Positions 1 through 64,000 of a DNA stretch of 64,000 nucleotides are shown here, piece by piece. Made by a program: the position numbers and the translations under genes. This DNA is from Desulfobulbus propionicus (GTDB lineage Bacteria > Desulfobacterota > Desulfobulbia > Desulfobulbales > Desulfobulbaceae). The stretch's first letter is position 1, and every line of letters begins with the position of its first letter. The DNA lies in NCBI GenBank assembly GCA_002748755.1, contig PDTD01000017.1, positions 85,979-149,978 on the forward strand. The letters are read 5' to 3'. Below the pieces are notes generated by a model. That model had not been told where the DNA came from. It searched no databases and saw only the letters and a list, made by a program, of their open reading frames with translations.

Positions 1-1107
1 TATCTGACCGGGCAGTTGGCGGATAGCCCCTGCAAGCTCCAGCTCCAGTAACAAGCCGGGGATATCCCGTGCAGAGAAGCCACTCAATCGCCCTAAGGCA
101 TCAATAGATAAAGGATAGGGCTCCACATAGGACAGCAATTCCTGCGCCCGGGTACTCAAAAGCAGGCTATCGGTCCCCTCTTCATGCGAAGGTTCTGCCG
201 GGCTCTCCGATCCCAGCCCGCCGAAACCTAATCGCAGTTCCTGGAGCACATCCTCGGCATTCTGAACCAAATACGCCCCAGCCTGAATAAGGCGATGACA
301 TCCCTGACTTTTCAAGGAATCAACCCGTCCCGGCACGGCAAAAACTTCTCTACCCTGGTCCAGAGCCAGCCGAGCCGTGATCAGAGAACCTGATTTTTCA
401 CTGGCCTCCACCACCACTGTCCCCCTGGACATGCCGCTGATTATTCTGTTTCGCATTGGAAAATGAAATCTCTCCGGCGCACTACCCAACGAAAACTCGG
501 AGAGTAACGCTCCTTTTTCCCGTATATGCGCGTAGAGTTGTCCATGATTTTTGGGATACACAACATCAATTCCGCACCCAAAAACACAGATGGTTTCTCC
601 TCCGCCAGCAAGAGCTCCCGTATGTGCCGAGGCATCTATGCCATGCGCACCACCGGAAACCACACAGACGCCCTGCCGTGCCAGATCTCGTCCAAAAGCT
701 TCTCCCTGACGTTTGCCATAGGATGTCGCAGTCCTGGAACCCACTATAGCCACCCTTGGCCGTTTGAAGCAGGCGACCTCTCCTGCTCCGTACAACAGGA
801 CAGGAGGATCTGCAATGTTTTTCAACTCTTCAGGATACAGAGGACAGCACTGCGCCAGAAGAAAAAAATGGTTGCGTTCAAGCACATCCAATTCACGCTT
901 GGCCCTTTCCAGTGCCTGCTTTTGATTGTTTCGGTCACGAATCACGGTCTGTGTCCTGGAACCGAGAATGGGATCTACCGTGTCATCTGCCGCAAGAATT
1001 GCTTCGGGGGAACCGTATTGTTTGATCAGACGGTTTTGCAGTGCACACCCCACTCCTTCCAGGAAACTCAGGGTAAGCCAATCAATGGCTCGGGAACATA
1101 TATGCAC
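1..1107 (-). CDS. dprA: DNA processing protein DprA (3' end beyond window)
   Basis: DprA binds single-stranded DNA and loads RecA during natural transformation. Read on the minus strand, the frame is open from a GTG at 1107 to the window edge. The Rossmann-like core is clear: VAIVGSRTATSYG, then SGGAHGIDASAH, VFGCGIDVVYP, and PMRNRIISGMSRGTVVVEA with GSLITARLA. After the core, the window edge cuts into the C-terminal winged-helix region. The GTG at 1107 has AAGG about 8 nt upstream. GTGs at 1167 and 1170 are in frame but lack a ribosome site. The C-terminal end lies outside the window. Confidence 0.93.
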   Translation of the reverse strand, partial: MHICSRAIDWLTLSFLEGVGCALQNRLIKQYGSPEAILAADDTVDPILGSRTQTVIRDRNNQKQALERAKRELDVLERNHFFLLAQCCPLYPEELKNIADPPVLLYGAGEVACFKRPRVAIVGSRTATSYGKRQGEAFGRDLARQGVCVVSGGAHGIDASAHTGALAGGGETICVFGCGIDVVYPKNHGQLYAHIREKGALLSEFSLGSAPERFHFPMRNRIISGMSRGTVVVEASEKSGSLITARLALDQGREVFAVPGRVDSLKSQGCHRLIQAGAYLVQNAEDVLQELRLGFGGLGSESPAEPSHEEGTDSLLLSTRAQELLSYVEPYPLSIDALGRLSGFSARDIPGLLLELELAGAIRQLPGQI

Positions 1108-1180
1108 AGCGTACCTTATGCAGAGTTTTATGCAGAATATTGAGCGGTGTTGATTGAGTGTCTGCACCACAGACAACTGC

Positions 1181-1300
1181 TAGCCCGGATCACTTAGGAA
1201 CATTTGGTCTCACCAAAAAAAAAGAGAGCAAACAGATACACGGGATATCCGTGAGCAGGATCAAATTTGGACAAAATGTCCACCAAACAACCTCGGTGCG
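1181..1300. repeat. Dispersed TAGCCCGG element, degenerate copy
   Basis: It begins TAGCCCGGAT. It shares with other copies the internal stretch GATATCCGTGAGCAGGATC and, just after it, the word AAATTTGGACAAAATGT. The right end is too diverged to place. It lies just upstream of dprA. Confidence 0.55.
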
Positions 1301-1410
1301 CCTCTTTTTGGCTGCATTATGCCTACAAGAGGTCAACCTCCATCCCCTCCTATAGGCCCGTCCTCAAATTAAATAAAAGAATAACCGTCTAAGCAGATGA
1401 AAACGCAAGG

Positions 1411-3042
1411 CTAATCGGTCATGAATGCTTCCAGGTCCTCACTACGGGAGGGGTGTCTGAGTTTTTTAATGGCCTGGGCCTCAATTTGGCGGATACGCTC
1501 TCTGGTCACCGAAAAACATTGTCCTACTTCTTCCAGGGTATGATCACAGGCGATCTCAATACCATAGCGCATGCGCAGCACCTTCTCTTCCCTTGGGGTG
1601 AGAGATCCCATGACCCTGCACAGACAGCGCTTAAGGCTTTCAGTTATAGAATTCTCCTGGGGATCGGGGTGGGCATGGTCTTCTATAAAATCACTGAGCA
1701 TGGCATCTTCTTCTTCACTAACCGGCGCATCCAGAGAAATAGCATCTTTGGCTGTTTTCAGGGCGATATGCACCTTTTCAACATCAGTACCGAGTTGCTC
1801 CGCCATCTCTTCAGGGGTGGGCTCTCTGCTTTCCAGCCTCTGGAAATCCTTGGAAAAACGCAGCAACCTGTTGATGGTCTCTATCATATGCACCGGCAGA
1901 CGAATGGTCCTGCCCTGGTCGGCAATCCCCCTGGTTACTGCCTGCCTGATCCACCAGGTAGCATAGGTTGAAAATTTATAGCCGCGTTGATAATCATACT
2001 TTTCCACAGCCTTCATTAGACCAATATTGCCTTCCTGGATAAGATCGGGCAACTGCATGCCACGATTAAGAAACTTTTTGGCCACAGAAATCACCAAGCG
2101 TAAATTGGCTCGCACCAATGACTCCTTGGCTTGCTTGGCCATCTCAAGCCCCAGCTCAATTTCTTGCTGGATTTCCATAAATGCGGACCAGCTTACCCCT
2201 ATAGTTTCTGCCAGTTCCAATGTGATATGCCGCTCTATTTCAGCAGGGCTGATTTCTCCGTCCTGCCCCTTACTGATTTGCTCACGTCGTACGGTAAGCA
2301 ACTCTCTTTGCTGCGCAACCACTCTGACTTTAGTAAACTTCTTACTCAATTCCTTAACAGCATCGGCGACCGAAAGGATGCCCTTAGAACAGAGTCGGTG
2401 CTCATGGAACAAATTGGATATTTGCCACCCAACCTGAAGGATTTCCTCCACTATCTTTTCCTCTGCCTGTTCATCACCGGACTGTTTTTTCAGCTCTGTA
2501 AACAAATCACGGCGCCTGGCGTCAAGGGCGTTCGCCTCCTCAATTTTATCAAGAAGAGAATCGCGAACCTTGTTCAAAATCTTGTCGTCATTATCTGAAA
2601 CACCCCGAACAACAGTGTTAATCCGCGTACTCCCACGGAGAATGTTTTCTGCAAGATCGTTGAGAGCGGTTATTCCAAGGGTCAAGCGTAACACAGCATA
2701 TTGTATTCTGGCTTCACTTTCTTCCACCATCTTGGCTAGCTCTATCTCCTCTTCATGACTGAGTAATTTCTGGCTACCCATTTCTCGGAGGTAGATATTC
2801 ATCGGGTCCTGGTTCGTCCCCATACTACGCCTGTCTGTGCGACGTCTGTCACCTCCCGATCGTCTATCTAATTGCGTACGTCTCTCTTTATCGAATTGAC
2901 CGTTGATCTGCTGAACGAAAGCCGCTCCGATGACACTTTCTTCTGTATGCATATCAGCAGCTTCAAATTCTTCTCGTTCATCTTCAGCTACGAATCCATT
3001 CAACGTGACATCTTCGTCCAACTGCTGCTCTCTTTTATTCAT
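1411..3042 (-). CDS. rpoD: RNA polymerase primary sigma factor RpoD
   Basis: This is the housekeeping sigma-70 factor that directs RNA polymerase to most promoters. From ATG 3042 it is 543 residues. An acidic N-terminus leads to an Arg-rich stretch ([11 protein letters not shown]), then region 1.2 ([11 protein letters not shown]) and a long non-conserved insert. Region 2 follows ([18 protein letters not shown], then [12 protein letters not shown]), then region 3, and region 4 with the HTH ([20 protein letters not shown]) near the C-terminus. A TGGAGAG ribosome site precedes ATG 3042. An upstream in-frame start at 3105 has no support. A typical region 1.1 is not evident. dnaG lies immediately upstream, the usual macromolecular-synthesis arrangement. 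Confidence 0.97.
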
Positions 3043-3265
3043 TCTAGCTCTCCAGGATAGTAGCCCACAAAATGAGAGATAACTGCCGGCGCCATCTCCA
3101 GACACCTAAAAAAACGTTGAAACAGCATCATAAACCCAATTGACGGGTCCTGTATACCAGATCCAAAACACATCCTTTCGCCATCTATCCCCTCAAAACG
3201 CTTTCTTGCAACGACTCCTCCAGTATGGAGGTTACCAGCATTACACATTTTTTCAATAAGTTATC

Positions 3266-5053
3266 TTAATAACCCTTTCTTTTTTTACCAATGAGCATTT
3301 TTTTTTGCAGCAACTCCATCAACAGAGCTTGGTCGCCAGCTCTTTCTGCTGCATCAATCCGTTCCTGCAATATTTTTTCATTGTTCTGGGCATTGACATC
3401 CTCTATCCACCGTAACAGTTCAACCCGCATGCTTTCTACGAGACCGCTTTCGTCTTCACCCTCTACCTGTACAAGGCCATGTGTCAATAATTCGACAACA
3501 TGCTCACGCACCGTATCATCCTCGGTCAAATCAAGTATCTTTTCAGGTTCTTCTGCCCCACTTAAACAAAACTCATTAATTAGATGCAAAATACGGACCG
3601 ACAACTCATCCTTTACCACTGACGCCAGGCCGGCAGCAGCCATTTCCTGATACGAATCTGGATGCAAAAGAAGAAACTCAAACAATTGACGTAGCTTTTT
3701 AGGTAATCGGCCTACAACTGCCTCCTGCCCCTTACTCTGCTTCCTAGGCAGGGCCATGGTTTTTCCGTCCTGCAACAACGAAAGATCAATCCCTAACTGG
3801 GCCCCAAAATGAGTGGCCATCAAAGCGTACTGTGCCGGATTTTTTGCTTCCCGCAACAGCGGCTTAAGTTTTTCCATGATTCTGTTCTTACCCAGTAAGG
3901 TCAGGCCATGTTCTTGCACCAGGGTGTCAAAAACAAACTCCGCAAGCGGCTGAGCCTCCTCAATACACTGCTCTATTCCCGATGCACCTTTCTCCCGCAC
4001 AAAACTATCAGGATCATGATTTTCCGGTAACATAGCCACCTTGCACTCCAAATTCTCAGCCAAAAAATAGGGAACACTTCGCATGGCCGCTTGCAACCCT
4101 GCAGTATCACCATCAAACAACAACACCGCCTGATCGCAATAATTGCGCATCTGCCGAACATGATGGGGCGTCAGAGAAGTTCCCAGGGGCGCGACCGCAT
4201 TATCTACCCCATGGACAGCCAGCATCAAAAGGTCAAAATTTCCTTCAACAACGATTGCGGTCCGTTTTGCACGAATGGCTTCCCGATGCTGATAGAGCCC
4301 AAATAACAGTCGACTTTTTTCGAAAATCGGACTTTCTGGAGAGTTCATATACTTGGGCTTTCCGTCTCCCAGAATTCTTCCGCCAAAGGCCACCACCCGA
4401 CCGCTCATATCCAAGATGGGAAACATGATCCGTGAACGAAAACGATCATAATGTCCGCCCCGTTCCCTCTTGACAGCCAAACCAGCTTGCTCGATCACTT
4501 CCATGGACAATTGTTTTCTCCGCAAAGCGCGAGTCTGGAAAGACCAGCCTACTGCCTTGGGCGATGGAGCCAGGCCTAATCTGTACCGTCGGACAAACGC
4601 ATCAGGAACCCCCCGCTGTTTTAGGTAAGTGCGGGCTTCGACAGACTCCTGACCCCGAACCAGGCACTGTTCATACAAGCGGGCAGCCTCTTCACAGGTC
4701 TGGTACAGTCTCTCCCGCATTCGGAGACGTTTTTTTTCCTGATCGCTCATTCGACGCTCAGGCAACTCTATATGGTACCTTTGGGCCAGCATCTTGAGCG
4801 CTTCAGGAAAATCGCAGTGATGATGCTTCATGACAAAGGAGAAGACATCACCTGAGGCGCCACAACCAAAACAGTAGAAAAATTGTTCCTGAGGGTTAAC
4901 GGAAAAAGACGGTGTTTTTTCATTATGAAACGGACATAACCCTTGATACCTGTTTCCCACTTTACGCAGGTCGATACATGCACCAATGACCTCAACTATA
5001 TCAGCAGCTTCCCTGACCTGATTTTTAACCTGCTCGCGTCCCCCGCCTTCCAT
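3266..5053 (-). CDS. dnaG: DNA primase DnaG
   Basis: DnaG makes the RNA primers for chromosome replication at the fork, working with DnaB helicase. The 595-residue protein has an N-terminal CHC2 zinc finger (C40, H43, C61, C64 in CPFHNEKTPSF and YCFGCGASGD). The catalytic core contains DMSGRVVAFGGRILG and a Toprim domain (AIVVEGNFDLLML, LLFDGDTAG). A C-terminal helicase-binding region follows. The Toprim glutamate motif reads EGNFD rather than the common EGYMD. It is upstream of rpoD on the same strand with a 223-nt gap. Confidence 0.97.
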   Translation of the reverse strand: MEGGGREQVKNQVREAADIVEVIGACIDLRKVGNRYQGLCPFHNEKTPSFSVNPQEQFFYCFGCGASGDVFSFVMKHHHCDFPEALKMLAQRYHIELPERRMSDQEKKRLRMRERLYQTCEEAARLYEQCLVRGQESVEARTYLKQRGVPDAFVRRYRLGLAPSPKAVGWSFQTRALRRKQLSMEVIEQAGLAVKRERGGHYDRFRSRIMFPILDMSGRVVAFGGRILGDGKPKYMNSPESPIFEKSRLLFGLYQHREAIRAKRTAIVVEGNFDLLMLAVHGVDNAVAPLGTSLTPHHVRQMRNYCDQAVLLFDGDTAGLQAAMRSVPYFLAENLECKVAMLPENHDPDSFVREKGASGIEQCIEEAQPLAEFVFDTLVQEHGLTLLGKNRIMEKLKPLLREAKNPAQYALMATHFGAQLGIDLSLLQDGKTMALPRKQSKGQEAVVGRLPKKLRQLFEFLLLHPDSYQEMAAAGLASVVKDELSVRILHLINEFCLSGAEEPEKILDLTEDDTVREHVVELLTHGLVQVEGEDESGLVESMRVELLRWIEDVNAQNNEKILQERIDAAERAGDQALLMELLQKKMLIGKKRKGY

Positions 5054-5376
5054 TCGATCGTGATCCCTCTCTTATTTTATTGGTAATTACGTTCCGGTTA
5101 CGGTACAGTATCACAAAAAAAAATTACGCATACTGCAACAGGAATCAACACAACAACATCAAACAGTTACCTTTCCTGTGAGCGGTTGCGATTTCACAGA
5201 TGGCGATGACATCCTTCGAAACACCATACTTAGTCAATTTAGTGCAGTACATGTTCCAAGCACAACTCTTCCTTTGCCAACAGTCCACCTGTGCCACTGT
5301 ACCCGGAGCCACGTTAGCGCTGCCAAAAGCGCTCGCCAGCGGCGTAGAATCTGTACGTACCGCCTGACGGATAAAG
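5054..5376. other. Intergenic; possible Cys-rich short ORF on minus strand
   Basis: Nothing recognisable. On the minus strand a frame ending at 5145 encodes a short Cys-containing sequence (CWQRKSCAWNMYC, then YGVSKDVIAIC). It could be a decayed or small real gene, but no start or ribosome site is convincing. It lies between the divergent dnaG and the 5377 gene, so promoters for both are expected here. Confidence 0.2.
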
Positions 5377-6141
5377 ATGCCCCATGCTATAAACCACATC
5401 CTGACTCTGGAAGTGAGAAAGGAAATCGCTGAGCGTTACTTCGGACTACGCAAAACCATTGAAGAAGATATCCAACGCTACAACGAACAACTCAAGGCAG
5501 CATTGAACGCCATGGAAATGACCGTAGGTATGACGCTCATTCGCATTTACATTCTCCTACAACACACCAAAATTATAAAAGAATTCAATCAGCTGATCGG
5601 CCTAAACGATGATCTTTTTTTTGATCCCTATCTGGTAGAATCGGCCACCATACGCAGGCGACTCTTCAACGGCACTGACCAGACACGGGGGAGAGGGATT
5701 ACTAAAAAACAAAAGTTCACCAATCTCCTATACACCCTCTACCAACAATTACTCCAGGCCGTTGAAGAATATCGACGCGTCCGGCAGCACCTTATGCAAG
5801 AGGAAGAAACCATTGCTGAAGAAATAAAAATGTTTCACCGAAACAACGACCTGTCGGCTATTATAGGGTTTCTTCGCCATCTTGACAGCGACCCCATTCA
5901 CACAGGGTACATGGCGGGTGACCTTATGAAGGCAAGGGACAAAAAACTTGCTGAAAAAATGTATGTACAGCCCCCCCTGCAAGCTGAAAAAGTCCTTCCT
6001 CCCATTCCGGCAATGCCACCTTGTAAAGAAGTGAAAAAACTTCTTGCCCAGCTCGCGAAAAATGCTTTTACTCTCACAGGCCGTACCCATGTGGGATACC
6101 TTTTTAAAGACCTTGATATGCAACGGACAGACTGCCTATGA
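5377..6141 (+). CDS. Hypothetical protein, helical, coupled to exchanger gene
   Basis: A 254-residue protein that I do not recognise. It is rich in charged residues and predicted helix (EEDIQRYNEQLKAAL, EEYRRVRQHLMQEEE). It has no signal peptide or membrane segment, so it is probably cytoplasmic. Its stop overlaps the start of the downstream sodium/calcium exchanger by 4 nt (ATGA), so the two are translationally coupled. A role linked to that transporter is only an inference from this coupling. Confidence 0.75.
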   Translation: MPHAINHILTLEVRKEIAERYFGLRKTIEEDIQRYNEQLKAALNAMEMTVGMTLIRIYILLQHTKIIKEFNQLIGLNDDLFFDPYLVESATIRRRLFNGTDQTRGRGITKKQKFTNLLYTLYQQLLQAVEEYRRVRQHLMQEEETIAEEIKMFHRNNDLSAIIGFLRHLDSDPIHTGYMAGDLMKARDKKLAEKMYVQPPLQAEKVLPPIPAMPPCKEVKKLLAQLAKNAFTLTGRTHVGYLFKDLDMQRTDCL

Positions 6142-7079
6142 CTTCTTCTGCTCTAGCTTGCGGCTCTGTTATTCTGGGTCTGTCCCTTCTTGTTGCCGGT
6201 GGAGAAAGCCTGGTTCGCGGCGCTGCAGACCTTGCTAAGGGAGTTGGCGTAACCGCCTTTGTCGTCGGCCTGACTGTGGTTGCTTTCGGAACCTCTGTGC
6301 CCGAGCTTTTTATTAGCCTTACGGCTTCACTCCAAGGACACGCTGACATTATGATCGGCAATGTGGTGGGCAGCAACATCGCTAATGTTGGACTTATCCT
6401 CGGCTGCTGCGCCCTGTTTGCGCCCCTGAGACTACCCCTCAGGGAGGTATGGAACGAACTCCTCATCGTCGTGGGAGCAAGCGTAATGCTTATGTTCTGC
6501 AGTGGCTATGGACTCTTCCCACGCATAGTGGGCGTTTTTTTCACCTTGGTTATCACAGGGTATACCGTACTTGTCTACCTGCATGCAAAAAAGAGCCACC
6601 AACAATCCGATGGGGGTACCCTGTCGCTCACCGCAAAAGGCCTTTTCCTTCTCTTATTCATGATCGTTCTAGGGCTTGGACTACTAGCTGTTGGTTCACA
6701 CTTTTTTATTAACGGAGCAATCACCCTGGCCCGCCTCCTTGGTGTCAGTGAACTCATCATAGGTCTAACCCTGGCGGCCGTGGGAACTTCTCTACCGGAA
6801 CTCGCTTCCTCCCTGGCTGCCCTGCGTCATGGCGAGACAGGCATGCTCATCGGCAATGTGGTAGGTTCCAACATGTTCAACCTGCTCATGGTCCTCGGAG
6901 TTACGAGTGTTATCAAACCTTTTGCAATTGATCCTAGCCTACTGCAAAGAGATTTACCAGTCATGCTAGGCTTTACCCTTATTCTCATTCCTCTATTGCT
7001 CAGAGATGGCACGACCAAGAGGTGGCAGGGATTTCTCCTGTTCTGCGGATATGCCGGATACTGTTTCAGCCTGATGTAG
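6138..7079 (+). CDS. yrbG: Calcium/sodium antiporter, YrbG/CaCA family
   Basis: An inner-membrane Na+/Ca2+ exchanger-type antiporter of 313 residues and about ten membrane segments. The two inverted alpha-repeats that define the family are both present. The first has GTSVPELFISL and GNVVGSNIANVG; the second has GTSLPELASSL and GNVVGSNMFNL. The acidic residue in each PEL motif is the expected ion ligand. It overlaps the preceding hypothetical gene by 4 nt. Its TAG stop (7077-7079) is also the first three bases of a dispersed-repeat end. Confidence 0.93.
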   Translation: MTSSALACGSVILGLSLLVAGGESLVRGAADLAKGVGVTAFVVGLTVVAFGTSVPELFISLTASLQGHADIMIGNVVGSNIANVGLILGCCALFAPLRLPLREVWNELLIVVGASVMLMFCSGYGLFPRIVGVFFTLVITGYTVLVYLHAKKSHQQSDGGTLSLTAKGLFLLLFMIVLGLGLLAVGSHFFINGAITLARLLGVSELIIGLTLAAVGTSLPELASSLAALRHGETGMLIGNVVGSNMFNLLMVLGVTSVIKPFAIDPSLLQRDLPVMLGFTLILIPLLLRDGTTKRWQGFLLFCGYAGYCFSLM

Positions 7080-7130
7080 CCCGAACTCCTCATACACATT
7101 TTCAGGCCATAGCTCATAGTAACACGATAT
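7077..7130. repeat. Dispersed TAGCCCGG element, left end only
   Basis: TAGCCCGAACTCCTCAT starts exactly at the yrbG stop codon, matching the terminal repeat of the family. The body beyond about 40 bases is not recognisable. Confidence 0.5.
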
Positions 7131-7700
7131 TCGCACAATTGTTCTATCCTATCGATAGTCATTGTTATAATGCTCTTCTCATGGGTCCGTATCGGCCCCA
7201 GCAAATCTTGTCCTCCATGAAATATCTCGCCAAGCTTGGTCAAGCCATGGCACCCACCCAGCGATTACAGCCGTTCAACCGATGTCAAAGGCAATTGTTA
7301 TAAGAGTTGTTTCACCCTCTTTCTGTAAAACACCAAACCAAAAACATGCAAAGAATATTGTTTTATTTCAAACAACTATAACCGGATACCACCGACCCTG
7401 TTATGGGCTACATCGTATGCAATCCTGCTTCAGTTAGGTTTTCAATCATATCTGCATCGGTTTTCTTTTCTGGATACCATGTAAATAGGCCATGAGTTCT
7501 GTCGTAAATAGAGCTGGATACCCCGTAAAGGGATGCTACCCGAATGGATTCCCTTTCTCTTTTCAGGCATTGAAAAAAATGGAACCAACCTTTTATCGCA
7601 ACTCCTCACAGGCCATATAACATCTTTATTTTACTTGGTTTACTTCTGAAATTGCTTTCAGCTTACCCAGAATCATTCATATTCAGGTATTGGTTTGTAC
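7131..7700. other. Intergenic stretch without recognisable gene
   Basis: About 570 bases with no convincing reading frame. A TTGTTATAATG word near 7150 resembles a -10 box but is not placed upstream of any gene. The stretch is probably debris between two mobile-element relics. Confidence 0.4.
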
Positions 7701-7975
7701 AGTAATGCAGGTAGGATGGCCAGTTACCCGATCGTTTTCTCACCGCTCCCTGCCTGCGGTGTTCCCGCACAGGGCTCCTCCATATTATTCGCTTCGTACA
7801 AAAGCATTATCAGTGCCCTGTAACCGATTATGCAGGGGCGAGGAATACGAAAGAACCTTATGGGTCCTCGCCATTGAACGCTTTTCCTCTGACTCCTCCA
7901 ATTGAACCACTTAAAACTCATACAGCTTACCCTGAAAAAGGAGTTGAGCAAGCGATCGTTTCCCCTGACACCGTA
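7700..7975 (-). mobile_element. Group II intron 3' relic (maturase C-terminus plus domain V)
   Basis: On the minus strand the frame 7951-7724 contains FNWRSQRKSVQW, then FFRIPRPCIIG. This closely resembles the C-terminal end of group II intron reverse transcriptase/maturases (NRRSQ-x-x-S-x-x-W, then PRP-x-I-V). About 110 nt further on is a domain-V-like hairpin, as expected for an intron 3' end. The reverse transcriptase core and the 5' half are missing. The relic is cut at about 7976, where a dispersed repeat begins. Exact boundaries are not visible. Confidence 0.65.
7745..7777 (-). ncRNA. Group II intron domain V-like hairpin
   Basis: The minus strand reads GAGCCCTGTGCGGGAAC, then ACCGCAGGCAGGGAGC. 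It forms a lower stem CCCTG/CAGGG, a GG bulge on the 3' side, an upper stem TGCGG/CCGCA and a GAACA loop. This is the domain V layout with AGC near the 5' end, followed by GGTGAG. The usual GNRA tetraloop is altered and the terminal pairs are mismatched, so it is probably inactive. Confidence 0.6.
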
Positions 7976-8096
7976 CTAAACCGGATTTTTCATCAGCTCT
8001 GATGGTGCCAGGTTGGGTAGTTTTGGGTACCTTATTCTACTTGGGTATATGTGCTGCCCAAAAAATGGCGAAGTTGATGCCGCCTGGGGTGAACAG
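7976..8096. repeat. Dispersed TAGCCCGG element, partial, reverse orientation
   Basis: It begins TAAACCGGATTTTTCATCAG. It continues through TGGTGCCAGG, TACCTTATTCTACTTGGGTA and TGCCGCCTGGGGTGAAC, all shared with other copies. It abuts the group II intron relic. Confidence 0.7.
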
Positions 8097-8263
8097 GATA
8101 CAAACTATGGCTCAATATTGAACCCTTACCGATCCGATGAAACGATATCCATAAACACCTGCGTCGTACTCATAGCGTTCACCTCCTTTTGGAAGAAGAT
8201 CGAAACGGCAGACGATGTTTGCCTAGCCGACACCAGAGATTCTTTTCTTTGAAGGATCCAAAC

Positions 8264-8935
8264 TTAATCCGGAAGATACGGGGTAATGTCTTTCAGGTAC
8301 TTTGTGGCGACCTTAAAGCCTTCTTTTTCCAGAGAAATAACGGCCTTGGCGCCGTCTTCACCTGCGATGCGCATGACAAGTTGAATGATCCCAGCCCGTT
8401 CTTTGATCGGCCAACTGATCAGGCTCTGGATGTTGATATTCGCTTCCTTGAATACTGCCGTAACCTTGGCGAGTTGGCCAGGATTGTCAGAGACAAACAC
8501 CGAAATCCGTATACTGCTTTCGCTCATGCCTATGGCCATCAGAAGCATTTCCATGACATCGCTGCTGGTTATAATTCCCACCAGCTTCTCATTTTCCTGG
8601 ACCGGCAGTGAATTGATACTTTTGGTCTGCATGATGTAGGCCGCTCGCTCAATTGTGGTGTCTGGAGTGGCAGTGATTACGGTTTTAATCATGATCATGC
8701 CCAGCTCAACTTTCTCCAGCAGGTAATTGAGTTCATGGGCAGACAAGGCTGTAGCAGGCGATGCCCAATTTTTTTTCAAATCCCGATCTGAGACCACTCC
8801 AGCCAGCTTCCCTTTTTTGTCCACTACGAGAAGGTGGCTGACATCTTTTTCTTCGAGCATATCGCGTGCTTCGACAAGCGTTGTTTCCGGTCCGACTGTT
8901 ACCAAATCCGTGCGCATTATCCTGCCGATATACAT
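8264..8935 (-). CDS. CBS-pair and ACT domain protein (AcuB-like)
   Basis: A 223-residue cytoplasmic regulator-like protein. Two CBS motifs fill residues 1-135 (MYIGRIMRTDLVTVGPE..., HLLVVDKKGKLAGVVSDRD; SINSLPVQENEKLVGIITSSD). An ACT domain follows (SIRISVFVSDNPGQLAKV, INIQSLISWP). CBS pairs usually bind adenine nucleotides and ACT domains bind amino acids, so a ligand-sensing role is likely. The target is not identifiable from context. It is transcribed alone. Confidence 0.88.
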   Translation of the reverse strand: MYIGRIMRTDLVTVGPETTLVEARDMLEEKDVSHLLVVDKKGKLAGVVSDRDLKKNWASPATALSAHELNYLLEKVELGMIMIKTVITATPDTTIERAAYIMQTKSINSLPVQENEKLVGIITSSDVMEMLLMAIGMSESSIRISVFVSDNPGQLAKVTAVFKEANINIQSLISWPIKERAGIIQLVMRIAGEDGAKAVISLEKEGFKVATKYLKDITPYLPD

Positions 8936-9005
8936 ACCTGCCTCCTTATAGCATTATGTGTTTCAGTACCAAGTGCATCATTTTATCACTGTAGCGTAAA
9001 TATGG

Positions 9006-9410
9006 TTAATGAGCCACAGTGATACCTTCGCGCAGAATATTTTTTGTGATCATTGCCTGGTTCCCAGGATGTCGATATCGTATTTCACCTTTGACCTGGT
9101 TGGGTGCAATGGGTTTGGAGAAGCGCAGAACTATAGTATGGTTGCCACTTGCAGGACGCCTGAACAACCATTTTGCGGCAGGTTTGCCCAGTCCGTTGAC
9201 CGGGAGCGGGTTTGCTGCGATCAAATGTACTCCCCGGGCATGCTTTTGCATAACGATAAATGCCGGTGGGGCCGGGGAACTGACGTGTATACAAATTTGA
9301 ACGACATCGCCTCGATCCACATATTTTGCTGAAACCCCGGCGTTGGCAAATCCATGATCAGACAGGAGCAGAAGAATGGATGAGAGGAGCAGGGCGAGTA
9401 TATTTTTCAT
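9006..9410 (-). CDS. Exported hypothetical protein, partner of XRE membrane regulator
   Basis: A 134-residue protein with an N-terminal signal peptide (MKNILALLLSSILLLLSDHG, cleavage probably near AxA). The mature part is predicted to be beta-rich and periplasmic (GDVVQICIHVSSPAPPAF, TIVLRFSKPIAPNQVKGEI). I do not recognise a family. Its start overlaps the stop of the upstream regulator gene by 4 nt (ATGA), so the two are made together. A role as periplasmic partner or target of that regulator's outer domain is an inference. Confidence 0.7.
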   Translation of the reverse strand: MKNILALLLSSILLLLSDHGFANAGVSAKYVDRGDVVQICIHVSSPAPPAFIVMQKHARGVHLIAANPLPVNGLGKPAAKWLFRRPASGNHTIVLRFSKPIAPNQVKGEIRYRHPGNQAMITKNILREGITVAH

Positions 9411-10414
9411 GGGGACTCCTTATTTTGTTCAGACTGGGGCTGAAAAGTTTGCGTGTTCTCATCCCAAGAGTATTGTCCGGCCAGCCACAAGGTCTCCACC
9501 TCGCTGAAATTAAAGCCGACACTCTCCGGAATGGTATACTGCTCGTAGGCTTTTAATATTTCGTTATCAGTAATGGTGTTGTCCCGGTCCGTATCGGCCC
9601 AGTGATAAGGCGCTATGGTGCTTATGGTCTGTCCCTTTATATCCTCTCCGCGCCCCTTCATATCCCCGGCAATGCATTGTCCTGAAAAGCGAATGATGTC
9701 TCCCATCTCTATGTCAGGATGAGGGGTAACCATATAGAGGAAAGCGGTTTTGCCGTTATCAAGCGTGCCAACCCAACGGGGACTGGTTGCAAACTGATGG
9801 TTGCGTGAGGAACCTGTAAGGCTTTCAGCAACGGCTTGTCCCAACACTTCTTCCCGTAAAAGGATGGGCGTCTGTTGACCGACTTGCCCCTGCACCTTGA
9901 TGATAACGGGGAATCTCAAGTTGGGCGCGGTATGCGGCGGCACCGTCCGGGTAACCGTAATTGACGCAGAGGCCGTATCCTCACTGGTTAGGTTGAGCCA
10001 AAGAAGCAAAAGTATAAGAAGCAGAAAGGGCACAAGGAACCAGGATATCCTCCTAAATTTTCGAAAAAAAAGAGAAAAAGGCTCGGTTCTCTGTTTCGCA
10101 TGCAGGGGGGGGGCGTGAAATTTTTCTTCTCTCTCTCCCTGTTCTCTGGATGAAAACGCAACAACCTTGGCTCCTGTCTCGGTGTTGGTAGGCTCATGTT
10201 GTTCCTGCTTATCCAGGAGCTGTTCAAGCTCGACCTCAAGCGCCAGGGCAAGCTTTTCTGCATTTTCCAGTTTGATTGAGGGGTATTTTCTATTTTCCCA
10301 TCGAGAGATGGTATCAGTGGTCACTCCCACCACTGTGGCCAGATAAAGCTGGGTCAGCCCTTTGCCCTCCCTGAAAGTACGAATGGCACTGCCATTTATG
10401 TGTACACTGCTCAT
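9407..10414 (-). CDS. Membrane-anchored XRE-family regulator with periplasmic EF-hand-like loop
   Basis: The protein has 335 residues. Residues 8-66 form a Cro/C1-type helix-turn-helix (GLTQLYLATVVGVTTDTISR, ALEVELEQLL). A polar linker leads to one membrane segment at about 124-142 (WFLVPFLLLILLLLWLN). Residues 145-335 should be periplasmic. They include a dockerin/EF-hand-type calcium loop at 274-285 (DTDRDNTITDNE). The layout suggests a one-component transmembrane regulator that reads an envelope or calcium signal, which is inferred rather than shown. It overlaps the downstream exported protein gene. A cluster of ATGTC words lies just upstream of its start. Confidence 0.8.
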   Translation of the reverse strand: MSSVHINGSAIRTFREGKGLTQLYLATVVGVTTDTISRWENRKYPSIKLENAEKLALALEVELEQLLDKQEQHEPTNTETGAKVVAFSSREQGEREEKFHAPPLHAKQRTEPFSLFFRKFRRISWFLVPFLLLILLLLWLNLTSEDTASASITVTRTVPPHTAPNLRFPVIIKVQGQVGQQTPILLREEVLGQAVAESLTGSSRNHQFATSPRWVGTLDNGKTAFLYMVTPHPDIEMGDIIRFSGQCIAGDMKGRGEDIKGQTISTIAPYHWADTDRDNTITDNEILKAYEQYTIPESVGFNFSEVETLWLAGQYSWDENTQTFQPQSEQNKESP

Positions 10415-10420
10415 CGGATG

Positions 10421-10585
10421 CTATGTCCCTGTCCCTTTACGGCTGACACCGGTGCTTGAGTATCAGTCTGTCTTCTGTATATTGTTTTATAGCCGCTATT
10501 ATCTTATCATACCGATTTTTCATGGTTACATCGGGTCGACATCACCCTATGTCGGGTCCAATGTCCCTCTATGTCGAATGACAGA
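10421..10585. promoter_or_regulatory. Possible operator cluster between divergent genes
   Basis: The word CTATGTC recurs at about 10421 (CTATGTCCCT), 10548 (CTATGTCGGG) and 10569 (CTATGTCGAATGACA). Related words are ATGTCCCT at 10561 and ACATCGGGTCGACATC near 10528. The repeats lie between the XRE gene and the small exported-protein genes. Binding by the neighbouring XRE protein is only a guess. Confidence 0.3.
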
Positions 10586-10633
10586 TCGTCCTTGATTTCG
10601 TACAGTGGATTCATAAGCGAGGAGGGTAGGTCC

Positions 10634-10678
10634 ATGAAAAAAGAGAGGAGTCGTCAGCTTGTTGAGTCTCATATCTAG
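10634..10678 (+). CDS. Possible 14-residue leader peptide
   Basis: A GGAGGG ribosome site (about 10621) precedes ATG 10634. The frame reads MKKERSRQLVESHI and stops at TAG 10676-10678, five bases before the next ORF. It may be a leader, or the detached start of the following gene after an indel. The ribosome site is better than that of the next ORF, which is why it is listed. Confidence 0.3.
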   Translation: MKKERSRQLVESHI

Positions 10679-10682
10679 ATGA

Positions 10683-10883
10683 ATGGCCACGCATGCTGCT
10701 ACCCAAAAGTGCACTTGCGAGGTGATCGCCATTGAAGGCGACACCAGTACTCTCCAGTGCGAGAGAATGAACCAAGATCTCACTGTAGATGACCTCGCGC
10801 AAATGAAAATCAAAAAGAACCAGAAAAAACGGCGATTGAAGGATGTTAATGAGTCCATACCGTTAAAACAAGAAAATAGGTGA
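10683..10883 (+). CDS. Small hypothetical protein
   Basis: A 66-residue ORF I do not recognise. The first half (CTCEVIAIEGDTSTLQCE) looks like a small beta-strand domain with two or three Cys. The second half is very Lys/Arg-rich (MKIKKNQKKRRLK). No clear ribosome site precedes it, but a good one precedes the tiny ORF just upstream, and it ends 4 nt before the start of the next gene. The reading frame may have been altered at the start. Confidence 0.5.
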   Translation: MATHAATQKCTCEVIAIEGDTSTLQCERMNQDLTVDDLAQMKIKKNQKKRRLKDVNESIPLKQENR

Positions 10884-10887
10884 AGAA

Positions 10888-11175
10888 ATGAAAAGATCTA
10901 TCAAAATGTTGGCCGTGTACAGTGTTCTTGCACTTGGGGTGTGGAGCGTTTTGCCTCAGACGGCAGAGGCCGAAGTCAGCACCAAGGCAGTGAGCTTTTC
11001 TATCCTGACTCCTGGCTTAGGGGTGAGTCTGGCCATCCCCGGTCCCGGACTCAATGTCTCCCGCTATCGTTATAGGCCACCTTGCCGTCCCTGGCTCGTC
11101 CGACCCAAAGCACGGGTGGTGAAAACCATCACAAGCACCACCGTCTATCGCGTCAGACCTGCCTGTTGCTGGTGA
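10888..11175 (+). CDS. Small exported hypothetical protein
   Basis: A 95-residue protein with a signal peptide (MKRSIKMLAVYSVLALGVWS, cleavage after AEA near residue 29). The mature part is rich in Gly, Pro and Arg and ends in ACCW. A good ribosome site (AGGTGA) sits just upstream. It probably forms an operon with the preceding small gene. No family recognised. A rho-independent terminator about 185 nt downstream likely ends this unit. Confidence 0.6.
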   Translation: MKRSIKMLAVYSVLALGVWSVLPQTAEAEVSTKAVSFSILTPGLGVSLAIPGPGLNVSRYRYRPPCRPWLVRPKARVVKTITSTTVYRVRPACCW

Positions 11176-11359
11176 GAAAAGAGGCCGCTGGCGAGCTTTC
11201 ATCTGCCGCAGGTAATGCTGGAGCGGCAGGGTTCGATAAAGGCAGTGCTGGCACCTTATTTTTGATTTAACCGGCTTTCTCATCGGCTCCGGTGCATTGC
11301 ACGGATGCAGTACCATGTTCAGGTGTTGACACCTTACCGAGCAGCAGGCCGGAGTGTAC

Positions 11360-11395
11360 AAAGACAGAGATGGATGTGTCCATCTCTGTCTTTTC
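11360..11395 (+). terminator. Rho-independent terminator
   Basis: A 15-bp perfect stem, AAAGACAGAGATGGA pairing with TCCATCTCTGTCTTT, around a TGTG loop and followed by T residues. The stem is symmetric enough to act in both directions. It lies downstream of the small exported-protein gene. Confidence 0.85.
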
Positions 11396-11533
11396 CTGCT
11401 CGATAGTATTTGCCGAAAGAGGGGTGGCACGAACCACCAGAGAACATCTTGCATAGAGGCATGGTTATATATGTGAATACCTCGTCGTGTGGAAGGATGG
11501 GAGGCGTATAACGAAATGCATACTGCAGCCACC

Positions 11534-11923
11534 ATGTATATCTGTGTTGATTTTGACGGAACGATTGTAGATCATCAATTTCCCAAGATAGGGCAGCCTG
11601 TCCCTGGGGCCATCAGATGGCTGAAACGATTTATTGCACTGAAGGCAAAAATAATTCTTTTTACTATGCGCTCAGATAATATGGCCCATGGAGATGTGTT
11701 GAGCGAGGCCGTGCAATACCTGCGCAAGGAAGGTGTGCATCTCTACGGGATTAACCGGAATCCTGAACAGGACCGTTGGACCTCAAGCCCCAAGGCGTAT
11801 GGACAACTCTATATCGATGACGCTGCTGTAGGTTGCCCCATAATACATCCCGACGGATTTGCCAGACCCTGTGTTGACTGGTCCAAGGTGGGACCGTATG
11901 TGGAATCGATTCTGATAGAATAA
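11534..11923 (+). CDS. HAD-like hydrolase
   Basis: A 129-residue protein from the start MYICVDFDGTIVDH. It carries HAD motif I (DFDGT), a motif II-like segment (KIILFTMRSD) and a motif IV-like region (LYIDDAAVGCP). It is short, with no large cap domain, and resembles small HAD proteins of unknown substrate. The longer frame from 11489 would add 15 residues without a ribosome site, so the ATG directly before the conserved strand is preferred. It stands alone on the plus strand. Confidence 0.75.
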   Translation: MYICVDFDGTIVDHQFPKIGQPVPGAIRWLKRFIALKAKIILFTMRSDNMAHGDVLSEAVQYLRKEGVHLYGINRNPEQDRWTSSPKAYGQLYIDDAAVGCPIIHPDGFARPCVDWSKVGPYVESILIE

Positions 11924-12057
11924 CCGGAGCGGTCTGAATACAACAGGTTGATGCTGCTGGCCACTTCTAGAGAGCCTGTTTTCGATAACAGGGACCCATG
12001 CTCTCAGGAGCGGGGCATTGGTTATCTGGTTTCCCCCCTTCCCCACTGGCCTTTTAT

Positions 12058-12309
12058 CTAAGATGCCGGAAGGTTCGTGCCTCCCGGTTTCCCAATGGTA
12101 AGGACTACTCCGTAGGTACGCTCCTCTCTCATGATAATCTCTCCACCTGCATGGGCGACCACCTTGTTCATGCCGTCTGCCATAAGCGGCACACAAAGAA
12201 AGGTAAACTGTTGGCCCGGAGACATGTTTCCTAGACGTGCCCGCACGTCTTTGTAGCCCCATCAACAGTCTTTACGGTAATCAATATCTATTCGGTTGCG
12301 TTTTCTCAT
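12058..12309 (-). CDS. TusA/SirA-like selenoprotein candidate (UGA = Sec16)
   Basis: ATG 12309 has a strong ribosome site (AAGGAG, 7-nt spacing). The frame runs 83 residues to TAG 12058, interrupted once by TGA at 12262-12264 (codon 16), directly after Cys15. Reading through gives DYRKDC-U-WGYKDVRARL, then NMSPGQQFTFLC, and AGGEIIMREERTYGVV. Length and layout fit TusA-type sulfur carriers (a Cys near residue 19, then an M-x-P-G turn, then an 'ggei' strand), although the CPxP motif is absent. Sec would replace or join the catalytic Cys. A 7-bp hairpin begins 11 nt after the UGA. Without Sec insertion only 15 residues would be made. The TusA assignment is by layout and is moderate. Confidence 0.6.
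12233..12250 (-). promoter_or_regulatory. Bacterial SECIS-like hairpin for UGA 12262-12264
   Basis: On the minus strand, 11 nt after the UGA, AGACGTG pairs perfectly with CACGTCT around a CGGG loop. The loop starts 18 nt after the UGA and has G at its second position. This is the known geometry for SelB-bound bacterial SECIS elements, which lie inside the coding region. Confidence 0.6.
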
Positions 12310-12789
12310 ACTCAGTCTCCTTGTCAGTAAGGAAAGTGTTCTCTTGGGGATGGTGATACAATGCGTTGCCTCTTTTCTGTCAATCTGGTTCAATCTAAGG
12401 AGGTACGACCATATACGGACGAATAATCCATGGGTATCGTCTTGTAGTGCAACAGTGGATTTACTGCAGCCGTCGCGGATTGAAAGACATGAAAAATACT
12501 GGTAGTAGCCGATGCTCTTTACCTTGGATACTAAACTATATATCGCATACAAACAATAACCTGAAAGGGTGAGTATCAAAAAATACCGTAGGTATTCTGT
12601 GGACAGGATGTTTGCTCAGGAACAGGCAAGAGGCCCTTGGTTGCAAAAGAAATTCTCTGAGGTACACCACCTGGCATGGTCAGTAGGCACGAAGGAAAGT
12701 ACCCGAGTGATACGCGAACACTCCCGAGATATCCCAGCTCCCATTGACCCAGAGCTAAACAAACTCACTATCTTACGATGGCAAGCCTC
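12310..12789. other. Intergenic, no convincing gene
   Basis: No recognisable protein. A plus-strand frame opening with GTG at about 12572 (SIKKYRRYSVDRMFAQEQ...) runs into the repeat at 12790, which would supply its C-terminus. It resembles no family I know and is not called. The promoter of the TusA-like gene should lie in the left part. Confidence 0.4.
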
Positions 12790-12896
12790 TACCCCGGATT
12801 TCTCATCAACTCAGATGGTGCCGGGTTTGGTCATTTTTGGCCCCTCATTCTACTTGGGTATATGGGTTACCAAAATAATCATGAAAAATCCAGGCG
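12790..12896. repeat. Dispersed TAGCCCGG element, short copy with both ends
   Basis: The left end is TACCCCGGATTTCTCATC and the right end ATGAAAAATCCAGGC. Between them is the shared CTCATTCTACTTGGGTATAT block. At about 107 bp it is roughly half the full length, suggesting an internal deletion. Confidence 0.65.
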
Positions 12897-12966
12897 ACGG
12901 GAAAGGGTGGCCTTTTTGAAAAGGTCCTTGTACAGGGTACCCACAGTTTGCTGTATACAGGAACCC

Positions 12967-14202
12967 TCAAGGTCTCCAAGTTGGCTTTTTGCAGGTGTCC
13001 TGATAGAATGGTTTACCGAAGGCATCACGCTGTGAACTAAAGTAGTGTACCGTGGGCGGCATATAGGCATCATGATCGGGAAAGAGATTGCCAAACAGCG
13101 TGCGGCATGGCTCCAGAAAATCCTTACGCTGCAGAGTCGGGAAATACTTTTGAGCGCAGGCAATCACAGGGTCGAAAAAATGGTGCCCCATGAACATATC
13201 ATATGTGATACTGAGAAATGCGCCCGTTTCCATACGATTATACATATTCAGGTTCTCTTCGGGCAAGCCCTGGTCACGGCGTCTGCGCATATCGATGCCG
13301 ACACTGAGGTCCCGGTGCACTACGCGTTGTATATCACCTTGGACATTGACTTCAAGCAGAACATTCTGTCCGTGGGGCTCAAGCATATAGCCCAGCAAAA
13401 GGTAGCAGTGCACCCAATGACGAATAATGGGAAACATCAGCTGTTCAAGTAGATATTCCAGGGGATGGCGGGAGGCTATCAGCTCAATGAGCAGAGGAGG
13501 GGTGTTCGGGGCGAAATAATTGGCGCCGTGGAGGGCAAACCCGGGTATAAGGTAGCGCCTTTCCGTACTTTGGGGAAACGGGGTCATTTCACGGACCAGG
13601 TAGCCCCAATGCTCACCTCTGAGCATTTCTTGCTTTGGAACAATCTGCTGCTGTTTTATAGACAGTCCCAACACTTCACGCAAAAAGGCAAAATTTTCAT
13701 CCAGGGCGGCAATGTGATGCTCCAATTCCAGGGAGACATTGATGGCCTGTTCAATAACCTCGTCCCGCATTTTCCTGCTATATCTGGACACTTTGAATGG
13801 AAAGTGCACTTTAAGCGCGTGCGCTGGAAGCTCTTTGCTGTCCACATACAGGGTTCGGGTGGAGGAACTGGGGATAACAGGTATAGGGGGGAGAGGAGAG
13901 GCTGCCTGCAGCACCGTCTGCAAAAACGGGTCGTGGTCAACACTCTGAAGAACCTGGGGATGGATGCAGAAAATGGCCTGATTCCCAGGCAGGTACTGCT
14001 GTTCCAGTTTGGGGTGTGGACCTGCAGTATAGATGTTGACCATGTCGCGGCGCAGGGAAAATGGAGTGAGCTTGAACCACGGCGTTTCAGCGTTGGGTCG
14101 ATACTGCTCCAGAGCTTCTGTATACCCGGCTTGGTCAGAATAGTTTCTTGTCCCTTCGTTGTGGTAACGGTCCAGGTAAATAAGAGACGGGTACATGGTC
14201 AC
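12967..14202 (-). CDS. IucA/IucC-like protein (NIS synthetase-related), orphan
   Basis: A 411-residue protein related to NRPS-independent siderophore synthetases. The first third is poorly conserved. The middle has ALKVHFPFKVSRYSRKMRDE and the C-terminal part has EPHGQNVLLEVN followed by VVHRDLSVGIDM, resembling the ligand-binding region of the IucA/IucC fold. Family members are usually about 580-620 residues, so this one is short. No siderophore transport or other biosynthesis gene is nearby, so a siderophore product cannot be claimed. It is transcribed alone, and the ATG at 14196 is an alternative start. Confidence 0.65.
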   Translation of the reverse strand: MTMYPSLIYLDRYHNEGTRNYSDQAGYTEALEQYRPNAETPWFKLTPFSLRRDMVNIYTAGPHPKLEQQYLPGNQAIFCIHPQVLQSVDHDPFLQTVLQAASPLPPIPVIPSSSTRTLYVDSKELPAHALKVHFPFKVSRYSRKMRDEVIEQAINVSLELEHHIAALDENFAFLREVLGLSIKQQQIVPKQEMLRGEHWGYLVREMTPFPQSTERRYLIPGFALHGANYFAPNTPPLLIELIASRHPLEYLLEQLMFPIIRHWVHCYLLLGYMLEPHGQNVLLEVNVQGDIQRVVHRDLSVGIDMRRRRDQGLPEENLNMYNRMETGAFLSITYDMFMGHHFFDPVIACAQKYFPTLQRKDFLEPCRTLFGNLFPDHDAYMPPTVHYFSSQRDAFGKPFYQDTCKKPTWRP

Positions 14203-14411
14203 GATCTCTAGGGGATATCCCGCTTATTCATCAAGAAAGGTCAGGACTCACGAGGGATATGACATAGGTCTGTTGTTTTATCCCTGGTCCGGTTTTTTCC
14301 TTATTCTAAGGAAGCCAACAAAGCTATAAAAGGTGTTAAAAAGGGTACAGGCAACATGATATATTGCCCAGCAAGTAGACTGTACACAACGTCCTCATAC
14401 TTGGCAAGCCC

Positions 14412-14555
14412 TTGGAAAACGAGGACGTGGAGCAAGGTATCACGGAGGAGCAAGTGCTGCTGAAAATGGCATCTTACTGCCGAAAAAATTTGGAATCTGA
14501 ATTCCGCCAAAATCAAAGAATACCCCGGCCCACTTATCTCAACATAGATAAATGA
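14412..14555 (+). pseudogene. Short coding-like relic upstream of bioY
   Basis: The frame from TTG 14412 to TGA 14553-14555 encodes an acidic, protein-like peptide (ENEDVEQGITEEQVLLKMAS, then YCRKNLESEFRQ). The same frame is open a little further upstream to a TAG, but no ATG or GTG start exists. It may be the tail of a lost gene or a TTG-initiated small protein. The rest of 14203-14689 holds nothing recognisable. Confidence 0.25.
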
Positions 14556-14689
14556 ATGTGGCATTATGGCATGATGCAAGAAAAGATCTTTCCAGCAACA
14601 CCACAGGCTCTGGCTTTTCGTTGCTATTTTTCTTTTTTTTGATTAACAAGTCAAAGATTTATCGTCTGTTCAACAAAGGGGGAAAGAGA

Positions 14690-15250
14690 GTGGATGACAG
14701 CGCACAACAACTAAGGAACATGGTGTACGCCGCCCTGATGGCGGCCTTGACCGCAGCGGGAGCGTATATTGCCATACCCATAGGGCCTGTTCCTATTGTC
14801 CTGCAAAATCTTTTTGTCATGCTGGCAGGGCTGCTCCTCGGAGGACGCTGGGGATTGATCAGTATCCTGGTCTACCTGACCGCTGGAGCAGTCGGCTTAC
14901 CTGTTTTTGCCGGCGGTACCGGTGGAATCGGAAGGTTTGTCGGTCCGACCGGCGGCTATCTGATCGGTTTTGCCATAGCAGCCTATCTGGTCGGGATATT
15001 AAGCGAAAAGGGAAAAGGAAAGGTTCTGATTGATATTCTTGCCATGGTTGCCGGATCATTTGTCATCTATGCGATAGGGGTTACCTGGCTCAAGGTGGTA
15101 ACCGGCATGGATTTTCTCAAGTCTTTGAGTGTTGGCATGCTGCCTTTTCTGCCCGGCGATGCCCTAAAAATCGCGGCAGCGATACCAATTGCCAAAGCCC
15201 TCAGGCCAATCATCCGGGACAAGAGTACAGGCATCCGGACCAAGGCATAG
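14690..15250 (+). CDS. bioY: Biotin transporter substrate-binding subunit BioY
   Basis: BioY is the membrane S-component of an ECF transporter that binds biotin. From GTG 14690 it has 186 residues and about six membrane segments. Family features include PIGPVPIVLQNLFVMLAGLL, YLTAGAVGLPVFAGG with GPTGGYLIGF, and a C-terminal LPFLPGDALKI motif. A purine-rich site (AAGGGGG) precedes the GTG. In-frame codons further upstream lack a ribosome site. ecfA follows after 4 nt and ecfT overlaps ecfA, so all three ECF modules are encoded together. Confidence 0.92.
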   Translation: MDDSAQQLRNMVYAALMAALTAAGAYIAIPIGPVPIVLQNLFVMLAGLLLGGRWGLISILVYLTAGAVGLPVFAGGTGGIGRFVGPTGGYLIGFAIAAYLVGILSEKGKGKVLIDILAMVAGSFVIYAIGVTWLKVVTGMDFLKSLSVGMLPFLPGDALKIAAAIPIAKALRPIIRDKSTGIRTKA

Positions 15251-15254
15251 TCAG

Positions 15255-16004
15255 ATGGTTATCCTGGAAACGGTCGGCCTGTCCCATCGTTTTTCTGACG
15301 GGACCAGGGCGCTGAACAAGGTCAGTTTGTCTTTTTCAGAGGGTGAACTCACCGTCATCACCGGGGCCAATGGTTCTGGTAAAACCACCCTGCTCAAACA
15401 CTTTAACGGTTTACTCTTTCCAGAGACTGGGACAGTCACGGTTTGCGGTGAGGACGTGGCGAAAAATACCCTTTTGGCACGAAAAAATGTTGGCATGGTT
15501 TTTCAGGATCCAGACAGCCAGATTGTCGGAGAAACTGTGTATGACGATGTTGCGTTCGGGCCCGAAAACCTTGCCCTGGAGCGTGCAGAAATAGACCGGC
15601 GGGTCCAAAGAGCGCTCTGTGATGTCGAACTCTCCGGTTTTGAAGAAAAAAACCCACACGCTCTGTCCGGGGGAGAGAAGCGGCGGCTTGCTGTTGCCGG
15701 TGTCCTTGCCATGCATCCCAAAATACTGGTCATGGACGAGCCCTTTTCCAACCTTGATTTTAGCGGGGCCTGCAAGCTCCTTGAGCAGATTCTCAGGCTG
15801 CATGATGAAGGACGTACAATCATTATTACCACCCATGATCTGGAAAAAATCATCTTTCACGCCCGACGGTTGGTGGTCATGGACAGGGGTGAGGTCGCGG
15901 TTGATGATATACCGGAAAAGGTCCTTCCGGATATTCAGCAGTATGGAGTCAGGCCTCCGTGTTCCGTATTACTCGGCAGAGGCTTGCAGCCATGGGAGCT
16001 GTAA
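15255..16004 (+). CDS. ECF transporter ATPase (biotin, BioM/EcfA-type)
   Basis: The ATP-hydrolysing A-component of the biotin ECF transporter, 249 residues, cytoplasmic face. It has Walker A (GANGSGKTT), a Q-loop (MVFQDPDSQIVG, with the DPDSQ typical of ECF ATPases), an ABC signature (LSGGEKRR), Walker B (ILVMDEP) and a switch His (TTHDLE). It starts 4 nt after the bioY stop. A longer frame from 15189 would overlap bioY and is not favoured. With one ATPase gene it probably works as a homodimer. Confidence 0.93.
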   Translation: MVILETVGLSHRFSDGTRALNKVSLSFSEGELTVITGANGSGKTTLLKHFNGLLFPETGTVTVCGEDVAKNTLLARKNVGMVFQDPDSQIVGETVYDDVAFGPENLALERAEIDRRVQRALCDVELSGFEEKNPHALSGGEKRRLAVAGVLAMHPKILVMDEPFSNLDFSGACKLLEQILRLHDEGRTIIITTHDLEKIIFHARRLVVMDRGEVAVDDIPEKVLPDIQQYGVRPPCSVLLGRGLQPWEL

Positions 16005-16735
16005 GCGGCATAGTGTTCCGGCCTGGATCATCCCCGCTTCACCGACTTGATCCAAGGACAAAGCAGTTGTTGATTCTTGGGTTGAGCGTTGTGAGTCTGG
16101 GCGGAAGTGTGACCTTTTTATCTACCACATCCCTGGCAATCATGGTCTCCATGCGCCAGGTCGGTTTAGGCTATGCCGCTGTCCTGCATGATATCCGTTC
16201 CTTTTTGATTTTTCTGCTGGCAGTTTTTCTTCTCCGTACCATCACCATTGACGATAATTGGTTGCCCACAGTCACCGACCCCGCACGTATCAGCGCAGCA
16301 CTGGTCATTTGCTGGCGCTTGCTGCTTGTTGTGTTGATGTGTCTGTTGCTCATGACCACCACCCGGGTAACGGCCATCCGGGCCGCCCTTGTCAGGTTGT
16401 TGGGACCGGTTCCCTTTATAAACGAAAAGGCGACCGGGACCATGGTAAGTCTTCTGGTCCGTTTCTTGCCGCTGATTCTTCTCCAGGCCAGTGAAACAAG
16501 TGATGCCATGCGGGCGCGTGGTATAGAAAGACGGAAAAACCCGGTGGTGCGGTTGGTCAGGCTTGCAATCCCCCTGTTTCAAAGAGTGTTTCTGCGGGCT
16601 GATGAACTTGTCGACACCATGCAGGCCAGATGCTATACGGACCAGCGTACCCTGCCTGAGCTGGAGTACACCAGACAGGACTGTCTGGCGGCTGGGGTTG
16701 CAATTATGCTTGCGTTAACGGCCTTTTTTCCCTGA
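15992..16735 (+). CDS. ECF transporter transmembrane subunit EcfT/BioN
   Basis: The T-component that couples the ATPases to BioY, about 247 residues from ATG 15992. It has the expected hydrophobic segments and the coupling motif near the C-terminal half (SDAMRARGIER, with a second ARG-like helix DTMQARCYT). It overlaps the end of ecfA by 13 nt. The frame is open to 15959, so the start is uncertain by about 11 codons. Confidence 0.9.
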   Translation: MGAVSGIVFRPGSSPLHRLDPRTKQLLILGLSVVSLGGSVTFLSTTSLAIMVSMRQVGLGYAAVLHDIRSFLIFLLAVFLLRTITIDDNWLPTVTDPARISAALVICWRLLLVVLMCLLLMTTTRVTAIRAALVRLLGPVPFINEKATGTMVSLLVRFLPLILLQASETSDAMRARGIERRKNPVVRLVRLAIPLFQRVFLRADELVDTMQARCYTDQRTLPELEYTRQDCLAAGVAIMLALTAFFP

Positions 16736-16871
16736 TTGAGAAAGTCTTCCCCGCAATAATTTGAGACGAGCCATCAGCCGGCGAACCCGAACTTCTCATG
16801 AAGAGTTTGTAGAAGTTCAAAACTCTAGCAGAAAAACAGTTGATGAGAAAAGGATTAAGGGTGAGTGAAAT

Positions 16872-17303
16872 ATGGAAACTATGCAGATTCGGAATCGTAC
16901 TTTTCAGGCTGATGTCCAGCAGGTCTTCAGGAAGGCTCCGTTTATTCATGAGTTGGGAGTCCGTCTCAAGGAGATCCAGCCCGGTGTCTGTTGGGCCGAC
17001 CTTGTAATCCAACCGAACCATCTTCAGCATCTCCACAGGGTCCATGGAGGGGTTATCTCCTCCCTGGCCGGGCACTGCGCCCTGGGTGCGGCCATGTCGT
17101 TAGCAGGAGCCGGAGAAACCCTGGTTACTCCAGAATTCACCTTTCGCATGCTGCGGCCTGTCCAGGCGGAATGTATTACCTGCAAGGCAGAGGTGATCAA
17201 ACCGGGTGCTGTTCTCATTTTTACAGAGGCATACGTGTATGACGGGACAAATGAGGATGAAAAACTGATAGCACGCGGTAGCTTCATGTTTTCCCGTGCC
17301 TGA
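16872..17303 (+). CDS. PaaI-family hotdog thioesterase
   Basis: A 143-residue hotdog-fold acyl-CoA thioesterase of the PaaI/YigI type. The conserved VHGGVISSLAGHCALGAA segment contains the HGG motif on the central helix. It is followed by TPEFTFRMLRPV and an AEVIKPGAVLIF strand. It probably hydrolyses acyl- or aroyl-CoA in the cytoplasm, with the substrate unknown. It is separated from ecfT by about 135 nt, which may hold a degenerate repeat fragment (CCCGAACTTCTCATGAAG near 16790). Confidence 0.85.
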   Translation: METMQIRNRTFQADVQQVFRKAPFIHELGVRLKEIQPGVCWADLVIQPNHLQHLHRVHGGVISSLAGHCALGAAMSLAGAGETLVTPEFTFRMLRPVQAECITCKAEVIKPGAVLIFTEAYVYDGTNEDEKLIARGSFMFSRA

Positions 17304-17316
17304 GAAAAAAGGCTCC

Positions 17317-17592
17317 AACCCTAAATTACTCATGAACCTTTTGTAAAAGGTAATAAATATAGAGACAATTGGGGAATAAAAAATGATGTACAAACAGTTA
17401 CCCCAAAACGGTAACTACTCATAGTCTTTCTCCCATTTTTTCCATTTTTTCCCTTGTAACTCCTTTCCAGGTTTCCCATCTTTGGCAGTGTTTGGACAGA
17501 AAAGAGAGGGTGGTATCGAAATCTTCGCGTACCTCTTCAGGGGAAAACCTTGCATCTGGCACAGCTTGACCTGATGAGTAACCTGGAGGAGC
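17317..17592. repeat. Dispersed TAGCCCGG element, strongly degenerate
   Basis: The left end resembles ACCCTAAATTACTCATGAAC. The right end near 17552-17592 reads ACCTTGCATCTGGCACAGC, then TTGACCTGATGAGTAACCTGG, matching the right arm of intact copies. No gene is seen in the rest of 17304-17810. Confidence 0.4.
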
Positions 17593-17810
17593 TGCCACTG
17601 ATTCTGATGAAATCGTTGATCCGATGAACCACCTTATCAGATTGCCTTGAAGCTCGGTCCTGCATAGAGTAGATATAGAAAAAGCTGCACCCCTTCCATG
17701 TCTTTGGCCATTCCTGACAGCACTTCAGACTCAAAGGGGAAGCCTTAAACTGGGAAAGGGGACAAAAGCAGCACTTATTTCATATATGTTCAAATACACT
17801 GGAGGTGACT

Positions 17811-18254
17811 ATGCCTGGATGCAATGTTTTCAACAGGGAGCAGCAAATGCTGCTGGTTCATTTTTTCGGAACTGTTACAGCCAATGATCTGGAATCGCAG
17901 GCTGTGTCCGTACTGACCAATCCTGACTTCAACAACTCGACCAGAGAACTGATCAGTTTCGCTGAAGTAGACGGGTTTGCCCCAGATGTGGATATGGAGA
18001 AACTTGCCGAGGTCACTACCGCACAGAAAAAACAGTTGGAAAAATTTCCTGAGATCAAGATCGCGTTCCTGGCTCCTGGTTCCTTGGCTTTTAATCTGGC
18101 CTTGGTCTACAAAACGTTGGTAGACTCTGAGGATTTCAACAACGAAATAGGACTGTTTACAGATCGGCACGAAGCCGTGAGTTGGCTTGGCGGAAGTCCC
18201 AGTGAGTGGGACCAGCTTCTTGACAGAATTTCAAAATTCTGCTCACTGGGTTAA
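17811..18254 (+). CDS. SpoIIAA/STAS-like domain protein
   Basis: A 147-residue protein with the layout of the SpoIIAA-like family (a beta strand LLVHFFGTVTANDLE, a helix, then IKIAFLAPGSLAFNLALVYK). Family members are small cytoplasmic domains of unclear function, some of them lipid-binding or regulatory. GGAGG lies 5 nt before ATG 17811; a GTG two codons earlier is also in frame. It has no operon partner, with purU about 290 nt downstream. Confidence 0.65.
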   Translation: MPGCNVFNREQQMLLVHFFGTVTANDLESQAVSVLTNPDFNNSTRELISFAEVDGFAPDVDMEKLAEVTTAQKKQLEKFPEIKIAFLAPGSLAFNLALVYKTLVDSEDFNNEIGLFTDRHEAVSWLGGSPSEWDQLLDRISKFCSLG

Positions 18255-18541
18255 CATTGAACCACTTTTTCTACCGGCTTCAGGGGGGAGAAGACACTGG
18301 GCGCTTTCTCCCTCAGGTGGGTACACATTGGCATAAGGTAAGGCTGCGATACGCATGTAGAATGCACTTTTTCCCCTCACGGTACGCACTTCCTTGCAAC
18401 TCTGTCGACAATCATTTACATTGGGACCTTTCTTGTACAAAGTGGTGTCGTTTGCGCGGTTATTAAGCTGTGTATGGGCGCCTTTTTTATTCATCACATC
18501 ACTACTACCTTTCCGGCTTCAGCCGACGTCGCAAAACAACC

Positions 18542-19423
18542 ATGGAAACTAACGAAACAGACCTGCAGCAAGCATCCGCAATTCTTCTCATCCATTGTCA
18601 TGACAGTAAAGGTATTATTGCTTCAGTGAGTGAGTTTATTTTCAAAAATAACGGGAATATTATCACTCTTGACCAACATGTCGACGCCAGCCAGGGCATT
18701 TTTTTCATGCGCATCGAATGGGATCTGGAGCGTTTCAATATCCCCAATGAAAAAATCGGCGAGTATTTTGAAGTTCTGATTGCCAGTAAATACGATATGC
18801 AATGGAATCTGCATTTTTCTCACTACGTGCCTAAAATGGCCCTGTTTGTCTCCAAGCTCCCCCATTGTTTTTATGATGTGCTTGCCCGATGGCAATCCAA
18901 GGAAATCACAGTAGATATTCCTCTGGTGATCAGTAACCATGAAGATATGCGGCCGGTTGCCGAACAGTTTGGCATACCTTTTTATCATTTCAATATCAGT
19001 GCAGCCAAGAAAAAGGAAATCGAGGAGGAACAGTTGGCCTTGCTTAAGGAGTACCAGGTCGACTTTATTGTACTTGCCCGTTACATGCAGATTCTTTCCG
19101 CTGAATTTGTGGAGCATTTTCAAAATAAGATCATCAATATCCACCACTCCTTTCTCCCAGCCTTTCCCGGAGCCAAGCCCTATCATTGCGCCTTTGAGCG
19201 CGGGGTAAAAATTATCGGCGCCACCAGCCACTACGTGACCGCAGATCTTGACGGCGGCCCGATCATTGCCCAGGATGTCATTCAGGTCAGTCATGCCGAT
19301 TCGGTACCGGATCTGGTGCGCAAGGGAAGAGACCTGGAAAAGGTGATCCTGGCCCGGGCTGTCTATCATCACCTCAAACGCCAAACGCTGGTTCACCAGA
19401 ACCGGACCATTGTTTTTACATAA
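18542..19423 (+). CDS. purU: Formyltetrahydrofolate deformylase PurU
   Basis: PurU hydrolyses 10-formyl-THF to THF and formate, balancing one-carbon pools. From METNETDL it has 293 residues. An N-terminal ACT domain (ILLIHCHDSKGIIASVSEFI) is followed by a formyltransferase-type catalytic domain with the N-x-H-HSFLPAFPGAKPYH motif, GATSHYVTADLDGGPI and the DVIQVSH segment. The frame is open upstream to 18470, but ATG 18542 fits the family. The preceding 18255-18541 holds no recognisable gene or riboswitch. Confidence 0.95.
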   Translation: METNETDLQQASAILLIHCHDSKGIIASVSEFIFKNNGNIITLDQHVDASQGIFFMRIEWDLERFNIPNEKIGEYFEVLIASKYDMQWNLHFSHYVPKMALFVSKLPHCFYDVLARWQSKEITVDIPLVISNHEDMRPVAEQFGIPFYHFNISAAKKKEIEEEQLALLKEYQVDFIVLARYMQILSAEFVEHFQNKIINIHHSFLPAFPGAKPYHCAFERGVKIIGATSHYVTADLDGGPIIAQDVIQVSHADSVPDLVRKGRDLEKVILARAVYHHLKRQTLVHQNRTIVFT

Positions 19424-19594
19424 TTCCTCACAGTGGACAATAATTCGGAGCTGGCGCGAAGTAGTGTTTTTTTCTGTTCTCTTGGGTGCCCTTCATCCCT
19501 GTCCGGCAGTCTCTGCTGGAGCGTATGTTGTATGTGGCACGTTCATCGTACCATGGTTTTTCAAAAAACTGCTGTTTTGTACCTGACCGCCTCA

Positions 19595-21184
19595 TCATTT
19601 TGGGTACTGCTTATTTATCTCTCTTATCTCGATTGTCTCAATCACCACTGCACCAGGCCCGACGATCGGGTCTAACCGAAGGAGGTCTCCCAAATATTCG
19701 TAATCGAGGCCGAGATACACATCGTTCCTGCCAGGATGCACCTCTACCCTAAGGGAGCGTCTCTCTGAGAACGGATAGCCACTTTGCCTGCTACCTGAAT
19801 AAAACAACTGCAATATCGAGCTGACAGAGGACTCAAGCACAATATGCACGATATAAGTTTGACCTTTTTCAAGAGGTAATGAAGGGAAATATAGTATTGG
19901 ATCGTTGCCGATTGACTCAAGCAACAGGTTCTCACCTGTATCTTTTAGTTTTTTGACATGCCTGTTAAAACTTAACGATCTGAAATCATTTAAAAATATA
20001 CCCTTTTTACTCTTTAGAAACTTACACCTGTTACATGCTCTCTCTAACTCTTGTGAGCGATTAGGCACATAAGGAAGGTCCCTCTCCACCCACTCTTCAA
20101 TGACTATATCAATATTGTTCGCTTGGATATACTTTACCAAAGAAGAATAGGTCATTTTTTCCCATATATAGGTCGATCTCCGGAATTTTCTGGCAAAATA
20201 AGGCTGCAATGCGGTAAAAAATGAGTCTCTATAAATCAATGCAGTCAGCTCAGCTCCCTCACAGCTATAGGAATGTGGTTCGTTAGGCAGCGCGTTTGCA
20301 GGCTGCTTAACCGGTTCGCAGCTATTCTTAAAAATTGGCTGAGGGTTGATATCATCCAGGCCACATGCCCCGACGAATCCTGCCAAATCACCCCAGACTC
20401 CACCAACATCTTCTTGTAACTGGAAGAGTTCCGGTTGCATCAGACCTGGAAAGAGTTCTTGCACTTTCATCATAATCTCATACTGAGCCAGGTTGGCACC
20501 AAAGTGATTCCAGTGAGAATCAGTCTTAAAGTAAAGCTGAGAGTCATCCTTTTTTTCTATCATCTTTTTTCTTAAATCAACAATATGAATATCTGTATTG
20601 GATTCAAGATATTGGACGAGCTGATCTGCAGCAGAATACTCATTAACTTTTTTTATATATTCCGGAAGCTTATTGAAATAAACTGTATGCTTATTGGGAG
20701 CAATAACAAAAATATATTTTACTCCCATACATTTAAGATAAAAATGAAAATTTTGTATCTCCTTGGACAATTGATTCAAACCATCTTCTGAAAAAAGATT
20801 TATATTCCTTGCGTCTCCTATGGGATCAGAATACCGATTGTATCCTTTTTTAACAGAACCAAGAAAAAGCCATCCATCTTTACCAAGAGTAACATCTATA
20901 GAAGGAGAATCTCCCAAACCATATTTAAGTGATTTATATTTTTCTACAAAAAATTCTCTAAATCCAAAATGATCTGAATAGTATTTGTCAAACGTAGTGA
21001 TAAATTTACCGATCCCATTTACATTAAAATTGAAACTTGGAAAAGGGGCAAGAAATCGTTTTTCAACCACAGAAATATTCTTGTCTTCTTCCCAAATACC
21101 AACAATAAAAGGAAGAAATATTACTAATAGAAAGAATGTCGATATAAAAATAAGTTTTAATTTATAAAAATTATATAAAAACAT
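19595..21184 (-). CDS. AlgJ/AlgX-like acetyltransferase (SGNH fold)
   Basis: A 529-residue protein with one N-terminal membrane segment (KLIFISTFFLLVIFLPFIVG) and a periplasmic SGNH-hydrolase-like domain of the AlgJ/AlgX type. LGKDGWLFLG and the catalytic-type YFKTDSHWNHFGANLA (Asp and His) are present. Such proteins O-acetylate exported polysaccharides, taking acetyl groups moved across the membrane by the MBOAT partner encoded 3 nt upstream. The C-terminal ~120 residues look like an added beta domain. The gene is AT-richer than its neighbours, especially in its 5' half. No polysaccharide synthase is adjacent, so the acceptor is unknown. Confidence 0.82.
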   Translation of the reverse strand: MFLYNFYKLKLIFISTFFLLVIFLPFIVGIWEEDKNISVVEKRFLAPFPSFNFNVNGIGKFITTFDKYYSDHFGFREFFVEKYKSLKYGLGDSPSIDVTLGKDGWLFLGSVKKGYNRYSDPIGDARNINLFSEDGLNQLSKEIQNFHFYLKCMGVKYIFVIAPNKHTVYFNKLPEYIKKVNEYSAADQLVQYLESNTDIHIVDLRKKMIEKKDDSQLYFKTDSHWNHFGANLAQYEIMMKVQELFPGLMQPELFQLQEDVGGVWGDLAGFVGACGLDDINPQPIFKNSCEPVKQPANALPNEPHSYSCEGAELTALIYRDSFFTALQPYFARKFRRSTYIWEKMTYSSLVKYIQANNIDIVIEEWVERDLPYVPNRSQELERACNRCKFLKSKKGIFLNDFRSLSFNRHVKKLKDTGENLLLESIGNDPILYFPSLPLEKGQTYIVHIVLESSVSSILQLFYSGSRQSGYPFSERRSLRVEVHPGRNDVYLGLDYEYLGDLLRLDPIVGPGAVVIETIEIREINKQYPK

Positions 21185-21187
21185 ATT

Positions 21188-22630
21188 TTAAAATCTAAAA
21201 TATATAAAAGGATTGTACGTAGATGCTGAAACTTTTAATATACTTAATGTAAGTATTATAAAAAAAGAAGTCAAATTTACTATTTCTACACAAAATAATA
21301 ATTTCATAAATTTTGTATTCAATTTTTTATAAATATATTCTTTGCCATATGCGCATACCGGCATTGACAAAAATATCCCAACAAAAAAAGCATACATCGA
21401 CTCATAAGATAAAACCTGTAAAAACTGCAGTTTTGTAGTTTCCCAATTTCCAAAGTCAGCCATTGCTTGCAGGTACGCCATGGACAGAGACAAAGTCTCG
21501 GACCGAAAAAAAACCCAAGCAATAAGTACCACCAAAATCACATAGAAATGCTGCAATGGTTGCCATAGTTTTTTTAGGAAGGTAGAAAAACCCGCATGTT
21601 CGGCGGCCAGAAATATTCCATGAAATAACCCCCAAACGATAAAATTCCAGCTCGCCCCATGCCAAAACCCGGTTAATATAAAAACAATAAATAAATTACA
21701 GTACACCCTCACGGGTGCAACCCTGCTGCCGCCAAGCGGAATATACACATAATCGCGAAACCAGGTTGACAACGAAATATGCCAGCGTCGCCAAAACTCT
21801 CGCAGCGACGAAGCAATGTATGGGTAGTTGAAATTTTCACGAAAATGAAACCCGAACATTCTTCCCAGCCCGATGGCCATATCCGAATATCCAGAAAAAT
21901 CAAAAAAGATTTGCAGGGTATAGGCTGCTATCCCGATCCAGGCCAGCGGCATGGTTAAATCAGTCCCAGAAAGCGCGAACACGGAATCTGCTACCTCCCC
22001 CAGCGGGTTTGCCAGTAACATTTTTTTCCCTAGACCATAAACAAAACGCTGCACGCCCTCCGCAAACTCCCTAAAAAAATGCGTTCTACCTGTTATCTGT
22101 CGAGCTATATCGTAGTAACGAACAATGGGACCTGCAATCAATTGCGGAAAAAGGGAGATATAAAGAGCAAGATCAATTATATTTCTTTGGAAAATTGATT
22201 CTTTTCTATAAATATCGACTATATACGAGATAGACTGAAAAGTAAAAAAAGATATACCCAAAGGAAGGTGGACAGGATCAACACAAAAAGGTTCAAAATT
22301 CAAACCTATAAAAACTATATTTATATTTTCAATAATAAAATTGAAATATTTAAAAAATACTAATATTATTATATTTACAAAAACTCCAATAAAAAATAAA
22401 AATTTATATAAAAATAAATTATCTTCATACTTATATAGAAGTATACCTATAGAATAATTATACACTATAGATACTATCATTACCAAAACATAAAAAACTT
22501 CACCCCAAGCATAAAAAAACAAACTACAAAATAACAAAATAATATTTTTTAATTTACGAGGAGAAATATAGTACAGAAAAAGAGTTAATGGAAGAAATCC
22601 AAACAAAAATACAGGAGAGCTAAAAAGCAT
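21188..22630 (-). CDS. MBOAT-family O-acyltransferase (AlgI-like)
   Basis: A 480-residue inner-membrane protein with about ten or more membrane segments. It carries the MBOAT signature: SGYSDMAIGLGRMFGFHFREN, then WRRWHISLSTWFRDYVYIPLGG, and the active His in GFWHGASWNFIVWGLFHG. AlgI-like proteins pass acetyl groups to a periplasmic acetyltransferase. The gene just downstream encodes one. Base composition is notably low in G+C (runs such as 22320-22560), suggesting acquisition from another source. Confidence 0.92.
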   Translation of the reverse strand: MLFSSPVFLFGFLPLTLFLYYISPRKLKNIILLFCSLFFYAWGEVFYVLVMIVSIVYNYSIGILLYKYEDNLFLYKFLFFIGVFVNIIILVFFKYFNFIIENINIVFIGLNFEPFCVDPVHLPLGISFFTFQSISYIVDIYRKESIFQRNIIDLALYISLFPQLIAGPIVRYYDIARQITGRTHFFREFAEGVQRFVYGLGKKMLLANPLGEVADSVFALSGTDLTMPLAWIGIAAYTLQIFFDFSGYSDMAIGLGRMFGFHFRENFNYPYIASSLREFWRRWHISLSTWFRDYVYIPLGGSRVAPVRVYCNLFIVFILTGFWHGASWNFIVWGLFHGIFLAAEHAGFSTFLKKLWQPLQHFYVILVVLIAWVFFRSETLSLSMAYLQAMADFGNWETTKLQFLQVLSYESMYAFFVGIFLSMPVCAYGKEYIYKKLNTKFMKLLFCVEIVNLTSFFIILTLSILKVSASTYNPFIYFRF

Positions 22631-22704
22631 ACTATATGGTTCCTTTTCTACTGATACAATCTGGTCTGGACTGATTATTTTCTTGGTAGAAGGGCATTGC
22701 TCTT

Positions 22705-22886
22705 TAGCCCGGATTTCTCATCAGCTCAGATGATGCCAGGTTCGCAAGCTTTTGGTACCTTATTCTACTTGGGTATATGTGGCCAAAGTACTGCCGGAGA
22801 TCGGACCGCTCACGAATAGCACATCCATCTGATTTTGTATATTTTTTTCTCAAACGAAACAACATGTTCCTGAGAAATCCGGGTTA
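22705..22886. repeat. Dispersed TAGCCCGG element, complete, 182 bp
   Basis: The ends are TAGCCCGGATTTCTCATC and CTGAGAAATCCGGGTTA, near-perfect inverted repeats. It contains TACCTTATTCTACTTGGGTA. Its right end, read on the minus strand, begins TAA, which is the stop codon of the DACNV gene. Confidence 0.85.
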
Positions 22887-24335
22887 GCCCGGATACTGTT
22901 TCTCTATCCATTCCTTCAGCGTAATCAATGGAAACACGCATGCCCCTTGGAGGTTGGTATCACAAGTCCCCCGGACATCAACGCCCTGATGGATGACTGA
23001 AACAGGCCGGTCCGAGGATACAACCACAACGATAATGTTATCGTGTTCCGCAGTAAAACGAAGAGCAGAATTGTATCGTGCTCCCCTCGCCCGATCTTCA
23101 CCAGGAAAAGCCCGCCCGTCGAGGAGACAGGCGAACCCGTGCAAGTGCTGATCTGCCCCCACATGCAGGGCGCCGTCGACCTTGGCAAGCGATTTTGCCA
23201 GAGTAAGGGTAGCGGACTGGCGGAGATCCAGAGAAGGTGAGAGCTTCTGACCTGAAATAAAAATAGGTTCAGGGTTCAAATCCAGCACGACCGTACAGCC
23301 ATGCTTTCGGCCCTGGGCATGATGCACAAGACTCTGAGCAATTTTAAACAGGGAAAAGCTGGCGGCCTCTTCTAGATCTGACTCCAACAGTAGCTCCTCC
23401 AGATGCACCAGCTTCGCCTGGTACGTGGTTGAACCGAACCGACCATCAGCAAAACTGCAAATCCTGCTGTCATTCACGCTGAGGAAGCCGTGACGTCCCT
23501 TAAACGTGGCACAGAGAGAAAACGGAGGCATCTTTGCAGAGCAGACACCTAAAATCGAGCGACCGTCACTGACCAGCCGACGGCCTGACTGCTCCACAGC
23601 TAAAAGGAGTTTACGGACATGCTTGACATTGGCCAACTGTGGCCGTGCATTGTCCTTAAACTTGACAACAAACTCCAGAAAATCAACCATCCCAGGGTCC
23701 ACAATTAAAAGCTGCCCCTCCGGCCACGACCCCTCTTCCCGTGTTTCCGATATCCGTATAATCGCATCAAGGACAGGGTAAACCCGCACAAGGGTATCCC
23801 ACCCCAGCTGGATATTTATTTCGTCGACAATATAATCCCGGACAGCATGGGTGGCATATTCTTTGAGAAAATATCCTGATATCCCAGTATACAAATACCG
23901 ATCATTAGCAAGATCATGGGAGAACCGCCACCCGGCATGCTCAAGCCACCGTTCGGTCGGACCAGTTGAACAGAGATCCGGGTGATGATTAGTAAACCAG
24001 CGCTGATAGAATACCGACCTGGAATAGCCGCCATAGCTGAGCAGCCCTGCAAGTCCCAGATCCTTTTCTGGTATAATCTCGGCAAACCGTGTTTTATCAT
24101 ACTGGAAATCATGTCTGTATCGCCACTGTTCATTGTCCATAAACAAGGCTTTAAAGATCAATTCATGCCCCTTGAGTAAATTTTGAGGATCACAGAGCAT
24201 CATGGCTTCATCAGGGCCAAGACTGAAAAGAACCGCTGCCTTGCTTGGTCCGGAAAAATGAGTTAATCCCTCACTGAGACCATTCAAGATATCGCTGACA
24301 CATCGTCGCAAAAAAGACGTATCTATCCGGAACAT
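22884..24335 (-). CDS. DACNV-type diadenylate-cyclase-like protein
   Basis: About 483 residues from ATG 24335 (AGGAGGAG ribosome site). Residues 1-340 are a domain I recognise only loosely. The C-terminal ~140 residues resemble the DisA_N/DAC fold: DGALHVGADQHLHGFACLLD keeps the DGA motif. The second catalytic motif, normally GTRHRxA, reads RGARYNSALRF. The first His and Arg are therefore changed, as in the DACNV group proposed to be a sensor rather than a c-di-AMP synthase. The TAA stop is supplied by a repeat end. It is divergent from the small gene at 24707. Confidence 0.7.
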   Translation of the reverse strand: MFRIDTSFLRRCVSDILNGLSEGLTHFSGPSKAAVLFSLGPDEAMMLCDPQNLLKGHELIFKALFMDNEQWRYRHDFQYDKTRFAEIIPEKDLGLAGLLSYGGYSRSVFYQRWFTNHHPDLCSTGPTERWLEHAGWRFSHDLANDRYLYTGISGYFLKEYATHAVRDYIVDEINIQLGWDTLVRVYPVLDAIIRISETREEGSWPEGQLLIVDPGMVDFLEFVVKFKDNARPQLANVKHVRKLLLAVEQSGRRLVSDGRSILGVCSAKMPPFSLCATFKGRHGFLSVNDSRICSFADGRFGSTTYQAKLVHLEELLLESDLEEAASFSLFKIAQSLVHHAQGRKHGCTVVLDLNPEPIFISGQKLSPSLDLRQSATLTLAKSLAKVDGALHVGADQHLHGFACLLDGRAFPGEDRARGARYNSALRFTAEHDNIIVVVVSSDRPVSVIHQGVDVRGTCDTNLQGACVFPLITLKEWIEKQYPG

Positions 24336-24706
24336 ACTGTTGCACTCCTCCTTCCTCAAACTCTCCATCCAGGTAACGCCTCCCCCTCTTCTCTCGTCGC
24401 TGCCCGAAACAAACACATTGCAAGCCACCCTGTACCTTCTTTATGGTACAATGATGGGCCTGCCTGTGAGACAAGACGCTGATGCTGCCGCAGTGCTCTC
24501 CTCCCACAAAACATCAGCGCCCATTGATCTCAGGCAGGTTTACATTCCCCCCAAGGATTCGAGATGAGCAGGTACAGGAAAACTCTGTATCCGGACAATG
24601 GTATTGACTTTAGCACAAGCGGACAAATAGTACCTGTATTATTCGTCCACATTGCTCACAGATCTTCGCCCCACTCCAAGGCTGTTGTATCCCTGGAGGT
24701 AGGGAA
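24336..24706. other. Intergenic between divergent genes
   Basis: No recognisable gene. It should contain the promoter for the DACNV gene. An upstream in-frame extension of that gene covers 24336-24428 but lacks a ribosome site. Confidence 0.4.
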
Positions 24707-24949
24707 ATGGAACGAGCAACATACACGCTTCTTCTTTACCCAGGAAACAGAAAAATGGATGAACTGGTATCTCGGGAGCTCGTCAATATCTTGAAAAAAG
24801 AGAAGGAATCGGATTATGAAAACGCTTTTGAGCGTGCCTTTGAACTGACCAAGGCGTATGCGCAATCGGCCAACGCCCAGGCTTCAGCCATACCGGCAGT
24901 TTTTGAAAAGCTGTTTGAACTTTTTGTCACCGGACAGACCAAGGCATGA
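24707..24949 (+). CDS. Small hypothetical protein
   Basis: An 80-residue, mostly helical protein (MDELVSRELVNILKKEKESD, FERAFELTKAYAQSANAQ) preceded by a GGAGGTAGGG ribosome site. It looks like a small cytoplasmic adaptor or coiled-coil-type protein. I do not recognise the family. Downstream, 24950-25224 has no gene but carries two hairpins near 25150-25185 (CCCTGC...GCAGGG, then AAGCG...CGCTT followed by T residues). The second could be a weak terminator. Confidence 0.65.
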   Translation: MERATYTLLLYPGNRKMDELVSRELVNILKKEKESDYENAFERAFELTKAYAQSANAQASAIPAVFEKLFELFVTGQTKA

Positions 24950-25224
24950 CCAAAAACAACGGCAGATTATCTCCCGAACAACCCGGAAACGTACGTCTGG
25001 GCGGCCATTCAGAGTATATATTACGCAAGAAACCACATCTATGAGTGCCGATAGGAAAGATCAGCATCCGCTACTTCTTGTGTTGTTGACATTCTCGTTT
25101 AAAAAAGAAAAGCCGTAAAAATACGGGAGGGGATAAGGCAGTATAATGCAGCCCTGCCGCTGGCGCAGGGGAAGCGCTCCGCTTTTTTCTCTTACCCAAA
25201 GGACACCGTTGTCCCGGCAGTTCG

Positions 25225-26010
25225 TCAAAGATACTGGTGTATTCCTTTTTCGCACCATACCCTTTTTTGGGAAATTGTTTCTCGCAATATCCCATCATTG
25301 ACCGCAAGCCTGTCCCTGGTATTTATCTTGTGATAAAGATGGTACCCGATAGCCCGGAAACGCACACTTTGCCGCCTGACGCCGATATTCAGAAGTCGGG
25401 CGGTAAATTCCGAATCTTCCCTACCCCAGCCAACAAATTCTTCATTAAACCCATTGATAGCCAAGCAATCTTCTTTCCAAAAGGCAAAGTTACAGGTTTT
25501 CACTCCTTTGAGACGAGCACTGCGAAAAGAAAGAAACCGTGACAGTACTTTTGAGCGGATACTGTTTTTTTTATTTTCCACTCCAGAAGTAAACAGACTG
25601 ATCTTGAGTTCTCCATGAGCTAAGGTTCGTTCAGAAAGAGGGGCATTGAGCAGGACCCTGGTCCCCTGCACAAAATAGCCTGGGGTTGCAAATGCACAGT
25701 GATCTTCAATGAAATGCCTTTCGAGAATGATATCGCCGTCAATGAGGATAATATAATCCCCCCGGGCTCTGGCAATGGCCTTGTTGCGACTCATGGCAAG
25801 TCGGAACCCCCTGTCATTCTGCCAGGAATGAACCAGTCTCACCGGGGACTCAGCAGTGAGCTGCCTGACCACATCGGCGGTTTGTGCGTCGGAACCATCG
25901 TCCGCCACTATTATTTCTTCAGGCAGACAGGTCTGCCGAAATATGCTGCCCACTGAAAGCCGTAGTGCTCCGGGCCAGTTATAGGTGGTAATTATAATAC
26001 TCACCTGCAT
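25225..26010 (-). CDS. Family 2 glycosyltransferase
   Basis: A 261-residue GT-A enzyme (SIIITTYNWPGALRLSVGSI, IIVADDGSDAQTADVV). It has a DGD metal-binding motif (YIILIDGDIILE) and a C-terminal galactosyltransferase-type segment (INGFNEEFVGWGREDSEFTA). It is probably a core- or O-antigen sugar transferase acting at the inner face of the inner membrane. Its start overlaps the end of the heptosyltransferase gene by 10 nt, so it is the last gene of the LPS operon. The sugar is unknown. Confidence 0.9.
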   Translation of the reverse strand: MQVSIIITTYNWPGALRLSVGSIFRQTCLPEEIIVADDGSDAQTADVVRQLTAESPVRLVHSWQNDRGFRLAMSRNKAIARARGDYIILIDGDIILERHFIEDHCAFATPGYFVQGTRVLLNAPLSERTLAHGELKISLFTSGVENKKNSIRSKVLSRFLSFRSARLKGVKTCNFAFWKEDCLAINGFNEEFVGWGREDSEFTARLLNIGVRRQSVRFRAIGYHLYHKINTRDRLAVNDGILRETISQKRVWCEKGIHQYL

Positions 26011-27092
26011 TTCTGGGGCCTCTGTGCTCTCTCGTAGAGCCTTTCCATGGCATCATAGACCGCATGCACTGTAATGCCATGCATACATGATTTGTGGGTG
26101 CAGGTTCTCATTCGACAGCTCAGACAATCCACATCTGGGGCCTGGAGGACCGCACTCGCAACGCCGTATGGTCCCACTCTCTCTGGATGCGTCGGTCCAA
26201 ACAGAGCCACCACCGGTGTGTTCACCATGGCCGCTATGTGCATGGGCCCGGTATCCAGCCCGGCATAGATATCAGAGCGCTGTAATAGAGCTATCGAGGC
26301 GGCAAGGGAAAGTTTTCCGGCGGCAATGATCGGTTCCATGCGCATGAGGCGAACAATGGTTTGAATATAATTCAAATCACCTGGCCCACCGCCAAAAACA
26401 ACTTGCTTTCCCGAGGCAAGCACTCTATCGGCCAGATCCGCCCATCGTTGCCGCAACCAGAATTTGCTGGCCCAGCGTGCCACAGGACTCATATATATCA
26501 ATGGCCTGGTCGAGCAGTAGCCTGCACCCCTGAGGAAGAGTTCAACTTCCTCTTCTGCTTCTGAACCGAAATCAATAAAAAAATCCTGGGAACGTACCTC
26601 GAATCCCAGCTTTTGGGCAAAAAGAAGATTTTTCTCTACAGCATGTTCTTTTTTCAGTGGATTTCGAACCAAAGCGTGCTGAAAAAAAGTATTCAACTCC
26701 CTGGCATCTGCAAACCCATAGCGCCTCCCTCCTGGATTGGTCAGGGCCAGGATACCGCTTCGAAACGAGGCGTGGAGATCAAGCACCAGGTCAAATGGTT
26801 TGCGGACAAACTGCTCCCGCAGCGAGGTTATTGTCTGCAGTGTCGATTTCAAGGCTGACCAATATACTCCCTTTGGCGCCCCTGGTTCGCTGGTTGAGGG
26901 AATACGGACGGCAAAGACCTGATCGATGGTCCGGTCATGGCGAATCAGATCCTGCAACCTAGACTCGACCACCCAGCCTATTTCACAGGAAGGAGATGTC
27001 CTTTTCAAACCATGCGCCAGGGGCAGTGCGTGGACCACGTCCCCGAGAGAACTCTGCTTAATGATAAGAATACGTTTTCCGTTCAACTCCAT
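26001..27092 (-). CDS. Lipopolysaccharide heptosyltransferase (GT9)
   Basis: About 363 residues from ATG 27092, a GT-B enzyme of family 9. N-terminal RILIIKQSSLGDVVHALPLA and C-terminal YAGLDTGPMHIAAMVNTPVVALFGPTHPERVGPYG are diagnostic for heptosyltransferases such as WaaC. A Cys-rich tail (DCLSCRMRTCTHKSC) is common in this group. It adds heptose to the inner LPS core. The longer frame from 27107 adds only five residues. Confidence 0.92.
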   Translation of the reverse strand: MELNGKRILIIKQSSLGDVVHALPLAHGLKRTSPSCEIGWVVESRLQDLIRHDRTIDQVFAVRIPSTSEPGAPKGVYWSALKSTLQTITSLREQFVRKPFDLVLDLHASFRSGILALTNPGGRRYGFADARELNTFFQHALVRNPLKKEHAVEKNLLFAQKLGFEVRSQDFFIDFGSEAEEEVELFLRGAGYCSTRPLIYMSPVARWASKFWLRQRWADLADRVLASGKQVVFGGGPGDLNYIQTIVRLMRMEPIIAAGKLSLAASIALLQRSDIYAGLDTGPMHIAAMVNTPVVALFGPTHPERVGPYGVASAVLQAPDVDCLSCRMRTCTHKSCMHGITVHAVYDAMERLYERAQRPQKCR

Positions 27093-27116
27093 GGCAACTG
27101 CCCACAAGGCATACCA

Positions 27117-27236
27117 CTATGCCGCATGAGTTTGTGTCTGCTCGTTCCTGGTTTTTTCCAGCCAACACACGCCAACCCGAATTGCCCATGAGCATTTGAG
27201 AAAAGCTGTCTCTACATTCTTTCTTTTCTCATTCAT
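27117..27236 (-). CDS. Possible 39-residue peptide in LPS operon
   Basis: ATG 27236 has an AAGGAG site about 10 nt upstream. The frame encodes a basic peptide (MNEKRKNVETAFLKCSWAIR..., ending QTQTHAA) and stops 24 nt before the heptosyltransferase start. It fills the only sizeable gap in the operon. No family recognised. It could be a leader or chance. Confidence 0.3.
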   Translation of the reverse strand: MNEKRKNVETAFLKCSWAIRVGVCWLEKTRNEQTQTHAA

Positions 27237-27321
27237 TATCTTTGTATTCTCCTTTTCAATTTCCCCATAATGTTTATGGACGAGGGAAGGTAGGTGACCG
27301 TGCAGCAATGGGGCAGATCGC

Positions 27322-28398
27322 TCACGCTCCATGGGCATGGTTTCTGACCTTAAACGCCAACTCTTTCAGGCGCTCGATATGCTGGCCGATTTCAAGGCCG
27401 TACCTGGCAGCAAAACCCGGTGGCACCGTTTTTCGCTTTAGGGTCATCAGGGCCTGCAATATGGTTGCAGGCTCATTGTCCTGCAAAATAATACCATCCT
27501 CATCGGTCAACAATTCTGCCGCGCCTACCTGGGCAGTCGTAATGACCGGGGTACCGCAGGCGAGTGATTCGGCAATCACCAGGCCGAAAGGCTCATAATG
27601 TGAGGGGAGTATGACATAATCTACAGCCCTGTACAGGGTCGCCATATCATCAACGTACCCGATGCAGCGTACATGCGAGGCGAGCGTTCTGCTACGACGG
27701 ACCGCGTCACCAACAATAATGAGCTCGAACCGGTCAGTATCCAGTTTGGCCCAAGCCGTCAGCAGAGAGGCAAGCCCTTTTCTTTTGTGACTCAAGGAAG
27801 GAAAAAGCAGGGTCAGCTTGCCGCCATCAACAGCATACCTCTCCCTGGCCTGCTGTTTGTCCATCAATAGGGAGCGGGCAAACCGTTTTTCATTTATCGG
27901 CGGATAGAGAACGTGTACCTTCCGGTCAGAAATATCATAGTGACGAAGGATTTCTTCTTGGATGGAAGCCGAGTGCGCAACAATTGCCGGTGTGCTCGAC
28001 ATCATACGATGTTCGAAACGATTCTCCACCATATCGTGCATGGATCTGTATAAATTACAGGTCTTCCTTGCAAGAACAGACTGGGGGTGCACCCCCCCGA
28101 CAATGGCTATATCCTGGCAAGATGTGCGGGTCAGGCTGACAGTCAAATCATATTTTCTCTTGTCAAACCCGTTGTTATACCTAAAAAGAAAAAAATACTT
28201 CTTCAGTCTTCTGGGTAAAAAAAAGACCGGTGTCCTGTGCACTATGCAACCATGCTGGCGGGCCAGGTCCAGATCCGCCTTGTAGGCATGGATATGCACC
28301 TCGTCACCGACGGCCCGGAATCCTTCAACAAGGGTGAGCAGGTAGGATTCCATGCCCCCGGACTTGTTGAACTGATTGTGAATAATGGCAACTTTCAT
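27322..28398 (-). CDS. Family 4 glycosyltransferase
   Basis: A 358-residue GT-B enzyme. The N-terminus is typical of WaaG-type transferases (MKVAIIHNQFNKSGGMESYL). The donor-binding region reads VILPSHYEPFGLVIAESLACGTPVITT with the E-x7-E motif. The mid-section KLTLLFPSLSHKRKGLASLL is also family-typical. It likely extends the LPS core. It follows the O-antigen ligase gene on the same strand with a 39-nt gap. Confidence 0.92.
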   Translation of the reverse strand: MKVAIIHNQFNKSGGMESYLLTLVEGFRAVGDEVHIHAYKADLDLARQHGCIVHRTPVFFLPRRLKKYFFLFRYNNGFDKRKYDLTVSLTRTSCQDIAIVGGVHPQSVLARKTCNLYRSMHDMVENRFEHRMMSSTPAIVAHSASIQEEILRHYDISDRKVHVLYPPINEKRFARSLLMDKQQARERYAVDGGKLTLLFPSLSHKRKGLASLLTAWAKLDTDRFELIIVGDAVRRSRTLASHVRCIGYVDDMATLYRAVDYVILPSHYEPFGLVIAESLACGTPVITTAQVGAAELLTDEDGIILQDNEPATILQALMTLKRKTVPPGFAARYGLEIGQHIERLKELAFKVRNHAHGA

Positions 28399-28437
28399 AC
28401 GGCTGCCCTGTCTATCCTCTGTTCAGCATAACACGAA

Positions 28438-29733
28438 TCAATTTCCTTCCGTACAGGCTGTTTGTGCAAATGCACAACAGTGGGCGCCCTCACCCTCTGG
28501 GCCGCTCATCCCCTCTGTGCACAACGACGACCTCGATGTACTGGTCTCTTTCTTGTATAAAACCGCTGAAAACAAGGAAAACAAAAAGCCAGTCTCATAG
28601 ACCACCAGATAAGACTCGGTCAACATAATGACCATGAAAAGAACAGGAAAGGCGATCAGCAGATGCCGTCTGGGCTCACCGATTCGCAGTGCCTCCCTGA
28701 ACTGACTATACAGGAGCATAACCAGGCTCAACAGCCCCAATACTCCCAGGCGGGTGGCCATCAGGACATACTGGCTATGCGGATTGTCAGTAGGCCCGAT
28801 ATGCGGCGAATGTTGTTCGTTGACCCGCCGATACTCAGCAGCAAAATCCCCGGTACCAACTCCAAGCAAGGGGGCGCGTACAAACATATACCAGGAATTT
28901 TCCCAGTACAGGAGCCTGAGCCCTATGGAGGTGTCGGCATTTTCCCTGAACCGGTTAAATTCACTGTAGGCCGTATCCACCCGCTGTTTGAAAACCGGAC
29001 TCAGACTATACGCTGATACAGCCAGCAGCAGCACTGCAGCCAGCGCCCCACCTACCGCCAACCTGGAATTTCGTCGAAAAAGCTGCAGGAAAAAAAGACC
29101 CACGAGTACCAAAAAAGCGAGCTGACCGGCCCTGCCTTCGGTCAAAAACATATTGAAGAGCATAGTGGTCAAAAGCGGGGTCCAAATCAGTCGCACCCAG
29201 AGTGGACGGCTTTGCAAATACAACTCATACGCCAGACAATAGATGGCAAAAGCCAGCATAGGATTATAAACGACGTGAAAAGTCTTCTTGGTCAGGTGTT
29301 CAGGGCTGACATCGGCATACTGGATAAGGCCAAACCATGCCAGATAGGTCACAATCATGGCAACGGTCATACCAGCAATAAATGCCCGAATATGCACATG
29401 CCTCCTCTTGGCGCAAACAACGGTCAAGAATACCGGCATGAGCATAACCTTCCACGTTTTCTTGATAAAAATCAGACCAGCGCCCACATCCTCACTCCAG
29501 AGCAGGCCAAGAAGAAGGCAGAAGATATAGAACAACACGGCCAGGCAGACCGGATTATGGACCATTTCCCTGCATTTGTCCCTATAGCCGCCCTCAAGCA
29601 GCCACAGGACAACAGTAAGGCAGGCCAAGAGGGATATAGCCGAGGTCGACAAAGGCAGGGAAAAGGCGAGAACAACCGTACACCAAAAAGCACCTCTTTG
29701 AACCGTGTCCCTGAATGTTCTCATGCCCACCAT
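28438..29733 (-). CDS. O-antigen ligase family protein
   Basis: A 431-residue integral membrane protein of the Wzy_C/WaaL family with about eleven segments. The long periplasmic loop carries the family's R-x-H-type region (YRRVNEQHSPHIGPTDNPHSQYV). It probably joins undecaprenyl-linked O-antigen to lipid A-core on the periplasmic side. A related polymerase role cannot be excluded from sequence. It follows msbA by 6 nt. Confidence 0.85.
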   Translation of the reverse strand: MVGMRTFRDTVQRGAFWCTVVLAFSLPLSTSAISLLACLTVVLWLLEGGYRDKCREMVHNPVCLAVLFYIFCLLLGLLWSEDVGAGLIFIKKTWKVMLMPVFLTVVCAKRRHVHIRAFIAGMTVAMIVTYLAWFGLIQYADVSPEHLTKKTFHVVYNPMLAFAIYCLAYELYLQSRPLWVRLIWTPLLTTMLFNMFLTEGRAGQLAFLVLVGLFFLQLFRRNSRLAVGGALAAVLLLAVSAYSLSPVFKQRVDTAYSEFNRFRENADTSIGLRLLYWENSWYMFVRAPLLGVGTGDFAAEYRRVNEQHSPHIGPTDNPHSQYVLMATRLGVLGLLSLVMLLYSQFREALRIGEPRRHLLIAFPVLFMVIMLTESYLVVYETGFLFSLFSAVLYKKETSTSRSSLCTEGMSGPEGEGAHCCAFAQTACTEGN

Positions 29734-29739
29734 ACTCTG

Positions 29740-31470
29740 TCAATGCACGTATTGCAGTTGATGCAGCGATTTGTACTCCCCTCCTGCTGCAAGGAGTTCA
29801 TCATGGGTACCGCTTTCGAGCAATCGACCATCTTTGAGCACAATAATTCGATCGGCATTTTTAATGGTTGAAAGGCGGTGGGCGATGACAATGGTGGTTC
29901 TGTTTTTCATCAGGTTTTCCAGAGCACGCTGCACCTGCTGTTCCGACTCAGTATCCAAGGAAGACGTTGCCTCATCGAGAATAAGGATGGGGGCATCCTT
30001 AAGCAGGGCCCTGGCAATGGATACACGCTGCTGCTGGCCGCCGGACAGTCTGGCTCCGGATTCTCCCACCATGGTGTCGAACCCGTCAGGCAATGCCTCA
30101 ATAAAATCCAGGGCGTGGGCTGATCGTGCGGCTTCCCGTATTTTCTCTACCGTACAATCTGCAACACCATAGGCAATATTGTTGGCAACCGTGTCATTGA
30201 ACAAAATGGTCTGCTGGGTGACCAAGGCGATCTGTCTGCGCAGTGATTCCATGGTCACCTCCCGGATATCATGTCCATCAATGTACAATCCGCCTTTGCT
30301 GACCTCATAAAAACGGGGAATAAGGTTGGCAAGGGTCGTTTTGCCGCTGCCGCTGGGTCCGACTACGGCCAAGACTTCCCCCCTGTTCATGGTCAGCTCT
30401 ATATGGTGCAGGACAGGCTCGCTGTTCTCATAGCCAAAGGTTACCCCTCGAAACTCTATACTCTTCGAAAAAGGCGGCAGTACCGCTGCGCCCTGTTTGT
30501 CTGTAATGGAGGGCTGTACATCAAGGATATTGAAAATACGGGCAGCCGAGGCCATACCCGATTGAATGGTCGCATTTATTTTACTGACCCCCTTAACTGG
30601 TTCATAGAGCATAATCAAGGCGGTGAGAAAAGCCATGAAAGTACCTGGTGTTGACGCACCTTCCAGCACCTGCATGCCTCCGTACCAAATGATCAGAGCC
30701 ATTCCGATCCCTCCCATGAACTCGACCATTGGGTGGGAAAGACTTTTAAAGCGCGTTTCACGCATCAGAATATCAAAAAGGCCCTGCATCTGTTGACCAA
30801 ACCTGGCAGCCTCTGCACGCTCCATGCAAAAGGCCTTGACAATCCTGGCCCCGGCAATGGTCTCATGCAGTATACTGGTGGACACGCCGACTTCTTGTTG
30901 GTAGTTTGCGCTTATCCTACGGAACTTTTTACCGAATACAACAATAGGGACAGCTGCGGCCGGAATAAATATAAAAGATATCAGCGCCAACTGCCAGTCC
31001 ATATAAAAAATAACCGCCAACAGCCCAATGACCGTAAAGAAATCACGGAGAAGATAAATAAATGCGTGGGAAATACACCCCTGCAGCAAAGTCACATCAT
31101 TCATAATCCGTGATATCAATTCCCCGGTGGGATTTTTGTGAAAAAAACTAAGACTGAGCCTGTTCAAATGCACATAAATCCCTGTACGCAGATCCCTGAT
31201 AACACTTTGTCCAACCCATTGCAGCAGATAGGTATAGGTAAAATAAAAAAATCCCTTGACTAAAAAAACCACCAACAGCTCCAGGGGCATTATATGCAGC
31301 AATTCCTTGTCTTGATTGTAAAATATTTCATCGAGCAGCGGCTTGACGATATATGCCTGGAGGGCATTAAAACCGGCCACAAAAACCATGGCGACCATGG
31401 CAATGATCAGTTTTTTCCTATATGGCGCCATCACGACGTGGAGTCGTGCGATTATTTCTTTACTTGTCAT
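29740..31470 (-). CDS. msbA: Lipid A export ABC transporter MsbA
   Basis: A half-size ABC exporter (six membrane segments plus ATPase) that flips lipid A-core to the outer leaflet. The ATPase has Walker A (VVGPSGSGKTTLANL), signature (LSGGQQQRVSIARALL), Walker B (ILILDEATSSLD) and IVIAHRLSTI. ATG 31470 (MTSKEIIARLHVV) gives about 576 residues, the family length. A longer frame to 31560 is not supported. It heads the LPS gene run. Confidence 0.95.
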   Translation of the reverse strand: MTSKEIIARLHVVMAPYRKKLIIAMVAMVFVAGFNALQAYIVKPLLDEIFYNQDKELLHIMPLELLVVFLVKGFFYFTYTYLLQWVGQSVIRDLRTGIYVHLNRLSLSFFHKNPTGELISRIMNDVTLLQGCISHAFIYLLRDFFTVIGLLAVIFYMDWQLALISFIFIPAAAVPIVVFGKKFRRISANYQQEVGVSTSILHETIAGARIVKAFCMERAEAARFGQQMQGLFDILMRETRFKSLSHPMVEFMGGIGMALIIWYGGMQVLEGASTPGTFMAFLTALIMLYEPVKGVSKINATIQSGMASAARIFNILDVQPSITDKQGAAVLPPFSKSIEFRGVTFGYENSEPVLHHIELTMNRGEVLAVVGPSGSGKTTLANLIPRFYEVSKGGLYIDGHDIREVTMESLRRQIALVTQQTILFNDTVANNIAYGVADCTVEKIREAARSAHALDFIEALPDGFDTMVGESGARLSGGQQQRVSIARALLKDAPILILDEATSSLDTESEQQVQRALENLMKNRTTIVIAHRLSTIKNADRIIVLKDGRLLESGTHDELLAAGGEYKSLHQLQYVH

Positions 31471-31565
31471 CAATTGTTCATCCCGGCTCAAAAACCGAAT
31501 GCAGCATACTGGTTTGTCAAAGCATCCAAAATCCATCAGAGATTCTGGATCAGGTATCATTCCGG

Positions 31566-33797
31566 CTACAACAAGCCGTTATAATAATTCCCTGCCATAC
31601 TAGACTGGGTGTCCGCATCTTTCTTGAGGAGTCGACTGACCTGAGCGCACTCCACAGAGGCCGTTGTGCACTCCAGGTCAATCACGACATAATCAACGGT
31701 ATCCTCCATGAGGTGGGGGACAGCGTGCAGCAGGCTGAAAGGTTTTCGGGCACGCACCATGGTCAACTCTTGGGTCCGTTCTACGAAAAATTCTTCTCCT
31801 TTAGGGCTGGTTATCCGCTGCCGTCTCCTGGCCTCTGTCACCGGAACCCTGGACGTAAAAAGAGCTGGATAGCCATACACATACATGCCCACCCGAAGAT
31901 GCCCTGTTCTTTCCTGACCAGCGCTCTCAATGGTGCGCCAGGCAAGCAAAGTACGCCGCAAGGTCTCCCTGTCGGTTTCCAGGGAAAAGAGCATCCCAGC
32001 CAATCCCATCTCCCTGCCATGCAACAGGGCGGCACTGTTGAGCACATTCCAAGAGTAGTCGGCAAACAAAGAGAGCGGCCGATCCTGGCGGACAAAATCC
32101 TCGAACAGGGAAATCTGCGTCATCATACCCAGTTGAAAAGCCGTCCATCCCATCTGCTGCAGCTGTTGCAGCCAACGTGCATACTGAGCTACGCTTGTTT
32201 CCAGGACCACCGGAGGCAGAGTCCACACCAACCGAGGGTACATCTGGTGCGCCCGCTTGCCCAACTGCAATACCTGCTCGACATTGGTCTGGTTCACCGG
32301 CAGGAGCAGGCCATGCACAGCTGTGGGAAACCGTTGTTGCACAGGCGGGAGGGTCCCCAGACGATACCACCAGTCCACCCGCCGCGACGGGCTGTCCTGT
32401 CTGCTGCTTCTATATATGTCTGCGGACTTGTTCCATGACAAGGCAGCAAGTACAGGTTGTGCCGCGCTTTGAGCGGCCTGCAGGTTGAGTACAGCCTGCG
32501 TGTTTGCCGGCACGGTCCGTCCTTTTTTTTTCCCTCTTCCTTTCACATCAACCTTAAACAATGCGCCAGAGGCAGGCCTTCCTTTCTGTACCTGAATTTT
32601 TTCACCTAACCGCAGGGTAACAGCCTGTCCCTTCTCCGCTTGGCGCACCGATCTGCCCTGGACCCAAAGCTGCTTCAAAGTAAAACTCTGACGAATATCC
32701 CGTTTTTCGTCTTGATACCGCAACCGGTCGCCGACGTGAACACCTTTTTTCAACACCAGACTGACCTTTGTCTCTGATCCTTGCCGCTCTTTGCCGCGAA
32801 GCTGACTGCAGAGCCCGAGAAAAGACCCGGAACCTCCTGTCTGGTGAGGTGTTACCACCTGATGCAGCTTTTTTCCCAGGTATCCCCCGCACCGATATCG
32901 TCCCATGGCCCGGTCCAGCAAACGGTTTGCCTGTCGCTCAATCTTCTTCTTCTCCTCACCTGTGGTATGAAGATTATCAAGACACAACCTGTAGGCCCTG
33001 ACTGTATGACGTACATACTCCACAGGTCGCAAACGTCCCTCGATTTTCAGACTGACCACATGGGTCATACAGAGTTGCCTGAGATACTGGATGGCTCCCA
33101 GATCGTTCATGGAAAAATAATACCCGCTTTTTCCTCTCCCCGTAGAACTGCGGGTCCGCCGAGAAGGCTGCAGGCTGTAACGCCTTCTGCATGGCTGCAC
33201 ACACTGGCCGCGAAGGCTTGACTTGCCGCCGTGCAGACTGGAAAACAGACACAGACCGGAGTAACTGTAGCACATTGCACCATGAATAAAAACCTCCAAC
33301 TCCACATTCGTATTCCGGCTTATCTCCCGAATTTCCTGCAACGACAACTCCCTGGCAAGAACGACCCTGTCAATGCCACGGCTCTCTACAGCTGCGGCTC
33401 CGGCTGTGTTATGCACCGACATTAGCGTCGAGGCATGCAGGGTCAGACTCGGAAACCAGGTACGGGCAATATGCCACAGACCCATATCCTGGACAATAAG
33501 GGCATCCGGCCGAATCTGGTCTGCCAGTACAGACAGGGTTGCCACGGCAGTACGCAGCTCTTCCTGCTTGACCAGCGCATTCATGGCCACGTGGATTTTT
33601 TTCTTTCTTTGATGTGCATATCTGCACATCCAGGCGATTTCCTCCAGGGTGAAATCACGGGTCAAAGCCCGGGCATTGGCCCCAGGCGCCCCCACATATA
33701 CGGCATCGGCTCCTTCTTCCAGGGCAACAAAAAACGCCTCTGGAGTCCCTGCCGGAGCAAGCAGCTCCATGGAATCATATTGCCTGTTCTCTGTCAT
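31566..33797 (-). CDS. Peptidase U32 family protein (RlhA/TrhP-like)
   Basis: A 743-residue U32 protein starting MELLAPAGTPEAFFVALEEG after eight extra residues. It has the U32 signature region (ELEVFIHGAMCYSYSGLCLF, GQCVQPCRR). Many members are RNA-hydroxylating enzymes (RlhA on 23S rRNA, TrhP on tRNA) rather than true peptidases. The long second half (residues 380-743) matches the extended members. Which RNA is modified cannot be told. It lies upstream of msbA with a small gap but is probably not functionally tied to LPS. Confidence 0.9.
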   Translation of the reverse strand: MTENRQYDSMELLAPAGTPEAFFVALEEGADAVYVGAPGANARALTRDFTLEEIAWMCRYAHQRKKKIHVAMNALVKQEELRTAVATLSVLADQIRPDALIVQDMGLWHIARTWFPSLTLHASTLMSVHNTAGAAAVESRGIDRVVLARELSLQEIREISRNTNVELEVFIHGAMCYSYSGLCLFSSLHGGKSSLRGQCVQPCRRRYSLQPSRRTRSSTGRGKSGYYFSMNDLGAIQYLRQLCMTHVVSLKIEGRLRPVEYVRHTVRAYRLCLDNLHTTGEEKKKIERQANRLLDRAMGRYRCGGYLGKKLHQVVTPHQTGGSGSFLGLCSQLRGKERQGSETKVSLVLKKGVHVGDRLRYQDEKRDIRQSFTLKQLWVQGRSVRQAEKGQAVTLRLGEKIQVQKGRPASGALFKVDVKGRGKKKGRTVPANTQAVLNLQAAQSAAQPVLAALSWNKSADIYRSSRQDSPSRRVDWWYRLGTLPPVQQRFPTAVHGLLLPVNQTNVEQVLQLGKRAHQMYPRLVWTLPPVVLETSVAQYARWLQQLQQMGWTAFQLGMMTQISLFEDFVRQDRPLSLFADYSWNVLNSAALLHGREMGLAGMLFSLETDRETLRRTLLAWRTIESAGQERTGHLRVGMYVYGYPALFTSRVPVTEARRRQRITSPKGEEFFVERTQELTMVRARKPFSLLHAVPHLMEDTVDYVVIDLECTTASVECAQVSRLLKKDADTQSSMAGNYYNGLL

Positions 33798-33843
33798 ACC
33801 TGCACATTATACCAAACCAGAAAAAGCGGGAAAACGGGATGAT

Positions 33844-35328
33844 TCAAGAAGAAGATTTGAAGACGGTCAAGGGAAAATCAATGGACGGCACAGGCAGAAT
33901 AAAATAAAAAATATTCCCCTCGGGAACAGGCTCATATCCTGCCGCCCCGCCATGCAGCTCGACAACCTGACGGACAAAAGAAAGGCCATGACCTGTTCCG
34001 GGAATGCTCTTGCTTCCCTGTCCCCTCACCCCCTCTTGAAAAAGACCTTCCCCTTCCCTTGGGCTCATATTCGGACCAGTGGTAAAAACAGTAAACTTGA
34101 TCCCCTTCTGTCCCGAACCGGAAAAATTATCGATCATTTGAAAATTATAGGCCATAACTTTACGTTTCACCCCTTTGTGATCCGTTATGCCCCGGGTATA
34201 CTTGGCTGCATTGGAAAAGAGGTTGGCATACACTTGGGCAAGCAACCCCATATCGACAAAAATGGGAAACTCCTCCTGCTCTTTGTTGTCTGGTCGTTCA
34301 ACGGTGATGTCGGCAGCTTTCAGGCGGCTGTCATAATGCTCCAACTGGGGAATAATGACATCTTTTTCCACATAGCATTGTTTAGGTCGCAAGACCAGAT
34401 AGCCTCGCTCAAAATGTTCGCGTCGGAAAAGACTTTCCAAAAACAGACTGATATTAGAGTGGTGCTTGACCATTTCCTGATGATAGTGTAACAGGCTGTC
34501 CTGCACCTCACGGAGCTGAGTATGAAAGCGTACGCAGCCTTCGCCGAACAGGGGAAAGCCACCCTCCGGGACAGTATCCGGGACAGGTATCTCTTCGAGC
34601 AGGCCATTGATGAGATCAATTTTCTTTTTCAGTTGATTGAACAAATGCCTAAAATACATATTGGGAACAATGATATTGTGCTCAATATCGACTACCAGAC
34701 TATTGATAAACTTGAGATGCTCAATATTCTGTTGCGCAATCAACCTGTTATTCAGATTGTATCCGATGCGGTTGGCATACTTGGTAAAGAAAAATTTATC
34801 TTCATCTGACACCCCCTCTGGCGCAAGGATTTCATACATGCCAAGAACCCTGCCACAACTGTACTTACCCTGTATTTCACTCCAAAGGGATGTCTGGCGC
34901 TGTTGCGCTTCTTTCTGGCGCTGGTTTGCATGGATGGATTTCTGGGAAAACGAATATTTACTGAAGATCGGAATCACATAGGACCCGCTGAGTTCATAGG
35001 GATTCTCATCCAGCTGAACCGGATATCGTGCGGGGCATGGTTCTGCACAAACGCCCTCGGCCGAGGAGCACACCAAATGCACCTGATCATCTTTGCAAAG
35101 ATATAATTTACTGGCAACACCCAGCATGACATGAGGAACTGAAACACAGATTCGATAAAAATCCTCCAGCGCATCGTACTCCTGGGCAAGATCAAAAAAT
35201 GCTTTGAGAAAATCATTATGCCGCCTGGAAAAATTGCTCTTTTCGTAGCTTTCAGATTTCGCCGCAACACGTTGACAGACGCTTTCCAGGTCATCTGGGG
35301 TTGCCGTTTTTTTCTGCTTCTGCTCCAT
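33844..35328 (-). CDS. Sensor histidine kinase-like protein
   Basis: A 494-residue cytoplasmic protein without membrane segments. Residues 40-200 look GAF-like (FYRICVSVPHVMLGVASKLY). A dimerisation helix with a candidate H-box follows (VVDIEHNIIVPNMYFRHLF), then a HATPase domain with N-box (YANLFSNAAKYT) and G-box (GTGHGLSFVRQVVELHGG). No receiver or partner regulator is adjacent. Kinase function is probable because the ATP-binding residues are intact. Confidence 0.78.
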   Translation of the reverse strand: MEQKQKKTATPDDLESVCQRVAAKSESYEKSNFSRRHNDFLKAFFDLAQEYDALEDFYRICVSVPHVMLGVASKLYLCKDDQVHLVCSSAEGVCAEPCPARYPVQLDENPYELSGSYVIPIFSKYSFSQKSIHANQRQKEAQQRQTSLWSEIQGKYSCGRVLGMYEILAPEGVSDEDKFFFTKYANRIGYNLNNRLIAQQNIEHLKFINSLVVDIEHNIIVPNMYFRHLFNQLKKKIDLINGLLEEIPVPDTVPEGGFPLFGEGCVRFHTQLREVQDSLLHYHQEMVKHHSNISLFLESLFRREHFERGYLVLRPKQCYVEKDVIIPQLEHYDSRLKAADITVERPDNKEQEEFPIFVDMGLLAQVYANLFSNAAKYTRGITDHKGVKRKVMAYNFQMIDNFSGSGQKGIKFTVFTTGPNMSPREGEGLFQEGVRGQGSKSIPGTGHGLSFVRQVVELHGGAAGYEPVPEGNIFYFILPVPSIDFPLTVFKSSS

Positions 35329-35550
35329 ATCCTGGTACCGGTATATGGTTCACCAGACAATGGCTCACCGTCTTCATTGGCACGTACTCACCAAAAAAAT
35401 GCCATATTAATTTGAAAACGCGCCCACCCCATGCCCGCTCAGCGTGTTTTTGGGGCAGCAGAGACACGTTCTCGCTCCAACAGGCTTATATACGGGCAAT
35501 TGTTAGCGTTCAAAGCTGGAACGCTGTCAGGAAACGCCTGCCTTCTCCAC

Positions 35551-36087
35551 TCAGACCGTTGTCAGAACAACACCGTCATATTCGCTGCATTCTCGTAACA
35601 GGACGTCCACCCTTACCCCTCCAGTTACGCTCATGGCCATGCCAACATAATCCGGTTGGATGGGTAGCTCCCTACCTCCCCGATCAACAAGCACAGCCAG
35701 TTGAATCGACTGGGGTCTTCCATAGTCCATCAGTGCATCCATGGCTGCCCTGACTGTTCGGCCAGTGAAAACGACATCATCCACCAAGACCACCTTCCGA
35801 GCTTCAAGTATAAAACCTATATCAGATCGCCGGACAATGGGATTTTGTGCAATCAAACTCCAATCATCGCGATAAAGCGTGATGTCCAGCACACCAATGG
35901 GCAGGGACACGCCCTGGTGTTGCAGAACTTTTTTGTGCAGTCTTTGGGCTAAAAACACGCCGCCAGTATGAATACCTACAAGAGAAAGATCTTCCACCCC
36001 ATGATGCCGTTCAATAATCTCCAGACTAATTCGATCCAGGCTACGGTCAATATCCTGACTGGTCATAACACTTTGCTGTTCCATCAT
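35551..36087 (-). CDS. pyrR: Bifunctional PyrR regulator / uracil phosphoribosyltransferase
   Basis: PyrR binds pyr mRNA attenuators in some bacteria and can act as a uracil phosphoribosyltransferase. About 178 residues from ATG 36087, with an ATGA overlap with purN and a GAGAGG ribosome site. The PRPP loop reads VVLVDDVVFTGRTVRAAMDA, with VGIHTGGVFLAQRL earlier. It is the third gene of purH-purN-pyrR. No pyr operon is nearby, so its regulatory target is not visible. Confidence 0.92.
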   Translation of the reverse strand: MMEQQSVMTSQDIDRSLDRISLEIIERHHGVEDLSLVGIHTGGVFLAQRLHKKVLQHQGVSLPIGVLDITLYRDDWSLIAQNPIVRRSDIGFILEARKVVLVDDVVFTGRTVRAAMDALMDYGRPQSIQLAVLVDRGGRELPIQPDYVGMAMSVTGGVRVDVLLRECSEYDGVVLTTV

Positions 36088-36665
36088 CCCGCCTCTCTCT
36101 CCCAAAAAAAATCAATGCCCCGTTCACCCACAAGGTTTATAGCTTCCGGATAGGTTGCACACTCCAAGGAAAAGACCTTATCAGCAATATCATCAGGTGA
36201 ATCTTCATAGGCGATGGAGACACAACGCTGGAGAACAATGGGGCCTTCATCATAGTGCTCGTTGGCAAAATGGACGGTACAACCACTGACCGTACACCCT
36301 TTGGCCTTGACCGCTTCATGGACATGGTGTCCATAAAAGCCTTTCCCGCAAAACGAGGGGATAAGGGCGGGATGGATGTTCAACACTGATCGGACAAGTT
36401 CGGGGGGCGGTTGGTACAATTGCAGATATCCGGCAAGCACAATCAGGTCTATGTCATACCGCTTGAGCAGTTCATTGATCGACGTGTTGTCCGGGGCATA
36501 CCAGGCCGGGTACCCGTACCTTTTCGCCTTTGCCAACCCCAGGGCCATCTCCACATTGGAAATAACCACCTCTATGGAGGCCCGGAGAGTACCAGCGCCG
36601 ATGCATGCATGAAAGTTGTCCAGGGTCCGCCCGCTGCCGGAGAGTAAAACGGCTAATTTCTGCAT
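36084..36665 (-). CDS. purN: Phosphoribosylglycinamide formyltransferase PurN
   Basis: GAR transformylase, step 3 of purine synthesis using 10-formyl-THF. 193 residues from ATG 36665. LAVLLSGSGRTLDNFHACI is at the N-terminus. The catalytic region has LNIHPALIPSFCGKGFYGHHVHE and CTVHFANEHYDEGPIVLQR with the essential Asn/His/Asp set. It overlaps purH (TGATG) and pyrR (ATGA), so the three genes are translationally coupled. Confidence 0.94.
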   Translation of the reverse strand: MQKLAVLLSGSGRTLDNFHACIGAGTLRASIEVVISNVEMALGLAKAKRYGYPAWYAPDNTSINELLKRYDIDLIVLAGYLQLYQPPPELVRSVLNIHPALIPSFCGKGFYGHHVHEAVKAKGCTVSGCTVHFANEHYDEGPIVLQRCVSIAYEDSPDDIADKVFSLECATYPEAINLVGERGIDFFWEREAG

Positions 36666-37288
36666 CAATCTTCTCCACTGAAAGAGGGGTCAGCGCCCGT
36701 ATCAACGGTTTCCATCCACTCTCTTATTGCTTTATCATAGGACGCGGTCAGGGTAAAAACCTTTTGAGCAAGATAAAACCGGGTCGCCAGCAGCGTATTT
36801 CCATTCTCACGCAACTCTTTGATAACAAGGGGATAGTCAGCCGGATCAACAATGACCGAGACATCCATGAAATTTTTAGCCGCAGCTCTCAGCAAGGTCG
36901 GCCCTCCCACATCTATATATTCCACGGCCTCGGCAACACAACAACCCGGCCGCGCCACTGCCTGACTGAAGGCATACAGATTCACGACAACAAGATCAAT
37001 GGTTCCTATACCATGTTCTTGACACTGACGCTGATGCTCTGTATTGGATCGCTGGTGCAGAATGGCACCATGCACTTTGGGGTGCAGAGTCTTGACGCGG
37101 CCATCCAACATTTCAGGAGACCCTGTCCATGCTGAAACATCGGTCACACTCAAGCCCTTGTCTCGTAGTTTTCTGGCAGTACCGCCGGTTGAGAGAAGCT
37201 CTATGCCCAATTCGGCCAATTGAGAGGCAAAATCTTCAATACCACTTTTATCGGTAACGCTTAGCAAGGCGCACTTGACAGTACTCAT
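36665..37288 (-). CDS. purH: Single-domain PurH: IMP cyclohydrolase only
   Basis: 207 residues covering only the N-terminal MGS-like cyclohydrolase domain of PurH (ALLSVTDKSGIEDFASQLAE, ELLSTGGTARKLRDKG, DGRVKTLHPKVHGAILHQR). The C-terminal AICAR transformylase domain is absent and the ORF ends cleanly at the coupled purN start. This is a split arrangement rather than a truncation. AICAR formylation must be encoded elsewhere. A GGAG ribosome site precedes ATG 37288. Confidence 0.92.
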   Translation of the reverse strand: MSTVKCALLSVTDKSGIEDFASQLAELGIELLSTGGTARKLRDKGLSVTDVSAWTGSPEMLDGRVKTLHPKVHGAILHQRSNTEHQRQCQEHGIGTIDLVVVNLYAFSQAVARPGCCVAEAVEYIDVGGPTLLRAAAKNFMDVSVIVDPADYPLVIKELRENGNTLLATRFYLAQKVFTLTASYDKAIREWMETVDTGADPSFSGED

Positions 37289-37367
37289 ATTGCAGTCTCC
37301 ACTATTCCCTGATCTCGATGAATTACGACTGGTTGCCGACAGTCTGGCTGCAGCCGCCGCTCAGGGA

Positions 37368-37748
37368 TTAATCTTTCTTTAAAAATGCTCTGATCTTGCG
37401 ACGATCACGTTTATCCGGCCGTCTGTCTGGTTTTGCGGCAGGTGATCGCACCAGGCGCCTTTCTTCCCTGGCAAGCGCACGTCTGTTTATGGATTCCGGG
37501 CTTTCCACATACAAATTTTGGGCTACCCGAGCCGGTCCCCTGCGATCGCTCAAGGCAAGAACCGTTATTTCAAAAATGAGGGTTCCCTTGGTGATGGAGA
37601 GTTGATCGCCTGTCTGTATACCCCTTGCAGGCTTCACCCGTTTGCCACCTACATGCACATGCCCTCCGCTGACAGCCTTGGAAGCCAGGGAACGGGTTTT
37701 AAAAAAACGGGCTGCCCAGAGCCACTTATCTATTCTGACGGTATCCAT
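37368..37748 (-). CDS. S4-domain RNA-binding protein (Hsp15/HslR-like)
   Basis: 126 residues from ATG 37748: MDTVRIDKWLWAARFFKTRS is the Hsp15 N-terminus, with the S4 RNA-binding fold continuing through HVGGKRVKPARGIQTGD. The Arg/Lys-rich tail also fits. Hsp15 acts in rescue of stalled 50S subunits carrying peptidyl-tRNA. The frame's apparent extension to 37781 reads through a dispersed-repeat end and is rejected. Confidence 0.9.
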   Translation of the reverse strand: MDTVRIDKWLWAARFFKTRSLASKAVSGGHVHVGGKRVKPARGIQTGDQLSITKGTLIFEITVLALSDRRGPARVAQNLYVESPESINRRALAREERRLVRSPAAKPDRRPDKRDRRKIRAFLKKD

Positions 37749-37764
37749 TGAAAAATAACATGCG

Positions 37765-37900
37765 TAGCCCGGATTTCTCACCAGCTCAGTCGGTGCTAGA
37801 TCAACTTTTTTAAGGGTATGCTAGTACCCTCTTTTTCCTGTCAAAACAGTGCTGAAAATGGTACCGCCTGGCTCAGGCGGTGGTGAGCATTTTTTTGGGG
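37765..37900. repeat. Dispersed TAGCCCGG element, partial
   Basis: It begins TAGCCCGGATTTCTCACCAG, then shows GTGCTGAAAATGGTACCGCC and CTGGCTCAGGCGGTGGTGAG. The far end is degraded. It sits 16 nt upstream of the S4 gene start, so that gene's promoter may lie within or beyond it. Confidence 0.65.
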
Positions 37901-38123
37901 GGAGAACCTATATCGCACCAGATCTTAAGCTAACCACCCGATACCCCCAGACCCTTACAGTATCGGCTGGCAACTGTACCACAGTTTACTATGAGCATCA
38001 AACAAAGTTCCCCGGCCAGCGACCTTTTTCGCAGTCTGTATGATCAAATCATCGTTCCCAAGCCTCCCTATTCATGGTAAGAAAGCAATACGTACAGACT
38101 TTTTCACGGGAGGCCCCAATTTC

Positions 38124-38873
38124 ATGACCTTACAGGCCGTAGGCATTCATCGACTCAGTCGCCCCATTTCCATCCGAACCAAAGAAGGGGCACACCAGCA
38201 TACTATTGCCACAGTCGATCTCCATGCGCTCACCGTACACGAGCAGAAGGAGCCCTGCATCCAGCAGATGATGCCCCTGCTGGCCTCCTATGCAGAGGAC
38301 CTCCATTTCAAAATCCTGCCTCAACTCCTTCAGGACGTCAAACAACTCCTGCAGGCTGAAGAAGCCCGCATGAGCTTTAGTTTTCCCTATTTTCTCTTGA
38401 AAAAAGCCCCGGCTTCCGGTACTCCCAGTATTATGGAATACCAGTGTAAAATCACCGGGTCATCAGAAACAACCCCATCACCCAGCCTCTGCGTGACCGT
38501 TCCTCTGACAACCCTGTGCCCATGTTCCAAAAAAATCAGCGAGGTAGGAGCACACAACCAGCGGGCCGAAGTAACCCTGACAGTGCACCCTTTGCAATTC
38601 ATTTGGCTTGAGGACCTGATTGATTTGGTCGAGGACTGTGGTTCCTGCGAGGTATACGCTCTGTTAAAACGACCGGATGAAAAATATGTAACCGAAAAAG
38701 CCTACCATAACCCCATGTTCGTCGAAGATGTAGCCAGAAAGGTCACCATGGAGGTGCGCAGGAAAAAAGGGATAGGCTGGTTTTCCGTAGGCGTTGAAAG
38801 CTTTGAGTCCATACACAAACACAGCGCTTACGCCTATATAGACAGTGAGGATCTTGATACCTGCCGACTCTAA
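38124..38873 (+). CDS. folE2: GTP cyclohydrolase FolE2 (type IB)
   Basis: Converts GTP to dihydroneopterin triphosphate, for folate and queuosine synthesis, without strict zinc dependence. 249 residues from ATG 38124 (GGGAGG about 10 nt upstream); the frame is open to 38040. Diagnostic residues are VPLTTLCPCSKKISEVGAHN, with the metal-binding Cys, and QRAEVTLTV. EKAYHNPMFVEDVARKV and the C-terminal FESIHKHSAYAYID also fit. The N-terminus before VGIHRL is short for the family, so the longer start is possible. Confidence 0.9.
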   Translation: MTLQAVGIHRLSRPISIRTKEGAHQHTIATVDLHALTVHEQKEPCIQQMMPLLASYAEDLHFKILPQLLQDVKQLLQAEEARMSFSFPYFLLKKAPASGTPSIMEYQCKITGSSETTPSPSLCVTVPLTTLCPCSKKISEVGAHNQRAEVTLTVHPLQFIWLEDLIDLVEDCGSCEVYALLKRPDEKYVTEKAYHNPMFVEDVARKVTMEVRRKKGIGWFSVGVESFESIHKHSAYAYIDSEDLDTCRL

Positions 38874-39002
38874 TGGTCGTCCAAGGTTATTCTTATGGCA
38901 AGCATACATGGACCACCGATTTCTGCAAGGGGGATAGTAAGAGAAGGTACGGCAATGGTTTTGTGATATGATACCAAAAACACTTAGATTATCGGTAGCC
39001 GT

Positions 39003-39455
39003 ATGAGAATTGAAAAACGCAGATCAGTACGAAAGCTCAACTATCTTCCCTGCACCATTTACGCAATCGATACAGACAGGAATATTGTCCTTGCCGGCCC
39101 TTTCTCCTCCCGTATCATCAATATCTCCACCCATGGCACCTGTCTGCTCCTATCACAAATTATACAAGGTACCTATCATATTTTTCACTCTACCATGAAT
39201 AATGGTAGCTACTGTCTGCAACTGGCCATCGACCTGCCTCCATCCCTCAAACAGGCGACCATTACCGCTAGACCTGTCTGGATAAACCTTTTTCGACACA
39301 AAAAGGTATGTGCTTATAAAATCGGCATTATCTTTGTCAACGATCCCCAAGAAGACCTGATAGAAGAGATTAAAAAAGCCATGGAGCAGACAAGCGATGA
39401 ACGGAAGGTCTGGTTAGAGGGGGTGAAGGGGCTTTTCAGAGACTCAGGCAGTTGA
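39003..39455 (+). CDS. PilZ-domain protein
   Basis: A 150-residue protein consistent with a stand-alone PilZ domain: MRIEKRRSVRKLNYLPCTIY supplies an RxxxR-type motif and IINISTHGTCLLL the (D/N)xSxxG motif. PilZ domains usually bind cyclic di-GMP, although the Asp of DxSxxG is Asn here. No motility or polysaccharide gene is adjacent. Confidence 0.78.
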   Translation: MRIEKRRSVRKLNYLPCTIYAIDTDRNIVLAGPFSSRIINISTHGTCLLLSQIIQGTYHIFHSTMNNGSYCLQLAIDLPPSLKQATITARPVWINLFRHKKVCAYKIGIIFVNDPQEDLIEEIKKAMEQTSDERKVWLEGVKGLFRDSGS

Positions 39456-39598
39456 CCATCGGTTCGCAGGGACAACCCGGCTTGTTCATGATATCATCTC
39501 TTACTTGCAAAGACCTGCCTACAGACAAGTTGCGATGATGTCAGGGGGCAATCATCCATTGTGGTACAATATGCCTCCTGCCCAGATTTTTCACAACC

Positions 39599-39803
39599 AT
39601 GTTGTCTCATTTGATAAAATTATATAAAAACAGACAAATGTGATATCTGTAAGCGGGCTCAAATTTCGACAAAATGTGCCCCAATGCCCAACCCAAGCAG
39701 GACCATCTACGGCAGTATTTTGATCACACATATACCCAAGCAGAATGAGGTACCAAAATCTAGCGAACGTGGCACCGCCTGAGCTGATGAGAAATCCGGG
39801 CTA
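39599..39803. repeat. Dispersed TAGCCCGG element, near-complete
   Basis: The body is well preserved: GATATCTGTAAGCGGGCTC, ACCATCTACGGCAGTATTTT, CATATACCCAAGCAGAATG. The right end is CTGATGAGAAATCCGGGCTA. The left end (TGTCTCATTTGATAAAAT) has lost its outer bases. It fills most of the gap between the PilZ gene and the cyclase. Confidence 0.85.
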
Positions 39804-39913
39804 AGACCCGCTCAGACGCCGGTACCTAACGCAAGCCACTTAAAGCGGCCCATCTTTTTCGACTGGCACCTCAGGAGTATACCCACTGATTTACTCCACC
39901 TTCCTGCCCCAGG

Positions 39914-41479
39914 TTACAGGCCATTCGAGCCGACATCCCTTTTCGTATCACGCACAGAGAAGACATCAATTGCCTGCTCAATACCACGAAGCTGCATACG
40001 CCCCAGGCTCTCGATATCGTAGTCCGCCTGGACCTGTTCCTTTACCCTGCCAGTGACATAAATTCCACAGGACGATGATTCCCCTGCCAGCCGTTGTGCC
40101 AGGTTGACATCGTGTCCAATAACAGTATAATCAAAGCGTTGTACTGACCCGACATTCCCCAAAAATACGTCTCCGCAGGTGATACCAATACCCAAGTCCA
40201 CAGGGGGAAGAGCAGGGCATTTGGCCTGCCACTGCTCCCGAAGTTCAAAAAATCGCCGTCTGATACTCAAAGCTGTCCCCACAGCCGCATGATTGGGCCG
40301 CTTCATGGATATTGGTGCACCAAATACCGCGAGGACCGCATCACCCATGAATTTATCAAGGGTCCCCTCCTGCCGAAAAATCTCTTCAGTAAATATCTGA
40401 AAGAAATCATTAAGCACAAGACGCAACTGCGCAAAGTCAAGATGCTGTACCAGACCAGTGAAATTGCGTATATCGGCAAAAAGAACTGTTGTCCTGAGGA
40501 TCTCGCCCAAGTCTACGGGATCTTTTTGTTTATTGATGAGTAGTTCAGCGACCTGGGGGGCAACAAACTGTTCCAACAACGTCCTGGTGCGTACCGCAGA
40601 TTCAATCTGCGCCAGGGCGCGAACATTCTCTAAGGCAAGGGCAGCCTGACCCGTGACGACACTGAGCATCTCTTTATCAGCTTCCGAAAAACGCCTGTCA
40701 CTTTTGGTGCGACTGATGTTGAGCACACCTAAAATTCGCCCACGCACCATCAGGGGGTACGAAATCGCAGAAACAATGCTACCTCGCTTGAGAAAGGGAG
40801 CAAAGATGGACGACTCCTGCTCTTCCTTGTTCAGGATAACAGGTTTCCCCTGGGAAAAAACCCAACCGGCAATCTGATCCCCGGGCTGCACCCTTATGGA
40901 ATTCACCAGCCGCTGATCTAATCCCTTAGCCGCTGCAATACGCAGACACCCGGAATGCTCATCATAGAGCATAACAGAAATATGCTTGGCCTGTGACAGG
41001 TTCCCTATGGCTTCGACCAGGGAGTGCAGAACGCCCTCTTCATTCGTTGAAGCGAGAAACTGCTCACCGAGGTTATACAGGGGGAGCAGGGTCCGCAAGC
41101 GAACATTTTCAGCCAGGAGCGTACTCCGTTCAAATGCCTGTCGGACGACTTTCTCCAGGTAAATCGGTTCAAGGGGCATGGTGGCAATACCAGAAAAACC
41201 GGCTTCCAGAAAGCTACGCAATTCCTCATTACCGGCCTTCTGTATCAACAATATGCCGGTTATGGTTGGGCTGCGTTGACACAAATCAGAAAACAGTTCC
41301 ACGCCGTCATACGCAGATACTGTATTGTCTATGAGAACCAGAGCGACCTCGTGATCAATGAGTAGTTGCAGAGCCTGTTCTTCACTCTTGCTCCACAAAA
41401 GTGTATACTGAGACAACGTGGCTGCAACAACCGCCCACACCTTGTCATTTTGGGTAACAACCAGAATACAATGTCTCAT
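39914..41479 (-). CDS. Adenylate/guanylate cyclase with receiver-like and GAF domains
   Basis: 521 residues. 1-120 is receiver-like (ALVLIDNTVSAYDGVELF; D51 would be the phospho-acceptor). 135-290 is a GAF domain (SLVEAIGNLSQAKHISVMLY). 325-505 is a class III cyclase (TTVLFADIRNFTGLVQHLD, KFMGDAVLAVFGAP) with both metal-binding Asp residues. It should make a cyclic nucleotide in response to a two-component or small-molecule signal. No partner kinase is adjacent, and substrate choice (ATP or GTP) is not resolved. Confidence 0.88.
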   Translation of the reverse strand: MRHCILVVTQNDKVWAVVAATLSQYTLLWSKSEEQALQLLIDHEVALVLIDNTVSAYDGVELFSDLCQRSPTITGILLIQKAGNEELRSFLEAGFSGIATMPLEPIYLEKVVRQAFERSTLLAENVRLRTLLPLYNLGEQFLASTNEEGVLHSLVEAIGNLSQAKHISVMLYDEHSGCLRIAAAKGLDQRLVNSIRVQPGDQIAGWVFSQGKPVILNKEEQESSIFAPFLKRGSIVSAISYPLMVRGRILGVLNISRTKSDRRFSEADKEMLSVVTGQAALALENVRALAQIESAVRTRTLLEQFVAPQVAELLINKQKDPVDLGEILRTTVLFADIRNFTGLVQHLDFAQLRLVLNDFFQIFTEEIFRQEGTLDKFMGDAVLAVFGAPISMKRPNHAAVGTALSIRRRFFELREQWQAKCPALPPVDLGIGITCGDVFLGNVGSVQRFDYTVIGHDVNLAQRLAGESSSCGIYVTGRVKEQVQADYDIESLGRMQLRGIEQAIDVFSVRDTKRDVGSNGL

Positions 41480-41667
41480 ACCATAACGGAATCACTTGAA
41501 TGAATCGAAAGAATACCAGCACAAACGTACCATGCCGCTTGCGGCAAGTAAAGCTCAGGTCCCTCTTTTATACCTCTCAACCACCGTGTTCCTGATACCT
41601 GCCCCCCGGTTCACAATGCGGCAAAGGTACAGAGATAACACACACCCATGGCACCAGGAAAATAGAC

Positions 41668-43011
41668 ATGACCACTGACCCGCAGCACCAGCCTCCTCTT
41701 GCCGAACGAATGCGACCCCGCCGTCTGGAACAATTCGTCGGCCAAACGCACCTGGTCGGCAAAGGACAGTTCCTGAGTACTCTGCTTGCATCTCCAATGC
41801 TTCCCTCACTTATTCTGTGGGGTCCCCCTGGCTGCGGCAAAACCACCCTGGCCACAATCATGGCCAACACGGTCCAAGCCGAGTGTGTATTCTTCTCCGC
41901 CATACTCGCAGGAGTTAAGGAGATCAGAAACATTGTCGAGCAGGCTGAGCAGCGCAAGGCTGCCTGCGGCAATCAAACCATTCTTTTTGTGGATGAAATC
42001 CACCGTTTCAATAAAAGCCAGCAGGATTTCTTTCTTCCCTATGTGGAAAGTGGTCTGTTGACCCTGATCGGAGCGACCACTGAAAATCCATCCTTTCAAA
42101 TCATCGCTCCCCTGTTGTCCCGGTGCCAGGTAGTACAACTCCACCCTCTGAGTGAGGAGGAGATCCAGCAGGTTATTCTCCAGGCTCTCAATGATACAAA
42201 ACAAGGTTTAGGTGGGCTGAAAATCCAGATGGAGCCCCAGGCGGTTAAACATCTGGCCAGGGGGGCGGACGGAGACTGCCGACGAGCGTTGAATATCCTG
42301 GAAACAGCCATAAACCTGCACCGTACCACGCAAGCATCCCCAACCGCCTCCATTCCTCTGACCAAAGACACGTTGGACCAAGCTCTCCAGCACAAAACGC
42401 TGCGTTACGATAAAAACGGTGAAGAGCATTACAATCTGATTTCCGCACTGCACAAAAGCCTGCGCGACAGTGATCCAGATGGTGCCGTCTATTGGCTGAA
42501 CAGAATGCTGGAAGCAGGAGAAGAGCCCCTGTACATTGCCCGTCGACTGATCCGGTTTGCATCCGAGGATGTCGGCAATGCTGATCCTCAAGCCATTCAG
42601 GTTGCAGTACACTGCAGGGAAGCCTATCATATACTTGGAGCGCCGGAAGGCAACCTGGCACTGGTCCAGGCAGCGGTCTACTTGGCCACAGCCCCAAAAA
42701 GCAATGCCCTGTACATGGCAGAAAAACATGCCCTCAAAGATATCAGGGAGACAGGATCACTGCCTGTTCCACGCCATCTGTGTAATGCGGTTACCGGTCT
42801 GATGAGACGTTTCGGCTACGGCAAGGGATATCAATATGCCCATGACCATAAGGACGCTCTGGTCCACCAGCAGCACCTCCCACAGGAACTCGAGGGCCGT
42901 TTCTATTATAAACCGACAAACAGGGGATATGAGTCAATCATCAATGAACGATTGACTCAATGGAGAAAAATTCTCAATAAACGAGCCAAAAGCAATGCAG
43001 ACCTTACCTAA
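41668..43011 (+). CDS. rarA: Replication-associated recombination protein RarA (MgsA)
   Basis: A 447-residue AAA+ ATPase acting at stalled replication forks. It starts PLAERMRPRRLEQFVGQTHL after a few residues and has Walker A (GPPGCGKTTLATIM), Walker B (ILFVDEIHRFNKSQQD), sensor 1 (IGATTENPSFQI) and the C-terminal MgsA region (YLATAPKSNALYMAE). Its last 17 nt overlap the start of the phosphoesterase gene, suggesting translational coupling. Confidence 0.95.
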   Translation: MTTDPQHQPPLAERMRPRRLEQFVGQTHLVGKGQFLSTLLASPMLPSLILWGPPGCGKTTLATIMANTVQAECVFFSAILAGVKEIRNIVEQAEQRKAACGNQTILFVDEIHRFNKSQQDFFLPYVESGLLTLIGATTENPSFQIIAPLLSRCQVVQLHPLSEEEIQQVILQALNDTKQGLGGLKIQMEPQAVKHLARGADGDCRRALNILETAINLHRTTQASPTASIPLTKDTLDQALQHKTLRYDKNGEEHYNLISALHKSLRDSDPDGAVYWLNRMLEAGEEPLYIARRLIRFASEDVGNADPQAIQVAVHCREAYHILGAPEGNLALVQAAVYLATAPKSNALYMAEKHALKDIRETGSLPVPRHLCNAVTGLMRRFGYGKGYQYAHDHKDALVHQQHLPQELEGRFYYKPTNRGYESIINERLTQWRKILNKRAKSNADLT

Positions 43012-44134
43012 GTTCCTTTCCACACTGTTTTTCCTCTTTTTCTACGCAATGACCTTGCCGTCGAACATCTATGCAGCCCCCTCGATCTTGCAGATTCTCT
43101 ACGGGAACGATCTCCAGGGGAAAATAACACCCGGCGGTTGAGGGAATAACACCCTGGGCGGTCTGTCCAGGAAAATACGGCTTCTCAAATCATTGCTGGC
43201 AGATGAACCTAACACCCTCATCCTTGAGGGTGGAAATGTTTTTTTCCATCCTGCCCCTATACCGGGACAAGACACCACAGCGCTGTTGCCGGATCGCAGT
43301 ATCATTGCTGAGGAATATCTCCACAAACTGAACGTTGTTTGCGCAATAGGCTCCGGGGATGTTACATTCGGCCTGTCCCCGTTGAAAACCCTGCTTCGCA
43401 AGCACCCGTTCACAGCCCTTTCCGCTAACCTGACCGACGGCAAGGCAACCCTTCTCTTTTCCCCTTCAACTACCCTGCAACTCCAGGGTAGTACCATCGG
43501 CATCCTGGCACTTACTGACCACACCCTGATCCGGCCAAGACAAAATCTTTCCGTGATACCGTGGGATAGGGTGCTTGACCAGGAAATCAACAAGCTTCGT
43601 ACCCAGGTGGATTTCATTGTCTTGCTGTCCAACTATCCTTTTGAGGAAAACCGCCGGATCGCACAACGGTTCACAGACATACGGCTTATTCTGCAGTCCG
43701 GTCACAGGACAACCAATCGTGCACCGCAACAGGTACACAATGCTCTGATCTGTCAAACGGAAAAACGTGGGACATACCTTGGGGCACTCAAGTTGTCCCT
43801 GGCAGGCAATGGCTTCTGGGAAAAAAGACAGACAAAAGAGTACAGGCAATTGGAGCGGCAGCTCAACCAGGTTGCCCGCTCACTGGCCCGTTTACAAAAC
43901 TATGCCCCCCTCTCTGAAGAGGATCAACGGACAAAGGACAGACTGGAGACAACACAGGACCGTCTCAAAAAACAAAAAGCCGCCTTTCTGCGAGAAGGGT
44001 ACCGTGGCCAAGGTGAGGGAGATCTGTACATGTACAAATTCCTGCCTTTGCACAAATCGCTGCCCGTAGAACCAGAGGTCACTCTTCACATTAAAGAGGC
44101 GATTGCAAAGCGCGAGCAACTGAGAAAACAGTGA
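42995..44134 (+). CDS. Exported UshA-like phosphoesterase, selenoprotein candidate (UGA = Sec49)
   Basis: From ATG 42995 the frame runs 379 residues with one internal TGA at 43139-43141 (codon 49). A signal peptide fits residues 1-27 (LSTLFFLFFYAMTLPSNIYA). The start of a 5'-nucleotidase/UshA-type metallophosphoesterase follows: ILYGNDLQGKITPGG-U-GNNTLGGLSRK. Related proteins read along the lines of ...EPCGCGxNxLGGLAR, so Sec would stand at a conserved Cys. Downstream, LILEGGNVFFHP, VCAIGSGDVTFGLSPL and LILQSGHRTTNRAPQ follow the family order, and a helical tail ends the protein. A hairpin 11 nt after the UGA has a GGTCT loop. Without Sec the exported product would stop at 48 residues. Start by coupling to rarA; ribosome site weak. 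Confidence 0.68.
43153..43171 (+). promoter_or_regulatory. Bacterial SECIS-like hairpin for UGA 43139-43141
   Basis: CCTGGGC pairs with GTCCAGG (7 bp, one G-U) around the loop GGTCT. It starts 11 nt after the UGA, with the loop at 18 nt. The E. coli fdhF SECIS also presents a GGUCU-type loop at about this distance. Confidence 0.7.
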
Positions 44135-44186
44135 ACAATACACACGCACAGTGTCCCAGATTGGGACAGGCGCAGACTCTCTCGCT

Positions 44187-44330
44187 GGTTCGGACTTCTC
44201 ATGGTTCTTTTATCTTATTGGAAACAAGAGATGTTTTATCTACAAGCAATTGAACAATACGACAAAAAAATCATCAAGAGCCAGCACAGGCGGCACCATC
44301 CTCGGGATTCTTTTGACAGGAAATACAAGA
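44187..44330. repeat. Dispersed TAGCCCGG element, degenerate
   Basis: The left end is TTCGGACTTCTCATGGTTC. The body shares AGCACAGGCGGCACCATCCT, then GATTCTTTTGACAGGAAATA, with intact copies. The right end is lost. Confidence 0.5.
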
Positions 44331-44535
44331 TACCATCGGAGTCTTCGTTTCCATGAGAAAGCTTATCACTCTATCTTCGACGCGGCGAGCCATTTTCCTG
44401 GCAAATCCCGTAACGTCATGCCTTCATTCGCGCTCATTTATGGGCACAGCCATATGCCCGGTGCTTTGTATTGTCCGCCGGGGAAGCTGCAACCTTACCA
44501 ACGATCTCTTTGATGTCATTGGCTGATGACGGATC

Positions 44536-45229
44536 TAGCCCGCATTTCTCATCAAATCCAAGGCTGACCATATTTTCCAAGATAAATCAGTTTTGATGGC
44601 TCATTTTCTCCTACAAGCTGACCATTTGTTGCCAAATCTCAATAATTGGACAGCCTGAGTTCCTCTTTTTTCCTTCAAAAGAAGCAAAAAGGCATAGCTC
44701 CGCCGTCAGCCTGTCCTTGAGCGTTCTATTTTATCCCCTAAGAGGCAAACTGGCCAATCGAGTGAGAATCTGATCCCAAAGATGTTTATGTGGATAACCA
44801 GTTGCCAGCATAATTTCATACAACCCCTGCGCGTCGTATTGACCCTTATTAAAGGAGGTGACAACGAAGCGAGGATTTTCACCCTTGGTAAGATACTCCG
44901 CTTTCCCTATCACTCGGCGTTGCCAGCGCCAGGTGGCCAAGGTAGCATAACAAAAATCCTTAAAAACTCTGGATGCTTCACCGCTGCATTGATGCAACGC
45001 TTCGGCTAAAGCCATTTCTTCTTCGATCTCAAGCTAGTAGAAAAACAATCAATTAGAGAAGAACCTCTTTCAAGGCAATTTCTCCAAAAGGATCACCGAA
45101 GTTCAGCACGGGCGTCGCCATCATCAGCGGTATTTTGACAGCAAATTGCGAGTACTAGAATATGTACTGCCATGTATTGTCAAAAACTTTGAATCTGCCA
45201 CCGCCTGTGCTGATGATCAAGCCGGGTTA
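44536..45229. mobile_element. Decayed element: repeat halves enclosing an IS1380-type transposase relic
   Basis: The left end at 44536 is TAGCCCGCATTTCTCATC. The right arm (about 45100-45229) reads GGCGTCGCCATCATCAGCGG, then CTGCCACCGCCTGTGCTGAT, ending GCCGGGTTA. Between them lies a transposase fragment. This may be a decayed long form of the dispersed repeat, or a repeat interrupted by another element. Confidence 0.5.
44731..45015 (-). pseudogene. IS1380-family transposase fragment
   Basis: 94 residues: CYATLATWRWQRRVIGKAEY, then GENPRFVVTSFNKGQYDAQG and LYEIMLATGY. This is the segment of IS1380-type DDE transposases that precedes the catalytic Glu region (usually LYE-x-x-YCxRGxMEN). Here the sequence diverges right at that point and ends. 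The N-terminal two thirds and the C-terminus are missing. Confidence 0.7.
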
Positions 45230-45322
45230 AAGCAGATTTAACTTTTTCAGATAATACAGCGCAATCACATACGCAATGACGATCACGGCCACCCAACCGA
45301 CCAGTAAAAAAATATTCATCAT
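45227..45322 (-). CDS. cydX: Cytochrome bd small subunit, CydX-like
   Basis: A 31-residue single-span peptide (MMNIFLLVGWVAVIVIAYVI, then ALYYLKKLNLL) with an AAGGAG ribosome site. It sits directly after cydB, the usual place for CydX/CbdX, which stabilises the haem region of cytochrome bd. It is below usual gene-calling length. Its TAA stop is the terminal triplet of a dispersed-repeat end, so that insertion may have set its C-terminus. Confidence 0.75.
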   Translation of the reverse strand: MMNIFLLVGWVAVIVIAYVIALYYLKKLNLL

Positions 45323-45370
45323 GGTTGTGTCTCCTTGCAGCAAAAACCCATTTTCAGCTCCTGCCAGCCC

Positions 45371-46543
45371 TTAATAGGCGGCCTTGTCCGTGGTATCCTC
45401 AAGTTTCATTTTGCCCCTGTCCATTGCCCACCATACATAAGCTATATAGGCCAACACAAAGGGAATAACCAGAGCGACATAGGTCATGACCGTCAGGGTG
45501 TAGTGGCTGGACGAGGCGTTGTAGATAGTCAAACTGGACTGCAAATCCACCTTGGAGGGATAAAAAGCTGTCTTGTTGTAGGCAGGAAGCAGCAGAACGG
45601 TCAAACCAACCAGAACTGTTCCCAGCCCGCCAAACCAGATACCGGCGGTTGATTCGGTGTTTGCTGTCCGAACAACCCCGAGAACCAGTAAAACAAGCCC
45701 GACGACCAGCAATCCTATGAGCCAGGGATTGGCCAGCAGATTATGCAGATATTTGAAGGACACATAATCAATGGTGCCCTGTTCATCGACAATCCCAAAG
45801 CCCTTCATAAGCATCAGGTGAACCAAAACCCAGAGGCAAAACGGCAGGGAGATGAAAAAGTTGTTCCAGCAGGCATTTCGCAGGCGCTTTTCCATTTCTG
45901 GGACCACTGTCAGATCGATATTGTTGATCAGGTACATGGCCCCCAGGGTTCTGGCGTTAAAGACCAGAAAAATCCCCAGACAGAGATTGAAGACACTGGA
46001 CAGGGAGGGATCCAATACGGCCTCCAGGCCTCGCAGAGGCGTTGTCCAGGTAACGAAATTGAAACCGCTCAGCTCAAAGTTGCTGCCTGTAAAAAATGTT
46101 CCCACAGCGGCACCGATGAGCAAAACACCAACAGACCCGTTTATGAACAGGAAAAACTCATACCCCCAGGCTGTGAGGATATTCATGGGCTTTTTACGGT
46201 ATTCGTAACTGACTGCCTGCAGAATAAAGGCAAAAAGGATGGCAATCCATACCCAGTAGGCGCCCCCAAAAGAAGTTGAATAAAATTTGGGGAAAGAGGC
46301 GAACAGAGCCCCTCCAAAAAGCACCAGGGTGGTGAAGGTCAGCTCCCACTTCCGGCCTAGAGAGTTGATGACCAGATCTTTTTCGCCGCTGGTTCTTGCC
46401 ACCTGCCAAAGCAAAGTCTGCCCTCCCTGAACAAAAGTAAGGAAGAGAAACAGAGACCCAACCACTGAACAGAGCAGCCACCAGAGATGTTGCAGGGTTA
46501 TATAATCAAGATTTTCAATCATGGTACTATTCCTCCGGCCCAA
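45371..46543 (-). CDS. cydB: Cytochrome bd ubiquinol oxidase subunit II
   Basis: A 390-residue membrane protein, the partner of CydA. It starts at 46543 and overlaps cydA by 17 nt, although the ATG at MIENLDYITL (46522) is a likelier start. It has the CydB pattern of about nine membrane segments, with LQHLWWLLCSVVGSLFLFLT at the N-terminus and YVALVIPFVLAYIAYVWWAM at the C-terminus. Confidence 0.93.
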   Translation of the reverse strand: MGRRNSTMIENLDYITLQHLWWLLCSVVGSLFLFLTFVQGGQTLLWQVARTSGEKDLVINSLGRKWELTFTTLVLFGGALFASFPKFYSTSFGGAYWVWIAILFAFILQAVSYEYRKKPMNILTAWGYEFFLFINGSVGVLLIGAAVGTFFTGSNFELSGFNFVTWTTPLRGLEAVLDPSLSSVFNLCLGIFLVFNARTLGAMYLINNIDLTVVPEMEKRLRNACWNNFFISLPFCLWVLVHLMLMKGFGIVDEQGTIDYVSFKYLHNLLANPWLIGLLVVGLVLLVLGVVRTANTESTAGIWFGGLGTVLVGLTVLLLPAYNKTAFYPSKVDLQSSLTIYNASSSHYTLTVMTYVALVIPFVLAYIAYVWWAMDRGKMKLEDTTDKAAY

Positions 46544-48059
46544 TGCTGATCTGTTTAGCCATAATGCTGATTTCTGCCAGCAACAATAGGGTAAAGAGCC
46601 CCAGAAACATCCAGAAGGTTGTTTGAACAGTTTCTGCGGCCAGGTTGGTACGTGCCACGCTTACCGGTAACAGACCATGAATTGCCCACGGCTGGCGACC
46701 AGCCTCTGCCACGAGCCATCCTGCCTGGGATGCGGTCAGCCCCAAAACATACAAGAGTGTCCCGCCGGCAAGAAGCCACTTCTTGTCCTCCAGGGTGCCC
46801 TTAATGCAGTATACAAAATATGCCAGAAAAACGGCCACGAACATTGTACCCAGCCCCACCATAACATGAAAGGCGTAAAAAGACATCGCCACCGAGGGCA
46901 CGGTCTCCTCTGGAGACTGCAGAAAACCATAGCCGAGATGTTCCTTATAGGTGTTGAATGAGTTCAGGTGGGCTTGGGCAGTGAACATATCCCCTTCTTT
47001 TTGGGCCTCCTGGTACGACTTAAGATGAGCCAGAGCCAGTTTACCCTGCTCCATTTTCTCCTCTGCTCCCATAAGGCCATGTTCTTCATTCCCATACACC
47101 AGATCCTTGATACCGGGAACATATGCCCCCCAGGAACGGGTTGCCATCAAGCCGAGTAGCCCCGGAATCTTTACCTCAAAAACAAAGCCCGGCTCATCGT
47201 TGTCAACGCGTTTATTCCGGTTAACAATACCTGCGGCGACCAGTCCGGCATTTTCTTCACCTTCCCACAGTCCCTCAAATGCGGCCAGTTTCATTGGCTG
47301 GACCTTGGCAACCATATAAGCGGACTCATCACCATTGAAGACGACAAAGAAAGAGGCAACCAGCCCCAGCGACGCCGCCACGACTATGGAGCGCTTGGCC
47401 ATGAGTACGTGACGTTTGCGCAGCAGATACCACGAACTGATGGAAAGGACAAAGAGTGCCGCCACCAGCATGGAGGAAGAGGCAGTATGCACGAACTTTG
47501 ATACCGCATAGGGTGAAAGGGCCACTTCACTAAAATTTTGCATCTCAAAGCGAGCCGTATCCGGGTTGAATTCCTGCCCAACCGGATACTGCATCCACGC
47601 ATTGGCAACCAGAATCCACACTGCGGACATATTGGAGCCCACAGCCACCATCCAGGTGGCAAACAGGTGGAACCCCTTAGAAACTCTGTTCCAGCCAAAA
47701 AACATGACGGCAAAAAAGGTTGCCTCTAGAAAAAAGGCGACAATACCCTCAATGGCCAAGGGCGCCCCAAAAATATCACCCACCATCCAGGAGTAATTGG
47801 ACCAGTTGGTTCCGAATTCAAACTCCATGATAATGCCGGTTGCCACCCCGATGGCAAAATTGATGCCAAAGAGTTTCATCCAGAATTTGGTCAACCGTTT
47901 CCATTCTTCACTGCCGGTTTTCAAATAAATGGTATGATAAAAGGCAATGATCCAGCTCATTCCCAACGTCAATGGCACAAAGAGCCAATGATAGCATGCG
48001 GTCAGGGCAAACTGTCCCCTGGCCCAACTGACCGAAGCCAGGTCAAAATTCTCAATCAT
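46527..48059 (-). CDS. cydA: Cytochrome bd ubiquinol oxidase subunit I
   Basis: The haem-bearing catalytic subunit (b558, b595, d), which reduces O2 to water with quinol. 510 residues. It has ALTACYHWLFVPLTLGMSWI with the haem b595 His, the GVATGIIMEFEFGTNW motif, a quinol-loop region KLAAFEGLWEGEE, and QAGWLVAEAGRQPWAIHGLL. In an anaerobe this enzyme mainly defends against oxygen. It forms one operon with DUF4492, cydB and cydX. Confidence 0.95.
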   Translation of the reverse strand: MIENFDLASVSWARGQFALTACYHWLFVPLTLGMSWIIAFYHTIYLKTGSEEWKRLTKFWMKLFGINFAIGVATGIIMEFEFGTNWSNYSWMVGDIFGAPLAIEGIVAFFLEATFFAVMFFGWNRVSKGFHLFATWMVAVGSNMSAVWILVANAWMQYPVGQEFNPDTARFEMQNFSEVALSPYAVSKFVHTASSSMLVAALFVLSISSWYLLRKRHVLMAKRSIVVAASLGLVASFFVVFNGDESAYMVAKVQPMKLAAFEGLWEGEENAGLVAAGIVNRNKRVDNDEPGFVFEVKIPGLLGLMATRSWGAYVPGIKDLVYGNEEHGLMGAEEKMEQGKLALAHLKSYQEAQKEGDMFTAQAHLNSFNTYKEHLGYGFLQSPEETVPSVAMSFYAFHVMVGLGTMFVAVFLAYFVYCIKGTLEDKKWLLAGGTLLYVLGLTASQAGWLVAEAGRQPWAIHGLLPVSVARTNLAAETVQTTFWMFLGLFTLLLLAEISIMAKQISIGPEE

Positions 48060-48070
48060 AACTCCACTCC

Positions 48071-48328
48071 TTATTTGCTTAAAGTGTTCTCTGAAGGTGG
48101 TGTCGTCAGTTGCCGCAACACGTACTCCGCCCTCTGTTCATCAGTCGAGAATCGGGTCGCTAAAAAATCAGGGAAGAAAAACAGCTTCAAAACCCCGAAT
48201 AATATAAAGACCTTGATAAAAATAATTTTCCACAATGTTTTTCCCACGGTCATACTACGAAAGCCATCCAGGTAAAAACGATAGACACGTACAAATGGAT
48301 TGCTCGTACTCATTGCTGATTGGTCCAT
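48071..48328 (-). CDS. DUF4492 protein associated with cytochrome bd
   Basis: An 85-residue protein, 11 nt upstream of cydA. NPFVRVYRFYLDGFRSMTVG, then KTLWKIIFIKVFILFGVLKL, matches DUF4492, which is often encoded next to cydAB. One membrane span is likely. Its role is unknown; assembly or stability of the oxidase is inferred from position. Confidence 0.82.
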   Translation of the reverse strand: MDQSAMSTSNPFVRVYRFYLDGFRSMTVGKTLWKIIFIKVFILFGVLKLFFFPDFLATRFSTDEQRAEYVLRQLTTPPSENTLSK

Positions 48329-48338
48329 TAAAATCTTC

Positions 48339-48565
48339 TAGCCCGACTTTCTCATGAACTCAGGCGATGCCAGTGGTAAAAATTTTGGCAGTGTATTATA
48401 GCATCCTTTATGTGTTGTCAAAGCAATACAGGAAAATGGTGCCGCGTGGGCTGAACTTTGGTGCACACTTTGGAGAAACTTGAGCCGATCCACGGACATC
48501 GCATATATCTCTTTTTGTATATCTTTTCTCTAATGAGATAAAATGTTCATGAGACATCCGGGCTA
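48339..48565. repeat. Dispersed TAGCCCGG element, complete, 227 bp
   Basis: The ends are TAGCCCGACTTTCTCATGAA and TTCATGAGACATCCGGGCTA. The interior is in reverse order relative to the 53982 copy. It lies just upstream of DUF4492-cydA and may carry or separate their promoter. Confidence 0.85.
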
Positions 48566-48717
48566 GTGGTGATCGATGGATTAGTTGCGAAAATCTCTAT
48601 ATGTTTGGATTTTGCAGCTTCCTGGAAAAGCTTGGCAAGCAAGTATGGGTGGAAATTTCAGCATGTTGGTTACTTTCCTGCAGGCTGGTCAGGACCCCTG
48701 TTTAACTTTAGTACGTG

Positions 48718-48742
48718 GTACACCATGCACCGGATGGTGTAC
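48718..48742. repeat. Perfect inverted repeat
   Basis: GTACACCAT and ATGGTGTAC flank a 7-nt spacer. It has no T-run, so it is not an obvious terminator. It could be a protein-binding site or part of a decayed element. Confidence 0.4.
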
Positions 48743-48774
48743 TCGACTGCCCGTGTTAAACGTAGAAACGTCCC

Positions 48775-48844
48775 ACCCAACGGAGAATAAGGTACGAAAA
48801 CGCCCGGACCTGGAGCCGAATGAACCGATGAGAACTGCGGCCTA
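48775..48844. repeat. Dispersed TAGCCCGG element, right-arm fragment
   Basis: AATAAGGTACGAAAACGCCC, then ACCTGGAGCCGAATGAACCG and ATGAGAACTGCGGCCTA match the right arm. The left half is missing or unrecognisable. Confidence 0.5.
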
Positions 48845-48919
48845 AAACACAACAAAATTGTATATCCGAGCAACTGATATCTGTCAACGATAAACATGCT
48901 GCGACCTGCATTCCTGAAG

Positions 48920-49029
48920 GATGCGGGGAAACTCTTCCACCGTGTTGTGACAGCAAAGAGAAGGTACTCTTCTGCACTGCCAAAAACTGTGCATCTGGCA
49001 CCGTCTGAGGTGCTGAAAAAGACAGGCTA
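48920..49029. repeat. Dispersed TAGCCCGG element, right-arm fragment
   Basis: ACTGCCAAAAACTGTGCATC, TGGCACCGTCTGAGGTGCTG and the end GACAGGCTA match the right arm. The terminal CTA, read on the minus strand, is the TAG stop of the next gene. Confidence 0.55.
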
Positions 49030-49773
49030 AAACTGCTTGATCTCTTTTTTCGTCAAAGTCCGCCACGGTATACCTGACCCTGATTGCAGAGCCTGTACAG
49101 GCAGTACTTCTTCATGGTTTATGAGAACTGTCTTCAACTGTTCCTCTACCACTAAAACCATTTCCTCCCCGGCAAGAACACTCCTGTCTTCGGAAACCAG
49201 GCTGGAAACATGGGCCTTTTCACACAACTCTGCCGCCCTGAGGAGCGTTTCACCGAGGCCTGCTTCCTGCCACCCCCTGCATCGACCGTCACTTCCGTAG
49301 AGCTTCAAGCCAACAGCTGCAAGCGCACCCACCACGCCATCTCCAGTGCCGCCATGTTCCGACAAATGCAGCCCCGTCGCAGCGGCCAGGGAGTAGCCAG
49401 CCCTTTTGGTCAGTACGGCCCGTTTAGCCTGCAGACCGTACGCAATCAGGGACTCTGTTTTCAAAGCGTCATCATTTACGGCTATACACAAACCCGGATC
49501 CGAGCCAGCCGCAGATTCTTCTTCAAGAAAACGGATCATCCGCTCTGTAATTTTCCTCTGATCGCTGTCATTCACATCCACTGAACAGCACATGCCGCTG
49601 TTGTGTGATGTGTAGGGTATCTGCTCATGAATAAACAGCTGATGCCTTGAAACCGCAGAGCGATTGTGTATCAACCCATCCTCACAAAGCCTGGCCACAA
49701 TATGCTCCAGCAGTTGACCGGAACCGGGGCTTTCTGCGTTATCCGTATCATCTATACTCAACAATAACTGCAT
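49027..49773 (-). CDS. DDTD-motif protein, TiaS-like N-terminal domain
   Basis: 248 residues from ATG 49773 (GAGGTG ribosome site). The N-terminus LLLSIDDTDNAESPGSGQLL carries the DDTD motif of TiaS, the archaeal tRNA-Ile2 agmatidine synthetase, and GSDPGLCIAVND and HGGTGDGVVGALAAVGLKLY also resemble its TCKD region. The archaeal OB and zinc-ribbon domains are absent. Bacteria use TilS for that tRNA, so this is probably a kinase-like relative with another substrate. Confidence 0.6.
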   Translation of the reverse strand: MQLLLSIDDTDNAESPGSGQLLEHIVARLCEDGLIHNRSAVSRHQLFIHEQIPYTSHNSGMCCSVDVNDSDQRKITERMIRFLEEESAAGSDPGLCIAVNDDALKTESLIAYGLQAKRAVLTKRAGYSLAAATGLHLSEHGGTGDGVVGALAAVGLKLYGSDGRCRGWQEAGLGETLLRAAELCEKAHVSSLVSEDRSVLAGEEMVLVVEEQLKTVLINHEEVLPVQALQSGSGIPWRTLTKKEIKQF

Positions 49774-49804
49774 TGACACACCTCTTTCTTTCACCCAACC
49801 AAGT

Positions 49805-49863
49805 ATAATGCGTTACCCAAAACTCCCGATTCTGAAACCGCCCGCGCTGATAAGCAATCCGGG
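49805..49863. repeat. Dispersed TAGCCCGG element, right-end fragment
   Basis: TTACCCAAAACTCCCGATTC, then GAAACCGCCCGCGCTGATAA and GCAATCCGGGC match the right end only. The rest of 49774-50139 holds no recognisable gene. Confidence 0.45.
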
Positions 49864-50139
49864 CAAGCTACCTTACTAAGGAGACACAGCCCTGTTTTTG
49901 AATGATCCCGGCAACAAAACACAAGAGGAACAGCTCCTTACTTGCGGTATCACTTTCTCTGTATTGCGATTGTCCCGAGCCAAGACTATGGGTGACAATG
50001 CCACGCTTTTCCTATGGATGGCGTACAATCACCCCATTTTTGACAAAAGAGTTGCGAAAATATCCTTGTCTTCCCGGTATTCAGGCCCTACAGTATTCCA
50101 TATGAGGCAATTTTCAATGCATTTTACAAGAGGTCTTTC

Positions 50140-50346
50140 ATGGCAGGCAAAATATTTTACCGAGAACGTATCAAGGCAAAAAAAGGATCTAAAAGCCCAC
50201 GCTTCAGAATCATAGCCGTTTGCGATGTCGATCTAAAAGTTTACGGGAACCATTTCCGGACAAAAGAACTCCAACTCCTTGCAGAGGCCACAGGCGCTGA
50301 GCTGGTAGAGCTGCAACGCGATAAAAAAGAACATATGGCCGATTAA
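50140..50346 (+). CDS. Small hypothetical protein
   Basis: A 68-residue basic protein (MAGKIFYRERIKAKKGSKSP, then FRIIAVCDVDLKVYGNHFRT) with an AAGAGGT ribosome site. The strand-helix pattern with a central Cys suggests a small compact domain. No family recognised, but codon use and the ribosome site look genuine. Confidence 0.65.
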   Translation: MAGKIFYRERIKAKKGSKSPRFRIIAVCDVDLKVYGNHFRTKELQLLAEATGAELVELQRDKKEHMAD

Positions 50347-50803
50347 CACGCATGGCTGCTCAAGACAGTTTTTTACTTCTTATATCCTGCATCGCATAAC
50401 GCACCGCGTATGTAGCCAGGCGGCCTCAAGGGACAACAGTCAAACAAAAAGAAAGGGGCCGGTTCCTGCTCCAATATACATCCCTTTTGCTGCATGACAG
50501 GTTCAAGGAAATGACTGCACCCCACAGTGACACCAACCTATCCCGAATTACCCATGAATCGCGGTGCTGAACCAACGCTGTGCCCCCATCAAGCAAAGGT
50601 AGCCTGAATGATGGATGAACAGGGTCCATTCAGGTACCCTGTTCAGGCGGGGAGCGCCGGCACAAGGTGCTTGATGCAGTCAGCACCGCCATGTACGTCG
50701 ACGAAGCAGCCGTACCTACTGTGCTGCTGAAAAATCCGGGATATATCCAGACGTCCAGAATCACGCCGGGTGACAGCGATCTCGCCGGAGAGAGGGTACC
50801 AGT
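50347..50803. other. Intergenic, no recognisable gene
   Basis: No convincing reading frame. Near 50645-50750 there are weak echoes of the dispersed repeat (GTACCTACTGTGCTGCTG and AAAAATCCGGGATAT), too degraded to define. Confidence 0.35.
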
Positions 50804-50998
50804 ATGGATCAAAACGATCTTTGGGAAATCATTGGTGACTTGCAGGACAATGAGCATGAACAAATCGTGCTCCGTCTGTTCATGCAGTATGAAGAACGGC
50901 TGAAAGCCTATCCTGATGATCTGGAAGCCCAACATTTTTTTAATTATTTAAGCGCAATTATCGAACACATTCAATCCTGTAATGTCAACCGTCGTTAA
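50804..50998 (+). CDS. Small helical hypothetical protein
   Basis: A 64-residue acidic protein preceded by GAGAGGG. It is predicted all-helical (LWEIIGDLQDNEHEQIVLRL, YEERLKAYPDDLEAQHFFNY). I do not recognise it. It looks like a small conserved cytoplasmic protein. It is convergent with the lpd gene, and the 218-nt gap between them has no feature I can name. Confidence 0.65.
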   Translation: MDQNDLWEIIGDLQDNEHEQIVLRLFMQYEERLKAYPDDLEAQHFFNYLSAIIEHIQSCNVNRR

Positions 50999-51216
50999 GA
51001 CATGGTCACTGGCGCTCCATAGGGGAAAAACAGGGGCTGCAGTGACTTCACAAAAATGATCAGCAATCAAAAGACGCTTTACCAGGCTGTTGTCCTGCCA
51101 GGCTGCCTGCTCTGTGTGGAGAGCAGGTACAATATTTGAGGGAACAGAGAAGGGCTGACCATCCTTCGGCTCGCTCTAAGAAACGCGTTCTTCATGAAAC
51201 ATGCCTACAGGTTCTG

Positions 51217-52650
51217 TCATCCGCCCCCTTCTCTCGGCCCCTTCCTCTTGGGTGGTAGGGTGTCAGTTATTGAGCCGTCAACCATTTCACAGGCAAAGGC
51301 AAAAGTCTCTGCAAGGGTCGGGTGAGCATGAACCGTCTTGCTGATATCCTCCGCATCTGCTCCCATTTCCAGGGCAAGCACCGCTTCATGGATCAATTCA
51401 CCTGCGTTCTGGCCGCAGATGGCCGCACCGATGATACGACCACTTTCCTTTGAAAAAAGCACCTTACTGGCACCGATCCCGGAACCCGCCGTCAGAGCCC
51501 GACCGCTCGCACCCCAACTGAACTTCCCTTTTCGGTACTCCACCCCCTGTTCCCGGGCTTCCTTTTCTGTCAAACCCATCCAGGCAAGCTCTGGAGAGGT
51601 ATATGCCACCGATGGAATAGTCAGCGGCTGAAAGGCGCTCTTCCTGCCGCTGATCACCTCAGCAGCAACCTTTCCCTGATGGGTCGCCTTATGCGCCAAC
51701 ATAGGTTCGCCCACCACATCGCCAATGGCATAGATGGTGTCTGCACTGGTCTTCAGGGTTTCATCCACGCTGATAAAGCCACGTTCCGAAACCGTGACAC
51801 CAAGGGTATCAAGCCCCAGATTCTCACTGTTAGGTATCCTCCCTACAGCCACCAGGACAGCATCATACTGTGCAGTCTCTTCTTTCCCGCTGTTATCAAT
51901 GGTGACCTGTATCCCCTGCTGCAATGGTTGCAGAGCTGTAACCCTGGCCTTTGTCAAAATGGTATATTTTTTCTTTAATTTCAGAAAAAGAGGCTGCACC
52001 ATATCCTTGTCCGCTGGGGGAACAATATGATCAAGCATTTCAACGATGGTTATCTCCGATCCCAGGGCGGCGTATACCTGGGCCATTTCCAACCCAATGA
52101 TGCCTCCACCTATGATAAGAAACCTTTTGGGGACAAAAGGCAGGGTAAGAGCAGTGGTTGAATCCCAAATCCGGGGTTCTTCGGGCGCCATGGGCAGCAT
52201 AAACGGCCTTGACCCTGTCGCAATAATCGCACGGGAAAAGGAAATACTCTGTTTGTCTGCACCGACAATCACCCCTATGCTTGTCGCTGTTTCAAAGGTT
52301 GCCCTGCCTTTTACCCGGGTTATTTTTCTGGCTTTGCACAGACCATCAAGCCCTATGGTCAGTTGCTCCACCACGGCTTCTTTCTTGGAAAGCAGGGCGT
52401 TGATATCTATTTCTGGTTTGTTAAAACTGATGCCAAATGACTTGATACCCGCGCTCTCTTCAATGACTGCGGCGGCATGGAGCAGGATCTTAGAAGGAAT
52501 GCAGCCCACCTTGAGGCAAACGCCGCCCAGCCTCTTGTCCCTCTCCACCAGACAGACATTCAGGCCCAGATCTGCCGCACGAAAAGCCGCTGTGTAGCCT
52601 CCCGGGCCGCCGCCTATGACGACCAGGTCAAACGTTTTCTTTTCGCTCAC
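51217..52650 (-). CDS. lpdA: Dihydrolipoyl dehydrogenase (E3)
   Basis: The flavoprotein that reoxidises dihydrolipoamide in the pyruvate dehydrogenase complex. 477 residues: FAD-binding VVIGGGPGGYTAAFRAADLG, redox-active CLKVGCIPSK disulphide, NAD-binding LIIGGGIIGLEMAQVYAALG, and the C-terminal His-Glu pair region (VHAHPTLAE). It follows aceF by 14 nt as the last gene of the operon. Confidence 0.95.
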   Translation of the reverse strand: MSEKKTFDLVVIGGGPGGYTAAFRAADLGLNVCLVERDKRLGGVCLKVGCIPSKILLHAAAVIEESAGIKSFGISFNKPEIDINALLSKKEAVVEQLTIGLDGLCKARKITRVKGRATFETATSIGVIVGADKQSISFSRAIIATGSRPFMLPMAPEEPRIWDSTTALTLPFVPKRFLIIGGGIIGLEMAQVYAALGSEITIVEMLDHIVPPADKDMVQPLFLKLKKKYTILTKARVTALQPLQQGIQVTIDNSGKEETAQYDAVLVAVGRIPNSENLGLDTLGVTVSERGFISVDETLKTSADTIYAIGDVVGEPMLAHKATHQGKVAAEVISGRKSAFQPLTIPSVAYTSPELAWMGLTEKEAREQGVEYRKGKFSWGASGRALTAGSGIGASKVLFSKESGRIIGAAICGQNAGELIHEAVLALEMGADAEDISKTVHAHPTLAETFAFACEMVDGSITDTLPPKRKGPREGGG

Positions 52651-52664
52651 GTCCTCCTCCTTGT

Positions 52665-53960
52665 TTACAATAACACTCTTCGCAAATCTTCAATGCTCAT
52701 CCGCAATGTCCGGCAGAATCGGGCAGCTTCAGCACCATCTATGACCCTGTGATCATAGGACAATGAAAAGGGGAGAGTCAGCCTCGGTTCGAACACCTCC
52801 TGGACATTGTTCCAGACAGGTTTGAGATAATTTCTCGACAACCCGAGAATGGCAACCTGCGGTGCACTGACAATGGGCGTGAAACCGGTTCCGCCAATGC
52901 CGCCCAGACTGGAGAGAGTAAAGGACGCACCCTGCATTTCAGCAATGGTCAGCTTACCGGCGAGGGCGGCCTGACTCAATGTCTGCAGCTCACCTGCAAT
53001 CTCTTTCAAGCCCTTTGTATCAGCATCTTTCAGAACTGGAACCACCAGCCCGGCTGGGGTGTCCACAGCGATACCGATATGATAGTAGTGTTTGATTATC
53101 ACCCTGCCCTCTGCCGGGTCAAATGCAGCATTAAAGGTGGGAAAGGCTTTCAGGGCGGCGACCACCGCTTTGATGAGCGCAACCAAGGGAATGAAAGGAG
53201 GATCGCTTGCGGATCCCTCCGCATTCATCTGCTTGCGGAATTGCTCAAGATCCGTGACATCAGCTTCGTCAAAATGGGTAACATGGGGGACGCTCAGCCA
53301 GCTTCTATGCAGATGGGGTCCTGAAATTTTTTGAATCCTTCCTAAAGCTCTCTCTTCAATTTCTCCGTACCTGCTGAAGTCTTCCAGAGGGACCTCTTCC
53401 ATGATCGGCCCTACACCTACGGCGGGGTGAGGTCTGCCTTGCACCAACTTTTTGACAAAAGCCTGCACGTCCTCTTTTTGTATTCTCCCCTTGGGCCCGC
53501 TCCCCTGCAATTGCCCAAGCTCGACCCCCAGTTCCCGGGCATACCCTCGTACCGAAGGTGTGGCATGATAGCGTGCATGCCCCGACTCATACCCTTCGGT
53601 TGCTGTTACCGGTTCCGCAGCCGGGGGCTGCACCCCCGAAACTTCCGGTTTCTCTGCGCCCTGCTCTTGGATTTTGTGTTCTGTTTTTCCAGACTCTTCA
53701 ACCGATTGGGCTTGCCCATCATCTTTGGTTTCAAGAATCAGAAAAACCGTACCGCTGGTAACGACCTCTTCCTCCTTGACATAAATCTCTTTCACAATCC
53801 CGGCAGCAGTGGAAGGAATATCCATGACAGCCTTTTCACTTTCCAAAGCGATGAGTTCGTCCTCTTTTTCCACGGCATCGCCCGGTGAGACATATATCTC
53901 GACAACTGTTATCTCCTGTACATCTCCAAAATCGGGAATCGTAATCTTTTCCGTGGCCAT
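52665..53960 (-). CDS. aceF: Dihydrolipoyl acetyltransferase (E2) of pyruvate dehydrogenase
   Basis: 431 residues. One lipoyl domain (1-80, with the lipoylated Lys in DELIALESEKAVMDIPS), a charged Ala/Pro/Glu linker, a peripheral-subunit-binding domain (YHATPSVRGYARELGVELGQ) and the catalytic domain ending SYDHRVIDGAEAARF with the active His and Asp. A single lipoyl domain is fewer than the three of E. coli. Upstream, a 224-bp dispersed repeat separates it from aceE. Confidence 0.94.
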   Translation of the reverse strand: MATEKITIPDFGDVQEITVVEIYVSPGDAVEKEDELIALESEKAVMDIPSTAAGIVKEIYVKEEEVVTSGTVFLILETKDDGQAQSVEESGKTEHKIQEQGAEKPEVSGVQPPAAEPVTATEGYESGHARYHATPSVRGYARELGVELGQLQGSGPKGRIQKEDVQAFVKKLVQGRPHPAVGVGPIMEEVPLEDFSRYGEIEERALGRIQKISGPHLHRSWLSVPHVTHFDEADVTDLEQFRKQMNAEGSASDPPFIPLVALIKAVVAALKAFPTFNAAFDPAEGRVIIKHYYHIGIAVDTPAGLVVPVLKDADTKGLKEIAGELQTLSQAALAGKLTIAEMQGASFTLSSLGGIGGTGFTPIVSAPQVAILGLSRNYLKPVWNNVQEVFEPRLTLPFSLSYDHRVIDGAEAARFCRTLRMSIEDLRRVLL

Positions 53961-53981
53961 TCACTCTACTCCTGTACCTGC

Positions 53982-54205
53982 TGGTCCGAATTCCTCATGA
54001 ATATTTTAAATATATACAAAATATATTATAAAAACAGTATGATATAAAAAAACAGTTGCAACCAAAACCGCTAAGAGGTTCACCAAAGGTCAGCCAGGCC
54101 AGCACCATCTTCGACAGTATTTTGGCAACACATACCCCCAAGTACAACGAGGTACTGAAAACGACCGAACCTGGCACCACCTGAACTGATGAGAAATGCG
54201 GGCTA
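53982..54205. repeat. Dispersed TAGCCCGG element, complete, inside the pyruvate dehydrogenase operon
   Basis: The ends are TGGTCCGAATTCCTCATGAA and ACTGATGAGAAATGCGGGCTA. The interior has GTTCACCAAAGGTCAGCC, AGCACCATCTTCGACAGTAT and ACAACGAGGTACTGAAAAC. Its terminal CTA gives the aceE stop on the minus strand and it ends 21 nt before the aceF start. Confidence 0.88.
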
Positions 54206-56860
54206 GCTGTTCATGGGATGGCTACTCTGCGTATCAATGCTGTATTTCTGCAGCGCCTTGTTCACTGTCGTGGTGGAGATCTGCCCCTCTGCCGCCAATG
54301 CCTGCAGGGCGGCGAGAACAACATGATAGCGGTCCACCCCGAAAAAAGCACGTAACTTGGACCGGGAATCACTCCGCCCATATCCGTCAGTGCCCAAAAC
54401 AGTCAGACGGTTAGGGACAAGCCTGCGCAGTTGTTCCCCGTACCCGCAAACGTAATCTGTGCTTAAGACAGCAGGGCCAATATGCCCTTGCATAACCGTT
54501 TCCACATAACTCTGTTTCGGTTTTCTGTCGGGATGCATCATGTTCCAACGTTCCACCTCCATGCCATCGCGATGCAGTTGGTTGATCCCCGGTACGGACC
54601 AGATGTCGGCCGCCACCTTGTACTCATTTTCCAGAAGTTCCGCCGCAGCCAAAACCTCCAGGAAAAGAGCACCGCTTCCCATCAACTGGACCCGCAGCTT
54701 GCCTTGCTTTCCCTTTTTAAAAAGATACATGCCCCTGGCAACACCTTCTTCAATCCCTTCCGGCATGGCCGGCTGGGGATAATTCTCATTGAACAGAGTG
54801 ATATAATAAAAAATTTCTTCTCCTTGGACATACATCCTCTCAATGCCCTGCCGAATAATCAGGGCAACCTCATAGGCAAAGGCCGGATCATAGGCGAGGC
54901 AATTGGGCACTGTTGACGCCAGCAGCAGACCATGTCCATCTCCATGCTGCAGGCCTTCACCATTGAGGGTCGTCCTGCCCGATGTGGCCCCCATGAGAAA
55001 ACCCTTGGCCCGAGCATCCCCAGCCATCCAGATCTGATCGCCGACCCGCTGAAATCCAAACATGGAGTAAAAGGTATAAAAAGGAATCATCGGAACACCA
55101 TAATTGCTATAGGCTGTTGCTGCGGCCACCCACGTGGAGATGGCGCCTGCCTCGGTGATCCCTTCCTCAAAAATTTGTCCGGCCGGGTCTTCTCTATACC
55201 AGGCCACCGTCTCGGCATCCTGTGGTTCGTACAGTTGTCCGCTCGGCGCATAAATCCCCAGTTGACGAAACATGCCCTCCATGCCAAAAGTTCGCGCCTC
55301 ATCAGGGATAATCGGCACAATGTTTTTACCGATATTGGTATCTTTTACCAAACTGCTCAACAGTCTGACAAAAGCCATGGTAGTAGAGAGTTTTCTCGCA
55401 CCTGTGGATTTCTGCAACGGAGCGAAATGTTTGTCCGCCGGAGGCTGAAGCGGGACAAAAAAGGTGTCTCGATATGGTACCGGTCCACCCATTTCCGCTC
55501 GTCGCTGCGCAAGAAAACGTGCCTCCTCACTGCCTTTTTCCGGTTTGATAAATGGCAGCTTTTCCAGTTGATCATCGGCAAGGGGAACATGAAATCGGTC
55601 GCGGAAGACCTTGAGTGACTCCAGATCCATTTTCTTGACATTATGCGCCACCATAACCGATTCACCGGCATGCCCCATACCGTAGCCCTTTATGGTTTTG
55701 ACCAGGATGACAGTCGGCCCGCCTTGATGTTGTGTTGCAGCGGCAAAAGCGGCATAGACCTTTCTGGGATCGTGGCCACCTCGGCTCATCTGCCACAGCT
55801 CTCGGTCGCTGATATCCTCTATTAAGGCCTGCAGTTGGGGATCGTCACCAAACATTATCTTCCGAAGATATTCTGGTCCACGGGCCTGAATGGTCTGAAA
55901 CTCTCCATCAACCATTGAGCCAAGTTTTTTGAGCAGCAGCCCCTTTTTATCGCGAGACAAGATTCGATCCCACTCACTGCCCCAGATCAACTTGATAACA
56001 TGCCAACCCGCACCACGAAAACGCCCTTCCAACTCCTGGATAATACTGGAATTCCCACGCACTGGTCCATCAAGCCGCTGCAGATTGCAGTTGACAACAA
56101 AAATCAGGTTATCAAGCTTCTCTCTCACGGCAAGGGTGAGCGCCCCCAGGGATTCCGGTTCATCCGATTCGCCGTCTCCCATAAAGACCCACACTTTTCT
56201 ATCCCCTGCTTCCTTGAGCCCCCGCTGGTCCATATAACGCATGAATCGCGCCTGGTGAATAGCGGCCATGGGGCCAAGTCCCATGGAAACAGTGGGGAAC
56301 TGCCAGAATTCCGGCATCAAATAGGGGTGGGGATAGGAAGACAATCCATGACCAGCCACTTCCTGGCGAAAATTCTCCAGCCGACTTTCCTCAAGCCGAC
56401 CCTCCACAAACGCCCTCGCGTAGATACCGGGTGAGCTATGGCCCTGGAAATATATCATATCCGCACCATGGGGTGCAGCAGGACCTCGAAAAAACCAGTT
56501 AAAGCCCACTTCATACATTGCCGAGACAGAGGTGTATGTGGCGATGTGGCCACCCAATCCTTTTCCGTCTTTATTGGCTTTTGCGACCATGGCCATGGCG
56601 TTCCACCTGACGTAGGCTGAGACATTCCTGGCAAGGAGAGATTGATCGGGTATTTTCTCGCCATCAGCAGGATCAATGGTGTTGCAATAGGGCGTTACTA
56701 TTCCAGGTTGAGTGGTAACGCCTTTATCGCGGGCCAGACGAACAATCTCCTGCAGCAGGTACTCTGCTTTTTCTGCGCCTTCATACTCAATTATACCTTC
56801 AAGAGATTCAAGCCAGTCCTGCGTTTCCTGTGGATCAGGATCGTTATAATAGGAACTCAT
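54203..56860 (-). CDS. aceE: Pyruvate dehydrogenase E1, homodimeric type
   Basis: The thiamine-diphosphate enzyme that decarboxylates pyruvate and acetylates E2. 885 residues, the length of the single-chain Gram-negative type. MGDGESDEPESLGALTLAVR with FVVNCNLQRLDGPVRGN forms the ThDP/Mg site, and GEGLQHGDGHGLLLASTVPN and TDYVCGYGEQLRRLVP are family-specific. The TAG stop is the outer triplet of a dispersed repeat. The reaction makes acetyl-CoA and NADH, which many anaerobes instead do with pyruvate:ferredoxin oxidoreductase. Confidence 0.96.
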   Translation of the reverse strand: MSSYYNDPDPQETQDWLESLEGIIEYEGAEKAEYLLQEIVRLARDKGVTTQPGIVTPYCNTIDPADGEKIPDQSLLARNVSAYVRWNAMAMVAKANKDGKGLGGHIATYTSVSAMYEVGFNWFFRGPAAPHGADMIYFQGHSSPGIYARAFVEGRLEESRLENFRQEVAGHGLSSYPHPYLMPEFWQFPTVSMGLGPMAAIHQARFMRYMDQRGLKEAGDRKVWVFMGDGESDEPESLGALTLAVREKLDNLIFVVNCNLQRLDGPVRGNSSIIQELEGRFRGAGWHVIKLIWGSEWDRILSRDKKGLLLKKLGSMVDGEFQTIQARGPEYLRKIMFGDDPQLQALIEDISDRELWQMSRGGHDPRKVYAAFAAATQHQGGPTVILVKTIKGYGMGHAGESVMVAHNVKKMDLESLKVFRDRFHVPLADDQLEKLPFIKPEKGSEEARFLAQRRAEMGGPVPYRDTFFVPLQPPADKHFAPLQKSTGARKLSTTMAFVRLLSSLVKDTNIGKNIVPIIPDEARTFGMEGMFRQLGIYAPSGQLYEPQDAETVAWYREDPAGQIFEEGITEAGAISTWVAAATAYSNYGVPMIPFYTFYSMFGFQRVGDQIWMAGDARAKGFLMGATSGRTTLNGEGLQHGDGHGLLLASTVPNCLAYDPAFAYEVALIIRQGIERMYVQGEEIFYYITLFNENYPQPAMPEGIEEGVARGMYLFKKGKQGKLRVQLMGSGALFLEVLAAAELLENEYKVAADIWSVPGINQLHRDGMEVERWNMMHPDRKPKQSYVETVMQGHIGPAVLSTDYVCGYGEQLRRLVPNRLTVLGTDGYGRSDSRSKLRAFFGVDRYHVVLAALQALAAEGQISTTTVNKALQKYSIDTQSSHPMNS

Positions 56861-57101
56861 ATTTTTCCTTGGGTATGAGGGGGATTCTTATACTATTCGG
56901 AACAACAACTACGTGAACTGAAAAGGACATATGGGCGCGCATGCCATGCGACATTTTGTATGATACCTACTATATCAAGGCACCAAGTGAAAAGTCAAGG
57001 TGCTGGGCAGCAGACAATATCGTTTCCTACCTACTCACGCAGTGATATACCCCATGGACTGCCCCCTATGTCAAGGTTAGAATAGAAAAATACCCATAAC
57101 C

Positions 57102-57236
57102 TCACCCGGATTTCTCATGAACATAGAGTCTTATTTGAGTTAATAGAAACAAATAAATAAGAAATCCGTAAGCAGACTCAAATTTAAACAAAATGTGCAT
57201 CTCGCTCAGCACAGGTAGTACCATCTTCAGCACCGC
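57102..57236. repeat. Dispersed TAGCCCGG element, left half
   Basis: It begins TCACCCGGATTTCTCATGAA, and carries AAGAAATCCGTAAGCAGACT, AAATTTAAACAAAATGTGCA and TAGTACCATCTTCAGCACC. The right half is absent. The rest of 56861-57449 holds no recognisable gene, although the aceE promoter must lie upstream of 56860. Confidence 0.65.
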
Positions 57237-57449
57237 ACCATAAAAAAAATATATCTCTTCATAAAGGAGAACCCTTTATCATTTCCGGTGAACAAGATGT
57301 GCCAGGCACTACAATATCCACTCTCACCAAGAAAAAGAAAAAACGATGATCCCCAGAAGGGATAAAAAACATCTTTGGTTCTCAGAAGGAAATGGTTGGA
57401 AATTCCATGCGTACAGCCAACCTCCATGGTGCTGCAAGGTGCGGGAATA

Positions 57450-58709
57450 CTATTCTTTTTTTGTGGGATACCCATGACCACCTTCCGGCTCGGGATCCGT
57501 TGAGGCCTCGTTTGATTTTTCTTTCGTGTTGTTAGTCCCTGTCTTCGGGGTTTCCGGTATGTCCTCCTGTTTATCCCTAGCAGGTGAGTCCGATTGAGTG
57601 GCTTTGTTCTCCTTGGCAGGTACTGTGGTCACAACCTGCTTCCGACTGAGCCCCACCTCGGGGAGGTAGGCATGGAAGGCCTTGCCGTAAATGTCCCACA
57701 GAGAAATAAACAGGGCCGCGATAATAGGTCCTAGAATGATGCCCAAAATGCCGAACATGGAAATGCCGCCGAGGGTCCCGAAGAGGACAAAGAGGTCATG
57801 CATTTCCGTGTCCTTACCCACCAGACGAGGACGGACAACATTGTCCAGATTTCCTGCCACAGCCCCACAGAGGATTGCAAGGATAAAGACGCCAGTAAAA
57901 TCGCCCGCCAGGGCCAGTATGATCAGCGCCGGCACCCAGATAATGGCTGTGCCGAATGCCGGTACAATGGACATAACAGCCATTACTGTCCCCCAGAAGA
58001 CCGATGCATGGATACCGGCAAAAGTAAAAGCCAGCCCACAAATCGAGCCCTGCATCATCCCGATAATCAGGGTCCCTTTCAGGGTTGCCGAGGCCACAGA
58101 GGTAAAGCGGTTAAGGAGCAGCTGTTCGTCGCGATCCTGGAGAGGCAGGAAGTAAAGAATTCTCTCAAGCAATATCTCGCCACTGTTGAGAAGATAAAAC
58201 ATGGCATAGAGCATGATGATGCTGCTGAACAGCGCATTGACGGTGAGCTTGGCTCCCGAGGAGAGATTGTCGATCAGAAAGGTAGTGACTATACCCACAA
58301 TCTGGCCGACTTTTTCTATCAGTACATCTCTGTAGGGGAGGAGCTGTTCTAGGTAGGGGATTTTTTCCAGGTAGCTCGCCAGACTGCTTGGCTCACTGAT
58401 AAAGACCTGTACCCAGGGAGTGATCGATTCGCCGACACTTATTGCCTGGGCCACGACCACACCGATCAGGACGCTCAGAGGAACAAGAACCAGGATCAGG
58501 ATGCCGAAAACCACAATCAAAGCGGCAATGTTGTCCCTACCATTGAGCCTGTGGGTCAGCCATTTATGCGTGGGCCTGAGCAGGGCAGAAAAGAGCCCGG
58601 CCATAAACAAAGGCATAAGAAACTGACTGATCATGGAAAGAAAGAGGGCGGTAATAGCCAGGACCAGAATGAGCAAAACCGATTTATTGACAATTTCGCG
58701 TGCGAGCAT
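57450..58709 (-). CDS. AI-2E family transporter (PerM/TqsA-like)
   Basis: A 419-residue membrane protein with about seven to eight spans. It has LPLFMAGLFSALLRPTHKWL near the N-terminus and the family-typical FVLFGTLGGISMFGILGIIL, then GPIIAALFISLWDIYG. A charged ~60-residue C-terminal tail (KENKATQSDSPARDKQE...) is extra. The family includes permeases with differing roles, so no substrate is assigned. It precedes the biotin gene by 8 nt only in reading order, since bioB is upstream on the same strand. Confidence 0.88.
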   Translation of the reverse strand: MLAREIVNKSVLLILVLAITALFLSMISQFLMPLFMAGLFSALLRPTHKWLTHRLNGRDNIAALIVVFGILILVLVPLSVLIGVVVAQAISVGESITPWVQVFISEPSSLASYLEKIPYLEQLLPYRDVLIEKVGQIVGIVTTFLIDNLSSGAKLTVNALFSSIIMLYAMFYLLNSGEILLERILYFLPLQDRDEQLLLNRFTSVASATLKGTLIIGMMQGSICGLAFTFAGIHASVFWGTVMAVMSIVPAFGTAIIWVPALIILALAGDFTGVFILAILCGAVAGNLDNVVRPRLVGKDTEMHDLFVLFGTLGGISMFGILGIILGPIIAALFISLWDIYGKAFHAYLPEVGLSRKQVVTTVPAKENKATQSDSPARDKQEDIPETPKTGTNNTKEKSNEASTDPEPEGGHGYPTKKE

Positions 58710-58717
58710 GGGGTGCC

Positions 58718-59731
58718 TCAGCCCTCTACAACGGCCGTCTTCAGCTCAAGATGGCTGGCGTTGTGATCAAAGGTGTAGCCGAGATGGCTCAGTTGGAGCA
58801 GGTCCTCTGTCATGCCGGAGCCTGCAGTGGTGAGATAGTTTCCCACGATGGCACCGTTAGCGCCGACCGTGAAACAGCGATACTGGGCCAGCCCCATCTG
58901 CTGCCGACCGCCGGCCATGCGGATGACAGCCCTGGGGTTGATCAACCTGAACAATGCAACAACGGTCAGTATTTCTTCAATGTCAAGCGGCTGCACCTGC
59001 TCCAGAGGCGTACCCTGTATTGGGGTCAGGATATTAATGGGGATGGAAAAGATCTCCATCTCCCGAAGCTCCATGGCCAGGACAATCCTATCATCCATGG
59101 ATTCTCCCATACCTATAATGCCGCCTGAGCAAAGACTCATCCCTGCCTTGCTGGCAATCTTGAGTGTTTCGACCTTTTCTGCCCAGGTATGGGTGGTGCA
59201 AATTTTGGGGAAATACTCCTGGTTCGCTTCCAGGTTGCAGTGATACCGTGACACCCCAGCAGTAACCAGACTATCGGCAATTGCAGGGGAGAGCATCCCG
59301 GTGGAAGCGCAAAGCGCCATGGAGGTTGTCGCTGCAATTTCATGGTACAGGGATGTCAGCTGGGAAAGGGTTTTCGCATTGAGACTCCGACCGGCTGTAA
59401 CCAGTGAAAGCCTGTGCACGCCATGCTGGTCGTTGTCCATGGCCATGGCCATGGACACACCCTGCTCAATCATGGTGTAGGTTTCAACACCGGCATGATG
59501 CCTGGCTGATTGGGCGCAAAAACGACAATTTTCCGAACAATTGCCGCTTCGGGCGTTGATAATTGAACAGAGATGAAAATGATTGCCCATACAATGTCTG
59601 CGCACTTTGTCGGCAGCCTGGAACAGAGGAGCCTTGTCAGGCAAGGCGGCCAGCGCTCGTGCATCATCAAGATCTATTGGCGTACCATGGATCACCTGTT
59701 CAGAAAGGGTGCTGAGAGTCTTGGAAGTCAT
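58718..59731 (-). CDS. bioB: Biotin synthase BioB
   Basis: A radical-SAM enzyme that inserts sulfur into dethiobiotin. 337 residues. The [4Fe-4S] motif reads NCSENCRFCAQSARH (CxxxCxxC), followed by the family segments LCASTGMLSPAIADSL, YHCNLEANQEYFPKI and CSGGIIGMGESMDDRI, with the [2Fe-2S]-binding Cys and Arg set. No other bio gene is adjacent. Biotin uptake genes are in the same window at 14.7-16.7 kb. It overlaps the Cys-cluster gene by 4 nt. Confidence 0.95.
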   Translation of the reverse strand: MTSKTLSTLSEQVIHGTPIDLDDARALAALPDKAPLFQAADKVRRHCMGNHFHLCSIINARSGNCSENCRFCAQSARHHAGVETYTMIEQGVSMAMAMDNDQHGVHRLSLVTAGRSLNAKTLSQLTSLYHEIAATTSMALCASTGMLSPAIADSLVTAGVSRYHCNLEANQEYFPKICTTHTWAEKVETLKIASKAGMSLCSGGIIGMGESMDDRIVLAMELREMEIFSIPINILTPIQGTPLEQVQPLDIEEILTVVALFRLINPRAVIRMAGGRQQMGLAQYRCFTVGANGAIVGNYLTTAGSGMTEDLLQLSHLGYTFDHNASHLELKTAVVEG

Positions 59732-60372
59732 AGACCGTTCTCCTCACCTTGTAAGCATGATTGAATGTCCTGGGGGGGACCCTGTTCAATCATCTCGGCA
59801 ATGGTCATTTTGATACGCGGGTACAGGTGCCGTTTGTGACCAAGAACCCGTGATTCCAGCAGTGCCAGTCGTTTGTAGAGATCGGTCCTGTCCATGGCCG
59901 GAGCCTCTATTTCGGCCTGGTACCTTTGCTTGACGTTTTCCTGGCAGCGAAAACAGCCAGGAAAACGCATGCTTTGTCCGTCTGGACGGGTCAGGGTGGC
60001 AGGAACCCCGTGGGTCCTGCAGATCATTAGCCTGTGGCTATATAAGCTGCACAACCCGTTGCCATCAAGGAGTGGACAAGGAATTTGTGGTCGTATCTGC
60101 TGCCTGATAAGACGTGTACTTTCCGATACATACGCAGAGGCCTGCTCCATAATACGGTCACGCTGCACAGCCTCAAGCTTGCGTAGACCTTCCCAGAGGT
60201 ACGCCCATTCACAGTAGGTATAGTGCAAAAAATAGGAGTCGCAGCAGTTATCAGGACACCCCTGACAGGTCAAAGAAACCTGCTCAGCGGTCTGCTCATA
60301 GCACTCTTCCATGGTGGCATAAATTGCCGTCATTTCGCTGGAGAGTTCTGGTGGTAAGAGTAATTCACCCAT
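59728..60372 (-). CDS. YkgJ-family cysteine cluster protein
   Basis: A 214-residue cytoplasmic protein with a Cys-rich metal-binding pattern (CQGCPDNCCDSYFLHYTYCEW, then CPLLDGNGLCSLYSHRLMIC and FPGCFRCQ), typical of the YkgJ/CxxCxxCC zinc/iron-chelating group. Its stop overlaps bioB's start (ATGA), so the two are coupled. A role in iron-sulfur supply to BioB is a guess from this. Confidence 0.8.
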   Translation of the reverse strand: MGELLLPPELSSEMTAIYATMEECYEQTAEQVSLTCQGCPDNCCDSYFLHYTYCEWAYLWEGLRKLEAVQRDRIMEQASAYVSESTRLIRQQIRPQIPCPLLDGNGLCSLYSHRLMICRTHGVPATLTRPDGQSMRFPGCFRCQENVKQRYQAEIEAPAMDRTDLYKRLALLESRVLGHKRHLYPRIKMTIAEMIEQGPPQDIQSCLQGEENGL

Positions 60373-60378
60373 GAAAAA

Positions 60379-60960
60379 CTATCCCTTTGAAGGGGATTCC
60401 TCAAAATATTGCACACGATACGTTTCCACTTCTAGCCGGTCGTACAGCCAAGCGTTTTCCTCCAAACCGTTTTTTCGACAGAGGTGATTTAAAAAAAGAT
60501 CCGGCTGTGGGAGCTTGTTCCATACCTGGGGCAGAAAGGTGGCGCTCGAACCGGCGGCTGAACGAAGGATGACACCATCTTGATGAGGAGTCAGGAGAGA
60601 GGGCAGTTCGTATCCCTTGGTATAGTTCAGTCTTCGGGGTTTGCTGAGTAGAGATACTTCGATATGCAGAGACGGAACTTCAGAAGACACAACCGGCTGG
60701 AACCGGTGATCATGGAAAGCGGCATTGACTGCATGGCGGCGTACGGCATCCAGTAACGGTTCAATAGCCCGCAGACTGCCAACACAGCCTCGTAAGGCCG
60801 CCCGTTTATACAATGATACAAAGACACCACTCTGGATGAAAAAGACAGGGTCGTTCAGTTTTGTTGCAAAGACAGGAGTGGACACCATCATATGCAGATG
60901 GTGCTCAATTTCCTGCCGTGCAAGCTGGACTAAAACCTCTCCCTGCTTTTGGTTCAGCAC
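60379..60960 (-). CDS. AMMECR1-domain protein
   Basis: A 193-residue AMMECR1-family protein: FVSLYKRAALRGCVGSLRAI contains the LRGCxG motif, with VSSEVPSLHIEVSLLSKPR and HQDGVILRSAAGSSATFLPQ as further conserved parts. The molecular function is unknown. It starts at ATG 60960 and lies 6 nt before the YkgJ gene, so AMMECR1-YkgJ-bioB form one unit. Confidence 0.88.
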   Translation of the reverse strand: MLNQKQGEVLVQLARQEIEHHLHMMVSTPVFATKLNDPVFFIQSGVFVSLYKRAALRGCVGSLRAIEPLLDAVRRHAVNAAFHDHRFQPVVSSEVPSLHIEVSLLSKPRRLNYTKGYELPSLLTPHQDGVILRSAAGSSATFLPQVWNKLPQPDLFLNHLCRKNGLEENAWLYDRLEVETYRVQYFEESPSKG

Positions 60961-61048
60961 AATTCACTCCTCCACCAGGCATGTATTTCTGGCCAGCTTC
61001 GTACTGTATTTCAGATACCAATGATGTCAACCATGTTGTGCAGTTTTT

Positions 61049-61270
61049 TAGTCCGAACACCTCATGAATATTGAGCACAACTAATAAAAAAACAAATAAA
61101 AAACATCTAGCTATAAGTTTTTTTTATAAAAATGCTCCAGATTGTTCACCAAAGGTTTGCCCAAGCGGCACCATCTTCGGCAGTCTTTTGCCCACAAATA
61201 AAGGATACGCTCATGTACTGCCAACAACCTTGGATCTGGCCCCGCCTGAGCTAATGAGAAATCCGGACTA
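61049..61270. repeat. Dispersed TAGCCCGG element, complete, 222 bp
   Basis: The ends are TAGTCCGAACACCTCATGAA and GCTAATGAGAAATCCGGACTA. The interior has TTGTTCACCAAAGGTTTGCC, GGCACCATCTTCGGCAGTC and GGATCTGGCCCCGCCTGAGC. The left third is A/T-rich. It is the best reference copy together with that at 53982. Confidence 0.9.
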
Positions 61271-61438
61271 AAAACCAGAGCTGATATCTCAAGGTCGAAA
61301 TCCTCCAATTATAAGGTGTCCTGCGGGGGCGGCAAGGGCACAAAAACAATCCCTGAGGCAAAGGGCAGGTCTCTGGATGAAGCCAAGGACAGGCGGAACA
61401 CTGCACCGCAAAGAAACTCTAATTGTGAGCTTTTCCAG

Positions 61439-61466
61439 TTGACTTCCGTTTAAAGAAAGGTATTAT
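61439..61466 (+). promoter_or_regulatory. Sigma-70 promoter of tRNA-Arg
   Basis: A TTGACT -35 box and a TATTAT -10 box with a 16-nt spacer, about 50 nt upstream of the tRNA. Confidence 0.7.
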
Positions 61467-61517
61467 ATTTTCTTCAGTAAAAACAATCCCAGCATTCGGA
61501 CAGAGTAGAGGATGGGC

Positions 61518-61594
61518 GCACCCGTAGCTCAGCTGGATAGAGCATCGGACTTCGAATCCGAGAGTCGGGGGTTCGAATCCCTCCGGGTGTGCCA
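61518..61594 (+). tRNA. tRNA-Arg (anticodon UCG)
   Basis: The 77-nt cloverleaf includes an encoded CCA. Acceptor GCACCCG pairs with CGGGTGT, the D-arm is GCTC/GAGC, and the anticodon stem TCGGA/TCCGA holds the loop CTTCGAA (anticodon TCG). The T-arm is GGGGG-TTCGAAT-CCCTC. Confidence 0.95.
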
Positions 61595-61640
61595 GTGGTA
61601 TAAAAATTTTGGTTCATCCGGCCAATCCCTGCCCGGAATT

Positions 61641-61985
61641 ATGCAAGTCATAGAGTCGTACTTTGACTATTCATTCTCCCTCCACCCACTAGCAGGACTC
61701 TTCATTATTCTGACTGTATTGGTAATGCCTGCAAGCTGGGCATTGGAGATGCTCATGAGAAAGACGGGTCCCCCCCTCCTTAGATATACTATCGGTGGCG
61801 TTAGAGAACTCTCAACTGCAGTAAACTTGAAAAAAGGAGAAAAGATAGAGGTTCATGGAGCGCCCGCTTTCTTTCTGTGGCAAGGAAGACAAGAACCTGC
61901 ACCTTCCCTTTGCATAGGAAAGATCGTCTCTTGGTGGCTCAAGGTACTCATGGCAGGAGAGATTGCACCTTCTCTCCACACCTAG
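61641..61985 (+). CDS. Small membrane protein, hypothetical
   Basis: A 114-residue frame from ATG 61641 with one strong hydrophobic segment (LAGLFIILTVLVMPASWALE), followed by a soluble region (LKKGEKIEVHGAPAFFLWQG). No ribosome site is obvious. The longer frame from 61512 reads through the tRNA and is not used. Family unknown. Confidence 0.4.
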   Translation: MQVIESYFDYSFSLHPLAGLFIILTVLVMPASWALEMLMRKTGPPLLRYTIGGVRELSTAVNLKKGEKIEVHGAPAFFLWQGRQEPAPSLCIGKIVSWWLKVLMAGEIAPSLHT

Positions 61986-62038
61986 GCCTGGTCTAATAAG
62001 CAACCGAGTTCAAAACCAAGTCAGGCTTCCTACCTGTT

Positions 62039-62761
62039 TTACAAGTCTTTATAAAGGAGCAGGGCGACCGCCACTGCAGCGAGGGGCTCGCGATCCGCAG
62101 GAGATAGATCTGACGCGAAATGGACGGATCCCGCATTAAGAACATCGACGGCCATAACAGGGCGCGATCTGCGGGACACTATATAACCAGTAGGATCCAC
62201 AAGAGGAATGGACGAACCCGCCAGCCGGTGCGAACCTGTAACCCTATACGTTGTCGTACCGTTAGCGAAAACCCCTTTCAAAACGGTATCGCTGTTGCCT
62301 TCGGCTACATTGAGAGTCCAGGGCGTTTCACTGCCATCGCTCCCCATACGGACCACGTAACTCGTTTTGTGGCCGATGCCCCAAGTAAGATCGCCGCCGA
62401 TGACTTGTCCCATGACGTCTTTCTGCACTACACCTGTGACTGCCTGGGCGCGCCAAACAGTGCCATTAGGGGTACGTAAAGAGTACTCCAACTTCTGGCG
62501 GGCGGAAGACTTTTGAAAAAAGACAATACCCCAAGTGAAGCGATTGGACCAACCACGGTGGACATCGTATACCTCATAGGGGCCAAACGAAAAGGTCTCC
62601 GACAGTTTAAAATCGTTCCGACCTTCGCAGACCAAAAAATCACTGTGGCCCTCAAGGCCGGGGGGAACAGCCATACGAGCAGCTTGGCAGCCAGATAAAG
62701 CAAGGGCTGCAAGAATAAAGAACAACCGAAGAAATGGTGACGTGGTATATTTCAATTTCAT
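62039..62761 (-). CDS. Lipoprotein, hypothetical
   Basis: 240 residues with a lipobox (LFFILAALALSGC, Cys25). The mature part is beta-rich (FSFGPYEVYDVHRGWSNRFT, YVVRMGSDGSETPWTLNVAE). The second residues after Cys (QA) do not include Asp, so outer-membrane sorting is likely. I do not recognise the family. It is monocistronic, convergent with the small ORF at 61641. Confidence 0.75.
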   Translation of the reverse strand: MKLKYTTSPFLRLFFILAALALSGCQAARMAVPPGLEGHSDFLVCEGRNDFKLSETFSFGPYEVYDVHRGWSNRFTWGIVFFQKSSARQKLEYSLRTPNGTVWRAQAVTGVVQKDVMGQVIGGDLTWGIGHKTSYVVRMGSDGSETPWTLNVAEGNSDTVLKGVFANGTTTYRVTGSHRLAGSSIPLVDPTGYIVSRRSRPVMAVDVLNAGSVHFASDLSPADREPLAAVAVALLLYKDL

Positions 62762-62840
62762 AACCTCAACCTAACAAAGGTATAAAATTTGTCAATCCAA
62801 TTCGTTCAGCAGCCAGAGGCATGTAGCTTTTGACGTTCAG

Positions 62841-62925
62841 TGAGCCCAGATTTCTCATCAGCTCAGGTAGTCTCAGGTTCGAGAGTTTTTGGTAACTCAT
62901 TATACTTGGCTGGAGTTTAGAGTTT
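62841..62925. repeat. Dispersed TAGCCCGG element, left fragment (reverse type)
   Basis: TGAGCCCAGATTTCTCATCA, then GCTCAGGTAGTCTCAGGTTC and GGTAACTCATTATACTTGGC match other copies. The other end is missing. Confidence 0.6.
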
Positions 62926-62930
62926 CGTAG

Positions 62931-62963
62931 CCCTTTTCCTATTGCTTGTTGCTAGGGAAAGGG
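62931..62963. repeat. Inverted repeat, 11-bp arms
   Basis: CCCTTTTCCTA and TAGGGAAAGGG pair (one G-T) around an 11-nt loop. It is followed by CCTAAAAAA rather than T residues, so in the minus direction it could act as a terminator. Confidence 0.45.
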
Positions 62964-63012
62964 CCTAAAAAATAAACAAGCGTTGTCTTTTTTCTCCTGA
63001 GAAAGCCTGGTG

Positions 63013-63042
63013 TCCAGAAAGAAAAAATGTAACCTTTCTGGA
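63013..63042. repeat. Hairpin, 9-bp perfect stem
   Basis: TCCAGAAAG and CTTTCTGGA pair around a 12-nt A-rich loop. No T-run follows. It may mark the edge of the decayed IS region. Confidence 0.4.
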
Positions 63043-63167
63043 TGCCACTATGGAAAACAAAGGATGCTCTACCATCCCCTGTATCCTGTTTGAGAGTATC
63101 ACATATCTCACCAGGACTCTACCACTTCGTTCAGTACAACATTTATTGAGTTACCGATTGGAGCCAT

Positions 63168-63796
63168 GATCACGTGTATTGGTCAACAAAAAACGGACAC
63201 ACAATTAAGCAGCATTTAACAATCATTTTTTTCATAAGCCATGGGAGATAGATACCCCAGGGTCGAATGCAACCATATGCTGTTGTAGTAAGTGATGTAA
63301 TCCAGGATTTCACTCTTAGCCTGACGCCTGGTAACAAACCGACATGCGTTCAACCGCTCTGATTTCAAGGACCGAAAAAACCTTTCGGTTGGGGCATTGT
63401 CCCAACAGTTTCCTTTACGGCTCATACTGGCCTTCATGCCATAAAGTGTAAGTTGTTTTTGGTATTCAGGGCACGCATATTGGCTGCCGCGATCCGTATG
63501 GTGCAGTAAGCCGTTGCAAGGGCGTCCAGTGCGAATTGCTTTTTCATCCGTTTATCCATGGACCAACCAACGATTTGACGGCCCTCGGACATTAACTGCT
63601 GCACGATCCTTCAAAAACCGTAACTGGCCCTGGATTGATCGAATATCTCCTTAATTCGGCTCTGTTGACTCCGGCGGACCTCCACATCCTCGCCAATTAC
63701 GGATGCTTCTGTGTTGCCTTCGGCGACCGTTAAAACCCTCGGCGTCCGCGGGTTACTCTCTCGAAGCTGTACCAGCATTTCAGGGTGCACGACCAC
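63168..63796 (-). mobile_element. Decayed IS3-family element
   Basis: Reading the minus strand from 63796: SQQSRIKEIFDQSRASYGF, then a TGA (a CGA in most relatives) and RIVQQLMSEGRQI. A jump to VGWSMDKRMKKQFALDALA shows that about 100 residues are deleted. After a frameshift come HHTDRGSQYACPEYQKQL, then MSRKGNCWDNAPTERFF, SLKSERL and YITYYNSIWLHSTLGYLSP. These are IS3 OrfB motifs including the DDE Asp and Glu regions. The left end near 63168 (GTATTGGTCAAC, then ACGGACACACAATTAAG) resembles IS3 termini. It is inactive. Confidence 0.8.
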
Positions 63797-64000
63797 CCCT
63801 GCGGCCTACAGGATTCTCTGCCTACGCTTAACCCATCTTGTTCGATACCCTTTTTATTGCTCTTTCAGTTGGGTGAGTCCATCTGCGCTTGTATCCGGGG
63901 GTCCCGGGCGCAGCTCGTTTCCAGCCAAGTTGCCTCAGCGTCCTAAACTTACAATAGCCGGTGTATCTCCGCCATGGGTCCAAGGCTCGATACGGGTGGG
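63797..64000. other. Unresolved sequence at window edge
   Basis: I see no known gene. One minus-strand frame encodes a basic stretch (RYTGYCKFRTLRQLGWKRAA, then PGTPGYKRRWTHPTERAIKR) that I do not recognise. It may belong to another mobile element continuing beyond the window. Confidence 0.25.

Follow-up and report, generated by a model that had tools for sequence, protein, structure and literature searches.

Positions 12058..12309 of the window, by which we mean the whole stretch of 64,000 nucleotides of Desulfobulbus propionicus DNA that was analysed, hold a minus-strand gene that most likely encodes a small selenoprotein. It looks like the representative of a new selenoprotein family with a known type of fold, and the family stands out because no cysteine form turned up in what was searched. 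The explanation that we favour as a whole, at a probability of roughly 0.6, is that of a novel small selenoprotein with a TusA-like fold that acts in a chalcogen relay. In a tree of the family, clade A (motif DYRKDCUWG, including the window protein) is recovered with support 99/96 and clade C (DSRKDCUKG) with 100/100, while B is paraphyletic, mostly carries DYRGDCU[KR] and has many unresolved inner forks; several genomes possess one close and one distant copy each.

The reading frame and its SECIS hairpin

Translation and homologues delimit a gene of 83 codons plus a TAG stop, with the UGA at codon 16. The first-pass annotation of this DNA had placed the gene at the correct coordinates and left its strand unstated; the plus-strand reading of the same interval meets a stop inside the frame and yields an unrelated sequence. 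Read from 12309 down to 12058 with TGA as selenocysteine (Sec), the protein is MRKRNRIDIDYRKDC-U-WGYKDVRARLGNMSPGQQFTFLCVPLMADGMNKVVAHAGGEIIMREERTYGVVLTIGKPGGTNLPAS, followed by TAG, so that the frame, as had been proposed, stays open past the TGA after residue 15 and reaches 83 residues with a C15-U16 pair, the Cys15 codon (12265-12267, minus strand) lying directly 5' of the UGA (12262..12264, minus strand). A strong ribosome site had also been claimed, and a Shine-Dalgarno-like AAGGAG (12317..12322, minus strand) does stand 7 nt 5' of the ATG here, but it is not a feature of the family, as a tetramer of this kind or better is found in only 4 of the 24 clade-A copies. A promoter and terminator scan found none. 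No Pfam or NCBIfam model recognises the window protein at E <= 1, and a sequence search of the PDB returned two matches only, with E-values of 1.3 and 1.9, which we ascribe to chance. Ordinary gene callers would probably cut this gene, which is shorter than 260 bp, at codon 15.

Eleven nucleotides past the TGA begins the perfect 7-bp hairpin with a CGGG loop that the first-pass annotation had described (12233..12250, minus strand; loop at 12240-12243), at a UGA-to-loop distance of 18 nt, and this hairpin is a bacterial SECIS element. According to PMC13188914, bacterial SECIS elements have a stem of 4-16 bp, a loop of 3-9 nt with a G in its first two positions and a distance of 16-37 nt from the UGA; with its 7 bp, 4 nt, G at position 2 and 18 nt, the hairpin lies within those limits, the free-energy limit aside. 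Across 67 distinct sequences, 456 of the 469 cells in the seven stem columns are paired, compared with 297.2 +/- 8.4 paired cells, and a maximum of 325 in 2000, under synonymous-codon resampling with local codon use. The proportion of paired cells is 97.1% in 64 distinct rows, against 24-61% for slid partners, and five of the seven base pairs show two-sided change in these rows. Clade A mostly has GTG...GCA where many clade-B sequences have GTA...TTA, an exchange of a G-C for an A-U pair that occurs as the protein changes from Ala to Leu. All 67 sequences have G as the second base of the loop, and L086 is the sole one in which only three of the seven pairs form. The window contains 2308 TGA triplets, both strands counted, and two of them show the geometry seen at this gene (7-bp stem, 4-nt loop, loop G); the other, at 16657 on the plus strand, is flanked by 17 open codons upstream and 34 downstream and appears fortuitous.

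The genome from which the window derives carries genes for SelA, a tRNA-Sec (anticodon TCA) and a SelD whose own reading frame includes one TGA. No SelB was matched with two models in its assembly, which is 90.66% complete, and the same holds for the carriers G013 and G017 (89% and 85% complete); each of the six genus-mates searched has SelB, as do 346 of 395 genomes of the phylum, among them 31 of the 32 strong carriers described below, and incomplete assembly is the likeliest account of its absence in the three. Decoding of the UGA as Trp or Cys by a near-cognate tRNA has been considered, since a frame that is open across a UGA does not alone name the residue; we give this a negligible probability in view of the tRNA-Sec (TCA), SelA, the TGA-bearing SelD and the hairpin that fits the bacterial SECIS limits as printed in the text cited above. 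Codon 16 would almost certainly be read as Sec by means of the SECIS hairpin and the SelA/SelB/SelC/SelD machinery.

Conservation of the UGA codon

A scan of 76 loci, four of which repeat a place already held, gave 72 distinct copies, and in 68 of them a TGA stands at the codon matching Sec16. The four exceptions are L018 (TAA), L087 (a broken copy), L090 (Thr-Leu) and L093 (an unrelated protein). Since the TGA is kept to this extent, a chance conjunction of TGA and hairpin at 12058..12309 is disfavoured. The 72 loci with TGA reduce to 67 sequences once identical 75-nt stretches are merged, and 62 sequences make up the alignment and profile A4, in which the Sec read from the UGA by translation is the only invariant column, an invariance that follows from a row-selection pattern that demands TGA. 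Independent support for the conserved TGA comes from the in-frame stop counts of two further searches. A protein search across 96 related genomes gave 64 rows from 48 of them. An in-frame TGA is present in 61 rows, but in the G074 row it comes only where the match ends, and another row lists a broken copy in G090 a second time; the other three rows are a copy with TAA, a broken copy and an unrelated protein. The A4 profile matched 38 of 395 genomes of the phylum, 32 strongly (E <= 3.2e-15) and six weakly (E 6.1e-5 to 9.1e-4). All 32 strong matches have exactly one in-frame TGA and none is a cysteine version, the site having been checked residue by residue in 30 of the 32, whereas the six weak matches are stop-free and show CPxP-type or similar TusA/YedF cysteine motifs; in this sample, therefore, the profile meets no cysteine version of its own family.

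Scanning contigs for a Cys form with the motif DYR[GKR]DCC[WKR] gave 53 stretches and one claimed relative, L095, which sits out of frame within a 508-residue ORF and is due to chance; this null result is limited to that motif. A plasmid search gave zero matches at E <= 0.01. Homologues read with UGA as Sec show a CU-type site, one of the two forms (CC or CU) that the first-pass annotation had suggested looking for, and conservation that runs past the UGA. In clade A, codons downstream of the UGA have a median dN/dS of 0.30, calculated from the 168 of 253 pairs with 0 < dS < 2.5 and over the first 55 codons at most.

A few copies depart from this pattern. In G048:C24 (L018 / L067) a TAA replaces the Sec TGA and the SECIS hairpin is intact; G048 also keeps a second copy with TGA, and the TAA copy looks as if it had just been lost. 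G074 has Thr-Leu in place of Cys-Sec, G090 has a second, broken copy, the G035 protein is unrelated and a false match, and G031 keeps the TGA in a frame that ends after codon 46. Together with the SelB that was not found in the assembly, the TAA of G048 and the shortened frame of G031 are what could be cited for the view that no selenoprotein is made, that is, that a 15-codon peptide or a decayed gene is followed by a chance open frame past a real stop. We regard this as highly improbable given the conservation, the dN/dS value past the UGA, the covariation of the SECIS stem and the single TGA in 32 of 32 strong matches.

Sec is directly preceded by Cys in 66 of 67 distinct sequences. The sole departure is Ala-Sec in the genus-mate G005:C43 (L014 / L064), so that the Cys-Sec pair is dispensable in that genome. 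Conservation, a covarying SECIS and the Sec genes of the genome together substantiate the selenoprotein with a Cys-Sec pair that had been proposed. As to what the first-pass annotation named as evidence to the contrary, homologues are not confined to short fragments and conservation does not stop at the UGA; of the Sec machinery, selA, selC and selD are present and SelB is the component without a match in this incomplete assembly.

A predicted TusA-like fold with Sec at the probable acceptor position

Modelling, which had been recommended, predicted a TusA-like fold in both structure models, with E. coli TusA as the first structural match of each. The acceptor of TusA is a sulfur-accepting cysteine, and the Sec of this family is placed correspondingly: the first model predicts a helix 15-28 that contains Sec16, and the second a helix 26-38 that contains Sec27. 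In a second-look alignment of the first model, TsuB/TusA/SirA chains occupy the first six rows, and the best VIA Z (10.0, at 2.3 A over 73 residues) belongs to TsuB (YeeD); in Foldseek, the L11-methyltransferase PrmA ranks between TusA chains. At the level of sequence, the six matches that follow the family's own in profile order are all TusA or YedF-type proteins. Profile-profile alignment by hhalign with the relatives' own TusA, 21 TusA proteins in all, gave probabilities of 0.2-6%, and the Pfam model PF01206 matches seven of 62 members at E <= 1 (best 2.6e-4), the window protein not among them; BRCT_2 matches six of the 62, with a best E-value of 0.0059.

The family resembles TusA (PF01206; PDB 3lvj chain C, 1dcj) in size, in predicted fold and in an acceptor that sits at the start of helix 1, six positions past a conserved Asp. 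It differs in having Sec for Cys, in a Cys directly before the acceptor, in the loss of the TusA Asp (the equivalent by spacing of TusA Asp45 is Asp in 10/24 of clade A, 8/35 of clade B and 1/8 of clade C) and in the absence of CPxP, the residue after U being W (24), K or R (32) or A, S or L (11) and never Pro in 67 sequences. Lacking CPxP, the protein is TusA-like and not a proven TusA. The designation TusA-like given to it at first pass accordingly stands as a statement on fold and distant homology, in view of the first structural matches and the weak profile matches, but not as one on plain TusA membership, against which the missing CPxP and the hhalign values speak. Similarly, the C-U pair had been placed where sulfur carriers have their catalytic cysteine, and it is Sec, not Cys15, that aligns with the TusA cysteine when judged by the Asp spacing and the start of helix 1. 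We consider a TusA-like fold and distant TusA homology to be supported by the models and the weak profile matches, and Sec would very probably occupy the sulfur-acceptor site of TusA at the start of helix 1, with Cys directly before it.

Other sulfur-handling proteins offer partial parallels. TsuB, the partner of the thiosulfate transporter TsuA, gives the highest VIA Z and is known as a Cys protein; no TsuA-family transporter is among the neighbours identified. YedF (TIGR03527) contains a TusA-type domain that PMC5322559 and PMC2432076 tie to selenium metabolism. Unlike the single 83-residue domain with Sec described here, YedF has CPxP and a second, DsrE-like domain; this two-domain make-up (SirA plus DsrE) was not encountered, and no YedF is among the matches listed. 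The sulfur-handling selenoproteins listed in PMC13188914 (DsrE-like UxxC, rhodanese forms 1-5 and YeeE/YedE GUxSG) are alike in having Sec and are built on other domains.

The main rival to a relay is a purely redox role, in which a Cys15/Sec16 selenenylsulfide on the TusA-like fold would reduce persulfides, disulfides or peroxides and deliver no cargo. The nearly constant Cys before Sec would suit such an enzyme, as would a third Cys at position 39 that occurs in 24 of 24 clade-A sequences, and PMC13188914 holds that the majority of uncharacterised selenoproteins are likely redox proteins. Yet this third Cys is missing in 23 of 35 clade-B and in all eight clade-C sequences, the top structural matches are sulfur carriers and no thioredoxin-fold chain is among the matches listed in the structural comparisons; we thus rate a redox enzyme as a serious, if unlikely, candidate.

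Gene neighbours and a possible role in selenium delivery

No neighbour is common to all clades, and clade A, to which the window belongs, has no fixed-place neighbour beyond single genera. In the window, the upstream gene on the same strand (12967-14202, minus strand) encodes an IucA/IucC and FhuF-like protein of the siderophore-synthesis type, 11489-11923 (plus strand) encodes a protein related to the BT0820-type HAD phosphatase family that scores under the family cut-off, and 63658-64000 (minus strand), at the window's end, contains group II intron domains (Rfam RF02005).

Among the 56 carriers searched, seven clade-B genomes have the gene directly 3' of, and codirectional with, a LysR gene; in six of the seven the two overlap or lie no more than 9 nt apart when the best-fitting start codon is used, and in the seventh they are separated by more than 100 nt. 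Each of the seven regulators scores above the threshold of NF040786 ('selenium metabolism-associated LysR family'), at 254 to 273 bits against 250. Judging from its name, this model should describe the LysR subfamily that PMC5322559 links to Sec biosynthesis. The pair is the only hint to function, besides Sec itself, that is specific to selenium. Genomes with a regulator of this kind at any position number 42 of 56 carriers and 14 of 24 non-carriers, which is not a significant difference (Fisher p 0.18), and the sole NF040786 match in the window's genome scores 217 bits, under the cut-off.

In the clade-C loci L206-L214, genes for adenosylmethionine decarboxylase (speD) and agmatinase (speB) lie upstream in eight of nine cases and a tRNA-dihydrouridine synthase gene lies downstream in eight of nine, with a gap of -49 to 28 nt in seven and of 429 nt in one; both arrangements coincide in seven of the nine loci, the neighbours having been identified from one protein of each kind. 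The synthase is the only hint that is linked to tRNA. A CbiK-like chelatase gene follows in seven loci (two were checked and both score under the model's cut-off) and a gene for a CxxCxxCC protein adjoins in five (one was checked). These two neighbours might suggest that the vicinal Cys-Sec pair is a metal or metalloid site, for Hg, Cu, As or a cluster, and PMC13188914 includes CU-motif families with metal-related names (SaoL, HgcA, MbdU and a CopZ-like protein). They are, however, confined to few families, and no metal-resistance gene is among the neighbours identified, which are a small share of all neighbours; we find a metal-binding function improbable.

We infer a relay of selenium or sulfur as the function. 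In a chalcogen relay like that of TusA, to which we assign a chance slightly below even, a donor persulfide or perselenide would pass sulfane sulfur or zero-valent selenium to the selenolate, and Cys15 would release the cargo by closing a Cys-Sec selenenylsulfide that is later reduced again. That the cargo is mainly selenium could be argued from the one branch whose copies overlap or adjoin the selenium-metabolism LysR gene; this last step is doubtful. Going further, one might speculate that the family consists of obligate-Sec carriers or sensors of selenium on a TusA fold, with no Cys form, that hand or report selenium to the Sec pathway and the LysR regulator. Production of such a protein would be restricted to times of ample selenium, since Sec is required for its own synthesis and translation would otherwise yield just a peptide of about 7 to 30 residues. 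We hold this to be rather unlikely.

The whole inventory table of PMC13188914 has no entry for a TusA or SirA selenoprotein, and that table covers, according to the accompanying text, 119 families or subfamilies. NCBIfam has no fitting model, one member touching the TusA model at E 0.1, and no TusA-like selenoprotein is among the literature matches listed, and an earlier report is possible. With relatives in one phylum that share the Sec codon, this looks like an overlooked selenoprotein family. The authors of deep-Sep note in PMC12013277 that their method may misidentify selenoproteins without Cys homologues, and the present family, with no Cys form in 395 genomes by profile or in the motif scan, exposes such a blind spot. 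Which chemical form of selenium serves SelD in the cell, and which system brings it there, has been incompletely elucidated according to PMC13188914. We believe that a TusA-like protein with a reactive Sec, and with a LysR regulator upstream in one branch, is a concrete candidate for such selenium delivery.
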